From NCBI GenBank assembly GCA_903834925.1, contig CAILLA010000076.1, positions 1 to 54,974 of the forward strand: 54,974 bases of DNA, read 5' to 3'. Positions 1 to 54,974 of this stretch are shown piece by piece; the first letter of the stretch is position 1; each line of letters starts with the position of its first letter. Origin of the DNA: an uncultured Schlesneria sp. Lineage in GTDB: Bacteria > Planctomycetota > Planctomycetia > Planctomycetales > Planctomycetaceae. The notes under the pieces were generated by a model. It ran no database searches and was not told where the DNA came from. It worked only from the letters and a program-made list of their open reading frames with translations. Both the position numbers and the translations under genes were made by a program.

Positions 1-2
1 GG

Positions 3-101
3 GAAATGCTGCACGAAGAATTCCTCAAACCTCTGCCAGCAGACCCAGATCCAGTACAATTCTTCAGCAAATTGAAATCACTCTTCAACCTCTGCTTCTG
101 A
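3..101 (+). CDS. C-terminal end of an unidentified protein (partial)
   Basis: An open frame enters from the left edge and ends at TGA 99-101. The 32 visible residues end in LKSLFNLCF and include the stretch KPLPADPDPVQ. Codon use looks protein-like, but nothing identifies a family. It lies just before the WD40-like frame at 133, which has no convincing start of its own. The two could be neighbouring genes, or one gene broken by a frameshift. Both readings are inference; confidence is low because the segment is so short. Confidence 0.3.
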   Translation, partial: EMLHEEFLKPLPADPDPVQFFSKLKSLFNLCF

Positions 102-132
102 AATCCGATCCCCCAACCGAGGATCGCCTAAA

Positions 133-1224
133 GTGCAGTTTAAATCCAACCAGGTTTCCGGAGTCAAACCCGCACAGAACTCAAAAATCCCGTTCAAGCA
201 ACAGATTTTATCCTGCGCCTTCCAAGGTTCGGATTCAAAGATTGTTGTCGCCGAGCTTGTCGATTCCAAGCTAGAGATCTCTGCCATTGATCTCTTGGAT
301 GTTAAAAATCGCAGAGAACGGAATTTCGAAATCCTGAATAAACGCGAGCTAGCTTTGCCCATCGGGAAGAACGATCGGTCGAAACCGGACGTTCACATCG
401 GACGTGGTGGTCGATTAATGAGCGTACGGTTTAAGGGAGCGAAAGCGGGCGAAGGAATCAATACGATCATTAACCTTGAGGAACGCCCCAAAGACTTTGT
501 TGGCATTTGGCCACAGTCCTGGGAAGGAATTGGATTTACGAAATGGACCGTGTGTGAATCAAAACGGCTGATCGTGCGATCGAATGATACATTACCGCCC
601 GAGAACACCACGCACTCGACGCCGGTCGACATCGAGATTTACGAACTCCGCTCTGACCGCAACGCTCCAGAGAAAGTGCATCAGATATCGCTTTTACGTT
701 TGACATCAAAAAACGGACAAAAAATTCTCTCGTCGAGACCGATCTGTATTTCGGATGACGGATCGATGATTTTATTCCCAGATTGCATTCGGAATACCTC
801 GGGCGGAGAAACAGTTTTAAAGGATATCGAGGCAGGGGTACCTTCCCGATTCAGTCCGTCCTGCAAGCGACTTGCGACGATTGTTGGGAATGAGAACGTG
901 ATCCTTGAATTGGATTTTCACTTACAAAAAATCGACAAAAAGCCGGTCCGCCTTCGCACAGAAATTTACCGCAAAGAAGATCAAGTTCATCTTTTTGCGT
1001 TCCTGCCCGATGGCTCGCGCGTGTTCACGGTCAGCGAGGATGGAACGATACGAATCTGGCAAGCCGACCGTGAGGCTAAACCAATTGTGCTGCGGGAAAA
1101 TTTTTCAAACGCAAAGTCACTCGATGTCTCGCATGACGGTCGATTCTTAATTTGTGCGAACGATAAAGAGATCGCAATTTTCGACGCGGGTCAATCGTTC
1201 GTGTGCGAACCGGAACGAGAGTGA
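133..1224 (+). CDS. WD40-repeat-like protein, 5' end uncertain
   Basis: About 363 residues, probably a beta-propeller scaffold. Two WD-like blades are visible near the C-terminus: LFAFLPDGSRVFTVSEDG followed by TIRIW, then SLDVSHDGRFLICANDKEI followed by AIFDAG. The middle has looser blade-like strands such as PICISDDGSMILF. The only upstream starts are weak (GTG at 133, no ribosome binding site), and the frame is closed at 73-75. There is no signal peptide at this start. Frame 2 is also open from position 2 to about 270 and looks partly coding between 90 and 165, so the 5' part may carry a frameshift. In this phylum WD40 domains are often fused to kinases; the missing N-terminus could be such a domain, but that cannot be seen here. 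Confidence 0.6.
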   Translation: MQFKSNQVSGVKPAQNSKIPFKQQILSCAFQGSDSKIVVAELVDSKLEISAIDLLDVKNRRERNFEILNKRELALPIGKNDRSKPDVHIGRGGRLMSVRFKGAKAGEGINTIINLEERPKDFVGIWPQSWEGIGFTKWTVCESKRLIVRSNDTLPPENTTHSTPVDIEIYELRSDRNAPEKVHQISLLRLTSKNGQKILSSRPICISDDGSMILFPDCIRNTSGGETVLKDIEAGVPSRFSPSCKRLATIVGNENVILELDFHLQKIDKKPVRLRTEIYRKEDQVHLFAFLPDGSRVFTVSEDGTIRIWQADREAKPIVLRENFSNAKSLDVSHDGRFLICANDKEIAIFDAGQSFVCEPERE

Positions 1225-1277
1225 TCTTTAACTCCCCAATGGTTGGTTACGCGGGCAAAACGAACAGTCATTTATCG

Positions 1278-2516
1278 TCAAGATTTTCGCTCAAACGGGC
1301 GAAGCGCGTCTCGGAAATCGGAGACAGACGGGAAGCGCTCCAATGGGTCGCGGGTCAGCGCCTTTTGTATCACCATCGACAACGCTTCGGGGATATCAGT
1401 TCGGCGAGACTGGATCGGTACGGCGTCATGCAACAGAATCTGATGCAACACTTGTTGTACGGGTTTTCCAAAGTCGTGTGTGAATTGTCTAGTCAGCAAA
1501 AAATAGAGGGTCGCGGCTGCGGAATATTGATCGGCAGTCGTCTTAACGCAACGAGAATCAAGTATCTGTTCCGGTGACATAAACTTAGGGGTGCCGCAAA
1601 CCGCACCCGTGAGCGTAAGTCCGCTAAGTTTCGAGTCATGATACACCTTTGCAAGTCCAAAATCTGCCAATTTGACTCGCAATCGATTGCCCTCTCGAAC
1701 AACCAGTAAATTGCTCGGCTTGACGTCGCGATGGATGACATAACGACTGTGAGCGTACGACAACGCTTCAAGCACCTTACACACCATTCCAACTGCGATA
1801 GGGATCGGTAAATTGCCCTCCACCCCTGCGAGCCATTTTGTGGCATCCTGTCCTGGAAAGTACTCCATGACGAGAAAGAGTAATTGCCCCGTTTCACCTG
1901 AGCCGTGGTACCCTACGATACCAGTGTGATCGAGTGATTCAAGTATGGAAACTTCACGCAGAAAACGCTCATAGTCCGTTCGACTGCCCACAATCGCAGG
2001 TTTGATAATTTTGATCGCGACCGTCAGTTGGTCATGGACTCGGATCGCCTTGTAAACAATCCCCATTCCTCCCCGACCGATTTCTTCGACGACTTCGTAA
2101 CCATCAATTACAGGAAGTTCGAGTTCACTTTGACGGGTCGTTACTGGGATTGTTGCGCTGGATTTCGGACGCTTGTTATCACCGGATTCAATTGGTGTGA
2201 TTGTCGGCGCGATTGTCGAAACCAACGACACGCTGATTGCTGTGTCTCCGCCTTCGATGATGTCCCCATCCTTGAGGTCAACGGTTTGCGCCTGTTCTCC
2301 ATTAACCCAGGTGCCATTCGTACTTCCCAAATCCAGCAGTCGGCAGGCTGGCGGATTCACCTCGATCATGAAGTGTACGCGAGAGAAATAGGGGTCACCT
2401 TCCGGCAGGCAGAAATGCGCGAATTTTGCGCGACCCACGAAGAAATGCTCGTGCTGATCGAATGAAAACAACTTCCCTTGATGGGGACCTTTGATGACAT
2501 TCAAGACAATTTGCAT
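1278..2516 (-). CDS. FHA domain Ser/Thr protein kinase
   Basis: 412 residues. An N-terminal FHA phosphothreonine-binding domain (about residues 1-95) shows VGR, DPYFSRVHF and GSTNGTWVNG. A linker follows, then a Hanks-type kinase domain (about 140-408) with glycine loop GRGGMG, catalytic lysine in VAIK (K169), HRDVKPSN (D264), DFG (285-287) and the SPEQ end of the activation segment. No membrane segment is visible, so it should be cytosolic, unlike the zinc-finger kinase at 53305. I chose ATG 2516 rather than the upstream in-frame ATG at 2567 because GGGGGAA lies about 9 bases before it and the FHA fold begins immediately. Substrates are unknown. FHA plus kinase in one chain suggests autophosphorylation-dependent self-recognition, which is family knowledge rather than something seen here. 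Confidence 0.92.
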   Translation of the reverse strand: MQIVLNVIKGPHQGKLFSFDQHEHFFVGRAKFAHFCLPEGDPYFSRVHFMIEVNPPACRLLDLGSTNGTWVNGEQAQTVDLKDGDIIEGGDTAISVSLVSTIAPTITPIESGDNKRPKSSATIPVTTRQSELELPVIDGYEVVEEIGRGGMGIVYKAIRVHDQLTVAIKIIKPAIVGSRTDYERFLREVSILESLDHTGIVGYHGSGETGQLLFLVMEYFPGQDATKWLAGVEGNLPIPIAVGMVCKVLEALSYAHSRYVIHRDVKPSNLLVVREGNRLRVKLADFGLAKVYHDSKLSGLTLTGAVCGTPKFMSPEQILDSRCVKTTADQYSAAATLYFLLTRQFTHDFGKPVQQVLHQILLHDAVPIQSRRTDIPEALSMVIQKALTRDPLERFPSVSDFRDALRPFERKS

Positions 2517-2973
2517 GCCAAATGTTCCCCCGTTGCATAGACGATTTCCAGCCCATGCCGTTCGCACGAAACCTTCCCATTGAGTTTAACCACGTTCGAC
2601 GGGTGGATAAAGGCCGATCAACGAATGTACGTCACATTTTTCTCGCCTTTGGGTATTTTTGCTCCGCTTGACGAGCTGCATCGATTGCAACTGAATAGTT
2701 TTCCTGCATAATCTCATTTGAATAGTTGGGTCAGACAGAAATGAGTCCTTTGCATGAACTCATGTATTATCAATTTTCGATCCTCCGCATAGGCAGGCCG
2801 AAATTTCATTCCGACGCAGCCCTCAGGGCGACTTTTGATTAACTGTCCAGACGAACGCGAAGTATGGCACTCCAGTTGCGGCGAATGAATGCGGTTCAAG
2901 TGAACTGTGATTTTCCTTGCGACAGGTTGGGACAATTTTTGTTCATCAAACCCATTTACGAAAGCCGACCCTC
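2517..2973. other. Divergent intergenic region
   Basis: 457 bases between the divergent FHA kinase and the exported coiled-coil gene, so both promoters should lie here. A 9-base direct repeat TGAATAGTT occurs near 2692 and 2729. No gene, RNA or clear operator is recognised. Confidence 0.5.
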
Positions 2974-4464
2974 ATGTATCCGGCAAAAAGTTGGGCTCAC
3001 TTCTCTTATTCGTTCGTAATCGGGGTATTGCTATTGACGGAGCCGTTGCAATCTGCGGACCCGCCCAAAGCACCTCCTGCGCCCAAGGCACCACCTGCGC
3101 CCAAGGCACCACCTACGCCCAAAGAGAAGCTTGCCCAGCACTTGTCCTCGGCATTTGAGGTTGGATTCAAGCGTGGGGTAAATGAAAATAAGTCACTGAA
3201 ACAAGCGCTTGATGGGTCCCGTTCTGAATTCAGCCATGCACGCAAAATTGCGCCGAACGATCCACGTATCGACTACGCTGAGGCACTCGTGCTTCGTAAA
3301 AATGCTCAAAACCTGAAGGAAGTTCAGCTCAAATTGCTTAAGGCAACCCAACGAGAAAATGCCACCTACTGGCCAGCGTGGCGAGCGTTGATATGGACCA
3401 GCTTCGCCGAGCCCGACTACGGGAAAGGTTTCGATTACTTGGATCAGTATACGGACCGCCTGGTTGCTTCGACGCTCAATGAAGATACGCTACAGGCCGA
3501 GGTCGTGTGGATCGGGGAACTCATGGCCGGACTCAGTTTATTGAACCAAAGTAAACTCGTTGATCTGTGGAAGCGCGAAGACGCACGATTAAAGGAGCTC
3601 TTCACTTCGATGAATCAAATTGAGAACTATCAAATTGGACAAAAGAATATTGAAACGGAGCATCAGGATCGGTTTGACGAATTAGTAAGAATTCGAGAAG
3701 GCAAAATTAACACGCTTCGCCCGAAGGAGCAGACAGCTGTAAAGGCAAACGAGGCGGCGTTAAAAGAAGTGGATGGAAAAAAAGAAGAATTAAAGCAGGA
3801 ATTGCAAGAATATCGTGCCGCATTTGACCGTGCTAAAGAAACCTATAAGAAGAACGCCCAGGACTTAATGAGCCAATATACTCCTTTAGAAGTGGCTTAT
3901 GAAACTGAAGTGGTTGCCAGGCATGAAATCCATAAACAAATCGTGACTCTACAAACGCAATCGGCGCAAATTCAAAACCAGCCCCTTCCTCATGATCCTG
4001 CGCAGCGAAGTAACCAAATTGCAATTCGGCACGAAAGTATTCTCAAGCTTCAGCAACAGATACTTGCGTATCAAAAAGATTTGGTAGTGAGTGAAATCAA
4101 GTGTGACAAGTTACGGGTTGATGCCCTCAATTTGTTCAAGAGAGCAGAGATTGAGTACAAGAAGTACGCCGATGCTGAGGCGACTTTTTTGAAACAGGCC
4201 GGGGGGGTTTTGGAGGTCGACCAAATGGTCGAAAATCAAAGAAGGACATTTGCGAAACGTAACGCGGCAATCAAGAAGACTCCCGTCGATAAAAAGGTTA
4301 CGAAAGAAGCAAAGAAGGTTTTTAGTGCTCAATCATCGTTCGGTACCTTTGTCGAATTTACCCCGGAAAAAGAATACAATAGTTTGCTCAAAGACTTTGG
4401 GACGACGATCCTTCCCGAGGTTGCCGTGGACGCGAAATCTGAAGCAAATGCGAAAATGAAGTGA
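2974..4464 (+). CDS. Exported coiled-coil protein with PPAPKA repeats
   Basis: 496 residues, no family recognised. The ATG at 2974 is preferred because it starts a signal peptide (hydrophobic VIGVLLL, likely cleavage near LQSAD). A proline-alanine-lysine linker follows, with three tandem hexads PPAPKA, PPAPKA, PPTPKE. Residues about 65-160 look TPR-like (HARKIAPNDPRIDYAEALVL, then alternating helices). From about 210 to 420 the sequence is rich in K, E and Q with a long coiled-coil character (EAALKEVDGKKEELKQELQE). A structural or scaffolding role in the periplasm is the most that can be inferred. The PPAPKA linker may span peptidoglycan or hold the rod away from the membrane. It stands alone, convergent with the gene at 4639. 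Confidence 0.75.
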   Translation: MYPAKSWAHFSYSFVIGVLLLTEPLQSADPPKAPPAPKAPPAPKAPPTPKEKLAQHLSSAFEVGFKRGVNENKSLKQALDGSRSEFSHARKIAPNDPRIDYAEALVLRKNAQNLKEVQLKLLKATQRENATYWPAWRALIWTSFAEPDYGKGFDYLDQYTDRLVASTLNEDTLQAEVVWIGELMAGLSLLNQSKLVDLWKREDARLKELFTSMNQIENYQIGQKNIETEHQDRFDELVRIREGKINTLRPKEQTAVKANEAALKEVDGKKEELKQELQEYRAAFDRAKETYKKNAQDLMSQYTPLEVAYETEVVARHEIHKQIVTLQTQSAQIQNQPLPHDPAQRSNQIAIRHESILKLQQQILAYQKDLVVSEIKCDKLRVDALNLFKRAEIEYKKYADAEATFLKQAGGVLEVDQMVENQRRTFAKRNAAIKKTPVDKKVTKEAKKVFSAQSSFGTFVEFTPEKEYNSLLKDFGTTILPEVAVDAKSEANAKMK

Positions 4465-4638
4465 GAATTGATGTCGAATTGTCTTCGACTGAAATGAAGA
4501 CTCGTCAGTAAATTCATGCCTGAACCTGCTAAAAACTTGCACCGATTTACGTAGGCGATGATTTGATTCCGCTGATTTCAACTCCACGTGCAATGAAATT
4601 ACAGTCGGGCGAATTTACGAAATCAAATAGGAGGCACC

Positions 4639-7305
4639 TCACCTGAACTGTTCGACGTTTCTGTCGTCTTGAGCCGTCGAAGGTGTCTGCTTTAATCGTT
4701 CGATGACTGCGCGGGAGGTCAGCTTTCGCAGGTTGATATCTCCTGGTTGTCGACTGCTGCACCATTGCAGATGTTCGGATGCCTCGGGAACTCGGTCGGC
4801 CGTCATCAAGTCCAGGCCGAGCATGTAATGAATCGAGTAATTATGTGGAAGTCGCTCGACAGCATAAGATAGCGTATTTATTGCGGCATCAATGTCGGCA
4901 ATTTCGATGCAAACATTGCGGATCGCGATCAGCGTAGCCTCAAGTTCGTCATCCGATGTCAGCGACTTGGCGTGTCTTAAACCTTCTTTGATAAACAATC
5001 GTTGAGCCTTTTCAGCCTCTTCCGCGCGCTCGGCCTTTACGAATGCCTGGGCGATGGCCTCAAGTCCCTTCCAGTCGGGTTGGAATTCCGTTTCGAACTG
5101 CTCCAGCGACAATTGGTTTGCAAGAATTCCGGCAATGCGTTGTCGCATTCTCGGGCTTCGCTGGAACGCGGGACGCCAATACTTGAGTGCGTTCTCAAAT
5201 TGGCCGTTCTGCAATTCCGAGCTGCCGATCAGATACAGCGTATCGGAATCGCTGGGACGCAATCGGAGTGATTGACCAAGACAGCGCTGAGAAAAATCGT
5301 CGCTATCCGGGCGATTGATAAAATTCAATTCGGACATTTGCACATATGCCTTGGAGCGCATCGGGCAATTTGCAAGAGACCGATTGATCGCCCGTTTGGC
5401 GAGTCGCAAAAGTTTCAGGTTGGCTCCAACCGCGTTTTCAAGCCATTCCGTCTTCGCTTTTGGTGACTTGAACTGAGTCTCTGATGCGCGTACCGCATCG
5501 CGCACCATCGCGAGCGACATTGAATTTTCGGCATGTTGCTGTCGAATGTCAAAAAGTTGAATGTAGGCGCTACAGGCTGATTCCTGCAACTTGGCGTCAC
5601 GCGGATTGACTTTTGCAGCGAGTAGAGCTTCTTTCAGTCGTTGTTGGATTGCGGCTTCTTTTTCTTGGTCGGTGTAGTCGCTGACGTCGGAGCTGGCGAT
5701 TCGCATTTCCTGCATTCGATGCACTTCCGCCAGTAACGCTGGATACTTGAGATCGAACATCCATACTGCAAGAGCGATGATTCCGCACATGGCGGTAGCT
5801 GTGACGAATCGGGGAATTCGGAACGAAAGCGGACTGCGACCTGCGGCTTGTTTCGTCAGGCGAAAAAGCCGAGCAGCACAGGCCAACTGCACCGCCAGAA
5901 GCAACATGCACGATGGCGTGTACCAGAAGAAATCTCCAATGGCGTGCAAAACATTTGCAATTAGGCTGGCGAGGATTACCGCTGCCGCCGAACTTGCTTT
6001 CGTATCCTCATTCCATAACGAAACAAGGCACCACCAGAAACTCGTTGCGATAAAGAGAACGGCCACGGTCAATCCGAACAGACCGGATTCTGACGCGACT
6101 TGCAGATAACCACATTCCGCATGCGTGTACTCAAGCCCGTCTTCGGTATTGGAATCGATATGCAATTGATAAGCGTCGCTATGCGTTCCAACACCCGTAC
6201 CCAGAAATGGAAAATCCCTGGCAACTTGATAATTCGCCTGCCAGATCTCACTACGTCCGGAATCCTGTTTGAGTCGTCCGGCCAGAACTGATTCGTACTT
6301 ACTCAAAGAGAACAATCCGCTCGTCGCCATCGCAACGAGCAGCAGACCAACACCGAATTTCACCGATGCCAAGCCGATTCGACACAACAGCCCGACTGCA
6401 ATGCACGTGGTCAACGACACTGCCAATAAGCCGCCGCGAGACAGCGTCATCAAGACCGTTAGCGCAATTCCTGCCAGCGATGTCAGCAACAGGACGCAGC
6501 AAAGAGTATGCAGACCCGAGGGCATTCCACGTCGAGATGCCTTGTCCAGATGTTGCTGCTGAAGGCGGCGCAACAGCCACCAGAGCAACGGGGCCGTACC
6601 CAGGGCCATGAATTGGGCAAGGTGATTTCGATTCGTGAAACACCCCAAGGGATACGTATCCGTTGTCATAAACGGATGATCGTAATACCAAAAGAACTTC
6701 CCGTTGCCGGCGAGGAATTGCATTTGAGCAAACACCATCATGGCCACCGCCATTAGTGCGACACGGCACAAAGTCTGTTCGACATCTCGGATCGTCCGAA
6801 TTCGCTGACAAGCGACGCCAAACAACAAGACATACGATGTGAATGTGGCCAGTCCCGATGTTGTTTCCCAGGGAGCAAGTGATAGCTGATGCCAGCCTGC
6901 CGGGAACAAACTTGCAGTTTCTTTATCGAACCAAAGAGGGAGAATCTCTTTGAGCTGCGGTGATATGGCCAGTAACAGATCCGTCGGAAGAATGATGATC
7001 TGGGATAATCCGACAAGAATCCCCGCAGCCCACACCCATTCGCTTCCTGTCCACGAGTACCTCGAGTCGGAAGTGACGAGCTGATACAACATCCAGCAAA
7101 ATGCGGTAACGGATGCTCCGATGACGAGCGCAACCTGCCCGCTGGCCATTCGGCCGCCGAACCCAATCGCAACCGCGAACATCGTCGACCACAGGCAGAC
7201 GTCAGTGGCGGTCACCAACAATGCTTGCGGAGACACCTGTGTACCGAACTCGGTAACCGGGCTCTTACGGTGTGAAGACTTCGTTCGTTTCGACCCATGC
7301 GACAT
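4639..7305 (-). CDS. O-antigen ligase/polymerase-like membrane protein with TPR tail
   Basis: 888 residues from ATG 7305 (upstream in-frame ATG 7395 gives a poor N-terminus). The first half has about ten to twelve hydrophobic segments. A Wzy_C-type loop is visible: GTGVGTHSDAYQLHID followed by EYTHAECGYLQVASESGLFG, the region that in O-antigen ligases and polymerases contacts the lipid-linked sugar. A further membrane segment near residue 520 (TAMCGIIALAVWMFDL) leads into a roughly 350-residue soluble tail with TPR-like helix pairs (SDTLYLIGSSELQNGQFENA and others). The likely role is polymerising or ligating a surface glycan, or glycosylating a protein, at the outer face of the inner membrane. 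Substrate cannot be told. No glycan cluster adjoins it; the nearest sugar genes are at 21913 and 38539-41911. Confidence 0.82.
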   Translation of the reverse strand: MSHGSKRTKSSHRKSPVTEFGTQVSPQALLVTATDVCLWSTMFAVAIGFGGRMASGQVALVIGASVTAFCWMLYQLVTSDSRYSWTGSEWVWAAGILVGLSQIIILPTDLLLAISPQLKEILPLWFDKETASLFPAGWHQLSLAPWETTSGLATFTSYVLLFGVACQRIRTIRDVEQTLCRVALMAVAMMVFAQMQFLAGNGKFFWYYDHPFMTTDTYPLGCFTNRNHLAQFMALGTAPLLWWLLRRLQQQHLDKASRRGMPSGLHTLCCVLLLTSLAGIALTVLMTLSRGGLLAVSLTTCIAVGLLCRIGLASVKFGVGLLLVAMATSGLFSLSKYESVLAGRLKQDSGRSEIWQANYQVARDFPFLGTGVGTHSDAYQLHIDSNTEDGLEYTHAECGYLQVASESGLFGLTVAVLFIATSFWWCLVSLWNEDTKASSAAAVILASLIANVLHAIGDFFWYTPSCMLLLAVQLACAARLFRLTKQAAGRSPLSFRIPRFVTATAMCGIIALAVWMFDLKYPALLAEVHRMQEMRIASSDVSDYTDQEKEAAIQQRLKEALLAAKVNPRDAKLQESACSAYIQLFDIRQQHAENSMSLAMVRDAVRASETQFKSPKAKTEWLENAVGANLKLLRLAKRAINRSLANCPMRSKAYVQMSELNFINRPDSDDFSQRCLGQSLRLRPSDSDTLYLIGSSELQNGQFENALKYWRPAFQRSPRMRQRIAGILANQLSLEQFETEFQPDWKGLEAIAQAFVKAERAEEAEKAQRLFIKEGLRHAKSLTSDDELEATLIAIRNVCIEIADIDAAINTLSYAVERLPHNYSIHYMLGLDLMTADRVPEASEHLQWCSSRQPGDINLRKLTSRAVIERLKQTPSTAQDDRNVEQFR

Positions 7306-7400
7306 GGTGATGGAAGCTCGACCTGGTGGCGAGAAACACGAAATTGCGATCCAGGCGCGTAGAATCGCAACATCTGGCGAGTCTGCAAAGACCAATATCG

Positions 7401-7468
7401 CGTTTCCCTCCTGGAGTGCCCCAGGTTAACCGAAGACGGAAAACCTGGGGCACTCCGCGAGGGAAACG
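7401..7468. repeat. Long two-part hairpin
   Basis: Arms CGTTTCCCTC (7401-7410) and GAGTGCCCCAGGTT (7414-7427) pair exactly with AACCTGGGGCACTC (7442-7455) and GAGGGAAACG (7459-7468). The two stems are separated by a 3-base internal loop. The apical loop contains ACCGAAGACGG, which recurs at 54959-54969. There are 24 paired positions and no T-run. It lies 96 bases upstream of the ligase-like start and downstream of speB in transcription order. Confidence 0.85.
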
Positions 7469-7521
7469 AATTCCTTTGGCATGTTTTGCGGTACATCTGT
7501 CCTAGTCCCGGAATTCAGCAA

Positions 7522-7555
7522 GGTTAAACGATGAATCCGTCGCCATCGTTTAACC
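7522..7555. repeat. GGTTAAACGATG hairpin
   Basis: GGTTAAACGATG (7522-7533) pairs perfectly with CATCGTTTAACC (7544-7555) across a 10-base loop. The first 15 bases (GGTTAAACGATGAAT) are repeated exactly at 7701-7715, where they encode the last residues of the speB product. Confidence 0.8.
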
Positions 7556-7695
7556 GCGCCTCGAAGAGAAGCGGGAGCGGAGCGGCGAAATTGCCGTCAG
7601 CCGAGGCGTCATTTCTCGTTGGGCCACTGCAAAAAGTCAGGTCTGGGGCAATGTCTGAAGAAATCGGCTGAACGCCGATTCGCCTGCGCCGCTGG

Positions 7696-8655
7696 CTACG
7701 GGTTAAACGATGAATGTGTCGACTTACTTGAGCCAAGGGCAACCAGCGATAGGAATTCAAACACAAGATTTGCCGCGAGAATCGCTGTGATATTTGCCGA
7801 GTCGAACGGGGGCGAAACTTCGACGATATCGAACCCGACCAGGTTCGACCCACGTAGTCCCCTCACAAGTTGCAAAATTTCGTAGCTTGTGAATCCGCCA
7901 ACTTCCGGGGTTCCAGTTCCTGGTGCAAATGCAGGATCGACCGCGTCAATATCAAGAGTGACATAGGTCGGTTTGTTTCCAATGCATGACGTCAATTCGT
8001 TCAAAACCTGGCCAACCCCGACTCGGCGAAACTCGTCGAACGTGAACATTCGGGCACCAAGACTTTTGGCATCGAGATAATCCTCGGGTCCGTTCGTCGG
8101 GCCACGGATGCCAATCTGAAAGTAGGCGGATGTATCGATTAACGACTCTTCGATCGCTCGACGAAATGGCGTCCCGTGGCTGTATCGCTGACCGGGATAT
8201 TCGGAATCCCAGGTATCGGGATGAGCATCGAAATGGACAACTGCGAGCGGTCCATACTTTTTGGCGTGGGCACGCAATAATGGAAGCGAGATGGAATGGT
8301 CGCCGCCCAGTGAGATCAGCTTTGATCCAGACGAAATCATTCGACTGGCTGCGCGTTCAATTTCGTGATGAGTGGCGACAATATCGGGCGGCACGACATC
8401 AATGTCACCCAGATCCGCGACCTTCAACGATTTGAACGGCGCGACCTGTTGAGCGTTATTGTATCCCCAAAGCAACAGCGACTGTTCTCGAATCGAGCGG
8501 GGGCCAAATCGAGTGCCGCTTCGGTAGGATACCGAGCCGTCATACGGCACACCGACGATCGAAACATCGTAACCTTGGGGGTCACTGACAAACGGGCATC
8601 GTCCAAAGGATGCGATGCCCGAATAAGGCTGAGCTGCAAACACCGGGGCGTTCAT
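7696..8655 (-). CDS. speB: Agmatinase/arginase family ureohydrolase
   Basis: 319 residues, normal family length. It hydrolyses a guanidino group, most likely agmatine to putrescine and urea, with a binuclear manganese centre. All ligands are visible: H120 in GGDHS, D143/H145/D147 in DAHPD, and D235/D237 in LDIDAVDPAFAPGTGTPE. Guanidinobutyrate or a related substrate is possible. The start at 8655 has AGGAGG 4-5 bases upstream, 14 bases after the mtnA stop, so the two are co-transcribed. Polyamine synthesis yields methylthioadenosine, which the mtnA pathway recycles; this supports the agmatine reading. The last codons (HSSFNP, stop TAG) overlap the GGTTAAACGATGAAT repeat, so the extreme C-terminus is probably repeat-derived. 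Confidence 0.93.
   Translation of the reverse strand: MNAPVFAAQPYSGIASFGRCPFVSDPQGYDVSIVGVPYDGSVSYRSGTRFGPRSIREQSLLLWGYNNAQQVAPFKSLKVADLGDIDVVPPDIVATHHEIERAASRMISSGSKLISLGGDHSISLPLLRAHAKKYGPLAVVHFDAHPDTWDSEYPGQRYSHGTPFRRAIEESLIDTSAYFQIGIRGPTNGPEDYLDAKSLGARMFTFDEFRRVGVGQVLNELTSCIGNKPTYVTLDIDAVDPAFAPGTGTPEVGGFTSYEILQLVRGLRGSNLVGFDIVEVSPPFDSANITAILAANLVFEFLSLVALGSSKSTHSSFNP
7701..7715. repeat. Second copy of GGTTAAACGATGAAT, inside speB 3' end
   Basis: Exact 15-base copy of the left arm of the hairpin at 7522. On the minus strand it encodes HSSFN at the end of the ureohydrolase, just before its TAG stop. Confidence 0.7.
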
Positions 8656-8669
8656 GAGACCTCCTGAAT

Positions 8670-9728
8670 TTACGAGTTCAGCACGGCTTGAATGTTTTCT
8701 TTCGTGACCGGCCGGATCACACCCTTTTCCGTAATCAGGGCCGTGATATGTGTGGCGGGCGCCACGTCGAATGCCGGATTATAGGTATGACAACCGTCAG
8801 GTGCCGTTTGCCGACCGAAGGCGTGGGTGATCTCGGTAGAGACCCGTTCTTCGATCGGGATTTCCTTGCCACTCTCGATGGTCAAATCGAATGTGCTCGA
8901 CGGAGCAGTCACATAGAAAGGAATGTTGTGGGCTTTGGCCAGAATGGAAAGTGAATAAGTTCCAATCTTGTTCGCCGAATCACCGTTTGCCGCGATTCGA
9001 TCGGCACCAACAATCACGGCCTGGACACGACCTTCGTGCATGACCCAGCCCGCCATCGAATCGCAGATCAATGTGGCCGGAATGCCGCGCTGCATTAATT
9101 CCCAGGCGGTCAGTCTTGCCCCTTGCAATAAGGGGCGCGTTTCATCGGCGTAGACCTGTAGCGATGGGTTCTGCGCAGCCGCCGCGAAGATCACGGCGAG
9201 TGCCGTTCCGTCTCCTGCCGTGGCTAGTCCCCCGGTATTGCAGTGCGTCAACACGCCCTTACAACCGCTCAACAGTGGTAATCCGTGCCGTGCCATCGCC
9301 AGGCACATCTCTCGATCTTCGTGCTCAATGGCTTTCGCCTCGACCAACAGACGTTTGATCAATTCTGGCGACGTCAGGTCTGGAACCGAATTCGCAATTC
9401 GGTGCATCCGATCGAGTGCCCAGAAAAGATTGACGGCCGTCGGCCGGCTTCCAGCCAGGTACGTCACGACATGCTGCAACCGAGTGTTCAATTCGTCGCG
9501 TGTCGAACTGACGTTTGGCTGGCATCCGACGACGACACCGTAAGCCGCGGCAACGCCGATTGCCGGCGCACCTCGAACTCGAAGCAGCTTGATGGCGTCC
9601 CACACGACTTCAACAGTCTTGCAGGACAATTCACGATATTCGACCGGCAATAATGTCTGGTCGATCAACTGAAGATGCCCGGACTGGGCATCTCCAATCC
9701 AGGAAACAGCAGGGCGCGGATCAGGCAT
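8670..9728 (-). CDS. mtnA: Methylthioribose-1-phosphate isomerase
   Basis: 352 residues. It converts 5-methylthioribose-1-phosphate to methylthioribulose-1-phosphate in the methionine salvage pathway, in the cytosol. Family signatures are present: RGAPAIG (52-58), the catalytic cysteine in THCNTGG (C163), and GADRIAANGDSANKIGT with the catalytic aspartate D243. Their 80-residue separation matches the Cys/Asp pair known for the family. It is distinguished from the related eIF2B subunits by these residues. ATG 9728 has AAGAG about 6 bases upstream. It is the middle gene of the leftward NIPSNAP-mtnA-speB run, with gaps of 21 and 14 bases. No other methionine salvage gene is in the window. Confidence 0.95.
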   Translation of the reverse strand: MPDPRPAVSWIGDAQSGHLQLIDQTLLPVEYRELSCKTVEVVWDAIKLLRVRGAPAIGVAAAYGVVVGCQPNVSSTRDELNTRLQHVVTYLAGSRPTAVNLFWALDRMHRIANSVPDLTSPELIKRLLVEAKAIEHEDREMCLAMARHGLPLLSGCKGVLTHCNTGGLATAGDGTALAVIFAAAAQNPSLQVYADETRPLLQGARLTAWELMQRGIPATLICDSMAGWVMHEGRVQAVIVGADRIAANGDSANKIGTYSLSILAKAHNIPFYVTAPSSTFDLTIESGKEIPIEERVSTEITHAFGRQTAPDGCHTYNPAFDVAPATHITALITEKGVIRPVTKENIQAVLNS

Positions 9729-9749
9729 GATAAACTCTTAACTCGAATC

Positions 9750-10193
9750 TCACTTGAGCGGCGAGTAATCGGTTGGAACATAAAACTGTGATTCAGGACG
9801 AACGGCAAGGATCTTTCCATCTTTTTCGGACGCGTCGCGGGCGGCCTTCCATTCAGGGTCCTGGCCGAATGATTCAAACGAGGCTTTCGCCGCCGCCTGA
9901 CTCTTATGAGCAAGCAAATAGACAAGCTTATTATCGACTGGTTTGCCTTCCGCATCGATCGGGGTGAGATAGACAACGTTCTTCATGCCATGCTTCTCGA
10001 ATAACTTGACCGTATGGTCCCGGAAGCGAGCATTCAGCGCGGGCAATCGACCGGGTTCGGTCGTGTAAGTTCTCAGTTCATAAACGAAACTGGGCTTTTC
10101 TGGTTGAGCGAGAATTGGTTTGACCGACCAGCCAAGTCCCATTCCCAAGCCGACCAACGCTAACGATCCAAGAAGCAATTTGACAGAATTCAT
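9750..10193 (-). CDS. Exported or anchored NIPSNAP family protein
   Basis: 147 residues. A hydrophobic N-terminus (VKLLLGSLALVGLGMGLGW) is a signal peptide or anchor. The rest is one NIPSNAP-type dimeric alpha/beta-barrel domain starting at FVYELRTYTTEPGRL, with the typical ELRTY opening and the ending DYSPLK. The family has no settled bacterial function. AAAGG about 6 bases upstream supports ATG 10193. It is the first gene of the run leading into mtnA and speB, but no metabolic link is obvious, and an exported protein is an odd partner for cytosolic enzymes. Confidence 0.85.
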   Translation of the reverse strand: MNSVKLLLGSLALVGLGMGLGWSVKPILAQPEKPSFVYELRTYTTEPGRLPALNARFRDHTVKLFEKHGMKNVVYLTPIDAEGKPVDNKLVYLLAHKSQAAAKASFESFGQDPEWKAARDASEKDGKILAVRPESQFYVPTDYSPLK

Positions 10194-10376
10194 CGAAATC
10201 CTTTCACAACGTCAAACAGGAAAACGAACAAGTGGCTGGTATTTCGAACCGTCCGAAAACCGCCAGCGGAACACATCTCTACAGCACTTCGTTGACTTCC
10301 GCCAGCGAGTTACTGGATGAAATTCTTTTCCGCTGATCAGCCGTGCTGAAAATCCGTCAAATTTGCTTTGACCTGA

Positions 10377-11873
10377 TTACTTTGGTTCGACTTCGGCATT
10401 CTTTAAGGTGTCCATTTCCTCGCTTAAGATTCGGACCTTTTCTTCGTCCAGATGTGCTTTGATCAGCGCGACGGCATCGTCACACATTCGGTTGATGCGT
10501 GCCTCGCCTGCTTTGTCTCGATTTGCCTTGGTGGCAGCGACCGCAGCAACTCGAACCGCAAGTAACCGATCGATCAGCGTACTCGAACTCTCCTGCTGTT
10601 TTAGTAGCTCCAGTTTCTGATTGACCGTGGGCCAATCTGCCTTTTTCGCCGCTGCTCGAATTGTAGAGATGGCGGTATTACGAAGAGCGACGGCATCAAT
10701 CACTTCGCCCTGGAGCATCTGCAAATCGGCTTCTGCCGCAAGTCGTGTCGCATCGTCGGGCACTTCGAACCGAACCTCAGCCGCGGCACCGGGAACAAAA
10801 GGGACTCGCGCCAGCAAGTGCTGGCCGCTGTAGGCGAATAACCAGACGAGTGGATGATTTGGCTCAGCAAAGATTTTGGCGAGGCCACGTCGATCGGTCA
10901 GCTTTTCATCGATGAGTGTTGAAGACGGGTCGGCGTCAGGATGCTCTTCCGTCACCCGAGGAATAATCGCTGCCGTGCGCAATTCCAGTCGGTGGGCGAC
11001 GAGCGGTAATTGCGGTTTTGACTGAGTAACCAGTTGAATTCTGGTTGATTCGAACTGTGGCCTGATTGCCACGACCAGAGTGTCGATTCGATTTCGTTTC
11101 TTGCCACCGAGTGCGAGTTTCAGTCCACTTTGCACAGTAGTAACGACTCGTGAACCATCCACTTCGTCGACTTTAAGGTAAGTCCATGGGATCGGCTGTA
11201 GTTTCTCGGTCGTGTGATCTTTGTTCCGATATGCGAGGATTGGAATCAAGACATCATTCGTTGAAAGTTGAGCAAAGGAAGGGTCAGGTGAGCTGAGCTC
11301 GCCCCCTCTCAGTTGAATCTGTACCGACCGGTCAGTGGCTTGAACGACGATTCCCATTGGTCGAAACAGATCGCGACAAAGCCGGATCAGGGCAATCGCC
11401 AGGTCTCGATCATCATGCACGTCCGTCGAAACGACCAATGATTCTGTTTGAACTTCGGGTTGCCAGGATCGAACACTGACTCGCTTACCGACCGGGCGGG
11501 TTTCCACGACTGCCGCAAACGAAACATCAGCCGGCTTAGCGTCGAGATGTTTTTCAAGGACCGAAAGACTAAGTCGTGCGAGTCCCTGTTCGTTGACGGG
11601 ATCGAGCCAGGAAATCTCGGTCGTTTCAACCGACCAGAGATCGCCGACACATCGTTGGGTCGTCTGTTGAATGTCACGAAGATTTTTCTGCCGAGCAATC
11701 GAGTCAAACGAGGTCGAGTCGAAAGCGACAAGCAGTCGAACCTGGTACGGCCGACGCTCAGCGGGCACTTCCAATGATGCGACGGGCTCGTCTGCCGCAA
11801 CTGAGCAAATCATGCATTCCGCAAAGCTTAGAAAAAACATCGCGAGACAAATTCGACGAGAGGTTAGCATCAT
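10377..11873 (-). CDS. Exported protein of unknown function, coupled to the solute-binding protein gene
   Basis: 498 residues from ATG 11873. A signal peptide is clear (CLAMFFLSFAECMICSVAADE). The body is a mixed alpha/beta domain with no motif I recognise. Near residue 330 a strand-rich stretch with DRRGLAKIFAE resembles a carboxypeptidase-regulatory/beta-sandwich segment. The last 110 residues are helical and charged (KKADWPTVNQKLELLKQQE), probably coiled coil. The start overlaps the stop of the upstream gene as ATGA (11870-11873), so the two are translationally coupled and probably act together in the periplasm. ATG 11909 would also fit but spoils the signal peptide. Function unknown. Confidence 0.75.
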   Translation of the reverse strand: MMLTSRRICLAMFFLSFAECMICSVAADEPVASLEVPAERRPYQVRLLVAFDSTSFDSIARQKNLRDIQQTTQRCVGDLWSVETTEISWLDPVNEQGLARLSLSVLEKHLDAKPADVSFAAVVETRPVGKRVSVRSWQPEVQTESLVVSTDVHDDRDLAIALIRLCRDLFRPMGIVVQATDRSVQIQLRGGELSSPDPSFAQLSTNDVLIPILAYRNKDHTTEKLQPIPWTYLKVDEVDGSRVVTTVQSGLKLALGGKKRNRIDTLVVAIRPQFESTRIQLVTQSKPQLPLVAHRLELRTAAIIPRVTEEHPDADPSSTLIDEKLTDRRGLAKIFAEPNHPLVWLFAYSGQHLLARVPFVPGAAAEVRFEVPDDATRLAAEADLQMLQGEVIDAVALRNTAISTIRAAAKKADWPTVNQKLELLKQQESSSTLIDRLLAVRVAAVAATKANRDKAGEARINRMCDDAVALIKAHLDEEKVRILSEEMDTLKNAEVEPK

Positions 11874-14584
11874 GGATTCTCCTGCGGATACCACGACTGT
11901 AACGTCCAACGCTCAACGTCCTGAAAAGAATTCATCAGCCGAGTCGGCAGGCCGATCAGGTTTCTACGAGTAACGAAAAACTCGTCGACTTCCCAAAGCG
12001 GGATATATCGGGATTCAATCAATAGCTCGGATTCGACCCGATGAAGCAGTTTTGTTGCCGAGGTCCAGTCATTCGTCCGTTCCAGATCCAACAGTTGTCG
12101 GCGAACTCGGTCGGGAAGTGGTTTCAGGGTTTCCACCCGAGTGTCGGAATTCAGCGTCATTAATGGCCATAGTTCCGTGACCGGTTCAACAATTCGGGTC
12201 GTACGATAGGCCAAATCCCAGTTGCCATCCGATGTGTCACTGGCATCTTCAATGAGCTGCACAGAAATGCCTACACGCTTCCATTGTTCAATCATTGCAA
12301 TCGCCGTTTTTTGGATTCCCGAATCCGGAGGACAGGCAAAACGAAGTACCGGCAAATTCCCTCCAAATTGCTTTTTGGCAGTCATGGCAAGTGTCGCTGA
12401 ACGCTGGGCATCATATGGCGTTGGTTCAAGGATTCGATTATGTCCATAGCTCACCGTGGGGAACGGTGTGGCCGTAGGACGAACGAAACGACCAATAAAA
12501 TCGGATGTCACCGATTTTTCGATCAGTTCGTTACGCGGCAATCCCAGAGTCAAAGCTCGTCGCAACTGACCGTCCCTTAGCGGTGCCGAATTTGGATTGA
12601 ACACAATTAGATGTGACGTCGGCAGTGCATACGGCAAGACGAAAAAGCGAGGATCGTCCTGAAGACTTTTCAGGTCTTGAAAATCGACTTGAGGAATTCC
12701 GACAATTTCCCCTCGTAGAAGCCCTTGCAGCGCGCGATCCCACGAGTCATATCGAACTGTGACAACTTCATCGATATTGCGGGCCTTGGCCGTCGTCGGT
12801 TGAGATCGTACGCGACGGTAGACGACCTGTTTCTCGCTCCGTGCGTACTCATAGAACCGCTGTCGACCGGCGTTGGGAATGGCGCCCTCTGGAATGTCTG
12901 GATTGAGCATACGCCAGTCGACAAGCAAAACCGGGAACTGAAACAACGCTTCCAGTCGCAAGGGGAGTCGTCGAAAATGAATTGAAAATTGCGACGGGGA
13001 TTGAACTTCGACATCTTCGATGATTCCTGACAAACGTTCGTCAGGCGAAGTAGAGTTCGGATCGATCTTCGCCGCAATTTCACCCAGGATATCCGCCGAG
13101 GTCATCAAGGTCCGAGATTCCCAGTCCTGGCGATTCAGTCGCAAGGTGAACTGGACCCGACGACCAAGGTCCATTGGTTCCCACGTTTCCAGAATTGTCG
13201 AACGGTATCGTACACCACGCTCATCGACACGAATCGGTTCAAACAACGGTTGAAGAGTCAGGTTCTTCGCGGCGGAGTCGGTTGTCGTTTCGAAAGGATA
13301 TTTCGTTGCTTCACCCGGCAAACGAAGCACTCCCAGACGAACGCTTTGATGACGATCGTTTAATTCGCGGTGTGCATCCCTTAACCCGGGAGTATCGGGC
13401 CAGACTCGAGCAGCAATATCGATCAGACTTGCCGCATTCGCCGCGTCTCCCTGCGCCGATGCACTTCTTGCTTCGCTGATTAATGCGGCTGTCCGAGCAA
13501 CGAGTTCAGATCGCCATTTCAATCCGATCGGGTGCTGGGAATCGCGAGTCGTTATTCGACCGAGAAAATAACGAGCCTGCCGAAAATCTGTCCGTTCCAC
13601 CTGCGCAGTGATCAACTTGTCGATCACGTTGCCGAAGAATTCCGAAAGGGCTGGGTAAGTAGAATTCCGGTCCCACAAGTCCTCTAACAAACGAAGCGCC
13701 CCCTCGTAATCGCCACGAGCCGAACGCTGCCCTGCATCGGTGAACAGCAGCCTTTGATAGATTTCGTCGAACTTCGGCCAGAACTTGACAAGTTTCAGTG
13801 GCAAGGGATCAGAGACAACATATCGCGATTGTTCATCATCAGCCGTGGCGGCTGCGGCTTCCTCTCGACGTAGCAACTGATAGTTATCCGTTAAACGAAC
13901 GTTGTTATCACGATTCCGACGATCGACGAACATCAGCAAATCGTAGGCAAGTGGAATCATTCCTTCGTCGACTAATAAGCTTGTTCGACGCAGAACAAGG
14001 TCTTCAAAATACTCGATTTTCAGAATCATCTTGGTTTCGACAAGATAGTCTGGGTCCTGGTCCTGCCCAGGATCGATCAGCGTGATCGGAAGTCGTTGAA
14101 ACTGCTGGCGACGCTCTTTCAGTCGTTCGTCACCAGCGGGAAATCTTGCTTTACCCCTCAAAAGATAACGATCGAATTCGCTCGTCAATCTGGCGAGTGT
14201 ATCGGGACGAGGCCCGACTGGTTCGACGACCAGAACTTCCTGGTTTTTGAGGACAACCCAATCAAAAGGCTTTGCTCGTATTAATTCTTCGGCAGAGGGC
14301 AATTCCATGTCTGCATATTTGGGTAAACCCGCGTCTTCGTCCTTTTCCGAGCTTTTGGCCTCTTTGTTTGGTCTGACGAGGCCCGATTTTTTCGGGTCAT
14401 CCGCTGCATCTCCCCATTCCGACAGGCAGGAAATGAAGAATGCAAAATACAATACCAGTCGGACACAGACGTGGTCACGAAAGTGAATTCGATTTGCTAT
14501 GTAATGGCGATTCAAGTCGCATTTACCGACCCGGATTAACGCGATGTCGGTGGTGTGCGTCGTTCGATCAAGGAATCCGCGCAT
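11870..14584 (-). CDS. TPR-like protein with family 5 solute-binding domain
   Basis: 904 residues. After a hydrophobic export-like segment (LVLYFAFFISCL, residues about 43-54) comes about 370 residues of helical, TPR-like sequence (GALRLLEDLWDRN, ARSASAQGDAANAASLIDIA). From about residue 420 it matches the family 5 extracellular solute-binding fold of oligopeptide/nickel transporters: FTLRLNRQDWESRTLMTSADIL, then LIVFNPNSAPLRDGQLRRAL and a closing lobe ending SRYIPLWEVDEFFVTRRN. Usual length of that family is 500-600, so the N-terminal 400 residues are an addition. No permease or ATPase gene is near, so a transport role is doubtful; peptide sensing or scaffolding is possible. The start is uncertain: ATG 14584 has no good ribosome binding site and leaves about 40 residues before the hydrophobic segment. 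Confidence 0.78.
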   Translation of the reverse strand: MRGFLDRTTHTTDIALIRVGKCDLNRHYIANRIHFRDHVCVRLVLYFAFFISCLSEWGDAADDPKKSGLVRPNKEAKSSEKDEDAGLPKYADMELPSAEELIRAKPFDWVVLKNQEVLVVEPVGPRPDTLARLTSEFDRYLLRGKARFPAGDERLKERRQQFQRLPITLIDPGQDQDPDYLVETKMILKIEYFEDLVLRRTSLLVDEGMIPLAYDLLMFVDRRNRDNNVRLTDNYQLLRREEAAAATADDEQSRYVVSDPLPLKLVKFWPKFDEIYQRLLFTDAGQRSARGDYEGALRLLEDLWDRNSTYPALSEFFGNVIDKLITAQVERTDFRQARYFLGRITTRDSQHPIGLKWRSELVARTAALISEARSASAQGDAANAASLIDIAARVWPDTPGLRDAHRELNDRHQSVRLGVLRLPGEATKYPFETTTDSAAKNLTLQPLFEPIRVDERGVRYRSTILETWEPMDLGRRVQFTLRLNRQDWESRTLMTSADILGEIAAKIDPNSTSPDERLSGIIEDVEVQSPSQFSIHFRRLPLRLEALFQFPVLLVDWRMLNPDIPEGAIPNAGRQRFYEYARSEKQVVYRRVRSQPTTAKARNIDEVVTVRYDSWDRALQGLLRGEIVGIPQVDFQDLKSLQDDPRFFVLPYALPTSHLIVFNPNSAPLRDGQLRRALTLGLPRNELIEKSVTSDFIGRFVRPTATPFPTVSYGHNRILEPTPYDAQRSATLAMTAKKQFGGNLPVLRFACPPDSGIQKTAIAMIEQWKRVGISVQLIEDASDTSDGNWDLAYRTTRIVEPVTELWPLMTLNSDTRVETLKPLPDRVRRQLLDLERTNDWTSATKLLHRVESELLIESRYIPLWEVDEFFVTRRNLIGLPTRLMNSFQDVERWTLQSWYPQENP

Positions 14585-14891
14585 GGAGTCTTTTCAAGAG
14601 CAGCGAAATACGGATGGAACAACAGATGGGCTGAATTTGCCACTTGGATTATATCGCCGACATGACCACCGTACCATGTGCGGCCTTGGTTTAGCCAAGT
14701 TTCGTCGAACAACAAAGCAGACGAACCACCAGTCCGAAGATGCTTGTCACTATTGTCGGATTTCAGGCTGGCTTGGTAGGCTGACCCTCACGGCGATATC
14801 CTTCAACTCAGCCAGGTTCGTGCCTCCAAGTATGGAGAACAGACGAGGGCGATTGTTGTAACTGTCAGTGGTATTTGGAAAGAGGTTGTTG
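14585..14891. other. Divergent intergenic region
   Basis: 307 bases between the solute-binding-like gene and the S9 peptidase gene. A small hairpin CTTGG-TTTAG-CCAAG lies at 14685-14699 without a T-run. No gene is supported; the open frame 14544-14861 has no recognisable protein features. Confidence 0.5.
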
Positions 14892-16886
14892 ATGAAGACC
14901 CCGTCTGTTCGCTACCTGACGATCCTCATCGCAGGATATGTTTGTCTTGGTGGGAGTTCGGTGTTCGTTTGGGCTGAGGCAGATCCCCGTAAACCTGCCG
15001 CGATTGAGACGCAAGAAGTCCCTCAGGTTCCACCCGAGCTGTTTGCCAAGCTGGCCCAGTATCAAAGCGTGCGAGGTGCTGCTTTCCGCGGATGGGCTCC
15101 CGACGGTAAGGGAATCCTGATTAACACACGGTTTGGCAATTCGTCGCAGTTGCACCGAGTCTATGAACCTGCCGGCCGACGTGAACAGATCACATTTTTC
15201 GACGAACCGGTCTCGGGAAGGTTTATGCCAAAGGGGACCGACGGATCAATCTTGTTGATGATGGATACCGGCGGAAACGAAAATGATCAGGTCCATTTGC
15301 TCGATCGACGCAATTTCAAAACAACATTGCTGACGGACGGAAAGTCTCGCAACAAGCTCGGAGCGATTCGATCGGATGGATCACAGGCGATCATTTCGAG
15401 CAACAAGCGAAATGGACGTGACTCCGATCTCTTTGTATTGGATCTCCATCGACCTGATTCCATGACATTATTGATGCAGGTCGAAAAGCAGACCTGGAAC
15501 ACACATGACTGGTCTCCCGATGGAAAGACGCTGTTGATTTCACGCTTCGTTTCGGCCAATGAATCGTATCCTGCGTTACTCGACGTGCAGACCGGCCAGC
15601 GAACCGATCTACCATTGCCATCTGGCGACTCAGTCGCGATTGGCTCAATGGCATTCGCTGCTGAAGGAAAATCGATTCTGATGGCAACCGATGCCGACAA
15701 CGAGTTCCGATGCCTGGCTCGATTTGACCTGACAACGCAAAAATATTCGTGGTTGACTAACGATATTCCGTGGGATGTTACGGACATCGCCGTCGATCAA
15801 GAATCGGGATCGGTCGCGTTTACAGTAAATGAAGACGGTGCGTCCCGTTTGTTTCAGATCGGATTGAACAACGCTAGAAGCGAATTGAAAATACCATTGG
15901 GAATTGTCACTGGAATCGAATTCTCGCCGGATGGAACGCGACTTGGTTTTACTCTGTCAAGACCCGACGCCCCGCCCGATGCCTATTCGATTCTGCTGAA
16001 AACTGGCGAATTGACTCGGTGGACATTCAGCGAAGTGGGTGGGCTGAATCCAGATTCATTTGTCACTCCGACGCGAATTCGATTCAAGTCGTTCGATGGT
16101 CGAATCATCCCCGCCTATTATTTCAAGCCAAAAAATCCTGCTGACACCCAGGACAAATCAACAAGTCCAAGCCAGAACGCGAAGCCATTAAAGATTCCTG
16201 TCTACATCAGCATTCACGGGGGACCCGAATCACAGTATCAACCATCCTTCTCGCCCATCATTCAGTTCTATTTGAACGAATTGAAAATCGCTGTCGTTTG
16301 CCCGAACGTACGGGGTTCCAGCGGATATGGCAAAACCTATCTGAAACTCGATAACGCAGAAAAGCGTGAGGACAGCGTCAAAGATATTGGTGCGCTACTG
16401 GACTGGATCGGACAGCAACCAGAACTCGATTCGTCGCGGATTGCTGTCGCCGGGGGGTCTTATGGTGGCTACATGACTTTGGCGTCGCTCACACATTTTG
16501 GCGATCGAATTAAAGCGGGGATCGACGTTGTCGGGATCGCCAATTTCATCACCTTTCTGGAGAAAACCGCCGGATATCGAGTCGATCTGCGTCGAGCCGA
16601 ATACGGCGACGAACGTGATCCCGACATGAAAGCAACCTTCGAAAAAATCAGCCCGCTCAATAATGCCGACAAAATCAAATCCGCTTTACTAGTCATTCAC
16701 GGTCGTAACGATCCCCGAGTCCCTTTCTATGAGGCGGAACAAATCGCAGCCAAAGTGAGATCAAACGGGCGCAATGTCTGGACCGTTTTTGCGAACAACG
16801 AAGGCCATGGCTTCAGCAAAAAGGATAACAGTGATTATCAACGTGCTGTCGAAGTGCTTTTTTTACAGAAACATTTGCAGCCATGA
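14892..16886 (+). CDS. Exported S9 family prolyl oligopeptidase-like peptidase
   Basis: 664 residues. A signal peptide (LTILIAGYVCLGGSSVFVWA) is followed by a beta-propeller with repeated DG-containing blades (GWAPDGKGILINT, DWSPDGKTLLIS, EFSPDGTRLGFTL) and a C-terminal alpha/beta-hydrolase domain. The triad is visible: S523 in GGSYGGYM, D607 in HGRNDPRVPF and H639 in NEGHGFSK. It resembles acylaminoacyl-peptidase/dipeptidyl aminopeptidase enzymes that cut short peptides, here in the periplasm. ATG 14892 is chosen over GTG 14868 because AGAGG lies about 7 bases before it and the signal peptide then starts cleanly. It is monocistronic. Confidence 0.93.
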   Translation: MKTPSVRYLTILIAGYVCLGGSSVFVWAEADPRKPAAIETQEVPQVPPELFAKLAQYQSVRGAAFRGWAPDGKGILINTRFGNSSQLHRVYEPAGRREQITFFDEPVSGRFMPKGTDGSILLMMDTGGNENDQVHLLDRRNFKTTLLTDGKSRNKLGAIRSDGSQAIISSNKRNGRDSDLFVLDLHRPDSMTLLMQVEKQTWNTHDWSPDGKTLLISRFVSANESYPALLDVQTGQRTDLPLPSGDSVAIGSMAFAAEGKSILMATDADNEFRCLARFDLTTQKYSWLTNDIPWDVTDIAVDQESGSVAFTVNEDGASRLFQIGLNNARSELKIPLGIVTGIEFSPDGTRLGFTLSRPDAPPDAYSILLKTGELTRWTFSEVGGLNPDSFVTPTRIRFKSFDGRIIPAYYFKPKNPADTQDKSTSPSQNAKPLKIPVYISIHGGPESQYQPSFSPIIQFYLNELKIAVVCPNVRGSSGYGKTYLKLDNAEKREDSVKDIGALLDWIGQQPELDSSRIAVAGGSYGGYMTLASLTHFGDRIKAGIDVVGIANFITFLEKTAGYRVDLRRAEYGDERDPDMKATFEKISPLNNADKIKSALLVIHGRNDPRVPFYEAEQIAAKVRSNGRNVWTVFANNEGHGFSKKDNSDYQRAVEVLFLQKHLQP

Positions 16887-17272
16887 GGTTTAGGTATTTT
16901 TGTTGGAGATTTATTGCCTGTGTTCGCGTTAAAAATGGGACAAATGCGACCTATGAGACGAATGGGGTAAATTTTTGGACCAGGGTGACTTTTCAAGGAA
17001 AAGCGAGCCAACAAATCAGCCTGCTTCGATGCGATGGTGTCGGTCGATAACAAACTGGTGTGTTCAAAGAATTGCTGTAGGACGCCGTTTCTGTCCGCGA
17101 TCGTTTGACAACCAAAAAAACAGAGGCTTGACCGGCCTGAACCGGGTTTGTTAGTCTGTAACGCATCAGTGGCCACTGAAATATGAAAAGATCCTACCCC
17201 CGCACAGCAGGGTTGCTGGCTGCGCGGTTATCCCACCTTTGAAAAAGCGACACTGCGAAAGGAACGGCCTCA
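16887..17272. other. Intergenic region upstream of the DUF1501 gene
   Basis: 386 bases between two rightward genes. No open frame with protein-like features, repeat element or clear terminator is seen. It probably holds the promoter of the DUF1501 gene. Confidence 0.5.
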
Positions 17273-18622
17273 ATGCTGACACTTTTCGGACAACCTGCCA
17301 AATATTGCGATGGAATCAGTCGTCGCGGTTTTCTGAAAATCGGTGGCTTTGCCTTCGGCTCAGCAGCATCGTTATCGCTGGCTGATGTTCTTCGAGCAGA
17401 ACAGTCCACTGGATCACATTCGCCTCACAAAGCTGTTATCAATATTTTTCTGGGTGGTGGTCCACCACATCAGGACATGTGGGATATCAAGGTCGACGCG
17501 CCAAGAGAAATTCGCGGCGAGTTCGATCCGATTCGGACGAACGTCCCCGGAATCGAAATCGGCGAATGTTTTCCGCAGATCGCGTCCATGATGGACAAAT
17601 TTGTCGCGATCCGATCGGTTGTCGGCAACGACGGTGCCCACGACGCGTTCCAGTGCTACACAGGATGGCCACGAAACAGTATCGCGTCGGTAGGCGGTCG
17701 CCCAAGTATCGGTGCTGTTGCTGGCAAGCTGTTCGGTCCTAAGGACCCCGGAGTTCCTTCTGCCGTTGCCCTGGCGGAAAAGACACAACATGCTCCATGG
17801 TCCGATCCTGGAACCGCTGGGTATCTCGGTGCCGCGTTCCAGGCATTCAAACCGCAAGGTGAAGGGACATCGGACATGCGATTGAATGGCATGTCGATGG
17901 ATCGGCTGCAAGATCGTAAGTCACTACTGAAAGGTCTCGATCTCTTGAAACGAGAGGTCGATGGGTCGGGCATGCTTCGCGGAATGGATGCATTCTCAGA
18001 AGCAGCGTTTGGTGTCCTGACATCCAGCAAACTTGTTGATGCCCTGGATCTCAGTAAAGAAGATCCAAAGCTGCGAGCCCGTTACGGCGACGGCAAACCT
18101 TACAAGTATCAGTATGACGGTGCCCCAACCTGTAACGAACATTTGCTGATCGCCCGTCGTCTGGTTGAGGTCGGTGTTCGTTGCGTCACCTTGTCGTACG
18201 GTCGTTGGGACAGCCACGGAGCGAATTTTGACCTGGTCCGTGATCACGGCTCAAAACTGGATCAGTGTGTCAGTGCGTTGGTGCAAGACCTTGATGACCG
18301 TGGCATGCTGAATGACGTCACGGTTGCTGTTTGGGGTGAGTTCGGCCGTACGCCACGAATTAATCCTGGTGCGGGTCGCGATCACTGGCCTCAAGTCAGC
18401 TGTGCCTTGCTGGCTGGTGGTGGAATGCGAACTGGTCAGGTCATCGGTTCAACGAACCGACTTGGCGAATACGCCAAGGATCGCCCAGTCCACGTTCAAG
18501 AAGTCGTTGGGACGATCTACCGGAACTTGGGTATCGATCCAATGAATACGACTTTGAAAGATCCAACGGGACGACCACAATTCCTTGTTGACCATCGCGA
18601 ACCGATCGCGGAACTGGTCTGA
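17273..18622 (+). CDS. Tat-exported DUF1501 protein
   Basis: 449 residues. A twin-arginine signal is clear near the N-terminus (SRRGFLKIGG, then a hydrophobic AFGSAASLSLADVL). The body is the DUF1501 fold, a sulfatase/alkaline-phosphatase-like metalloenzyme superfamily member, with GGGPPHQDMWD, YGRWDSHGANFD and WGEFGRTPRIN. The histidines and aspartates in those motifs are probable metal ligands. Tat export suggests folding with cofactor in the cytoplasm. In planctomycetes DUF1501 genes usually sit beside a DUF1549/DUF1553 gene. Here the DUF1549 protein is about 18 kb away at 36146, so the pair is split. AAAGGAA precedes ATG 17273. The enzyme's substrate is unknown. Confidence 0.92.
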   Translation: MLTLFGQPAKYCDGISRRGFLKIGGFAFGSAASLSLADVLRAEQSTGSHSPHKAVINIFLGGGPPHQDMWDIKVDAPREIRGEFDPIRTNVPGIEIGECFPQIASMMDKFVAIRSVVGNDGAHDAFQCYTGWPRNSIASVGGRPSIGAVAGKLFGPKDPGVPSAVALAEKTQHAPWSDPGTAGYLGAAFQAFKPQGEGTSDMRLNGMSMDRLQDRKSLLKGLDLLKREVDGSGMLRGMDAFSEAAFGVLTSSKLVDALDLSKEDPKLRARYGDGKPYKYQYDGAPTCNEHLLIARRLVEVGVRCVTLSYGRWDSHGANFDLVRDHGSKLDQCVSALVQDLDDRGMLNDVTVAVWGEFGRTPRINPGAGRDHWPQVSCALLAGGGMRTGQVIGSTNRLGEYAKDRPVHVQEVVGTIYRNLGIDPMNTTLKDPTGRPQFLVDHREPIAELV

Positions 18623-18663
18623 GTTCCCGTTGTTCCCGTTCGAAACATTTTTGAAATAGCCTG

Positions 18664-18708
18664 AACAGGGAGTTCCAACAAGTTGGAACTCCCTGTTTGT
18701 TTTGTTCA
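18664..18708 (+). terminator. Strong intrinsic terminator
   Basis: AACAGGGAGTTCCAAC (18664-18679) pairs with GTTGGAACTCCCTGTT (18682-18697), a perfect stem with a tight loop, followed by TTGTTTTGTT on the plus strand. It lies between the convergent DUF1501 and htrA genes and should terminate the former. The plus-strand T-run slightly overlaps the htrA stop. Confidence 0.92.
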
Positions 18709-20202
18709 TTCAACTTTCAGCACAACGAAAAATCGTCGACCATTCGCCGAGCGAACATTGAGTACCAGGCCGTCTCCGCCAGAAAATTCCGTTTTCGCCT
18801 TTTCAAAGTCTTCGACAGAATTCATGACCTGGCCACCCGCCTTCTCGATCATATCACCCGCTTTGATGCCGCCCTGCTCGGCGATACTGCCTTCCTGGAC
18901 CCCTGTGACAACCAGACCTGTCGTTGCTTTCAGTCCAAATTGTTTTGCCAGGTCTTTGGTTAGAGCGCGCAGTTCCAACCCAAACTTGTCGAACTTCGAA
19001 TCATGAGGTTCCTCACCGGATTCTCCAGTACTTGCAACGGTGAGGTCTTTCGGCAGCTGTTCAATCGTGACGGTCAGTTTTTGTCGTTTGCCATCGCGAA
19101 CAATTTCCATCGGATAGCCTTTTCCAATCGTTAATTGCTCGACGACTCCCTGCAGGGCTGTTGGCGAGTCAATCTTCTGGGCATTCAGGTTCAGAATGAC
19201 ATCGCCCGGCTCAAGCCCGGCTTTTTCGGCGGGTGACCCCGGAAGGACCGAATGAACGATGGCACCTTCATGAATTTTGACGTTGAACTGTTTGGCCGTT
19301 TTCGCGTCGACAGCCTGAATCTGAGTTCCAATATATCCACGTCGAACTTCACCAGAATTCACCAATTGATCGCTGACCCAACCAGCAATGTGCGTCGGGA
19401 TGGCAAATCCAATTCCGTCGTATCCGCCGCTTTCGGTTGCGATTGCCGTGTTGATCCCGATGACTTCCCCTCGCATACTGATCAGCGGGCCACCGCTGTT
19501 ACCGGGGTTGATGGCCGCGTCGGTTTGTAAGAAATCTGCTCGCTCTGTAATTCGATTGCGGCCCTTGGCACTGATAATGCCTGCTGTGACGGACATATCC
19601 AACCCGAACGGGCTGCCGATCGCCAGAACCCAATCACCCACTTCCACGGCGCGGCTGTCTCCCAGTCGAATCGGTTTCAGGTCGGAAGCTTCGATTCGGA
19701 CAATCGCAACGTCGGTTCTTGGGTCGGATTTGATTTCTTTGGCGATGAATTCTCGCCCATCATGCAGGCGGACTTTGACTTCATCCGCCCCTTTAACGAC
19801 ATGGCTGTTCGTCAGAATGACCCCTTTTGCATCGATGATAAATCCTGAACCCATCGATTGACGAGGCGGTACAGCCATCTGTCTCGGCATGCGATTTTTG
19901 AATAACTCTTCCAACTGAGGGTCATTCCGGAAAAACTGACGAAAGGGTGAGCCTTCATCGAATGGCGAGCCTTGAGGAATCGCTTGAACTCGTTTTCCTT
20001 TGGTCACACTTTCAATGGAAACAATACTTGGGATTGCGTCTGATGCGACTTGCCGAAACGCCGCAGACAAATCGTCCGCTTTAGGAAGCGGGGGTACGGC
20101 AACCGCAGCCGGCCGATGTGATAAGGCCATTCCCGATAAGACCAAAACACCACCAGTTAACATGAACAACACATTCTGGGGGATCTTCAAACCTGTCAGC
20201 AT
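18706..20202 (-). CDS. HtrA/DegQ family periplasmic serine protease
   Basis: 498 residues. An N-terminal hydrophobic segment (VLFMLTGGVLVLSGMAL) anchors or exports it. The trypsin-like domain has the full triad: H134 in TNSHVVKGA, D164 in DPRTDVAIVRIE and S236 in GNSGGP. Two PDZ domains follow: one at about 295-385 (GYIGTQIQAVDA, then PAEKAGLEPGDVIL), one at about 405-495 (GLVVTGVQEGS, then GIKAGDMIEKAGG). This Do-like layout serves protein quality control in the periplasm. The insert GSPFDEGSPFRQFFRND before the protease core is the flexible LA-loop region. AAGGAG about 7 bases upstream supports ATG 20202. degP/degQ cannot be separated from sequence alone. Confidence 0.95.
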   Translation of the reverse strand: MLTGLKIPQNVLFMLTGGVLVLSGMALSHRPAAVAVPPLPKADDLSAAFRQVASDAIPSIVSIESVTKGKRVQAIPQGSPFDEGSPFRQFFRNDPQLEELFKNRMPRQMAVPPRQSMGSGFIIDAKGVILTNSHVVKGADEVKVRLHDGREFIAKEIKSDPRTDVAIVRIEASDLKPIRLGDSRAVEVGDWVLAIGSPFGLDMSVTAGIISAKGRNRITERADFLQTDAAINPGNSGGPLISMRGEVIGINTAIATESGGYDGIGFAIPTHIAGWVSDQLVNSGEVRRGYIGTQIQAVDAKTAKQFNVKIHEGAIVHSVLPGSPAEKAGLEPGDVILNLNAQKIDSPTALQGVVEQLTIGKGYPMEIVRDGKRQKLTVTIEQLPKDLTVASTGESGEEPHDSKFDKFGLELRALTKDLAKQFGLKATTGLVVTGVQEGSIAEQGGIKAGDMIEKAGGQVMNSVEDFEKAKTEFSGGDGLVLNVRSANGRRFFVVLKVE

Positions 20203-20572
20203 GGAAATTCTCCTTGCTCAAAACGAAGTCAACGCGGTAAAGGACCCGAGCACCAATCTCGTTATCACCGCAACGAACCCAATTTTATTACTTGTCTCGA
20301 TTTTGCCAAATTTTCTTCATTAACAATCGACGAAGAACGGCATTTTTTCCCTACGATCGAGACGGGTTTGATGTTGGAAATTTCCCGGTTCAATGAGCTC
20401 ATCGACCAGGTTACGAATATTGGAAATACGCTATTCGGATTGACATCTGTTCTTTTGCGGAATATAGAGGTTTCGTCAGCTTGAGATCAGCGGTATGAAT
20501 CAGAAGAGATTCTGTTCCACCTCAGATCCCGCGCTGGAAGTTCGCGTCCCAGCCTGTGCGTCGGGGAAATCT
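20203..20572. other. Divergent intergenic region htrA/rnc
   Basis: 370 bases between divergent htrA and the preferred rnc start; promoters for both are expected. If translation of rnc began at ATG 20495 the gap would shrink by 78 bases. No repeat or RNA feature is recognised. Confidence 0.45.
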
Positions 20573-21310
20573 ATGTCCGCCGTTACCAATTTTTCTTCGC
20601 TGGAAGAAAATCTGTCGGCATGTGAAAAGTCACTCAATTATCAGTTTCACGATCGAGCATTGTTGCAGCGCTGTTTGACGCACTCGTCAATCGCACGCAC
20701 ACGGCTCGATTCGAACGAGCGACTTGAGTTCCTGGGCGATGCGATTCTGGGAACCGTCGTCTGCGAACTGCTGTTCCAGAGATTTCCCGAGAAGACGGAG
20801 GGGGAGCTGACTCGAATCAAATCGGTCGTTGTCAGCCGAACCACGTGTGCAAAACTGAGTGCAGACCTGCGACTTGGTGAATTCCTGCGCCTTGGTAAAG
20901 GCCTGTCTGAATTTGAAAAAATTCCGCCTTCGGTACAGGCTGCGGTCTTCGAATCGATCGTGGCGGGACTGTATCTGGATGGGGGTATGGAAGTTGTCAA
21001 ACCGTTCCTGATTCGACTCATCGAACCTGAGATCGATCGAACCGTCGAGTCTTCACACGGACGGAATTACAAAAGCTTGCTTCAGCAACTCGTGCAGAAG
21101 AACCAACGTGGAACGCCGCTTTATCAGTTACTCGACGAATCCGGCCCCGATCATCTGAAGTGCTTCAAGATTGCGGCGGTTGTCGGAACGGATTCCTATC
21201 CGCCCGCCTGGGGTCCAAATAAGAAAGAAGCCGAGCAGCGTGCAGCAGAAAATGCCTGGTGCCTGCTTCAAGGTGAAGCCCCACCGTTCGTGGCTGACGA
21301 TCGTCCCTGA
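20573..21310 (+). CDS. rnc: Ribonuclease III
   Basis: 245 residues from ATG 20573. It cuts double-stranded RNA in rRNA and mRNA maturation. The N-terminal endonuclease domain has the signature NERLEFLGDAILG (from residue 48) with acidic metal ligands E52 and D56, and the second acidic cluster in AAVFESIVAGLYLDGG. The C-terminal double-stranded RNA-binding domain starts near GRNYKSLLQQLVQ and ends with KKEAEQRAAENAW. GGGGAAA lies about 6 bases before ATG 20573. The in-frame ATG 20495 would add 26 residues without domain features and lacks a ribosome binding site. The dsRBD is slightly atypical (FKIAAVVGTDSYPPAWGPNKK). rnc here is not next to era or lepB. Confidence 0.95.
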   Translation: MSAVTNFSSLEENLSACEKSLNYQFHDRALLQRCLTHSSIARTRLDSNERLEFLGDAILGTVVCELLFQRFPEKTEGELTRIKSVVVSRTTCAKLSADLRLGEFLRLGKGLSEFEKIPPSVQAAVFESIVAGLYLDGGMEVVKPFLIRLIEPEIDRTVESSHGRNYKSLLQQLVQKNQRGTPLYQLLDESGPDHLKCFKIAAVVGTDSYPPAWGPNKKEAEQRAAENAWCLLQGEAPPFVADDRP

Positions 21311-21448
21311 TCGGCCCGCTGACATCGACCGAAACGAACACATCAAATCCCGGCAGATCGTTTTCATGACTGAAATCGGCTATTCTGTCATCGAATCGTT
21401 TCAACCTCAGAATTGGTTTTCACTGGTACCTGTTCGGGAGATTTCGCG

Positions 21449-21835
21449 ATGCGACTGTCTGGCCTTTTGATCGCTCTGTCTTCGCTTCCACTTTTCGTTT
21501 TTGCAGCAGCCGAAACTCCACCGCTCACCCCGGCGGAAGCGGCTAAACGAGTCAATGAAAAAGTGGTGATGCAGATGGAGGTCAAATCAACCGGAGGTGA
21601 CAACAATCGGTATTTGAATTCCGAAGAAGACTTCAAAGACGCCAAGAACTTCACGATCTTTATCTCGAAGAACGACTTGGGAAAGTTCAAGAAGGCCGGA
21701 ATTGAAAAGCCTGAAGTTCATTTCAAAGGAAAACTGATTGAAGTGACCGGAACGGTGCTTGTTCAAAAAGAAAAACCTCAGATCAAAGTCGAAGAGCCCG
21801 ATCAAATCAAGATTGTTGCGAAAGAAAAGAATTGA
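21449..21835 (+). CDS. Small exported OB-fold-like protein
   Basis: 128 residues. A signal peptide (MRLSGLLIALSSLPLFVFAAA) is followed by a single small beta-rich domain: KVVMQMEVKSTGG, FTIFISKNDLGKF, VHFKGKLIEVTGTVL, QIKVEEPDQIKIV. The pattern and the GKLIEVTGTV strand fit an OB-fold of the sort found in exported nucleic-acid-binding-like or YdeI-type proteins. The fold is inferred from the pattern. The domain could bind an oligosaccharide, nucleic acid or protein. GGGAG precedes ATG 21449; upstream in-frame ATG 21413 is unlikely because it would bury the signal peptide. It lies between rnc and the glycosyltransferase gene and has no clear partner. Confidence 0.75.
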   Translation: MRLSGLLIALSSLPLFVFAAAETPPLTPAEAAKRVNEKVVMQMEVKSTGGDNNRYLNSEEDFKDAKNFTIFISKNDLGKFKKAGIEKPEVHFKGKLIEVTGTVLVQKEKPQIKVEEPDQIKIVAKEKN

Positions 21836-21860
21836 CGGATTACTTTTGTCGAACTTGTCC

Positions 21861-21885
21861 GCGAACGGGTCCACTCGCCGTTCGC
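21861..21885. terminator. Possible terminator hairpin
   Basis: GCGAACGG (21861-21868) pairs with CCGTTCGC (21878-21885). It lies 25 bases after the OB-fold gene stop. No T-run follows, so termination is uncertain. Confidence 0.4.
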
Positions 21886-21912
21886 AGGCGGGTTCAAGGT
21901 TGAGCCTCGTTC

Positions 21913-23199
21913 ATGGATGCGTCCCGTAAACAGTCACGCGTTGACGCGATCGGAATGATGGCATGTCTCGTCATTGCGCTGGGACTGAGACTGGCAGTCA
22001 TCGCAATCCGGCCCCATGAATTGGTTCTTGATCGAGACGCTTATCTTGGAATCGCGATCGGTGTCGCCGAAGGGCGGGGCTATAGTAGCCCAGGCAGCTT
22101 GGTCGCCACCGCGTTTCGCCCGCCACTGTATCCACTCTTTCTTGGCGCAGGGCTAGCGTGCTTCACCCCTTCTGTCGTCGTTGGCGGAATCAATATCATC
22201 GCCGGCCTGCTGACCGTCTGGCTCACTGCACGATTGGGAACATGTCTGAACTTCGGCCCTATGCGATTTCTCGCAGCATTGATCGTAGCGATCGATCCGT
22301 TGCTGGTCTGGTATTCGTGCCAGCCAATGACGGAATCGATTTGTGCCTTATTAGCGACATTCTGGCTCTGGACCGTAATGTCCCTCCCGCCTGGAAATCG
22401 TCACGAAGATTACACCAAACGGATTCTGAACGGCCTTTCTTTTGGATTGCTGGTCCTTTGCCGACCAACGTTCTGGCTGATTGCGGTTCTTTATCCCCTG
22501 TTTTGGTTCACCCCCCTGAAACGGCAGGATGTCGAGAAACCGCAATCCCGATCGATACCGTTTTTGCCCGGATGGGCTTGGACTCTGATTAGCACATTTT
22601 GCGTTGTTGGCCCCTGGTTGATACGGAACTGGATTGTGTTCGGAGTTCCGATTCTCACGACCACTCATGGGGGTTACACATTGCTTCTGGGTAATAATCC
22701 CGTCTTTTATCAAGAGGTTGTCGAACAACCATGGGGGACCGTCTGGCAGCATGACAGCCTGCTCAACTGGCAGATGGAACTTGAGTCGAAGATTCAAAAC
22801 GACATTGGACTACAGGCATCAGAAGTGCAACGCGATCGGTGGTATTCAAATCAGGCGAAGCAATTCATCATTGCCACACCCCGGTTATTCGCAGCAGCCG
22901 TCCTCCACCGCGTTCGCAGCCTTTGGAACATCGTTCCTCAAGGCGAGGTGACGGCTCAAACAGGCGGATGGGCCATGACAGCCGTCGGCTGGTTTTATTC
23001 CTTGATACTGACTGCCGCTTGCGTTGGATTGGTCACCGTTGCATGTCGCTCGGACCGAAATCTGTGGCTTCCGTTTTTTGTCCTGATCGCGTCAGTCCAG
23101 TTGGCTCATCTTTTCTATTGGACAAATACCCGCATGAGGGCACCGTTGACGCCAGCGATTGCGCTTTTGGCCATCATGGCAATTCCACGGAAACTGTGA
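21913..23199 (+). CDS. GT-C family membrane glycosyltransferase
   Basis: 428 residues with about nine to ten membrane segments. The first periplasmic loop has the acidic motif LDRDAYLGIAIGVAEGRGY, the region that in family 39/PMT-type (ArnT-like) enzymes carries the catalytic aspartate and the E-G-x-G-Y pattern. Further loops contain ATAFRPPLYPLFLG and IDPLLVWYSCQPMTES. It should transfer a sugar from a polyprenyl-phosphate donor to a lipid or protein on the periplasmic side. The acceptor is unknown. It sits directly after the OB-fold gene and converges on the CvpA-like gene. Confidence 0.85.
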   Translation: MDASRKQSRVDAIGMMACLVIALGLRLAVIAIRPHELVLDRDAYLGIAIGVAEGRGYSSPGSLVATAFRPPLYPLFLGAGLACFTPSVVVGGINIIAGLLTVWLTARLGTCLNFGPMRFLAALIVAIDPLLVWYSCQPMTESICALLATFWLWTVMSLPPGNRHEDYTKRILNGLSFGLLVLCRPTFWLIAVLYPLFWFTPLKRQDVEKPQSRSIPFLPGWAWTLISTFCVVGPWLIRNWIVFGVPILTTTHGGYTLLLGNNPVFYQEVVEQPWGTVWQHDSLLNWQMELESKIQNDIGLQASEVQRDRWYSNQAKQFIIATPRLFAAAVLHRVRSLWNIVPQGEVTAQTGGWAMTAVGWFYSLILTAACVGLVTVACRSDRNLWLPFFVLIASVQLAHLFYWTNTRMRAPLTPAIALLAIMAIPRKL

Positions 23200-23226
23200 T
23201 GACAGCACGTTTCCATGAAGTCTTCC

Positions 23227-23964
23227 TCAAAAGCCGACGGGCGGTCCATCCTGACCGGGAATCGCAGGTTTTAAAGGAGTTGGCACCACCGGCTGGGCCG
23301 GTGTTCCCCCTGACCCACCACCCTGATTCGTATCAAGACGTTCCCGACGCGTTGCATAACGGATTGGAAATGAAGGCCAGATCCCATTCGGATAGGGTTT
23401 GGCCGGATCGCCGACCTTTTCGTATTTGCCATCAAATGCATGGACCAGGACAATATCCTGGTTACCGAACTTGTCCTTGAAAATTGCTTTTGAAAGCGGC
23501 TTTTCGGAAACATACTGCGTGAATCCCAGCCACTGCCGGTCAGGAGCCATTTCAAAAAAGTTCTTTCGTTCGGGCTTGAACCCCAGAAACTCGCGCGGCA
23601 ATGGAGCGGTATGTACGGCGGTCAGCAAGATTGCCATCGTCAAGTAGCCTGTCACGGCTCCAAATGCCCACCGACCGACTGTGTCCAGCATCGGGATGAC
23701 TTGGATGTAGCTCGGTGAAAGCTGTTCGGTCCCCATTCGCAACGCAAAGCAGAACCCGGTAAACAGTCCTAACAACGCAACAATGTCAGCGTAATTGTCT
23801 CCAACCAGACCACGGATCGAATTGGCCAGCGGTTCAAAGAAGTTCATCGCCATCAGGCCGGCCAGTAACGTACACAGAAACGTCTGAGCCGCACCCCAGA
23901 TCCCTTCGCTGGCGACTAACCACGTCACAACCGCTACGACGGCCAGACAAATGATATCAATCAT
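23227..23964 (-). CDS. CvpA-like membrane protein
   Basis: 245 residues. Four hydrophobic helices fill the first 115 residues (IICLAVVAVVTWLVASEGIW, TFLCTLLAGLMAMNFFEPLA, ADIVALLGLFTGFCFALRMG, FGAVTGYLTMAILLTAVHT), the CvpA/colicin V production pattern. The remaining 130 residues form a soluble tail ending in a low-complexity Gly-Pro stretch (QGGGSGGTPAQPVVPTP). CvpA proteins affect envelope homeostasis; a specific activity is not established. The next gene in the same direction encodes the GspE/PilB ATPase, 92 bases upstream, so co-transcription is possible. Confidence 0.75.
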   Translation of the reverse strand: MIDIICLAVVAVVTWLVASEGIWGAAQTFLCTLLAGLMAMNFFEPLANSIRGLVGDNYADIVALLGLFTGFCFALRMGTEQLSPSYIQVIPMLDTVGRWAFGAVTGYLTMAILLTAVHTAPLPREFLGFKPERKNFFEMAPDRQWLGFTQYVSEKPLSKAIFKDKFGNQDIVLVHAFDGKYEKVGDPAKPYPNGIWPSFPIRYATRRERLDTNQGGGSGGTPAQPVVPTPLKPAIPGQDGPPVGF

Positions 23965-24056
23965 GATGCTTCAAACTCGACGAAAAGGAGTGATCTATTT
24001 TTGCCGCTGGATCTCATTTGACGATTGATCAGGCTGTCATCGGTTGACTGACCTGT

Positions 24057-25901
24057 TCATTTCACAACTCGCAACAATTCATCAATCGATGTTGTCCCTT
24101 TAACGACTAATCGCAAGCCTTCTTCTTTCATGTACAACATCCCGTTCTTTCGGGCTTCGGCCTTAATCGCAGTCATGTTTGGCGTTTCGCGAATCAGATC
24201 GCGCAATCGATCATTGATGACCAGCAATTCAAACACGCCGATACGCCCCGTGTATCCCAGACCGTTGCACGAAGGACATGTCCCTTCTGGCTTTGTTGGC
24301 GGACGATAAAACTTGTCGACCTTGTCGGCTGGAAGGCCAATCTTCTGTAACAAGTCGGCTGACGGCTTATACGCTTCTTTGCAATCCGTACAAAGTTTGC
24401 GAACCAGTCGTTGCCCCAGGATTGCCGAGATAGAACTTGCCAGGAGGAACGGCTCAACTTCCAGATCAATCAAACGGAACAACGCCGCGATCGTGTCATT
24501 CGCATGGATGGTCGAGAATACCATATGCCCGGTATTCGCTGCCTGGCAGGAAATCTTCGCTGTTTCGCCATCGCGGATTTCGCCGATCATCACGACGTCG
24601 GGGTCTTGCCGCAAAATGCTTCTGAGTGCCGTCGCGAAAGTCTGTCCCGCCTTGGAATTGATTTCGATCTGAGTGACATTCGGCATCTTATATTCGACGG
24701 GATCTTCGACCGTGATGATGTTGTTTTCGTAGGCATTGATCTCCTGCAATGCCGCGTACAGTGTTGTCGATTTACCGGCACCCGTCGGACCACAGGTGAG
24801 AAACATACCGTGTGGTTGACTGACGATCGCCTGCATCTGTTCGACAAGTTGTTTTCGCATCCCGAGGTCGACAAGCGTTTTGGCGGTTGCCCCCTTGTCG
24901 AGAATACGAATTACCATCTTTTCGCCACCCTGAAGACCTTGGGTGGCAACGCGGAAGTCGATGGTTCGTCCTTCCATCTCGGCTCGGAAACTACCGTCTT
25001 GTGCTTTTCGCCGTTCCGTGATGTCCATTGCAGACAGAACTTTGAAAATATTGACGAGAGCATCACCCGTACTGCGATCAAACGCTTCGGCGGGATACAT
25101 CACACCGTCGATACGCAGCCGAACTGACATCTCACCTTCTTTAGGTTCGAGGTGGATATCCGTCGTTCGGCGAAGAATTGCGTCATAGACCAGTTCTCGA
25201 GCCGCGATATAACCGGTCGAACTTTCGACCTGACGAGATCGGTCAACCTCACCAGCCCCCTTACCGGATTTCCCGATCAAGCGAATTGGTGGTCCCCCAG
25301 CGTGGCTTCGCTGTTCTTTGGTGCCAACGTTCATACCCATTCGGGACAGCAATCGCAAAGCGACCGACTTGAGGTGTCGGGGGGTCAGAACCTTACCCGA
25401 TTCCGGCACACGCTTATTTCGTTCGGCGACGTAAATTCCCATGGGAACGGCGTAACCGGCGGTCATCGACAGAAAACTGAGAAACCATTGTGGCGCACAA
25501 AGCGATCCAACGAATCCCGCAACCCCGGTCAATAAAACGATCGAATTCCACAGCTGCGGTTTCACTTTCAGTTCGTTGGCATCAGTATCGATCCAGCTTG
25601 CCGTCCAGATCCAGACAACGAACAACCCGATGAGATAGATCAGCATGAACGAGTGAAAGTAGAAACCGACAAGATCGCGACGCGTCGGGTGGCTACCACG
25701 GTAGAACGGGACGGGAAGCGGAGGATAGCTATTACTGTCTCTGCCAATGGCACCGGAAGGTGCGGATGATGGTGCCACCGCAGTTGGCGCAGTCGTTGTC
25801 GAAGGTGGACCTTGTTGTGCCCAGACGACGTCGCTCAAACCGATTCCGGCCAGCAATATAACGAGCCACAAGCGGCGGAATACTGAAGGGGTATTCATCA
25901 T
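24057..25901 (-). CDS. GspE/PilB-type secretion ATPase with a membrane N-terminus
   Basis: 614 residues. The C-terminal 400 residues are a complete type II secretion/type IV pilus ATPase: Walker A GPTGAGKSTT (371-380), Asp box, Walker B DPDVVMIGEIRD (433-444), His box TGHMVFSTIHANDT, and a zinc-binding tetracysteine CTDC/CPSC (C504, C507, C542, C545). The N-terminus is unusual: a signal peptide (WLVILLAGIGLSDVVWAQQ), a proline/serine-rich linker to about 70, and three membrane helices (about 80-104, 119-136, 139-158) with positive residues after the last (AERNKR). That topology places the ATPase in the cytoplasm. The usual MshEN/GspE-N domain is absent. It may power prepilin-like proteins such as those at 47260 and 50609 (inference). 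Confidence 0.92.
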   Translation of the reverse strand: MMNTPSVFRRLWLVILLAGIGLSDVVWAQQGPPSTTTAPTAVAPSSAPSGAIGRDSNSYPPLPVPFYRGSHPTRRDLVGFYFHSFMLIYLIGLFVVWIWTASWIDTDANELKVKPQLWNSIVLLTGVAGFVGSLCAPQWFLSFLSMTAGYAVPMGIYVAERNKRVPESGKVLTPRHLKSVALRLLSRMGMNVGTKEQRSHAGGPPIRLIGKSGKGAGEVDRSRQVESSTGYIAARELVYDAILRRTTDIHLEPKEGEMSVRLRIDGVMYPAEAFDRSTGDALVNIFKVLSAMDITERRKAQDGSFRAEMEGRTIDFRVATQGLQGGEKMVIRILDKGATAKTLVDLGMRKQLVEQMQAIVSQPHGMFLTCGPTGAGKSTTLYAALQEINAYENNIITVEDPVEYKMPNVTQIEINSKAGQTFATALRSILRQDPDVVMIGEIRDGETAKISCQAANTGHMVFSTIHANDTIAALFRLIDLEVEPFLLASSISAILGQRLVRKLCTDCKEAYKPSADLLQKIGLPADKVDKFYRPPTKPEGTCPSCNGLGYTGRIGVFELLVINDRLRDLIRETPNMTAIKAEARKNGMLYMKEEGLRLVVKGTTSIDELLRVVK

Positions 25902-26099
25902 AGATCGCTGCTCATACAGTTTTCAGTGAAAAGCGAAATTTCATCACAGCAAACGCCGACTGGCATTCCTCGAAGTCGTTGACCCCTGTCACCGCACGCC
26001 GAAGAGATGTGATCAAACACGTTTTGATATGAATCGAATACGGAACTTGCAGCAAATATGCAACCCGGTCGCGAAAAGTTCGAAGTTTTTCTGCGTGGG

Positions 26100-26486
26100 T
26101 CACTCTTCGTTCTGATGGAATTCGGCCCAGCGATCCCATGCATAAGACCACTCCATCCACATCCGCATTAGTGACCAAAGCAGTCTCATTTTAGCCAGAT
26201 GGTCTGCGGGAATTCGCCCGTTGAGCTCGATCGCACTCTTCGCAGCATCCTTCAATCCCCAGCGCGCACCAAGCGTACGGCATAACCCGTCCGCCGAAAG
26301 GTCAGGCTCAGCGTCTTCATTGGTGTAACCGGCTCCGTTCGCCGTCACGAACAATTCAAACAATTCGCGACGCAGGGGGTCCAATTCCAAAGGCTTTGTT
26401 TCGCGTTCGGCGGTCAGGACCAGCTCTTCAACTCGATCAAGGATGCGCGTTGCCAAGGTGGATGTTTCATCGACAGAAGTTGACAT
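26100..26486 (-). CDS. Small conserved-looking protein following ilvB
   Basis: 128 residues, no family recognised. It is acidic and helical, with a tryptophan/methionine-rich C-terminus (LLWSLMRMWMEWSYAWDRW). No signal peptide. It starts 9 bases after ilvB, with the ribosome binding site TAGGAT overlapping the ilvB stop codon, so the pair is surely co-transcribed. In many bacteria the gene after ilvB encodes the ACT-domain regulatory subunit (ilvN/ilvH). This protein has no visible ACT domain. It may be a lineage-specific partner or unrelated. Confidence 0.75.
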   Translation of the reverse strand: MSTSVDETSTLATRILDRVEELVLTAERETKPLELDPLRRELFELFVTANGAGYTNEDAEPDLSADGLCRTLGARWGLKDAAKSAIELNGRIPADHLAKMRLLWSLMRMWMEWSYAWDRWAEFHQNEE

Positions 26487-26495
26487 AAATAAATC

Positions 26496-28286
26496 CTATT
26501 CGATGATGATGTCTTTGACCGTTTTTCCACCCGGAATCATCGGCAACACGTGTTCCTGGTACGGACAGATCACATCCAGCAGATACGGGCCATCGTATTC
26601 CAACATTGCCTTGAGCGCCGCAGGAAATTCTTTCTTGCTCCGGACCTGGGCCGATCCTAAACCAAAACCCTTGGCAATCTGCACGAAATTGGGATACGTC
26701 TCTTCGTAGTGTCCGCCTGCTCCGGCACCGACCGCTTCAGGATGATCAACCGGGCCAAGATACGTGTGAGCACGGCTTCCTTCGAGGAACCGATCCTCCC
26801 ACTGCATCACCATCCCGAGATGCTGGTTATTCAGCAGCAGCGTCTTGACCGGCAGGTTTTCGCACTTCAGCGTGGCGAGTTCCTGCAGGTTCATCAGCAT
26901 GCAGCCGTCACCGTCAATATCAACCACCAGCGATTCTGGATGAACGGCTTGAACCCCCATGGCGGCAGGCAGACCAAAGCCCATGGTTCCCAAGCCGGAA
27001 CTGCTCAGCCATCGTCGCGGACGATCAAACTTGTAGAACTGAGCCGCCCACATCTGGTGCTGGCCGACGCCAACCGTGATGTAGGTGTCAAGTTTCTTGG
27101 TTTGACGCCACAATTCTTCGATCGCGTACTGTGGAATGATGAAATCGCCGCTGTCTTTAACTCGTAGCGGATACTGCTTCTTCCAGCCGTTGATCGTTTC
27201 CCACCAGGCGTCGATCTTCGGAACGTCTTCGTCCGCGATCATCGCGTTCAAACCTTGAAGCACTTCCTTGATGTTCGCGACGACGGGAATATCAGCAATC
27301 TTATTTTTGTGGAGTTCCGATGGATCGATATCCACATGCACAATCTTGCCGTGTTTCGCGAATTCGCTCAGTTTTCCTGTCACGCGATCGTCGAAACGAA
27401 CTCCGAACGCTAACAGCAGGTCAGCTTCGTTGATTGCATAATTGGAATAGACGGTGCCATGCATCCCCAGCATGTGCAACGACTGTTCATCGTCGCCGGG
27501 AAAACAACCAATCCCCATCACGGTTGTTGCCACGGGGATGCCGGTCTTACGAGCGAACTTGGTGAACTCTTCACTGGCGTTGGCTTGAATAATCCCGCCA
27601 CCGGCGTAGAAAATCGGCTTCTTCGATTCGCGGATCATCTTCAAGATCGCCCGAATCTGGTTCGGATGAACTCGGCGAACTTCCGGATGATAACCAGGCA
27701 GGTTCATCTCAGGGTCATAATCAACGTCCCAAGTCACCTGATTCAACTGGACATCCTTCGGAACATCGATCAACACTGGACCTGGTCGACCGGTCCGAGC
27801 AATGTGGAACGCTTCCTTGATGATCCGAGGAATGTCTTCGGTCTTGGTTACCAGATAGTGGTGCTTGGTGATGGCGCGACAGATTTCGACCATCGGGGTC
27901 TCTTGAAAGGCATCGCTGCCGATCAGAGTCGTTGGAACCTGAGCGGAAATCGCGATCATGGGGATGCTGTCCATCTTCGCATCGGCAATCGCCGTCACGA
28001 GATTCGTTGCACCAGGGCCGCTAGTTCCCATACAAACGCCAACGCGATCTGTCGTCCGGGAAACGCCTTGAGCCGCAAACGCACCACCCTGTTCGTGACG
28101 AGGAAGGATGGTCCGGATATCCGCACTTCGGTGCGTCAAAGATTGATGCAGCGGCATACTGCATCCACCTGGATATGCGAAAATGACGTCCGTTCCCTGT
28201 CGGATGAGGCATTCGACGAACACATCGGCCCCGGTCAGCGTTCGCGTTTCGGTGGACAATGGCTGGCTGGCGGAGATAGTCGACAC
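26496..28286 (-). CDS. ilvB: Acetolactate synthase large subunit
   Basis: 596 residues. It condenses pyruvate with pyruvate or 2-oxobutyrate, the first shared step of valine, leucine and isoleucine synthesis. Visible features: the thiamine-diphosphate N-domain opening [37 protein letters not shown], the central FAD-associated domain ([12 protein letters not shown]), and the ThDP-binding [16 protein letters not shown] with [15 protein letters not shown]. The MQWED pattern is typical of anabolic enzymes. The start is GTG 28286 with GAGGGAA about 8 bases upstream. No regulatory subunit follows; an unknown 128-residue gene does. Confidence 0.96.
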
Positions 28287-28560
28287 GATCAGATTCCCTC
28301 AATCAAACAGTTGAGCCGTAAGGACTTCCTTTCGGCTACAGAGTTGGCGAGCGCGGTCGCCTTAAACGTACGCAATAGTCTATACACGCAATTGCCGAGA
28401 TTCGAGTCTTCTTTCTCTTTTCGGCTCATTTTGCAAAGATCGATCTCCGGAATGTCATACCTGGCATGACTTTACCGAACGAACGCAATAACCCGACTTC
28501 AGGAAATTTCCGTTGCAACGGGTCTTGTTGTAAGTCACTTTGCAACAATCAACTGGCCGG
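28287..28560. other. Spacer upstream of ilvB
   Basis: 274 bases between ilvB and the sialidase-like gene, both leftward. GTTGCAA (near 28512) and TTGCAAC (near 28540) form an inverted repeat close to the stop of the sialidase-like gene. No leader peptide rich in branched-chain amino acids was identified. Confidence 0.4.
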
Positions 28561-29664
28561 TTACTTGAACAGAACGAGTTCGCCATCCGTCGAAACGACC
28601 CCCGCAACCCCAGTTCCGTTGCTCTTCGTTGTTCCAGGGACTCCCGATGGCCGACCACGTTCATCGTACAGTTGCCAGCCGAGCTGGTTCTCTTTCTTCC
28701 ACGCAACCAGCGTGTGGCCGTCGGGTGTCGCAATCGGAACGATTCCCGATCGCATCCCGCTTGAACCCGGTGTCTTGACCTCTTTCGGCGATGTCGGCGA
28801 ACCGTTTGCATCCAGTATTGCGAAATAAATCTCGCCCTTCGTTGGCCAGGCAGCAAGATAACCATTCCCACTGCGAACGACTGAATAGTAAGTCATTGGG
28901 CAGGTATCGATCTTCCACGGCGTTGTACTGACACGCGTCTTCGTCACATGGTTCAGTTTCTGCTCCCAGAGCGCCAAATACATGTCGCGATTGTTATCCG
29001 TTTCTTCTCGATAAAGAATTGCCAGCCGTCCGTCAGCCCCATACACGGAACTCGTCGTACAACAATTACAAGGATTTAATGCCGGATCGATCTCAACTGT
29101 CGAGGAAAATGTCGTTCCCCCGTCATGTGAAACGTTCGCGTAAAGCTTGTCCGCCATCCAAACGGCCGTGACAGTTCCCGTATCACTGACCGCCAGAGAA
29201 AACCCTTCACTCGGTTTGTGATTGATGTTTTTCAAAGGCGAAAATGATGTCTCGTCCGGCAATCGACGAGTATAAAAAAATCCCCATTCGTCCTTGGGAA
29301 GTTTTAATTTCCAGGCATTGTTCCCCAGAACGACATGAACCGCCCCTTCGGAAGTCACGGCCATATCCCAGATAATGAACTCAAGCCCTGGCTTACGCGA
29401 CGCCTGATCCAGAAGCGGCATCGGCGCACTGAAAGTCTTGCCGTTATCCGCAGATTGAAAGTATTGAGGACCATCCGACGAGTCACACACCAGATGGATC
29501 ACTCCCTTGGCGTCAATCTTTGCCGACATCGCATGACCACCCGATGGAACAGACAATGTCGTGACTTTGGTACCCGCGGCGCTAACGAACTGACTGCTGG
29601 TCGCCATCAAAACGAAGCCTACCCAAAACGTAAACAGCGTCACTTTTCCAATTTGTGGATTCAT
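28561..29664 (-). CDS. Exported sialidase-fold (BNR-repeat-like) protein
   Basis: 367 residues. A signal peptide (VTLFTFWVGFVLMATSSQFVSAA) leads into a six-bladed propeller-like body with Asp-box-like blades such as YFQSADNGKTFSAP and VSHDGGTTFSSTVEID. It resembles the exo-alpha-sialidase/BNR superfamily, but no arginine triad was identified, so enzymatic sialidase activity should not be assumed. A motif NPCNCCTTSS is cysteine-rich and could bind metal or form disulfides. The start at 29664 overlaps the stop of a short upstream coding-like remnant as ATGA. Confidence 0.75.
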   Translation of the reverse strand: MNPQIGKVTLFTFWVGFVLMATSSQFVSAAGTKVTTLSVPSGGHAMSAKIDAKGVIHLVCDSSDGPQYFQSADNGKTFSAPMPLLDQASRKPGLEFIIWDMAVTSEGAVHVVLGNNAWKLKLPKDEWGFFYTRRLPDETSFSPLKNINHKPSEGFSLAVSDTGTVTAVWMADKLYANVSHDGGTTFSSTVEIDPALNPCNCCTTSSVYGADGRLAILYREETDNNRDMYLALWEQKLNHVTKTRVSTTPWKIDTCPMTYYSVVRSGNGYLAAWPTKGEIYFAILDANGSPTSPKEVKTPGSSGMRSGIVPIATPDGHTLVAWKKENQLGWQLYDERGRPSGVPGTTKSNGTGVAGVVSTDGELVLFK

Positions 29665-29803
29665 TGATCTAATCCGTAAGGGTCAACAAAGAATTGCTGC
29701 GATCTCGTCGCATGCTCGATTTTCAAGCCCGGTCGTTTTGACTGATCGATCAGACCAACTCCAATGGGGAACCGCAAGTCCGATCGACGCGGTCGCGAAA
29801 CGA
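29661..29803 (-). pseudogene. 3' remnant of a gene upstream of the sialidase-like gene
   Basis: A frame ending at TGA 29661-29663 overlaps the next gene's ATG as ATGA. About 46 residues look coding (VVSRPRRSDLRFPIGVGLID, then EHATRSQQFFVDPYGLDQ). Upstream of 29803 the frame runs straight into the dispersed TTCGTG-type repeat at 29832, which encodes meaningless NTKDTKVTKW. This fits a gene whose 5' part was replaced or deleted. It may equally be a chance frame; the ATGA overlap is the main reason to record it. Confidence 0.3.
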
Positions 29804-29831
29804 CTTCAAATACATTCCCGAGTTCTCTCCA

Positions 29832-29862
29832 CTTCGTTACCTTCGTGTCCTTCGTGTTCAAA
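29832..29862. repeat. TTCGTTACCTTCGTGTCC-type dispersed repeat
   Basis: A 31-base stretch made of near-periodic TTCGT units. From memory, near-identical sequences are common in planctomycete and verrucomicrobial intergenic DNA and create spurious frames such as NTKDTKVTKW. A looser relative lies at 52347-52380. Confidence 0.55.
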
Positions 29863-30156
29863 AATCTTTTCCCGTGTTTTGCAGGGATCGAGTACCTTGT
29901 CTGGCCAGACAAAAAACCTCGGACTGCAATTGACCCCACAGATACCTCCACTTACGTTTGCGAGGTTCTTTTTTGCACAGGGCGGCATACGCGATACGGA
30001 AATGAGTGGGTTCTCGTGGATGACGTTTCCAATGTTCTGAACGCGATCGATCGGGGTGAACAGCAAGCCGCTGATCGGCTATCGCACTCGATCTTTCCGT
30101 CTATCAGGTGCGTCAGTCATGGAACCTCACCCGCGCCTGGTTGAAGACAACTCATT

Positions 30157-30180
30157 CGTAGCATGGGCTTCAGCCCGTGC
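30157..30180 (+). repeat. GGGCTTYAGCCC element, copy A (intergenic)
   Basis: 24-base element with core CATGGGCTTCAGCCCGTG, able to fold as a 7-bp stem with a 4-base loop. Other copies lie at 40051, 45050 and 50690. Confidence 0.8.
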
Positions 30181-30334
30181 AAGCTTTGGCTCGTAGTGCC
30201 GGGCACGCTTGCGAACGAAAAACCACCACAGAAAAATTCAAAAAAATTTCGAGAGCCTGGGGCGTCGTCTACGCACTATCGAGTAACGCAGCAAAGTTTC
30301 TTCCGCGATTTTATCCCATTGGGACAAAAAACAA

Positions 30335-30351
30335 ATCGGCGTAACGCCGAT
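30335..30351. repeat. ATCGGCG-TAA-CGCCGAT hairpin
   Basis: Perfect 7-bp stem with a 3-base loop. Related hairpins are ATCGGC-TGAAC-GCCGAT at 7663-7679 and GGCG-GAA-CGCC at 45127-45137. All three are in spacers. Confidence 0.6.
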
Positions 30352-30424
30352 CCAGATTCGAAAGTTCATTAAAACGCCGATCTATCGAACCCTCCCCTGC
30401 GAGAAACGCCACGCTTCAACTTCG

Positions 30425-32293
30425 TCAACTCATCTTTTCTGGCGCACCCTTCTCGACCACGATCGTATCTGCCACAAGATCGCCCAAGCGCTGTCGGTGA
30501 TCGGTTAGTGCGATACTCAGTATGCCGGGGGTCCAGCAAATGAAATTGCCGCAATCGACGAAGAAGACGATTTCTCGGGCGAGACTTCTTGCGAATCCGC
30601 AGGGTCTCAGGCTGGTCCGTACTGTTCTCAATCGGCACAACCATTTACCGGGGGTGATTCCCCATTTTGCCTGAGTGACCATCAGCATCCCGATCATTGT
30701 TGCCAGGCAGAATGCCAAGGTTGAGACAATTCGAACGGCGGTTGTCAGAGTTGGGTGATCGACACCCAGATTCAATGCTTCGGCCAGTGACAGCCAATCA
30801 AAATCCCTTGTTAGAAAGGCACCGATACCGACGATCGAAACACCGATGATTGTCAGGTCGATGGTTCGAGCAATCGCTCGCCACCCGACGGAGGCCAGCT
30901 TGACGGTCTGGACTCCGAACTCGTAGTCAGGTTTCTGGCACCATCGCATGAGAATCCAAACGCTTGCACCGAGAATTGCACCCAGAACGGATGTCGCGGC
31001 CAAAACCATTGCGTAAAAGAACAGGCCGATTGACGCGGAGTTTTCCCAGCGGTCCAAGCCGATGATTTTCCGAAAGCCCGTGGCTTCTACGGCATAGAGG
31101 TGCATGGTTTGAGTGGTCGTTGTCGCGATGAGATACGATTTTTGACCATCCTGGCCGCTCAGTGTTCGAAACGAACTTGAACCGAACGGAAACGACAAAG
31201 TCGTCCATTCACTCCAAGCCTGACCGTCAAATCGATAGAAGCGGCCAATCGGATTGCCAGATAACGTCCCTTCAACAATCACAGCCGCAGGCATTCCATC
31301 AACGACGAGTCCGTGCGTGTATCGCATCACCCCGTTAAAGTCGTCAACAGGCTGATCGCAAACAAGTGACCAGCCTTTCCATTCGGGATTGTTAACGATA
31401 TCGGCAAATTCCGTATCGGACGTATGCGTCATACTGACCGTCTTCACGGTCGTGTCATTGGTGGGATCACTTACAACAGTCGGGATCGAAATCGCTTTGT
31501 TATTCGGTTCGAATTCCAATCCCTTTCGATACAGAACGTATCCGTCATTGTGAAGAAAGAGATGAACATCGTCGCCGGTATTGAAAATTTGAACTGTTGC
31601 TTTGGCACCCGACATCAGTGCCAATCCAGGTTTGCCTGTGCTCGGACTCACAAGTCGATTTTGCGCAATCGTTGGCAATCGCAGGTTGCCAACGGCATTC
31701 CAGGCACCATTGCGGAAAGCCTTCACACAAAACCCCGTCTTTGTTTTTTCAAGATATGCCAGCACGGTCGTTTCATCCGTTTTGGACAACGAATTCAGAT
31801 TCGGCAGTTCGTTTGGTCCTTGCTGGTCCGCTGGGATTTGATAGAAAAACCATTGGTTTTGACGCGTGTTCGGATAAGGAATAGGAACGGGGCGTTTCAC
31901 TAATGCGGAATCGACAACCTCGTAAGTCTCACTTTTTCCGGTCAACCACAGGTGGTCACCGATGTGGATTGCCAGAAAGCGGTCTCCCTCGGGCAGTGGT
32001 AAATCCAGTTCTTTGGTCGCACCCGTTTCAGGATCTTTCATCGTGATCTGGCAACTCGATTTACCATTCTGATTCAAATTGAATTGAATTAATTGGTCTT
32101 TCCAGCACGAGACACTGTTGTACTGGTTGATCAAGAACCCATTGTTTCCAAAGCCCGGTAGCGTCGGCAATGGGTAACGGCCCTGCCAGTACCACAGACC
32201 ACCGAGTCCACCACCAATGATGACCTGAGGAGCAGACAGCAAAACCGCCAAAAGTATCACGCCAATCACATAGCCCGGCTTCCGACGCGACAT
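30425..32293 (-). CDS. RDD family membrane protein with large extracytoplasmic domain
   Basis: 622 residues from ATG 32293, which has AGGGAG about 8 bases upstream. An N-terminal membrane segment (VIGVILLAVLLSAPQVIIGG) is followed by about 390 residues of beta-rich, propeller-like sequence (GDRFLAIHIGDHLWLTG, HLFLHNDGYVLYRKG, LSGQDGQKSYLIATT), then another helix (FFYAMVLAATSVLGAILGASV) and a C-terminal RDD domain: GWRAIARTIDL, WGITPGKWLCRLRTV and GDLVADTIVVEKGA. RDD domains are membrane modules, some linked to Na+/H+ exchange. The fused periplasmic domain is unusual. The large domain could sense or bind a ligand; this is inference. Confidence 0.8.
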   Translation of the reverse strand: MSRRKPGYVIGVILLAVLLSAPQVIIGGGLGGLWYWQGRYPLPTLPGFGNNGFLINQYNSVSCWKDQLIQFNLNQNGKSSCQITMKDPETGATKELDLPLPEGDRFLAIHIGDHLWLTGKSETYEVVDSALVKRPVPIPYPNTRQNQWFFYQIPADQQGPNELPNLNSLSKTDETTVLAYLEKTKTGFCVKAFRNGAWNAVGNLRLPTIAQNRLVSPSTGKPGLALMSGAKATVQIFNTGDDVHLFLHNDGYVLYRKGLEFEPNNKAISIPTVVSDPTNDTTVKTVSMTHTSDTEFADIVNNPEWKGWSLVCDQPVDDFNGVMRYTHGLVVDGMPAAVIVEGTLSGNPIGRFYRFDGQAWSEWTTLSFPFGSSSFRTLSGQDGQKSYLIATTTTQTMHLYAVEATGFRKIIGLDRWENSASIGLFFYAMVLAATSVLGAILGASVWILMRWCQKPDYEFGVQTVKLASVGWRAIARTIDLTIIGVSIVGIGAFLTRDFDWLSLAEALNLGVDHPTLTTAVRIVSTLAFCLATMIGMLMVTQAKWGITPGKWLCRLRTVRTSLRPCGFARSLAREIVFFVDCGNFICWTPGILSIALTDHRQRLGDLVADTIVVEKGAPEKMS

Positions 32294-32587
32294 CACTGAC
32301 TCCCTGTGAAATTTCACCAAGCGAATTTCCCTATTGCTTGTGCCATCTGGCGAATTTGAACCTCGCAAAAATAAGTCGTGATGTCTATTGGGTCAATTGC
32401 ATTCCGGAATGCTACGTGACGAAGTCGGCGTTGCTCAACGGATTTGTCTTCGAATACGCAACCGGACATTCCCCATTCAGTTTCGCAACCGAATTGCGAT
32501 CAGATATGGTTTAGAGCTGTTCGACTTTGATCGAATGAGTCCATTTTGAATAGCGTGATCAATCAAAACGAATTCGGGCACACCGGC

Positions 32588-34048
32588 ATGATGCAACTTA
32601 CGATGATTCGAGTGATGAGTGTCGGCCTTTTTGCGATGATGTTACCGTCGCTTGAAGCCGTGATTGCGGATCAAGGCCCCTATCAGGCGACCGGCCTAAA
32701 GATTGGCGAAGTCGATGAGTCTTCTGCAATTGTCTGGACAAGACTCACGCTGAGGTCGAATCGAAATCCTTCGAACGGGCCTGAAGTGCGAATCGAGTAC
32801 GATCGAGAAAAGACCGAAGCGAAACCCCGCACTCTTCCGGTCAAAGGTGTTTATTTTCCTGAGGGATGTTCGGTAAGCTCGCTCAAAGAAGCTGTTCCGG
32901 GTGTGGATGGGGATGTGCGAGTACTTTATCGCTGCGATGGTGGCACCTGGCTTGAAACGCCCTGGCTGCGAGTCGATCCGCTTGCCGACTTTACCCGCCA
33001 ATTCCGTCTCTCCAATTTAAGGCCCGCATCGAATTATCAGGTCCGCGTAGAAACTCGAACTGTGGAAGAAAAACCAGGAACGTCACTCGAAGGACGATTC
33101 AAAACCGCACCAGTTTCTCAGCTCCCGTCGCCGGTCTCGTTCGCTGTCGCGACCTGTTTCGGCAACGACGACCAGGATACTTCCGAGGGTTTTAAACTCT
33201 ATGAAGCGATCTCACGATTAGATCCCGATTTTTTCGTGCACGCAGGCGACATTGTTTACTACGACCAACTTGCAAAAACGCTTGAACTCGCCCGATATCA
33301 TTGGCAGCGGACCTATAGCTGGCCGACGAATGTGGTGTTTCATCGTTCGATCACCAGCTACTTCATCAAGGACGATCATGACACCTGGTTGAATGACTGC
33401 TGGCCAACAATGCAGACGCCCTTCATGGGTGATTTTACCTTTCGTCAGGGGCAGGCCGTGTTTCTTGAACAGGTTCCCATGGGCATGTCGACGTACCGAT
33501 CGTTTCGATGGGGAAAGGATCTTCAGATCTGGCTGGTTGAAGGGCGAGATTTTCGCAGTCCGCTAACGATGCCCGATGGTCCAGCAAAAACCATCTGGGG
33601 GACCGAGCAGAAGAATTGGTTCAAAAAGACGGTGATGGCTTCCGATGCAACATTCCGCGTGTTGATAAGTCCCACGCCGATTGTTGGTCCAGATCGTCCA
33701 GCAAAGAAAGATAACCATGCTAATGCAGGTTATTCTCACGAAGGAAAAGAACTACGCGAATTTCTTGCCCAACAGAAGATGGTGGTCATCTGTGGTGACC
33801 GTCATTGGCAGTACCAGTCAGTCGATCCTTCGACCGGTGTTCGGGAGTATTCCGTCGGACCCGGAAGTGATTCTCACGCAGGCGGCTGGAAACAGGAGGA
33901 TTATTTTCCTGACTATCATCGCTTTTTAAGGGTTTCTGGCGGATTTCTTACGGTGAACGTTAATCGAAAATCGGGTGTTCCTGAAATGATTCTTCGCTTC
34001 CGCAACACGGACGGAAACGTCAAGCACGAAGATCTTGTACTTCAATAA
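32588..34048 (+). CDS. PhoD-like exported metallophosphatase
   Basis: 486 residues from ATG 32588 (the in-frame TTG at 32546 is unlikely). A signal-like N-terminus (VMSVGLFAMMLPSLEAVIA) precedes a fibronectin-like N-domain (AIVWTRLTL, YQVRVETRTV). The metallophosphatase core follows with FAVATCFGNDDQ, DFFVHAGDIVYYD, FIKDDHDTW and VVICGDRHWQYQS, the metal-binding D, H and N residues of PhoD/alkaline phosphatase D. It probably hydrolyses phosphodiesters or monoesters in the periplasm. Expression under phosphate limitation would be expected from the family, but no Pho box was identified. It is divergent from the RDD gene. Confidence 0.88.
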   Translation: MMQLTMIRVMSVGLFAMMLPSLEAVIADQGPYQATGLKIGEVDESSAIVWTRLTLRSNRNPSNGPEVRIEYDREKTEAKPRTLPVKGVYFPEGCSVSSLKEAVPGVDGDVRVLYRCDGGTWLETPWLRVDPLADFTRQFRLSNLRPASNYQVRVETRTVEEKPGTSLEGRFKTAPVSQLPSPVSFAVATCFGNDDQDTSEGFKLYEAISRLDPDFFVHAGDIVYYDQLAKTLELARYHWQRTYSWPTNVVFHRSITSYFIKDDHDTWLNDCWPTMQTPFMGDFTFRQGQAVFLEQVPMGMSTYRSFRWGKDLQIWLVEGRDFRSPLTMPDGPAKTIWGTEQKNWFKKTVMASDATFRVLISPTPIVGPDRPAKKDNHANAGYSHEGKELREFLAQQKMVVICGDRHWQYQSVDPSTGVREYSVGPGSDSHAGGWKQEDYFPDYHRFLRVSGGFLTVNVNRKSGVPEMILRFRNTDGNVKHEDLVLQ

Positions 34049-34094
34049 TGGAGGTTTGCCTTGTCCTCGATATCGCTAATGAGATCCTGTTGCC

Positions 34095-35903
34095 TCATCC
34101 GGCATAAGCTGCCGTGACCGGCGAATTCGGACGCGTGCGGTTGTCGTCTGGACGGGTCAACGCGATCACGGCCTCGATCAGCATTGCCAGTGCCAGAAAC
34201 AGCAGCAATGTCGAAATTCCTAGCAGAATATACGTGATCTGTTGTGGAGCTTTCGCGGCACCGAGCTGTTGAACGTAACCGTAGATCATCCGGCCTAAGG
34301 CCCAGGTACTCATTGTGTACATGAAGACGGTTGGTAGACCGACAACGTACAGGACCCACGTTTCGCGACGGGTCCGCCAGAGCCAGACTGTCACTCCCAG
34401 TAGCGTCAATGCGGCCAGCAATTGGTTGCTGGCACCGAAAAGTGCCCAGAAGATTCGCCACAGAGGTGCTGGGTTTCCATCCGCGTCATTGATTGTCTGC
34501 ATGACGAAGAAGGCGGGAACCCCGGCGGTGAGTAGTGTTCCCAGCCAACGGCCTTTTGAATCGTGCCAGCCGGTCAATTCCTGGATGATATATCGACCCA
34601 AACGAGTGCAGACATCGAGTGTGTCGTAAACAAATGTTGTGAATGCCATCAGTGCGAACGAAACTGTCAATTGGCCGGAAAGATGAAATTCCTTCCAACC
34701 GCAGCTTCGAACAAATACCGAAAATTGTTCGAGCAACGTTCCGATTCCTTGGGCATATATCAGATTCGGCTGCGGCTTCTTCAGTAGTGAGGCATCCTTG
34801 GTGAGGATCATCACGCAACTGAGCGAAACGATGGCCACCATTGCTTCAAGAAGCATGGCACCGTAACCGATCAACTTGGCATCAGTCTCGTAACGCAACT
34901 GCTTGGACGTCGTTCCCGAAGCAATCAACGAATGAAATCCAGAACAGGCTCCGCAAGCAATCGTAATGAACAGAACCGGGAAAAGAGTCTCGCCTTTGGG
35001 TGTCGTCCAGCCATTGAACGCGGGATATTCGATGTTCGCTCCACCAAATAAAAGTCCGACCGCTCCTGCTGCCAAAGCAACGTACAGGAAATAACCGCCG
35101 AGATGGCCTCGCGGTTGTAGCAACAGCCACATCGGGACAACCGATGCGATGCAGCAATAGATCAGCAGAAGTACGTCCCACGTCTTATGAGCCAATTGGT
35201 CGTTGGCATTGGGGATGAACGTCTTCAAAATGGCGGTCATGTCGACGGGAAGGTACTGACCGGCCCAGATTGACACTCCGACGAGCGGCAGAAAGATCAG
35301 CGTGGCCCAACCGACGGAAAGCCTGGTGTATTTCAGCAGAACACCCATCACCAGCGGTAGTACCAGGTACATTAAAGACGATGAGGCGATACCCGCTCCG
35401 GTCACTTCTTCGCCATTCTCAAGCGTTTGTTTGCCGATGAACGACGCTGCAGTGATGTCGGTAAAGGCGACGATGATGTAAACGAGTGCCAGCCAGACGA
35501 AACTGAGGAACAGGACGAACGCTCGTCGACTCATGTGATCGCGGACGACTTCGGCGATTGATCTCGCCTTATGGCGAATTGATGCGACGAGTGACGTAAA
35601 ATCATGGACCCCGCCAATCAGGATCGATCCGACCAGAATCCAGATCAGCGCGGGGAGCCAGCCGAACATGACTCCGGCCAGGATCGGCCCGACGATTGGT
35701 CCTGCGGCGGCGATCGCTGAGAAATGTTGGCTGAGCAATTCATTGGGAGCAAGCGGTGCATAGTCGAGATCATCCCGAAGTTCAAACGCGGGTGTCCTGG
35801 CGTTGGGGTCGAGTCGCAACAGTCGAACGAGGATCGGACCATACGTCCAATAGGCGATCGACAGGATTGCGGCAGACGCCAGGACGATCACGAGCATGCT
35901 CAT
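34095..35903 (-). CDS. cstA: CstA family transporter (carbon starvation protein)
   Basis: 602 residues with about 15 membrane segments. CstA/BtsT signatures include HFSAIAAAGPIVGPILAG, GGVHDFTSLVASIRHKARSI and ACGACSGFHSLIASGTTSKQ. Characterised members take up pyruvate or peptides during carbon starvation; which applies here is unknown. GGAGAAA about 6 bases before ATG 35903 supports the start. It is divergent from the cytochrome/DUF1549 gene and convergent with the PhoD-like gene, with only 46 bases between. Confidence 0.93.
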   Translation of the reverse strand: MSMLVIVLASAAILSIAYWTYGPILVRLLRLDPNARTPAFELRDDLDYAPLAPNELLSQHFSAIAAAGPIVGPILAGVMFGWLPALIWILVGSILIGGVHDFTSLVASIRHKARSIAEVVRDHMSRRAFVLFLSFVWLALVYIIVAFTDITAASFIGKQTLENGEEVTGAGIASSSLMYLVLPLVMGVLLKYTRLSVGWATLIFLPLVGVSIWAGQYLPVDMTAILKTFIPNANDQLAHKTWDVLLLIYCCIASVVPMWLLLQPRGHLGGYFLYVALAAGAVGLLFGGANIEYPAFNGWTTPKGETLFPVLFITIACGACSGFHSLIASGTTSKQLRYETDAKLIGYGAMLLEAMVAIVSLSCVMILTKDASLLKKPQPNLIYAQGIGTLLEQFSVFVRSCGWKEFHLSGQLTVSFALMAFTTFVYDTLDVCTRLGRYIIQELTGWHDSKGRWLGTLLTAGVPAFFVMQTINDADGNPAPLWRIFWALFGASNQLLAALTLLGVTVWLWRTRRETWVLYVVGLPTVFMYTMSTWALGRMIYGYVQQLGAAKAPQQITYILLGISTLLLFLALAMLIEAVIALTRPDDNRTRPNSPVTAAYAG

Positions 35904-36145
35904 GTAGTTTCTCCAATCAGTTATCAGTCACAACGATTTCGTTGGGACTTGAAATCAAAAGGTTGCGGAAACCCGCTAAATCTTAGGCGACATTCCCGGA
36001 TTGATGCAGGGTTTCGATAAGGTTAGCAAGACTTTGGTCAAGTGACATCCACGATACGCGAGAGCAGGTTTTCCGTCCACACTTTCAAGGTCACCCGCAT
36101 ATGTTAGAGTGAATGTGTTGTCCTGAAGTATCTGGAGTGTCATCA

Positions 36146-38536
36146 ATGAGGCTTGGGCTGATTGTCTGTTTTGCGTCGATGTTATTCGCATCGCCCGGCA
36201 TCGTTGTTGCCGATGAAGCCGAACTTGATAAGGAATCCGTTGAATTTTTCGAGAAGAAGATTCGTCCGCTATTGGCCAGCCGTTGTTATGAATGCCATGC
36301 CGCCGACAACGCCGAGGAAAACGGGCACCTGGTATTGGATGGACGAGCGGGCCTGCTGACGGGTGGAACTCGTGGACCCATTCTGATCGCGGGGAAGCCG
36401 GACGAAAGTTTACTTATTAGTGCGATCCGCTTCGGTGATCCAAAGCTGCAGATGCCGCCTGAAGGAAAGCTTTCGAACGACGAGATCGAGCTTTTTGTTC
36501 GCTGGATTCAGCAAGGGGCAGTCGTTCCCGATTACGGAGGGGCTGTTGAGAAGAAATCGAAGACGATCGACTGGAACGAGGCTCGAAAATTCTGGTCGTT
36601 CCTGCCACTCTCTCAACGACAACCGCCCGTTGTGAATGCAGACTCGACAACGCTACAGCCGATCGATGCTTTCATCCAAACCGACTTGACACAACAAGGA
36701 CTGACACCAAGTCCTGCCGCTGACAAAAGAACTCTTGCTCGTCGGCTGTGGTTCGACCTATTGGGGTTGCCTCCCAAACCCGACGACGTGATCGAATTCG
36801 TCGCTGATATCCGGCCTGATGCCTATGAAAGAACGGTTGATCGATTGCTGGCATCGCCGCATTTCGGCGAACGTTGGGCGAGATACTGGCTGGATCTGGC
36901 TCGCTACACCGATGTTACTCCGTCCTGGCTGAAGAACGCCGACCAGGCCTGGCTGTATCGAGACTGGGTTGTTCGAGCGATCAACGAAGATCTTCCTTAT
37001 GACGATTTCTGTAAGAAGCAGCTTGCCGCTGATGTGATTGAGAATACTGCTCCCGAAGATTATGCCGCTTTGGGATTGATCGGACTCAGTCCGACCTATT
37101 GGAAAGAACCACGGCTTGCGCCAGCCGTCATCGAAGTGATCGTGGCTGATGAATGGGATGAACGAATCGACGCGGTCTCACGTACATTTCTGGGGCTGAC
37201 GGTCGCCTGTGCTCGATGCCATGATCATAAGTTTGATCCGATTACAACACGCGACTACTACGCCCTGGCAGGGTTATTTGCCAGTACTCAAATGACCGAC
37301 AGGCCACTCTTACCATCCCCCTTGGCCGAACAGATTGTCGAAGCGCGTCAGCGTGTCGACAAATTGGACGAGGCGTTAAAAGCGATCAAAGATAAGGAAT
37401 CCGAAGAAGCAAAGAAGCTGATTGCCGAAATCGACGGCCTGCGCAAATCGACCCCTCAATTCGATGCACGCATGGCACATACTGTCGAAGAAGCGAGCTT
37501 ATACGTGTTGCCGGACGGGCCCGAGATGACAAAACTTGATGTCCGGAAACGTCAACCGCGAGACCTGCCGATCTTTCGACGGGGAAACCCAGGCAACCCG
37601 GGCGAGATTGTCCCTCGACGGTTCATTGAGGTTCTGTCGCCTGGTACGCCTTCCCCGTTTACGTCCGGAAGCGGACGTCGTGAGTTTGCCGAATCGCTGT
37701 TTCAAGAAGCCAGGGGGCTGACAGCTCGGGTCCTCGTGAATCGCATCTGGTCGCACCATTTTGGTAAAGGTCTGGTCAGAACCCCCAGCGATTTTGGAGT
37801 TCAAGGGGACCGGCCATCTCACCCGGAATTACTGGAATGGCTCGCTGCCGAGACGGTTGGAAATACCGAACTTCAAAGCCCGCAGGACTGGACGTTGAAA
37901 CGTCTCCACCGACTGCTCGTAACCTCGGCCACCTATCGGCAATCAAGCGAGACTCGACCAACCGCCTCAGGGCAGACCGCTGGTTCACGATCGGTTCAAG
38001 TTGATCCGGATAATCACTGGCTGGCTCGAATGAGTCGACGGCGACTGGATATCGAACCGTGGCGAGATGAAATGCTTTCCGTCGCGGATAATCTGGATGT
38101 GACAATGGGTGGCCCGGCAGCGGAGCTGGACTTGCCGACAAACACTCGCAGGACACTCTACGGAAAAGTCGGACGCGACGAACAAAACGACATGCTGCGT
38201 CTATTCGACTTTCCTCCGCCGACATCGCACAGTCCGGCCCGCGACGTGACGACAACGCCGCTTCAGCAATTGTTCCTGTTAAACAGTGAATTCGTCGAAT
38301 CACAGTCGGTGAAACTCGCGGCCAAGCTGCATGCTGATCGACCCGATTCGACCACATCAGAAAAAATCGTGGCCTGTTATCAGTACCTGTATCAGCGAAT
38401 TCCCAGCGAGGTTGAAATTCAACTTGGCGAACGGTTTCTTAAACCTCCAGCCTCAGATCCGACATCGGATAACAGTCGCTGGCCTCTTTATCTGCAGTCG
38501 CTTTTTGGGCTGAACGAATTGCTGTTTGTTGATTAA
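36146..38536 (+). CDS. Exported PSCyt1-DUF1549-DUF1553 protein
   Basis: 796 residues. A signal peptide (LGLIVCFASMLFASPGIVVA) is followed by a planctomycete cytochrome c domain with heme motif CYECH (C47-H51), then DUF1549 (DAFIQTDLTQQGLTPSPAA, FGERWARYWLDLARY, and a second CxxCH in VACARCHDHKFDPIT). A charged coiled coil (KLDEALKAIKDKESEEAKKL) leads to DUF1553 (ARVLVNRIWSHHFGKGLV, YGKVGRDEQNDMLRLFDFPP). It is probably a periplasmic heme protein of unknown substrate. Start ATG 36146 is supported by GGAG and the signal peptide. A DUF1501 gene, its usual neighbour, is not adjacent. Its stop is only 2 bases from the convergent phosphohexomutase stop. Confidence 0.93.
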   Translation: MRLGLIVCFASMLFASPGIVVADEAELDKESVEFFEKKIRPLLASRCYECHAADNAEENGHLVLDGRAGLLTGGTRGPILIAGKPDESLLISAIRFGDPKLQMPPEGKLSNDEIELFVRWIQQGAVVPDYGGAVEKKSKTIDWNEARKFWSFLPLSQRQPPVVNADSTTLQPIDAFIQTDLTQQGLTPSPAADKRTLARRLWFDLLGLPPKPDDVIEFVADIRPDAYERTVDRLLASPHFGERWARYWLDLARYTDVTPSWLKNADQAWLYRDWVVRAINEDLPYDDFCKKQLAADVIENTAPEDYAALGLIGLSPTYWKEPRLAPAVIEVIVADEWDERIDAVSRTFLGLTVACARCHDHKFDPITTRDYYALAGLFASTQMTDRPLLPSPLAEQIVEARQRVDKLDEALKAIKDKESEEAKKLIAEIDGLRKSTPQFDARMAHTVEEASLYVLPDGPEMTKLDVRKRQPRDLPIFRRGNPGNPGEIVPRRFIEVLSPGTPSPFTSGSGRREFAESLFQEARGLTARVLVNRIWSHHFGKGLVRTPSDFGVQGDRPSHPELLEWLAAETVGNTELQSPQDWTLKRLHRLLVTSATYRQSSETRPTASGQTAGSRSVQVDPDNHWLARMSRRRLDIEPWRDEMLSVADNLDVTMGGPAAELDLPTNTRRTLYGKVGRDEQNDMLRLFDFPPPTSHSPARDVTTTPLQQLFLLNSEFVESQSVKLAAKLHADRPDSTTSEKIVACYQYLYQRIPSEVEIQLGERFLKPPASDPTSDNSRWPLYLQSLFGLNELLFVD

Positions 38537-38538
38537 TT

Positions 38539-40437
38539 CTAAATCGCCGACACCAGCCATTTCTTCAATTCGGATTCCAGTTCCACAAGACATTTCTGAC
38601 CCAGCTTCTTTGCTTCGCTCAGTGGTAGTTCAGGTGAGACGTTTGCGAACAGGTAGAACTTGATCTTGGGTTCGGTTCCTGACGGCCGGCCTGCAAGAGT
38701 CACTCGACAAGGGCCGGAATGGCCTTCCAGGATCAGCAAATCTCCTGAGGGGTGTGGCAAGTCGACCTGAACGGTAATGGACGGAAGCAACGGAAGCGAT
38801 TTCATCACGTGCCGCTGATAGTCCTTGACGGTTTCAAATGAAATCGTCCCTAACGAGGCTGGCGTTCGTTCTCTCAAGGCGTGCATCATCTGGGCGATCT
38901 GGCTGCTTCCTGAAGCTCCCGGACACGTCTGGACGAACTGGACCTCGTGGTAATAGCCGTGTTTAACACACAGTTCATCAAGCCGGTCGACTAACGTCTT
39001 TCCAGCAGACTGAAGTTCGCTGGCGAGTTCCAATGCGAAGATCGCTGCTACACAGGCGTCTTTGTCACGGCAGTACGAACCCGCCATATAGCCGACCGAT
39101 TCTTCTGCCGCGAAGACGAACTGATCGGGCCCGTTCGCGTCGATCGCCCCGGCGATCCATTTGAAGCCCACTAGCAGATCACGAATGACGCGAACGCCGT
39201 AGGCATGACCAATTGGAACAAGCATCGGAGTGGTGACGAGCGTCTCCACGAGAAAATGATCGGGCGTCAACGTCTTGGCAGCGGCACGTTTGGAAAGAAT
39301 GTAATCCGCCAGTAACGCTCCAAGTTGATTACCCGACAGGCAGGTGAATTCATCACCTTGAGTCCTGACCGCTACCGCAAGGCGGTCGGCATCGGGATCT
39401 GACGCCAGCACAAGAGCGTGTCCATTCGCCCTGGCGAAGTCGATCGCAGGACGAAGTGCCTGGGGACGTTCCGGGTTTGGCAGATGGTCAGGGACATTGG
39501 GAAATGAACCATCCTGCGAGCATTGAGGCTCATAAAGTTCAACGTCCCGATAGCCTGCTTGTAAAATCGAGCGATAAATCGATGAAGCGCCGACACCATG
39601 CATCGGAGAATAAAGAGCACGAATCGTTCGCGCGGAGGAAAGGCTTAATGCACAGACTTCGTCGATATAAGCCTGATCGACGTCGAGATCTTTTGACTCC
39701 GAAAGAATCACGATCTTGCCTTCTTGTACCGCAACGTCGAAATCGACGGTGGGAATTTCTTCGCTGGCATCAACGCAGGCGATAATCCCCTGATCGTGAG
39801 GGGGCAAGACTTGCCCACCGGTATTCCAGTAGGCTTTGAATCCATTGTCGCTTGGCGGATTGTGGGAAGCCGAAATCATGACGCCCGTATCACATTTCAG
39901 ATACCGAACGGCAAACGAGAGTTCCGGTGTCGCGCGAGGTTCAGGAAAGAAAAAGACTTGAAATCCATGAGCTGCCAGGATTGATGCCGTTAAGCGAGCA
40001 AATTCCGTCGAACGGTGTCGCGTGTCACGAGCGATAACAGCTCGCAACCCCGTAGCATCGGCTTCAGCCCGTGCAAGCCGCTCGACATTCGCATCATGCA
40101 ACGCACCAGGACTCGCCATTCGCTGAACGTAAACAGCAAGCCCATGGGCCGATTCCGCAATCGTGCGGGCATTGATCGTGGCCGAGCCGATTTCGCTCAT
40201 CGGCCCCCTTCGACCACCGGTACCAAACGGAATTCGTTCCCAGAATAAACGATCCAATTCCGCGAAGTTGGCGTCGTCAACAAGTCGCAACAGTTGATCG
40301 CGGTATTCGCCATAATACGGCTCGGACAACCACCGGTTGACGTTCTGACCGGAAGCCGCTGTCAGCTGTCCTGAACGCACTGCCTGATCGACAGTATTTC
40401 GCGCCGCGTCAATTCTATGAACATTGTCATTTGACAT
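38539..40437 (-). CDS. Phosphoglucomutase/phosphomannomutase
   Basis: 632 residues, alpha-D-phosphohexomutase superfamily. Four signature sites are present: catalytic serine in ISASHNPPSDNGFK, metal loop DPDADR, sugar-binding EES (FAAEESVGYM), and phosphate-binding GRPSGTEPKIK. The long form resembles PgcA-type phosphoglucomutases. It interconverts hexose 6- and 1-phosphates; with the guanylyltransferase gene divergent at 40832, a mannose route to GDP-mannose is plausible. AGGAAG about 6 bases upstream supports ATG 40437. The segment RLARAEADATG, just before the GLRAVIARDTRH strand, is encoded by the dispersed GGGCTTYAGCCC element (40051-40074), so a repeat has been tolerated in a surface loop. 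Confidence 0.92.
   Translation of the reverse strand: MSNDNVHRIDAARNTVDQAVRSGQLTAASGQNVNRWLSEPYYGEYRDQLLRLVDDANFAELDRLFWERIPFGTGGRRGPMSEIGSATINARTIAESAHGLAVYVQRMASPGALHDANVERLARAEADATGLRAVIARDTRHRSTEFARLTASILAAHGFQVFFFPEPRATPELSFAVRYLKCDTGVMISASHNPPSDNGFKAYWNTGGQVLPPHDQGIIACVDASEEIPTVDFDVAVQEGKIVILSESKDLDVDQAYIDEVCALSLSSARTIRALYSPMHGVGASSIYRSILQAGYRDVELYEPQCSQDGSFPNVPDHLPNPERPQALRPAIDFARANGHALVLASDPDADRLAVAVRTQGDEFTCLSGNQLGALLADYILSKRAAAKTLTPDHFLVETLVTTPMLVPIGHAYGVRVIRDLLVGFKWIAGAIDANGPDQFVFAAEESVGYMAGSYCRDKDACVAAIFALELASELQSAGKTLVDRLDELCVKHGYYHEVQFVQTCPGASGSSQIAQMMHALRERTPASLGTISFETVKDYQRHVMKSLPLLPSITVQVDLPHPSGDLLILEGHSGPCRVTLAGRPSGTEPKIKFYLFANVSPELPLSEAKKLGQKCLVELESELKKWLVSAI
40051..40074 (+). 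repeat. GGGCTTYAGCCC element, copy B (inside a CDS)
   Basis: 24-base copy with core CATCGGCTTCAGCCCGTG, lying within the phosphohexomutase gene on the opposite strand and adding in-frame residues (ARAEADAT). It shares 23 of 24 positions with copy A. Confidence 0.8.
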
Positions 40438-40831
40438 CTGTTGCTTCCTGTATTCATGATGCCCGTAGAACGGCTGTAAATGATTGTTCGGTCAATCTTC
40501 TGGCTCGGTGTGCCACTGCTTGACCGTCTTCGATCAAGCAGTGCTCTTCGTCCTCCAAAATGGAGAAGAAACTGCTTCTTCGAAGACTCCGATGCGGTGG
40601 CATAGAATCCTGATTGAGAAGTTTGACAAAGCATTGTCGCGACTTCAATGACTTCGAGATGTGATTGCAAAAATAACCATTCAGACGGAAGAGGAATCAT
40701 TCGGGTAGGAAACGATCCACATGTTGAATCCGAATCCGCTCGAATCACCGAGACCGGTGTGATCCACTGGCCCTTCTAGAGGACCTGGGGATCTCGACAA
40801 GATCGAATACTTTTAACGAAGGAAGCTTGAA
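40438..40831. other. Divergent intergenic region
   Basis: 394 bases between the phosphohexomutase and guanylyltransferase genes; promoters for both are expected. Small hairpins are visible (CTTGA/TCAAG near 40520, GAAGAA/TTCTTC near 40565, CACCG/CGGTG near 40747). The open frame at 40362-40748 on the minus strand shows no protein features. Confidence 0.45.
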
Positions 40832-41911
40832 ATGTTACACGCGGTCATCATGGCGGGCGGATCAGGAACCAGATTCTGGCCACAAAGTCGTCGAGAACTC
40901 CCGAAACAATTCTTGCGAATGACAGGGAACGAAACCCTCATTCAACAATCGGCCAATCGATGTCAGCCAGCCATCTCGCCCGAACACATCTGGGTCGTGA
41001 CGGGGGCAGCGCACGCCGTTGAAACGGCTCGACAACTGACTGATGTTCCAGGGAATCAGATTCTCGTGGAACCGTGTGGCCGGAATACGGCTCCTTGTAT
41101 CGGTCTGGCGGCTATCGAATTACTGGCAACGGACCCTGATGCGATTATGCTTGTTACGCCGGCAGATCATGTCATCAGCCCAAACGCCAAATTTCAACAG
41201 GCGATCACACAAGCGGTCAGTCTCATCGAAGCGGAACCTTCGAGATTCGTGCTGTTTGGTGTCGAACCGACTTATCCTTCGACGGGTTTCGGTTATATCC
41301 AGCGTGGTGAGCGAATGGAGACGACATCGTGCCCAACCTATCGGGTGAAAAGTTTTCAAGAGAAGCCGAATCAACTGACTGCCGCCAGGTTCATGGCGAC
41401 CAGCGAATATTATTGGAATTGCGGTATCTTCGTCTGGCGCGCTCAAACAATTCTCGATTCGTTGAAACAGCACTCCCCCGAAATCTTTGAACGGCTGGAA
41501 AAAATCCGTCCGGGGATCGCAACAGGTCACACACAAGAACTGTTGGAGCGAGAATTCCCGCTGATGCCGTCGATTTCAATTGACTATGCCGTGCTCGAAA
41601 AAGCGGCCAGTCAAGTCTGTGTGCTGGAAGCTCCTTTTGAATGGGACGATGTTGGCAGCTGGCAAGCACTTCCAAGACTCTTTCCGACCGATCGGGATGG
41701 AAATACCATCGACGGTCTCTGTTGCAGCGTCGACACGTCGGGATGCATTGTCCGATCCGATGCCGAACACTTGATCGCCACGATCGGCGTCAAAGATCTG
41801 ATCATCGTTCATACGGCGACGGCAACTCTGGTTGCTGACAAGCGGGATGAAGGGGCGATCAAAAAGCTGATTACCGAACTCGAAAAGCGAGGATTGACCG
41901 CGTACCTTTGA
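40832..41911 (+). CDS. manC: Mannose-1-phosphate guanylyltransferase
   Basis: 359 residues, the single-domain form without the C-terminal isomerase. It makes GDP-mannose from mannose-1-phosphate and GTP for surface polysaccharides. The nucleotide-binding opening MAGGSGTRFWPQSR with PKQF, the FQEKPN motif, WNCGIFVWR and EWDDVGSWQAL are all present. GGAAG about 6 bases before ATG 40832 supports the start. It is divergent from the phosphohexomutase gene, which could supply mannose-1-phosphate, and 5 bases from the murD stop, convergent. Confidence 0.95.
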   Translation: MLHAVIMAGGSGTRFWPQSRRELPKQFLRMTGNETLIQQSANRCQPAISPEHIWVVTGAAHAVETARQLTDVPGNQILVEPCGRNTAPCIGLAAIELLATDPDAIMLVTPADHVISPNAKFQQAITQAVSLIEAEPSRFVLFGVEPTYPSTGFGYIQRGERMETTSCPTYRVKSFQEKPNQLTAARFMATSEYYWNCGIFVWRAQTILDSLKQHSPEIFERLEKIRPGIATGHTQELLEREFPLMPSISIDYAVLEKAASQVCVLEAPFEWDDVGSWQALPRLFPTDRDGNTIDGLCCSVDTSGCIVRSDAEHLIATIGVKDLIIVHTATATLVADKRDEGAIKKLITELEKRGLTAYL

Positions 41912-41916
41912 GCAGG

Positions 41917-43338
41917 TCAGGATTGGCCCGCCGCATATTGTCGGACCAATTCCGCGAACTGCGCACCGCGATCCGCGAAGTTACGGAACCAGTCATAGCT
42001 GGCACAACCTGGTGACAGCAAGACGACGTCGCCAGGTGCCGAATGTTCCACGGCCCAGTCGAAAGCGGCGACAAAGGAAGTTTGTGGCAACGAAATGTCG
42101 CACGTATGTGACTCGTTGGAGTTAATCATTTCGCGTAACGAAACGGCGGTCTGACCCATCAGAGAAACCGCTTTGGCCTGACGTGCGATGGCGGCGGCCA
42201 TGTGGCTGAGATCGACGTGTTTGTCGTAACCGCCCGCCAGAAGCACGATCGGGGCATCGAATGCCAACAATGCCACTTCGGCCGATTCTGGTGTCGTGGC
42301 TAACGAGTCATTGTAAAACCGACGTCCTGCCACTTCGGCGATGAATTGCAATCGATGAGGCAACGGTTGGTAGTTCTCGATCCCCTGTTTCACACTTTCG
42401 ACATCGGCACCAACGGAAATCGATGCTGCTATTGCCGCCAGTGCATTCGCAATGTTGTGGCGACCAGGTAACTTCAGCCAATCCATCACCGGCCACCGCT
42501 CGTCGCAACCGTTGATTCGAACGACCGCCTGGCGATTCTCGAAGAAGACCCCTTGCCGACCCGAATGATCAAGACCGAATTCCAGTCGTCGACTATGCAC
42601 CGGCCAGTTCGTGACATCGATGTCATCTGCATTCAGGATGGCCGTGTCTTGCGGTGTTTGCCAGCGGAGGATTGTCTGTTTCGCCCGTCGATAGTCATCC
42701 AGATCAACGTGCCAGTCGAGATGATTCGGCGCAAAATTGGTCACAACTGCGACATGTGGACTCAATTGTAATCGATTGAGATCGGCCAGTTGAAAGCTGC
42801 TTAATTCGAGTACCACAATGTCGTTTTGTTGAATTTGATCGACGACCGGCAACAGACTTGTTCCGATATTTCCGCCTAACCAGGCTCGACGGCCCGGTTG
42901 ACGTTGCAGAAATTTCTCAATGATCGAATACGTCATCGCCGTCGTGGTCGATTTACCGTTGCTGCCGGTTACGGCAACGACCTTGGCCCGATTCCATTTC
43001 CAGAACAGATTCATTTCACTGGTGATGGGAACGCCGGCACTGATGGCTTCGTTGAGAAACGGGCAGTCTCGTTTCACCGCCGGGCTCACGACGATCAGAT
43101 CCGCTGACCGGAAATCATTCTGATCGTGACCACCAAGGACGAGTCGGTCCGGCGGCGTCTCTTTCAATTCGGCCAGCGAATCGGTCAGTTTTTCGATCGG
43201 ACGAAGATCCGTCACGGTGACTAAAGCACCTCTTGAGACGAGGAACTTCACCGCGCCAATTCCACCACCAAACGAACCAAGCCCCATCACCAGGACTCGT
43301 CGTTGTCGATAGTCATCAAAATCGTGATCGACGATCAT
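41917..43338 (-). CDS. murD: UDP-N-acetylmuramoylalanine--D-glutamate ligase
   Basis: 473 residues. It adds D-glutamate to UDP-MurNAc-L-Ala in the cytoplasmic stage of peptidoglycan synthesis. The N-terminal dinucleotide-like domain (VLVMGLGSFGGGIGA), the ATP loop TGSNGKST (124-131), the Mur ligase motif NFAPNHLDWH and the C-terminal YNDSLATTPES and LLAGGYDKHVD are clear. The gene is outside the usual dcw cluster. It overlaps the HAD phosphatase gene as ATGA (43335-43338). Its presence supports peptidoglycan in this planctomycete. Confidence 0.95.
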   Translation of the reverse strand: MIVDHDFDDYRQRRVLVMGLGSFGGGIGAVKFLVSRGALVTVTDLRPIEKLTDSLAELKETPPDRLVLGGHDQNDFRSADLIVVSPAVKRDCPFLNEAISAGVPITSEMNLFWKWNRAKVVAVTGSNGKSTTTAMTYSIIEKFLQRQPGRRAWLGGNIGTSLLPVVDQIQQNDIVVLELSSFQLADLNRLQLSPHVAVVTNFAPNHLDWHVDLDDYRRAKQTILRWQTPQDTAILNADDIDVTNWPVHSRRLEFGLDHSGRQGVFFENRQAVVRINGCDERWPVMDWLKLPGRHNIANALAAIAASISVGADVESVKQGIENYQPLPHRLQFIAEVAGRRFYNDSLATTPESAEVALLAFDAPIVLLAGGYDKHVDLSHMAAAIARQAKAVSLMGQTAVSLREMINSNESHTCDISLPQTSFVAAFDWAVEHSAPGDVVLLSPGCASYDWFRNFADRGAQFAELVRQYAAGQS

Positions 43339-43934
43339 TCGTCACCCGTTGCAAATTTGTCTAACAGTTTTTTAGCCTCGCGAAAATCTCGCAGGATGAA
43401 GTCGGCTTCACGTGCGTAACCTGGCATTTCACCCGGAGCAAACAAAACGCTGCGCATCCCGGCTCGCCGCCCCGCCTGAAGATCGAACAGATAGTCGCCG
43501 ATCACGATGACCTGATGAACCGGCAGACCCCAACGCTCGGCAATCAATCGGTTTCCAGTCGGATCGGGTTTGGGTGGCGCATCTTCCCGCGTCACGATTT
43601 GCGAAAAAGTAAGCCCCCATCGTTTAAGTGTCCTTTCCGTCGTTTCTCGTGAATTTCGAGTCAACACCGCAGTCGAAATCCCCTTGTCATTGACATGGCT
43701 GAGAAATTCCAGCACCCCTTCAAACAGGACGGATTCATCGGCACCGCGTAATTCATGTCTCCGCAACACCTCCAGCATCCGATCCCGCTCCGGACCGTCA
43801 GGGATGCTCGCTAACCCCTCCAGGATTGGTATCCCGAAGGGCAATCCCATCTCATGACGCATCGCATCAAAATCAAGACGCGAATCGACGAGAGTTCCAT
43901 CCATATCGAAGATGATTCCACGCACTTGAGCCAT
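43335..43934 (-). CDS. HAD family phosphatase
   Basis: 199 residues, phosphoglycolate-phosphatase-like. Motif I DMDGT (nucleophile D10), motif II TRNS, motif III lysine in PPKPDP, and motif IV GDYLFDL are all visible, with a helical C1 cap between motifs I and II. The substrate is unknown; phosphoglycolate or a sugar phosphate fits the subfamily. It sits 9 bases after the deacetylase gene and overlaps murD, so the three are co-transcribed. A link to cell-wall sugar metabolism is suggested only by position. Confidence 0.9.
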   Translation of the reverse strand: MAQVRGIIFDMDGTLVDSRLDFDAMRHEMGLPFGIPILEGLASIPDGPERDRMLEVLRRHELRGADESVLFEGVLEFLSHVNDKGISTAVLTRNSRETTERTLKRWGLTFSQIVTREDAPPKPDPTGNRLIAERWGLPVHQVIVIGDYLFDLQAGRRAGMRSVLFAPGEMPGYAREADFILRDFREAKKLLDKFATGDE

Positions 43935-43943
43935 GCTGTCATT

Positions 43944-44663
43944 CTAGTGTGAGAAATCGAACATTGTCTTAAAGGAGCCGATCCGAACGGACTCACGACT
44001 GGCGAACGGCTCGCCAAACTTGCGACCGATCGACCAGCCCCAGTAACGGGCTCGATCACGGATATCGTCGAGAGGTGTCGGAAATTCCTGCTTGCGTCCG
44101 GTGATGAACTGACTTTCGTAGCAACGGACGGATGCGAGTTTTTCTTCAATCGAATCACTGATGTCGAAAACGAAAGCCGGCTGCGGATGGACTCGTAGAT
44201 GAATGCTGAAATAATAAAAAATCTGTGGTGGGTGAAATGGTTCGCCCGGCATGTCGGTTCGAGACAACTTCGACCAGAAACGTGCCGCTTCAATCAGGCT
44301 TGTCGCCGCCACGTGGTCGGGATGACTGTCCTCCCAATAGGGTGCCAGCAAGATCCGGGGTCTGGTCAAGCGAAAGATCGTTGCCAATTGGCGTCGCGCG
44401 GCCAGTGTATGTTCCAGAGTCCGATTGGGGAGGCCAAGGTTGTGCCTCCAGTCCAGTTGCAGCGCGTCCGTTGCCGCCGCCGTTTCCTTCGCACGAATTT
44501 CTGGCGAGCCGTACGGGGTTGGTTCGCCATTCGTCAAATCCAGGACGCCAACGTGCAGTCCCTGACGATGGCATGCGACCAGAGTGCCACCGACGCTGAT
44601 CTCGGCATCGTCGGGATGAGGCGCGACGGCCAGGATGTCCAGAGGGCGTTCCAACGACTGCAT
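43944..44663 (-). CDS. PIG-L family N-acetylglucosamine deacetylase (BshB1-like)
   Basis: 239 residues. The zinc motif HPDDAE (H16, D18, D19) and the second motif HPDH (H114-H117) are present. The segment DLTNGEPTPYGSPEIRAKE closely follows the bacillithiol deacetylase BshB1 pattern, so it may deacetylate GlcNAc-malate in bacillithiol synthesis; other GlcNAc-conjugate substrates are possible. No bshA or bshC homologue is in the window. It is the first gene of the leftward run with the HAD phosphatase and murD. Confidence 0.88.
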   Translation of the reverse strand: MQSLERPLDILAVAPHPDDAEISVGGTLVACHRQGLHVGVLDLTNGEPTPYGSPEIRAKETAAATDALQLDWRHNLGLPNRTLEHTLAARRQLATIFRLTRPRILLAPYWEDSHPDHVAATSLIEAARFWSKLSRTDMPGEPFHPPQIFYYFSIHLRVHPQPAFVFDISDSIEEKLASVRCYESQFITGRKQEFPTPLDDIRDRARYWGWSIGRKFGEPFASRESVRIGSFKTMFDFSH

Positions 44664-44780
44664 AAGAATTCATCTCGACACGAATAATGTTTTCTGGGAT
44701 AAGCCGCACTGTCTATCTCCCAAAGCAATAAATTCACAATTTCTGCCGAGCTTACCTCCGCAACCGCGTGGAGCCTAGTC

Positions 44781-45047
44781 ATGCTGCGCCGCCATAGTTT
44801 GATTCTGTTGTCGCTCGCTTTGATTAACGGCCTGTCCGTCGGCTGTTCAACGATGGGCATTAAAAACGGTGTCCCCTATTTTTCCAAGAAGGAACAATGG
44901 GAACCGGAGATTGAAGATGACAAGTGGGCCTCAGTCGGCCAGCAAGGGCGAGGCAATCGCGCTCTGGAGGACGAGAATGACCCCGTCAAGGGAATCATCA
45001 TGTCCAGAAAAGCACAGGACATCGAACGCAATCTTGGGTATAAATAA
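44781..45047 (+). CDS. Small lipoprotein of unknown function
   Basis: 88 residues. A signal peptide with a lipobox ends LSVGC; the mature part is short, acidic and starts STMGIKNGVPYFSKKEQWEP. No family name is known to me. GGAG about 8 bases before ATG 44781 supports the start. It is divergent from the deacetylase gene. Just after its stop lies a copy of the GGGCTTYAGCCC element. Confidence 0.8.
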   Translation: MLRRHSLILLSLALINGLSVGCSTMGIKNGVPYFSKKEQWEPEIEDDKWASVGQQGRGNRALEDENDPVKGIIMSRKAQDIERNLGYK

Positions 45048-45049
45048 AC

Positions 45050-45073
45050 CGTAACATGGGCTTTAGCCCGTGC
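45050..45073 (+). repeat. GGGCTTYAGCCC element, copy C (intergenic)
   Basis: 24-base copy with core CATGGGCTTTAGCCCGTG, starting 3 bases after the stop of the small lipoprotein gene. It could also act as a hairpin at the transcript end. Confidence 0.8.
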
Positions 45074-45150
45074 GCCGCGAAGCATTTTCGAAGAGGGCGT
45101 CGGGCGTCCAACTTTCAAAATTGGCCGGCGGAACGCCATCTTCAAATAGG

Positions 45151-45195
45151 GCAAAGGCCCGTTAACCACCCCTGTGGATGGGGTGGGATTGCGTT
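45151..45195 (+). repeat. 45-bp double-hairpin element, copy 1
   Basis: It starts GCAAAGGCCCGTTAACCACC and ends with a GC-rich palindromic half. Two hairpins (GGGC-AAAG-GCCC and CCACCCC-TGTGGA-TGGGGTGG-like) flank GTTAAC. It overlaps the end of the antiporter gene and supplies its stop codon. Copies 2 and 3 lie at 52457-52501 and, inverted, at 54789-54833. Confidence 0.85.
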
Positions 45196-46625
45196 GGACC
45201 TTCGCTCGATTCATCGCTGGGAATCAGTTTTCGTAGAATTGGGGCCGTGGCAATTGTTGTTGCCAGCGCCATGATCACCATCATCGCGAACAGCTTCGGT
45301 GAAATCACGCCGAGCGACAGTCCGATGTTCAGCACGATCAACTCCATCAAGCCTCGGGTATTCATCAGAATTCCCAGTGCGGCCGACGTCTGCCAGTCAA
45401 TTCCGTTGAGGCGCGAGGCGAGGATCGTTCCGCCAAACTTCCCGATGGTCGCGATCAGGATAATCACAGCACAGATCAGCCAACTGTCCAAACCGCTGAT
45501 CAGACCAATTCGTGTATTCATCCCCGTCACGGCGAAAAACGCGGGTAGCAGCATGATTGTCACCACATCATGCAATTTTGAGGTTAATTCCTTGCTGACG
45601 CGGCTGTCGTGAGGAATCATCGCACCCAGCAGAAAGGCTCCGAAGACCGCATGTATACCAATCGCTTCCGTCGACAGAGCAGCACACAGCAAGGCGATCA
45701 ATAACAGAGGTGTCGTCCGTTGATCTAACCCACGATCTTCTGACCAAGCGATCCACCTCAAGATCAGAGGTCGAACCACCACAAACATCAGGGCAATAAA
45801 CGCAATCGTGGCGACCGCGACCATCACCGCATCGCCAATTTGAGCTTTCGCAACTCCCACCACAAACGCCAGTAAACACCATGCCGTGACATCGTCTGTC
45901 GCAGCACAACTGAGCGCGATGACCCCGAGATCCGTCTGGTCCAAACGATGATCCGTCAGGATCCGGGCGAGGATCGGAAATGCCGTAATGGACATTGCCA
46001 CACCGAGAAACAAGGCGAAACTTGTAAACGGGACTTCGCTCGTTGATAGCATTGGATACAGCCACAGTGCTAATAACGCCCCCAGGACGAACGGAAAAAC
46101 GATGCTGGCGTGTGAGATCGCAATTGCCGCCTTCGCCTGTCCCCCGACTTTTTGCAGATTGAGTTCCAACCCGACGATGAACATGTAGAGGACGACCCCC
46201 AATTGAGCGATCGTTTTGAGTGACGAGACAACCAGACCATGCGGATCAGTACTCGCATCAGGAATCAAGCAATGCATCGCGTCGGGAAAAAAGGTGCCGA
46301 GAATGGAGGGACCGAGCACGATCCCCGCAATGACCTCGCCAATCACAGCCGGTTGGTGAAACCGCTTCAGAATCCAGGCGAACAAGTTTCCCACTGCAAT
46401 AACTGCGGCAAGCGTGGCCAGGACGTGGACAACAACATCAACACCAGCAGATTTCTTCACACCGGTTGTTGTTGCGGTTACCAACGCTGCCGGAGCTTTC
46501 AACTCTTGCCCAACACGTTGAATCCACCAAAACGAAACGATCCCTCCGGCAAGCAGCAGAAAATAAAAGACCAGCAATGTCCCCGATTCGTGTCGAGGCC
46601 GGGTGTTTGAGGAGGCCGTGCTCAT
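45162..46625 (-). CDS. CPA2 family Na+(K+)/H+ antiporter
   Basis: 487 residues with an N-terminal membrane segment, then about 12 helices of the Kef/NhaS fold: GEVIAGIVLGPSILGTFFPD, GVVLYMFIVGLELNL, and the core DD-like ALSCAATDDVTAWCLLAFVV with ion-binding D residues. No NAD-binding TrkA-N domain follows, so it resembles plain CPA2 exchangers. ATG 46625 is chosen by the ORF; the upstream region holds palindromes (46705-46739). The last residues (SHPIHRGG, stop TAA) are encoded by the 45-bp element, so the native C-terminus was probably replaced. Confidence 0.92.
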   Translation of the reverse strand: MSTASSNTRPRHESGTLLVFYFLLLAGGIVSFWWIQRVGQELKAPAALVTATTTGVKKSAGVDVVVHVLATLAAVIAVGNLFAWILKRFHQPAVIGEVIAGIVLGPSILGTFFPDAMHCLIPDASTDPHGLVVSSLKTIAQLGVVLYMFIVGLELNLQKVGGQAKAAIAISHASIVFPFVLGALLALWLYPMLSTSEVPFTSFALFLGVAMSITAFPILARILTDHRLDQTDLGVIALSCAATDDVTAWCLLAFVVGVAKAQIGDAVMVAVATIAFIALMFVVVRPLILRWIAWSEDRGLDQRTTPLLLIALLCAALSTEAIGIHAVFGAFLLGAMIPHDSRVSKELTSKLHDVVTIMLLPAFFAVTGMNTRIGLISGLDSWLICAVIILIATIGKFGGTILASRLNGIDWQTSAALGILMNTRGLMELIVLNIGLSLGVISPKLFAMMVIMALATTIATAPILRKLIPSDESSEGPTQSHPIHRGG

Positions 46626-47259
46626 CAGCAGAACGATTCAATAGATTCGATGCGTCTTCCAGGCTGTCACGGTGACAATTCCTACAATACGAAACAATCA
46701 ATTATTGTCGTTTAAACAACAATCGTCAAGACAATTGTCATTGATTTGATTGAGATATAGGCATTTTCCTGTCCAGATCGGATTAAAGATTCGCCCGACG
46801 CGCAAGCTCGGGTCTTGCGCGGTTCTCCCCCGCTTGCGCATCGGTCTCATGTTATGTTTTTAGCAATTAATATTAATATTAACATTCAACCTGGTAATAC
46901 TTTGCGTCACATTCAGGAGTATGAATGAAAGCCAAGTCACGACAAGAGCTCGTATGTTCACACGTCAGGCGAATCTCACACAAAAATAGGAAAACCCGAA
47001 AATTTTCCAATTTTTCGTGTCATGAATTCGGGTTCCCGGATAATTCATCATTAATTCACGTAAACAATCTCTGTTGCAACGGTTTTCCACAATCAATTCT
47101 TGCGTTTTGAGCCTGAATTTGAGAGCGGTGACTTTACGGATCGCGGTGCCTGGCTTTTTTCCAAGCTTCGAGTTTGTTTCATTTTGATCGGTGTTTTGCT
47201 TGGTGCCGAAATTCGGTTCCCCAAGTTTTTTGCGTCGTTTGCTTCAAGGAGTGTGTGTC
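46626..47259. other. AT-rich divergent intergenic region
   Basis: 634 bases between the antiporter and the prepilin-like gene. It holds palindromes near the antiporter, a hairpin GCGCAAG-CTCGGGT-CTTGCGC at 46800-46820, and an AT-rich stretch (AATTAATATTAATATTAAC near 46865). Small open frames here show no protein features. It probably contains promoters for both genes, including one for the module at 47260. Confidence 0.5.
46705..46739. promoter_or_regulatory. Operator-like palindromes upstream of the antiporter
   Basis: An 18-base imperfect palindrome TTGTCGTTTAAACAACAA (46705-46722) and a perfect GACAATTGTC (46730-46739) lie 80-114 bases upstream of the antiporter start. The arrangement resembles a pair of sites for a dimeric regulator. 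The regulator is unknown. Confidence 0.5.
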
Positions 47260-48432
47260 ATGGCTTTATCTTCATCTGGTTTTCCATCTCGTCGGCGGAA
47301 AGGCTTTACGCTCATCGAATTGCTGGTCGTGATTGCCATCATTGCCGTTCTGATTGCTCTGTTGCTGCCAGCCGTTCAACAGGCTCGCGAAGCCGCTCGA
47401 CGAACTCAGTGCAAGAACAACCTGAAGCAACTAGGTTTGTCGTTGCACAACTACGAAAGCACATTCGGCCAATTTCCAATGCCAGCCATTTGGTCTGTCA
47501 ATGTGACCAGTGGCTCACAGGGAGATCCTTCCTTTGCCATGTCATGGGGTATGTCGATTCTGCCGTACATGGATCAAGCACCGCTTTTCAACTCGTTCGA
47601 TTTTACTCGTCCGATTTGGTCCGGTGCCAACAATCAAGCATTGATTGCGAAAACATTGACCGCCCATATCTGTCCTTCAACCCCATCAATTCCACAGGCT
47701 CCGACCACGTGGCTTGCCAGCCCACTCCGAGGCAATCCGAGTTCAGGCTTGGCACCATCGTCTGATATCGTGATTCCGGCTTGGGGTCGTTCGGATTACA
47801 TCGTTCCCACCGACGTTCGTAGCCCGCTCTACTACAGCTTGACCAATGGAAGCACTGCGACCCGCCACGGATTTTTCTTCGCCGGTGACGCCTTTGGTAG
47901 CGCGGTTGTCTCAGATACGAATCCAGCCACGGTCGCCGCAGTCGCGGCGAAGGGATATCAAGACGGTTCACCGACGGTGGCCAAGGTATTGGACGGTCTT
48001 TCCAACACAATCATGATTGCGGAAAAAGCAGGTCGCAATCAGTTGTGGGAAAGGGGTCAACTCTTTACGGCCGCCAATCCTGATGCCGACTCGAGTGGAA
48101 CCTCCGATTATCTCGCTTACCTTTCGAATCAGAATAACTACGCCGGCGGCGGTTGGGCAGATCCAAACAACGCCGAATGGCTGGATGGTTCTAACCGGAA
48201 CGGTATGGTCGGAAGCTATAACAAAACTGCAAACGGTGATGGATCTCAGGTGAATTCCTGCCCGATCAACTGCAACAACCTGACTGCCCACTCGTGGTAT
48301 TCCTGGCACATCGGCAGCATTCACGTCGCTATGGGTGACGGCAGCGTTCGGACGATTAACGAAAACGTCTCGGATAACGTCCTCGCCAACGCCATTACGC
48401 GAGCAGGTGGCGAAGTTCCTGCCGACTTCTAA
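47260..48432 (+). CDS. DUF1559 H-X9-DG prepilin-like protein A
   Basis: 390 residues. A type IV prepilin leader ends RRRKG (G15), then [20 protein letters not shown] with the conserved glutamate at mature position 5. The typical DUF1559 body follows ([20 protein letters not shown]). The family's closing motif is [12 protein letters not shown], His-X9-Asp-Gly. AAGGAG about 8 bases before ATG 47260 supports the start. It is probably cleaved by a prepilin peptidase and assembled into a pseudopilus or surface fibre. It heads the module that also contains a lipoprotein, sigma/anti-sigma genes and a second pilin-like/lipoprotein pair. Confidence 0.93.
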
Positions 48433-48462
48433 GATAGAATTCGCGGCCCTCGGTTTATTTTG

Positions 48463-48503
48463 TCCGCCTGGTTTTCAGCTCACTGTGAACCAGGCGGATT
48501 TTG
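48463..48503 (+). terminator. Intercistronic terminator or attenuator
   Basis: TCCGCCTGGTT (48463-48473) pairs with AACCAGGCGGA (48488-48498), followed by TTTTG. It lies between prepilin A and lipoprotein A, so most transcripts may stop here, giving more pilin-like protein than lipoprotein. Confidence 0.75.
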
Positions 48504-48528
48504 TCATGCTTTACGGAGTGGAATCGAG

Positions 48529-48996
48529 ATGAAATCTCGGGCGTTGTTACTTTCATTGATTTGCTGCGGTCTGGCCTTCTCACAAATTTCCTGCTCTCGC
48601 CCCAAAGGGAAGGTCGTAAAAGATAAAGTTCCGTTGTCCCCGGTCACGGGAACAGTCATGATCGATTCGGAACCTGCGCAAAACGTGATCGTCGATTGCG
48701 TCCCTTTGACCGCCATCGCGGAAATTCGACCGCAGTTCGGGACATCATTCAGAGGAGTGACCGCTCACGATGGAACTTTTTCCATGAGCACCTATGCGCG
48801 AGGTGACGGAATTCCCTATGGTGAGTATGCCGTTTTGTTTCGAAGGCTTGAACAACGACCTTCCGGAGAAAAGGATTTGCTGGGTGGTCAGTACTCCGAC
48901 GTCCAGAAACCGCTGATGAAGATTAAGGTCGTCGAAGGCGAGGATCTCGATCTTGGCGAGATCACGTTAAAACAACCTGCGAACGCAGGGAAATAA
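48529..48996 (+). CDS. Carboxypeptidase-regulatory-like lipoprotein A
   Basis: 155 residues from ATG 48529 (GGAG about 8 bases upstream). A lipoprotein signal (LICCGLAFSQISC) leads to a small beta-sandwich domain: PVTGTVMIDSEPAQNVIVDC, THDGTFSMSTYARGDGIPYG-like segment, YAVLF, and DLDLGEITLK. The fold resembles transthyretin-like/carboxypeptidase regulatory domains, common partners of planctomycete DUF1559 proteins. It is paralogous to the protein at 51866. A role as outer-membrane partner of the pilin-like protein is inference. Confidence 0.82.
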   Translation: MKSRALLLSLICCGLAFSQISCSRPKGKVVKDKVPLSPVTGTVMIDSEPAQNVIVDCVPLTAIAEIRPQFGTSFRGVTAHDGTFSMSTYARGDGIPYGEYAVLFRRLEQRPSGEKDLLGGQYSDVQKPLMKIKVVEGEDLDLGEITLKQPANAGK

Positions 48997-49048
48997 CGCT
49001 GAAATGTGACAATAAAGGCATCTAAGTACCACTGTGGTGTCAACGACG

Positions 49049-49573
49049 ATGGACGAGAAAACTCGCGAATTGACGCGGTTGTGGATGTCGGCTCAGCCGA
49101 TCGTTGCTTCGTTTGTTTCGTCCATGGTTTCTGACTTCACCGCGCGCGATGACATCATGCAGGAAATCATCACGGCGGTGATCGAATCGTTTGATACCTA
49201 TGACACGTCTCGTCCATTCATCGCCTGGTTACTGGGAATCGCCCGAAATCAAGTCGGTCTTTATCGACGTAAACTTTCTCGTGATCGAGGGCTTTTCGAT
49301 GAGGCCACGGCCGACGTTCTGGCCGACGCCTTTTCTCGTGTTTCTATCTCCGAGGTCCGGCGATTAGAATTCCTGCAGGATTGCATTGAACGCCTAAGCG
49401 ATCGTGACAGGAAATTGTGTGATCTGCGCTACGAGCAAGATTTAAAACCGTCGGGAATTGCCTCACGCCTGGGAATCACTGCGAACAACGTTTCCAAAGC
49501 CCTGCAACGGATTCGCGATCAACTTCGAAATTGCATCGAATTACAGGTCGCGAGAACGGAAAGGCCCTTATGA
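49049..49573 (+). CDS. ECF-type sigma-70 factor
   Basis: 174 residues with region 2 (FTARDDIMQEIITAVIESFDTYD, then RPFIAWLLGIARNQV) and region 4 (LSDRDRKLCDLRYEQDLKPSGIASRLGITANNVSKALQRIR). It matches the planctomycete/verrucomicrobial sigma family usually paired with FecR-like proteins. ATG 49049 is preferred to GTG 49034; neither has a good ribosome binding site. Its stop overlaps the next gene as ATGA (49570-49573), so it is coupled to its likely anti-sigma factor. Genes on both sides encode the prepilin/lipoprotein pairs, which may be its regulon. Confidence 0.9.
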   Translation: MDEKTRELTRLWMSAQPIVASFVSSMVSDFTARDDIMQEIITAVIESFDTYDTSRPFIAWLLGIARNQVGLYRRKLSRDRGLFDEATADVLADAFSRVSISEVRRLEFLQDCIERLSDRDRKLCDLRYEQDLKPSGIASRLGITANNVSKALQRIRDQLRNCIELQVARTERPL

Positions 49574-50550
49574 GCGTCGACAGTGAATGGCTGATCAACG
49601 GCCACCTGGACGGAAGTCTGACCGCCGACGAGCGACTTTCACTTGGCGAGTGGTTGAAAGCTTCATCCGACAACGCAGACCGATTTGCACAAGCGGTCAT
49701 GCTGCACAACCGGATTCGCGTCCACTACGAATCATTGAGAGAAACCGAGAAAAAAGTCGACCGCATTCGTGTCGCCTCTGCCCCACGTTCGCCCTACTCG
49801 CGTCGATTCATCGCCGTTGCAAGCCTGGCGTGCGTACTCTCAGGTGCTTTTCTATATCTGTTGACCCTATCGGGCCCAAGTCCCCGAGTCGCCGCAATCG
49901 CGGAATTTCATCAACTGGTGATCCTGGGTCGACGTCCTGCCGATCGAACGTACCGGATCACATTCGTGAAAGACCCGTCTGATCGACCTGAGAATCCTGG
50001 AAAAAATCGAGAAAATCCAGAGAACTCAGCCCGTCCTGGCAATGAACCGATGCTGTATGTTCGCGACGGTCGTCAGTTCGTCTATTCCCGTAAGGCTCTT
50101 GACGGTCGTCAATTTATTATCGGCGGTAATGGTCATCAAAGCTGGGCGATTAAACCTGGCGAGCCCGCTGAAGTGAGCGGTCCGTTGCACTTTACCGAAG
50201 GCTTGCCAGCCGGATTGTATCTGGCACCGGTCCTCAGTTTTTTTGATGGTCAGGAAAAAATGCTGCTGAACGATTACAACCTTGAGCTTCGGAATCCGAC
50301 GAAGTCCACGAAGGTATTCGTTGCCGTCAAGAAACCTGATACAAAACAGGGACCGCGTCGGATCGAAATCTCGTTCTCGGAAATCACTGGCCAGATCGCG
50401 GAAATGCGGATCTGGCCCGAAACGCCTGACCATCGGCGGACAAGTCACACATTGATCCAACTTGTCAGCGAACAAAAGCTCGCCGACAATTGGTTCACAC
50501 ATGAGTTTCATCATCCCGACAATCCACAAAAATCCAACACTTCCATTTGA
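49570..50550 (+). CDS. FecR-like anti-sigma factor candidate
   Basis: 326 residues. The cytoplasmic N-terminus (residues 1-75, LINGHLDGSLTADERLSLGE then ADRFAQAVMLHNRIR) has the short helical pattern typical of planctomycete anti-sigma proteins; no HxxxCxxC zinc motif. One membrane helix (about 81-100, FIAVASLACVLSGAFLYLLTL-like segment) follows, then a periplasmic domain with LolA/FecR-like strands (MLYVRDGRQFVYSRK, EMRIWPET). The ATGA overlap with the sigma gene strongly suggests a sigma/anti-sigma pair. What it senses is unknown; the periplasmic domain could detect envelope or pilus state. Confidence 0.78.
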   Translation: MSVDSEWLINGHLDGSLTADERLSLGEWLKASSDNADRFAQAVMLHNRIRVHYESLRETEKKVDRIRVASAPRSPYSRRFIAVASLACVLSGAFLYLLTLSGPSPRVAAIAEFHQLVILGRRPADRTYRITFVKDPSDRPENPGKNRENPENSARPGNEPMLYVRDGRQFVYSRKALDGRQFIIGGNGHQSWAIKPGEPAEVSGPLHFTEGLPAGLYLAPVLSFFDGQEKMLLNDYNLELRNPTKSTKVFVAVKKPDTKQGPRRIEISFSEITGQIAEMRIWPETPDHRRTSHTLIQLVSEQKLADNWFTHEFHHPDNPQKSNTSI

Positions 50551-50608
50551 TCAGCGTTGATCGATATGATTGCCGATTTCATTTCGTGGTTTGGGAGGGA
50601 TGCGAATA

Positions 50609-51865
50609 ATGCCCTCAAGCATTTCTCGTGTTGCAGTTCGTACCCGGCGGCGATCAGTTTTTGTAGCCCGAAAACGGCGAGCGACAAGTCGTAACATTGG
50701 CTTTAGCCCGTGCAGCATTACATCGAGTCGACGCTCGATGTCTCCGCGGCAAGAACGGTCAACCTCTCGGCATGGAATGACACTGGTCGAATTAATCGTC
50801 GTCATTGCGATGATTGCCCTGTTAATCGGGCTGTTGTTACCCGCCGTGCAACAAGCTCGTGAAGCGGCTCGCCGGGCAAACTGCAAAAACAATCTGAAGC
50901 AGCTTGGCTTAGCGATGCACAACTACGAAAGTACTTACGGTCAATTTCCCATCGCGGCGATCTGGAATGTTGACGGGACTTCTTCGAAAGTCATTTCTGG
51001 AAAATCCTGGGGACAAGCGCTTTTGCCTTTTATCGATCAAGCGGCAATCGCGACCGGGTTTGACGAGTCGCAGCCGATCTGGTCAGGTGTAAAAAATCAA
51101 GCTCTGATCGCAACATCGCTACCGATTTTTGTCTGTCCTTCCGTCCCATTTATTCCCAAGCCAATGACCCGATGGAGTTCCGACACCGTGGCTAAAGGGG
51201 GAAGGCTGAATTGTGATATCGTCCCAATGCAGCCGATTGAAGCGACCTGGGGCAGAACCGACTTTATTGTCACGTGCGACATTCGTTCGCCCCTCAAATC
51301 GAACCTGGCCGCTGCAGGCGTTCCCTCGGCAGGGACTGTCGGGTTCTTTTATTGCGGGGAACAGAACGCACTTGCTGTGGTCAGTGGAAACGGAGTGACA
51401 GGTGCTTTCGATGCTTCGCCAAAAATCTCAAAAGTTTCAGACGGGTTGACGAATACGATCATGATTGCCGAGCTGGCCGCTCGGAACCAGTTATGGGAAA
51501 AGGGAAAAAACATCACCACGGCACCCTCAACCGATACGCCTGCCGCAGCAGAAAATTTCGTTCACCTGCTCAATCAACAGACCCACTTTGGCGGTGGAGG
51601 TTGGGCGGACCCGAACAACGATCAATGGGTCGATGGTGGTAATCGAGACGGAAACAATGACATCCGGGACGTCAACGGAGATAGAAACTCGTGCGTCATC
51701 AATTGCACCAACCTCCAAGCCCGGGCGTATTATTCATTTCACATCGGAATGGCCAATTTCACGATGGGTGACGGTTCTGTGAGAAGCATCAGCGAATACA
51801 TCGACGATACGTTACTCGCCTTTCTGATCACACGTGCGGGTGGCGAAGTCGTTGGAGATTATTAG
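50609..51865 (+). CDS. DUF1559 H-X9-DG prepilin-like protein B
   Basis: 418 residues. The body parallels protein A ([20 protein letters not shown]; closing motif [12 protein letters not shown]). The mature N-terminus begins after RHG (G56) as [20 protein letters not shown]. The leader from ATG 50609, supported by GGGAGGG, is about 56 residues long and very basic, far longer than A's 15. It contains the GGGCTTYAGCCC element, read as [10 protein letters not shown] shorter start at ATG 50738 would give an ordinary leader of 13 residues but has no ribosome binding site. The long leader is either an insertion or an untranslated artefact. It is immediately followed by lipoprotein B. Confidence 0.88.
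50690..50713 (+). repeat. GGGCTTYAGCCC element, copy D (in leader of pilin B)
   Basis: 24-base copy with core CATTGGCTTTAGCCCGTG. It lies in the leader-coding or 5' untranslated part of prepilin B and is one of two copies inside predicted coding sequence. Confidence 0.8.
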
Positions 51866-52330
51866 ATGCGATTTCGAAATCTCTGGGTCGTCTGCTGTCT
51901 GTTCTGCCTCCTTTGTCAGACATCCTGTTCACGCTCGAAACGTCCTCCCATTACCGACAAGGTTCCGTTAACGCATGTCACAGGAATCGTTCTTGTCGAT
52001 GGAGTTCCCACGTCGGGGGTTCACGTGCAATACGTTCCGCAGGGTGAAATCGCCGAACGACGAGAACGCTACCTGAATCGTTTCTTCCTGATGTCTGGAG
52101 ACGGGGGAAAGTTCTCGCTCAGCACTTATGTGAACGGGGATGGCATTCCCTATGGGGAATATGTTCTCGAATTCAAATTACTGGAACAGCGTCTGTCAGG
52201 CGAAGTCGACAAATTCGGCGGCGAATACTCCAACGTCCGCTCCCCCTTCATGACAATCAAAGTCGAAAAAGACGCAGACCTGGACCTGGGCGAAATCGAA
52301 TTGAAAACCCGCCCCGAAGCGAAGAAGTAA
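51866..52330 (+). CDS. Carboxypeptidase-regulatory-like lipoprotein B
   Basis: 154 residues. The ATG follows the prepilin B stop (TAG) with no gap, indicating coupled translation. A lipoprotein signal (VVCCLFCLLCQTSC) precedes the same domain as lipoprotein A: VTGIVLVDGVPTSGVHV, NGDGIPYGEYVLEF, LLEQRLSGEVDKFGGEYS, DLDLGEIEL. The two lipoproteins share most of these blocks, so the pilin/lipoprotein pair has been duplicated as a unit. Confidence 0.85.
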   Translation: MRFRNLWVVCCLFCLLCQTSCSRSKRPPITDKVPLTHVTGIVLVDGVPTSGVHVQYVPQGEIAERRERYLNRFFLMSGDGGKFSLSTYVNGDGIPYGEYVLEFKLLEQRLSGEVDKFGGEYSNVRSPFMTIKVEKDADLDLGEIELKTRPEAKK

Positions 52331-52346
52331 GCACCACGCGGGATTC

Positions 52347-52380
52347 TTATTCGTGTCATTCGTAAGATTCGTGGTCAAAA
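52347..52380. repeat. TTCGTGTCATTCGTAAG-type repeat
   Basis: Loosely related to the element at 29832: repeated TTCGT units ending GGTCAAAA. It starts 17 bases after the lipoprotein B stop. Confidence 0.45.
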
Positions 52381-52456
52381 CTCTTCTGATTTCCGGGAAG
52401 ATTCGTCCATGAACTTCGGCAAGTTAGTGAGTCTGGTTTTAGCCGAGAGGACTAGG

Positions 52457-52501
52457 GCAAAGGCCCGTTAACCACCCCCGTGGAGGGGGTGGGGTTTCGT
52501 T
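52457..52501 (+). repeat. 45-bp double-hairpin element, copy 2 (intergenic)
   Basis: Same start as copy 1 (GCAAAGGCCCGTTAACCACC) and 5 differences or so over 45 bases; about one difference from copy 3. It lies in the spacer, outside any CDS. Confidence 0.85.
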
Positions 52502-52711
52502 TTGGATTTCGCGATTTTTCCCGACGAACAATCGTTTACGGCGTTTCCTGAATCAGAAAATTTAAATTTCAGAGTTCTTCGAGTAAGATTTCTATTTGGC
52601 CCGAGTTATTCATTTCAGAACGGTTTTGTTGATCCACATCGAACTTGAGCCGGAAACGCCAGGGTTGTCGTTTCGCCGCAATCAAAAAATCCTCTTTCCC
52701 AGAAGGTGACG

Positions 52712-53308
52712 ATGTACGAGCAGCCGCGAACACGTCCGAGCCTGCTGGTCCGTCTGCAAGGGGCGCGTGATGAGCGGGCGTGGTCTGAGTTTTCGCTCAT
52801 CTACGAGCCACTGGTCCTTCGGCTGATGCGACGACGTGGTTTACAGGAATGTGATGCTCGCGATGCGACACAACAGGTTCTGATCCGAATCAGTGGCGCA
52901 ATTGAACGCTATCAAAATGACGGGGCCGACGCGTCGTTCCGGCGATGGCTGTTTCGAGTCGCTCGAAACGTCGTGGTGACTTTTTTGACTCGACAATCGG
53001 GACAGCCAAAGGTGATGGATCACGATCAGATTGCCAATGTGCTCGATTCCGTGTCAGCAGATTGTGCTGAGTCACAGTTGTTCGATGTCGAGTATCGGCA
53101 GCAGGTGCTTGCCTGGGCCATCGAACAGGTGCGTCGGGATTTTAAGGACTCGACATGGCAGGCGTTTGTCGAGTCGAGCATTCATGGCCGGCCGATCGCC
53201 GACGTGGCCAGCGAGCTGGGCCTGTCGGTCGGCAGTGTCTATGTCGCCCGCAGCCGGATTGTTGCACGGCTGCGAGCGAAAGTCGAAGAGCTGGAGACGG
53301 ACCTATGA
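52712..53308 (+). CDS. ECF-type sigma-70 factor (second)
   Basis: 198 residues. Region 2 is visible in WSEFSLIYEPLVLRLMRRRG and DARDATQQVLIRISGAI, then FRRWLFRVARNVVV; region 4 in STWQAFVESSIHGRPIADVA, then LGLSVGSVYVARSRIVARL. The AGAAGG before ATG 52712 supports that start over GTG 52706. Its TGA overlaps the ATG of the next gene (53305-53308). This is the known planctomycete arrangement of an ECF factor coupled to a kinase carrying an anti-sigma zinc finger. It may respond to kinase activity. Confidence 0.93.
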   Translation: MYEQPRTRPSLLVRLQGARDERAWSEFSLIYEPLVLRLMRRRGLQECDARDATQQVLIRISGAIERYQNDGADASFRRWLFRVARNVVVTFLTRQSGQPKVMDHDQIANVLDSVSADCAESQLFDVEYRQQVLAWAIEQVRRDFKDSTWQAFVESSIHGRPIADVASELGLSVGSVYVARSRIVARLRAKVEELETDL

Positions 53309-54822
53309 ATCCTGGAGTCACCCATTACGATCGCGATTGCCTGCGACGGCTGCTGGACGAAACCCTACAGGAACCACTGGCCAGCGAAGTGGCCGAACAT
53401 GTCGCTGACTGTGCCGACTGCCGTGCTGATCTGGAATTACTGGCCGGCCAGCCGCAGTGGTGGTCGCAAACTTGCAGTGACATCAAAGCGATCCTGGCCG
53501 ATCCGCAGGCGTATTCGTCCAGCGGGGACGATCTTGCAGGGTTATCGTCCGCAGGCCGAAGAACGGGAAGCCGGTCTCATGACTTGAGTGATGAATCGTT
53601 TGCCTCGGATTTCGCGGTCGATTTTCTTGAACCCTCTGACAACCCCGCGACGCTGGGTCGATTGGGTGAGTACGAGATCGTCGAAGTCATCGGTCGCGGC
53701 GGAATGGGGATCGTGCTGAAGGGGTTTCAAAAGGAACTGAACCGGTACGTCGCCGTAAAGGTCCTGGCACCGCATCTGTCATTGAGTGCCGCCGCTCGCA
53801 GGCGATTCGCGAGAGAAGCTCAAGCTACAGCAGCGATTGTGAATCCGCATGTGATGGCCATTCATGCCGTCGCCGCGAACGCCAAATTACCCTATCTCGT
53901 GATGCCCTTCGTGGCGTGCGAGTCACTGCAACAGCGACTCGACCGACAGGGACCGCTGGATGTGAAAGATGTGCTGCGGATTGGGCTTCAAGCCGCCAGT
54001 GGACTGGCCGCAGCGCATGCTCAGGGGCTTGTCCATCGCGATGTGAAGCCCGCCAACATCCTGCTGGAGACCAGTGTGGAACGAGTCATGCTGACCGACT
54101 TCGGTCTCGCCCGGGCCGTCGACGACGCCACGTTGACTCGAACAGGAATTATCGCCGGGACGCCGCAATACATGTCGCCCGAGCAGGCCAACGGCGACGC
54201 GGTTGATCCCCGATCAGACCTGTTCAGCCTCGGTAGCGTGCTATATGCGATGTGTACTGCGCGTCCACCGTTTCGAGCGGATTCGACGTTCGGCGTCTTA
54301 CGCCGTATCCGAGAAACGTCCCCTCGTCCGATCCGCGAGATCAATGCCGATATCCCGGAATGGCTGGAACGAATCGTGATGAAATTGCTGTCGAAGTCAC
54401 CCGACGACCGCATCCCCTCGGCCACGCAGGTCGCGACGCTATTGGAGCAATGTCTGGCTCACGTTCAACAGCCAACAACCGTTCCGTTGCCGACTGGCGT
54501 TCCTCTGCAACAAGGGGTTCGATCGTCCGGTTCTCCGAATCGAACGCGGCGCCTGACGCAGATCACGGCTGTGGCGCTGTTGATTGCGGGGATCACGACT
54601 TGGGCCGTCTGGCCTCAATCGAAACCAGCGATTGATGAAAGCCAAGAGATCCTTGCTGATCAATCCACGGCTGACGACTCGCTGCTGGAATGGGACACGA
54701 TGCAAATGAAACTCGACGCCACGGCAAACGATGTTGAAGATCTCAATGGCGAAGCCTGGCAGGAACTCGACGGACTGGATGCAACACCAACGAAACCCCA
54801 CCCCCCCCACGGGGGTGGTTAA
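53305..54822 (+). CDS. Membrane Ser/Thr kinase with N-terminal anti-sigma zinc finger
   Basis: 505 residues. Residues 12-45 form a zinc-finger anti-sigma motif, HVADCADC (H32, C36, C39). A linker leads to a Hanks-type kinase domain (about 122-385): GRGGMG, K152 in VAVK, HRDVKPANI (D246), DFG (265-267), GTPQYMSPEQ. One membrane helix lies at about 419-436 (QITAVALLIAGITTWAVW), then a 65-residue periplasmic tail. The sigma gene overlaps by ATGA, so the zinc finger probably binds that sigma factor and the kinase may control release (inference from known ECF-kinase systems). The last residues PTKPHPPHGGG and the stop come from the 45-bp repeat. Confidence 0.93.
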   Translation: MNPGVTHYDRDCLRRLLDETLQEPLASEVAEHVADCADCRADLELLAGQPQWWSQTCSDIKAILADPQAYSSSGDDLAGLSSAGRRTGSRSHDLSDESFASDFAVDFLEPSDNPATLGRLGEYEIVEVIGRGGMGIVLKGFQKELNRYVAVKVLAPHLSLSAAARRRFAREAQATAAIVNPHVMAIHAVAANAKLPYLVMPFVACESLQQRLDRQGPLDVKDVLRIGLQAASGLAAAHAQGLVHRDVKPANILLETSVERVMLTDFGLARAVDDATLTRTGIIAGTPQYMSPEQANGDAVDPRSDLFSLGSVLYAMCTARPPFRADSTFGVLRRIRETSPRPIREINADIPEWLERIVMKLLSKSPDDRIPSATQVATLLEQCLAHVQQPTTVPLPTGVPLQQGVRSSGSPNRTRRLTQITAVALLIAGITTWAVWPQSKPAIDESQEILADQSTADDSLLEWDTMQMKLDATANDVEDLNGEAWQELDGLDATPTKPHPPHGGG

Positions 54823-54833
54823 CGGGCCTTTGC
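54789..54833 (-). repeat. 45-bp double-hairpin element, copy 3 (in kinase 3' end)
   Basis: Reverse-complement copy of the element at 45151 and 52457. It encodes the kinase's final TKPHPPHGGG and its TAA stop. Confidence 0.85.
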
Positions 54834-54901
54834 ACCAGCACCAGCCATCAATACGAGATCATGTAAAATCAAGGCAGAACTCGGGGTGCCACGGTTTTGG
54901 A

Positions 54902-54967
54902 GTCTTCGACAAGGCCGTGTCTTCATGGTTCGGTAACATCGCTTAAGAGCACGGCCTTACCGAAGAC
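54902..54967. repeat. Large imperfect inverted repeat at window end
   Basis: GTCTTCGACAAGGCCGTG (54902-54919) and CACGGCCTTACCGAAGAC (54950-54967) pair at 16 of 18 positions across a 30-base loop. An inner hairpin TTACCG-AAGA-CGGTAA (54957-54972) overlaps the right arm. The motif ACCGAAGACGG also lies in the apical loop of the hairpin at 7401-7468. The element may continue beyond the window. Confidence 0.75.
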
Positions 54968-54974
54968 GGTAAAA

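What the first reader, a model, noticed from the sequence alone, without database searches (positions are those of the whole stretch)
47260..52330. Symmetric module: two prepilin-like/lipoprotein pairs around an ECF sigma/anti-sigma pair
Seen: DUF1559 prepilin + lipoprotein (47260-48996), sigma + FecR-like membrane protein overlapping by ATGA (49049-50550), then a second DUF1559 prepilin + lipoprotein (50609-52330), all on one strand. The two pilin-like proteins and the two lipoproteins share long blocks, so the pair was duplicated as a unit. Known: DUF1559 proteins are very abundant in planctomycetes but of unknown function. Inference: a self-contained surface-fibre system whose sigma factor controls its own pilin-like genes, with the anti-sigma periplasmic domain sensing fibre or envelope state. 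This is the best candidate here for an undescribed system.
Basis: partly seen in the sequence, partly recalled or inferred. Interest (0 to 1): 0.8.

Follow-up and report, generated by a model that had tools for sequence, protein, structure and literature searches.

The report
Self-regulated pseudopilin-lipoprotein operon with built-in sensor
A planctomycete carries a compact six-gene unit in which a dedicated transcription factor, held back by a membrane protein whose outer part is predicted to look like a lipoprotein-carrying chaperone, most likely switches on two duplicated pairs of pilin-like and lipoprotein genes, giving a testable handle on a very large protein family of unknown function.

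Summary
The six genes are real and at the stated places: two DUF1559 pseudopilin + lipoprotein pairs, 50% identical to each other, around a TIGR02989 ECF sigma gene overlapping a membrane anti-sigma gene. All six occur together in 6 of 15 same-genus genomes (own included), in two gene orders; the pair was duplicated before those species split. Of 48 other DUF1559 genes examined in this genome, none has a sigma gene within four genes. A promoter motif (GTCAYRAT-N10-CGGWTAAKT) marks the head of this operon and of many related sigma/anti-sigma operons across the class. With a slightly looser pattern its only perfect match in the 9.02-Mb genome lies before the first pseudopilin; none precedes the second pair. 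The anti-sigma lacks a FecR domain; its modelled periplasmic part has the LolA/RseB/MucB fold. Best reading: an autoregulated single-operon envelope circuit, working like RseA and RseB fused, that controls pseudopilin-lipoprotein pairs. Relatives of the regulator mostly sit with sulfatases and YHYH/PEBP proteins, so this is a cargo-swapped variant. Fibres, the ligand and sigma-motif recognition are not shown.

The parts
47019..47045 (+). Predicted sigma-dependent promoter GTCATGAA-N10-CGGATAATT, head of operon
   Evidence: conserved in four species; same motif upstream of SIG in G135/G144 and in related cassettes; only 0-mismatch place in 9.02 Mb under the pattern, which was loosened by one position so as to fit this site
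47260..48432 (+). P1, DUF1559 pseudopilin (N_methyl + H-X9-DG)
   Evidence: PF07596 1e-50, PF07963 37.2 bits, TIGR04294 29.9 bits
48463..48498 (+). Hairpin followed by TTTT between P1 and L1, possible attenuator
   Evidence: fold z -4.0; conserved in the four-species alignment; G144 has another stem with a T-run, G135 only a weak one; comparable hairpins in many, not all, other DUF1559-lipoprotein gaps
48529..48996 (+). L1, small lipoprotein, weakly TTR/DUF4198/CarboxypepD_reg-like through relatives
   Evidence: lipobox ISCS, Cys22; Cys22 invariant in 20 aligned proteins; weak Pfam matches in some relatives, none in L1 itself
49049..49573 (+). SIG, ECF sigma factor, TIGR02989
   Evidence: 141.9 bits against cut-off 124.55; sigma regions 2 and 4
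49570..50550 (+). ASIG, predicted anti-sigma: DUF4880-like cytoplasmic part, one TM helix (residues about 79-102), periplasmic LolA/RseB-like domain (residues about 105-326)
50609..51865 (+). P2, second DUF1559 pseudopilin, leader 41 residues longer than in G145/G143
   Evidence: PF07596 1e-47
51866..52330 (+). L2, second lipoprotein, starts directly after the P2 stop
   Evidence: 50% identical to L1; L2 group of six genomes in the tree, 99/99

Best explanation
One autoregulated operon. The ECF sigma factor is held at the membrane by ASIG. The outer part of ASIG is a LolA/RseB-like fold, so ASIG works like RseA and RseB joined in one chain. When an acylated ligand (most likely a lipoprotein or other lipid off its normal route) or another envelope signal reaches that domain, sigma is freed, reads the promoter at 47019-47045 and transcribes P1-L1-SIG-ASIG-P2-L2. 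That renews the regulators and makes two pseudopilin-lipoprotein pairs for the envelope. A hairpin after P1 probably keeps P1 in excess. Shown by comparison: gene set, co-conservation, duplication order, motif and its place; predicted: the fold. Inferred: sigma recognises the motif, anti-sigma action, one transcript, ligand, where the products act.
Confidence: 0.62

Rival explanations
1. One reading: a surface-fibre system whose sigma factor controls both pilin-like genes and whose anti-sigma senses fibre state.
For: N_methyl and H-X9-DG motifs; prepilin peptidase matches exist in the genome; sigma motif at P1.
Against: No assembly gene was found in the unit or its immediate flanks; DUF1559 proteins are not described as fibres in the passages seen; the modelled sensor fold is LolA/RseB-like.
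Confidence: 0.15
2. The pairs are passengers: sigma and anti-sigma merely landed among DUF1559 genes and regulate only themselves or other targets.
For: DUF1559-lipoprotein pairs are common (11 of 48 examined genes in this genome have a lipoprotein-model match next downstream); homologous regulators usually sit with sulfatases.
Against: The motif heads the whole set in both gene orders; six genes kept with both pairs under purifying selection; no excess of the motif elsewhere in the genome (37 hits at <=2 mismatches against 29 for the control).
Confidence: 0.12
3. The conserved block before P1 is a housekeeping promoter and SIG acts elsewhere.
For: sigma-70-like spacing and hexamers, 9 of 12; five such sites found against 4.6 expected in the region.
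Against: In the loci scanned the motif lies almost only at heads of this sigma family's operons (36 of 41 hits), and perfect matches are about one per genome.
Confidence: 0.08

Closest known systems
E. coli sigma-E / RseA / RseB (and P. aeruginosa AlgU / MucA / MucB)
   Same: ECF sigma, single-pass membrane anti-sigma, LolA-fold periplasmic sensor; [quoted passage not shown]
   Different: The sensor domain is part of the anti-sigma chain; the cytoplasmic part is DUF4880-like; predicted regulon is one operon; the second domain of RseB (recalled) has no counterpart in the 326-aa model
FecI/FecR-type pairs, including planctomycete sigma + FecR-LamG anti-sigma pairs
   Same: N-terminal part of ASIG resembles DUF4880; a sigma + FecR-LamG pair lies beside a DUF1559-lipoprotein pair in G135 (L132; its sigma was not tested against TIGR02989)
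   Different: No FecR (PF04773) or LamG domain in ASIG; no TonB-dependent transporter in the unit
DUF1559 / SBP_bac_10 expanded family (H-X9-DG)
   Same: P1 and P2 are members; such genes are often flanked by genes with type I or II signal peptides (PMC8567305, passages)
   Different: Here with a sigma/anti-sigma pair and its promoter motif; 0 of 48 other genes examined have a sigma gene near
Sister cassette SIG-ASIG-X240-sulfatase-YHYH/PEBP-sulfatase
   Same: Homologous sigma and anti-sigma, and the same motif in many copies
   Different: Cargo is sulfatases and YHYH/PEBP proteins; the own-genome copy at C288 lacks the motif; G135 is intermediate, with a PEBP gene inside the unit

Membership tests
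ECF sigma factor, TIGR02989 | score over curated cut-off | tested here: met
   141.9 against 124.55 bits
ECF sigma factor, TIGR02989 | sigma regions 2 and 4 only, short protein | tested here: met
   Sigma70_r2 and r4_2 over cut-off, 174 aa
FecR anti-sigma | FecR domain PF04773 | tested here: not met
   no hit at E<=1 in the window protein nor at 0.01 in the 29 members of A1; the longer homologues L119, L120, L132 do hit
FecR anti-sigma | DUF4880-type N-terminal domain | tested here: inconclusive
   window 0.086; 15 of 29 members at <=0.01, best 1.7e-6
LolA/RseB/MucB superfamily (periplasmic part of ASIG) | LolA fold | tested here: met
LolA/RseB/MucB superfamily (periplasmic part of ASIG) | sequence match to a LolA, LolB or MucB_RseB Pfam model | tested here: inconclusive
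   none at 0.01 in 29 members; remote homologues can be missed
LolA/RseB/MucB superfamily (periplasmic part of ASIG) | binds acyl chains, lipoprotein or LPS | not testable with these tools
   needs biochemistry
DUF1559 pseudopilin | PF07596 + prepilin motif + H-X9-DG | tested here: met
   P1 all over cut-off; P2 over cut-off except PF07963 (20.6 against 21.2), while TIGR02532 (19.8 against 16.3) and TIGR04294 (24.7 against 19) pass
Type IV pilus or type II secretion system | assembly ATPase, platform protein and secretin | tested here: inconclusive
   none in the unit or in the flank genes scanned; prepilin peptidase matches at three places in the genome; ATPase and secretin not searched genome-wide
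TTR/DUF4198-like lipoprotein | family model over cut-off plus lipobox | tested here: inconclusive
   lipobox present; no family at E<=1 for L1 or L2; weak matches in relatives, DUF4198 in 7 of 20, best 7.4e-4

The most novel reading that the evidence does not exclude
A previously undescribed class of anti-sigma factor, spread through Planctomycetia, in which an RseB/LolA-like sensor is fused to the anti-sigma domain and directly reads lipoprotein or lipid traffic. Each copy runs one private operon from its own promoter motif; in this genus the operon's own lipoproteins are the ligand, giving a closed feedback loop that sets the dose of DUF1559 pseudopilin-lipoprotein pairs.
Probability: 0.25. 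Interest if true: 0.82.

Novelty: new variant of a known kind. Interest (0 to 1): 0.62.

Why it matters
DUF1559 proteins are numerous (74 genes in R. baltica, PMC2754498; a 68-member paralogue group in P. limnophila, PMC10632474; 91 proteins with both domains in T. immobilis, PMC8567305; passages seen) and their function is unknown. A private sigma factor with a defined promoter motif and a recognisable sensor fold gives a way to switch a pair on and to ask what signal calls for it. The motif and the fused sensor also outline a class-wide regulator family that can be tested in cultured planctomycetes carrying the sulfatase form.

Tried and rejected
Looked for the motif before L1, SIG, P2, L2 and the sigma gene at 52706 of the window: no match. 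Genome-wide regulon beyond the operon: no excess over control. Rfam: nothing at E<=0.1 in 46600-52700. Solved structures by sequence: one weak hit each for the ASIG profile (0.86) and the lipoprotein profile (0.44), neither convincing. The P1-L1 hairpin was first taken as special to this unit; similar hairpins lie in many other DUF1559-lipoprotein gaps, though weak ones in L192 and L201. One origin of the link between regulators and pairs: the ASIG tree needs two changes (one change in 11% of 200 bootstrap trees), the SIG tree two (one change in 0%); starred branches alone do not rule it out. Lipoprotein structure prediction was not obtained because the machine was busy. The 'order' search covered the same number of genomes, 170, as 'family', and matches were the same ones. 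Jogler 2012 is not held. No paper describing a LolA-fused anti-sigma or this promoter was met in searches, none of which used LolA or RseB as a term, and only six papers were opened, by passages; this is weak evidence of absence. Within two of them, LolA does not occur. GGATAAT counts against reversed words are uninformative because of codon content. One search held an annotation bug (4 rows) and is replaced.
Full report
What is there. The window is one contig (C76) of a 9.02-Mb, 307-contig genome. Same-genus genomes G142, G143 and G145 share contig numbers and lengths with records titled 'uncultured Schlesneria sp.', so the genome is Schlesneria-like; the window's own record was not named. 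P1 and P2 are DUF1559 proteins with prepilin and H-X9-DG motifs; SIG is TIGR02989; ASIG has no Pfam match over cut-off and no NCBIfam match at 0.1. L1 and L2 have a lipobox; some relatives are weakly TTR/DUF4198-like.

Co-conservation. Searching the 170 genomes of the family with ASIG gave matches in 44 at E<=1e-6. Reading the DNA around them shows the order P-L-S-A-P-L in G000, G143, G145, G146 and S-P-L-A-P-L in G135 and G144; in G144 the second pair appears to run across two contig ends. So 6 of 15 same-genus genomes, own included, carry all six genes. A one-pair form, S-A-P-L, is in G153 and G155 of another genus. In one search lipoprotein matches of 99 bits or more fall only in these six genomes (one of them is a second G135 copy, on C19, outside the unit). 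Upstream flank genes are shared by the window, G145 and G146 (in G143 one, in part); the downstream flank differs, and none of the three upstream flank genes tested was found in the stretches fetched around the G135 and G144 units. All six genes have dN/dS of 0.05-0.19 between the window and three relatives.

Duplication. In the tree of 27 pseudopilins, P1s and P2s of the six genomes form separate groups (P1 100/99; P2 99/99, or 94/90 with G135's C19 copy), with the one-pair G153/G155 proteins just outside the joined group (joined group with them 100/99). The lipoprotein tree agrees for L2 (99/99) and is unresolved for L1. The pair was therefore duplicated before these species split.

Control for DUF1559 loci. 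I fetched 40 own-genome regions holding 48 DUF1559 genes over 200 codons; one search lists 79 matches in the genome, including the window's two and split or partial ones, so not all were examined. 11 of 48 have a lipoprotein-model match next downstream; 0 of 48 have a sigma gene within four genes, within about 4 kb of DNA on each side and less where contigs end. The literature already notes that these genes are often flanked by genes with type I or II signal peptides (PMC8567305, passages). What is unusual here is the regulator pair.

Promoter. In the four-species alignment the 20 columns at 47019-47038 are fully conserved and the next 20 are 90% conserved; the 20 before are 70%, and further upstream it falls to 10-25%. 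A like block precedes SIG, not P1, in the two genomes where SIG is first. A matrix made only from these sites was then run on 44 SIG upstreams; the top 12 outside the module score 6-17 (module sites 43-48), and in 9 of them the site starts 52-64 nt before the ORF start. From those I wrote the pattern GTCAYRAT-N10-CGGWTAAKT (17 specified positions, four of them two-fold). It matches with <=3 mismatches in 32 of 57 SIG upstreams against 0 of 57 on the reverse strand and 0 of 57 downstream. Thirteen of the 20 class-level loci were in that test (the other 7 had no SIG call or failed the adjacency rule) and had no part in shaping the pattern: 9 of 13 match. Scanning all 20 at <=2 mismatches gives a site in 10, in L233 not directly before SIG. 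Over 81 loci and 953,753 bases there are 41 hits at <=2 mismatches: 31 before SIG, 4 before P1, 1 before ASIG, 5 elsewhere; the reversed pattern gives 1. Of the five, two (L037, L092) lie inside the 5' part of SIG ORFs that look too long, one (L101) precedes a sulfatase gene, and two (L085, L233) precede ORFs of about 303 and 191 codons. The window site itself has one mismatch, so for genome searches I freed that position: the window's genome then has one perfect match, 47019-47045, and at <=2 mismatches 37 against 29 for the control. In ten further genomes the perfect match is unique and at the unit head in eight (G075, G114, G126, G135, G143-G146; five of these carry the module); G142 has a one-mismatch site at its SIG; G087, with no ASIG match, has one perfect match; at <=1 mismatch the ten give 25 hits against 13 for the control. 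Against: the own-genome sister cassette at C288 and the related L108 and L109 have no such site, nor has L088, and the block also fits a sigma-70 promoter at 9 of 12. Nothing comparable precedes P2.

Wider family. Of 72 loci with an ASIG call shown (52 family, 20 class; 24 and 16) have at least two of these after ASIG: an unknown ~245-aa protein, sulfatases, a YHYH/PEBP protein. Names rest on Pfam scans of examples; many of the rest are cut by contig ends. G135 has a PEBP gene inside the pseudopilin unit. The window unit thus looks like a cargo-swapped relative of a class-wide regulator cassette (59 of 397 class genomes sampled have ASIG at 1e-8). Trees do not show one origin for the pseudopilin form, the SIG tree leaning against it.

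Mechanism and its limits. Shown by comparison: gene set, order, duplication, motif and place; predicted: the fold. Inferred: SIG reads the motif, ASIG inhibits SIG, one transcript reaches P2-L2, the ligand is acylated, and the pairs act in the envelope. In the window P2 follows ASIG by 58 nt, in three relatives by about 210-220 nt, and the window P2 leader carries an insertion with a short genome repeat. Fibres are not supported by anything found here beyond the prepilin motif.

Noticed in passing
L102 (G000 C288:1-15000) and many relatives: Class-wide cassette: sigma, LolA-type anti-sigma family, unknown ~245-aa protein, sulfatases, YHYH/PEBP protein.
   Followed up: partly
window 52431-52510, 45147-45187, 54789-54833: Interspersed G+C-rich repeat, also in five of the other own-genome loci searched (L194, L197, L203, L216, L225); a similar sequence lies between P1 and L1 in relatives.
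   Followed up: partly
window about 50655-50770: In-frame lengthening of the P2 leader by 41 residues against G145/G143, holding a 24-nt repeat with near matches at other places of the genome.
   Followed up: partly
window 52706-54822: A second sigma gene followed by a Ser/Thr kinase; in G143, G145 and G146 a different sigma-kinase pair lies on the other strand at this boundary.
   Followed up: no
L190, L193, L206, L215, L131, L133 pilin-lipoprotein gaps: Strong hairpins between DUF1559 and lipoprotein genes are frequent (not in L192 or L201), hinting at uneven expression within pairs.
   Followed up: partly
L132 (G135 C19:2033000-2048000): A sigma + FecR-LamG anti-sigma pair divergent from a DUF1559-lipoprotein pair, possibly an independent link.
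   Followed up: no
L244 (G425 C1:318000-331000): DUF1559 and lipoprotein matches one gene upstream of a sigma/anti-sigma pair in another family; no promoter motif at <=3 mismatches.
   Followed up: no
L085 at 2934 and L101 at 8678: Second promoter-motif sites, before a ~303-codon ORF and a sulfatase gene, suggesting more than one target in those genomes.
   Followed up: no
L083 (G144): ASIG is read in two frames in this assembly: a broken gene or a sequencing error.
   Followed up: no
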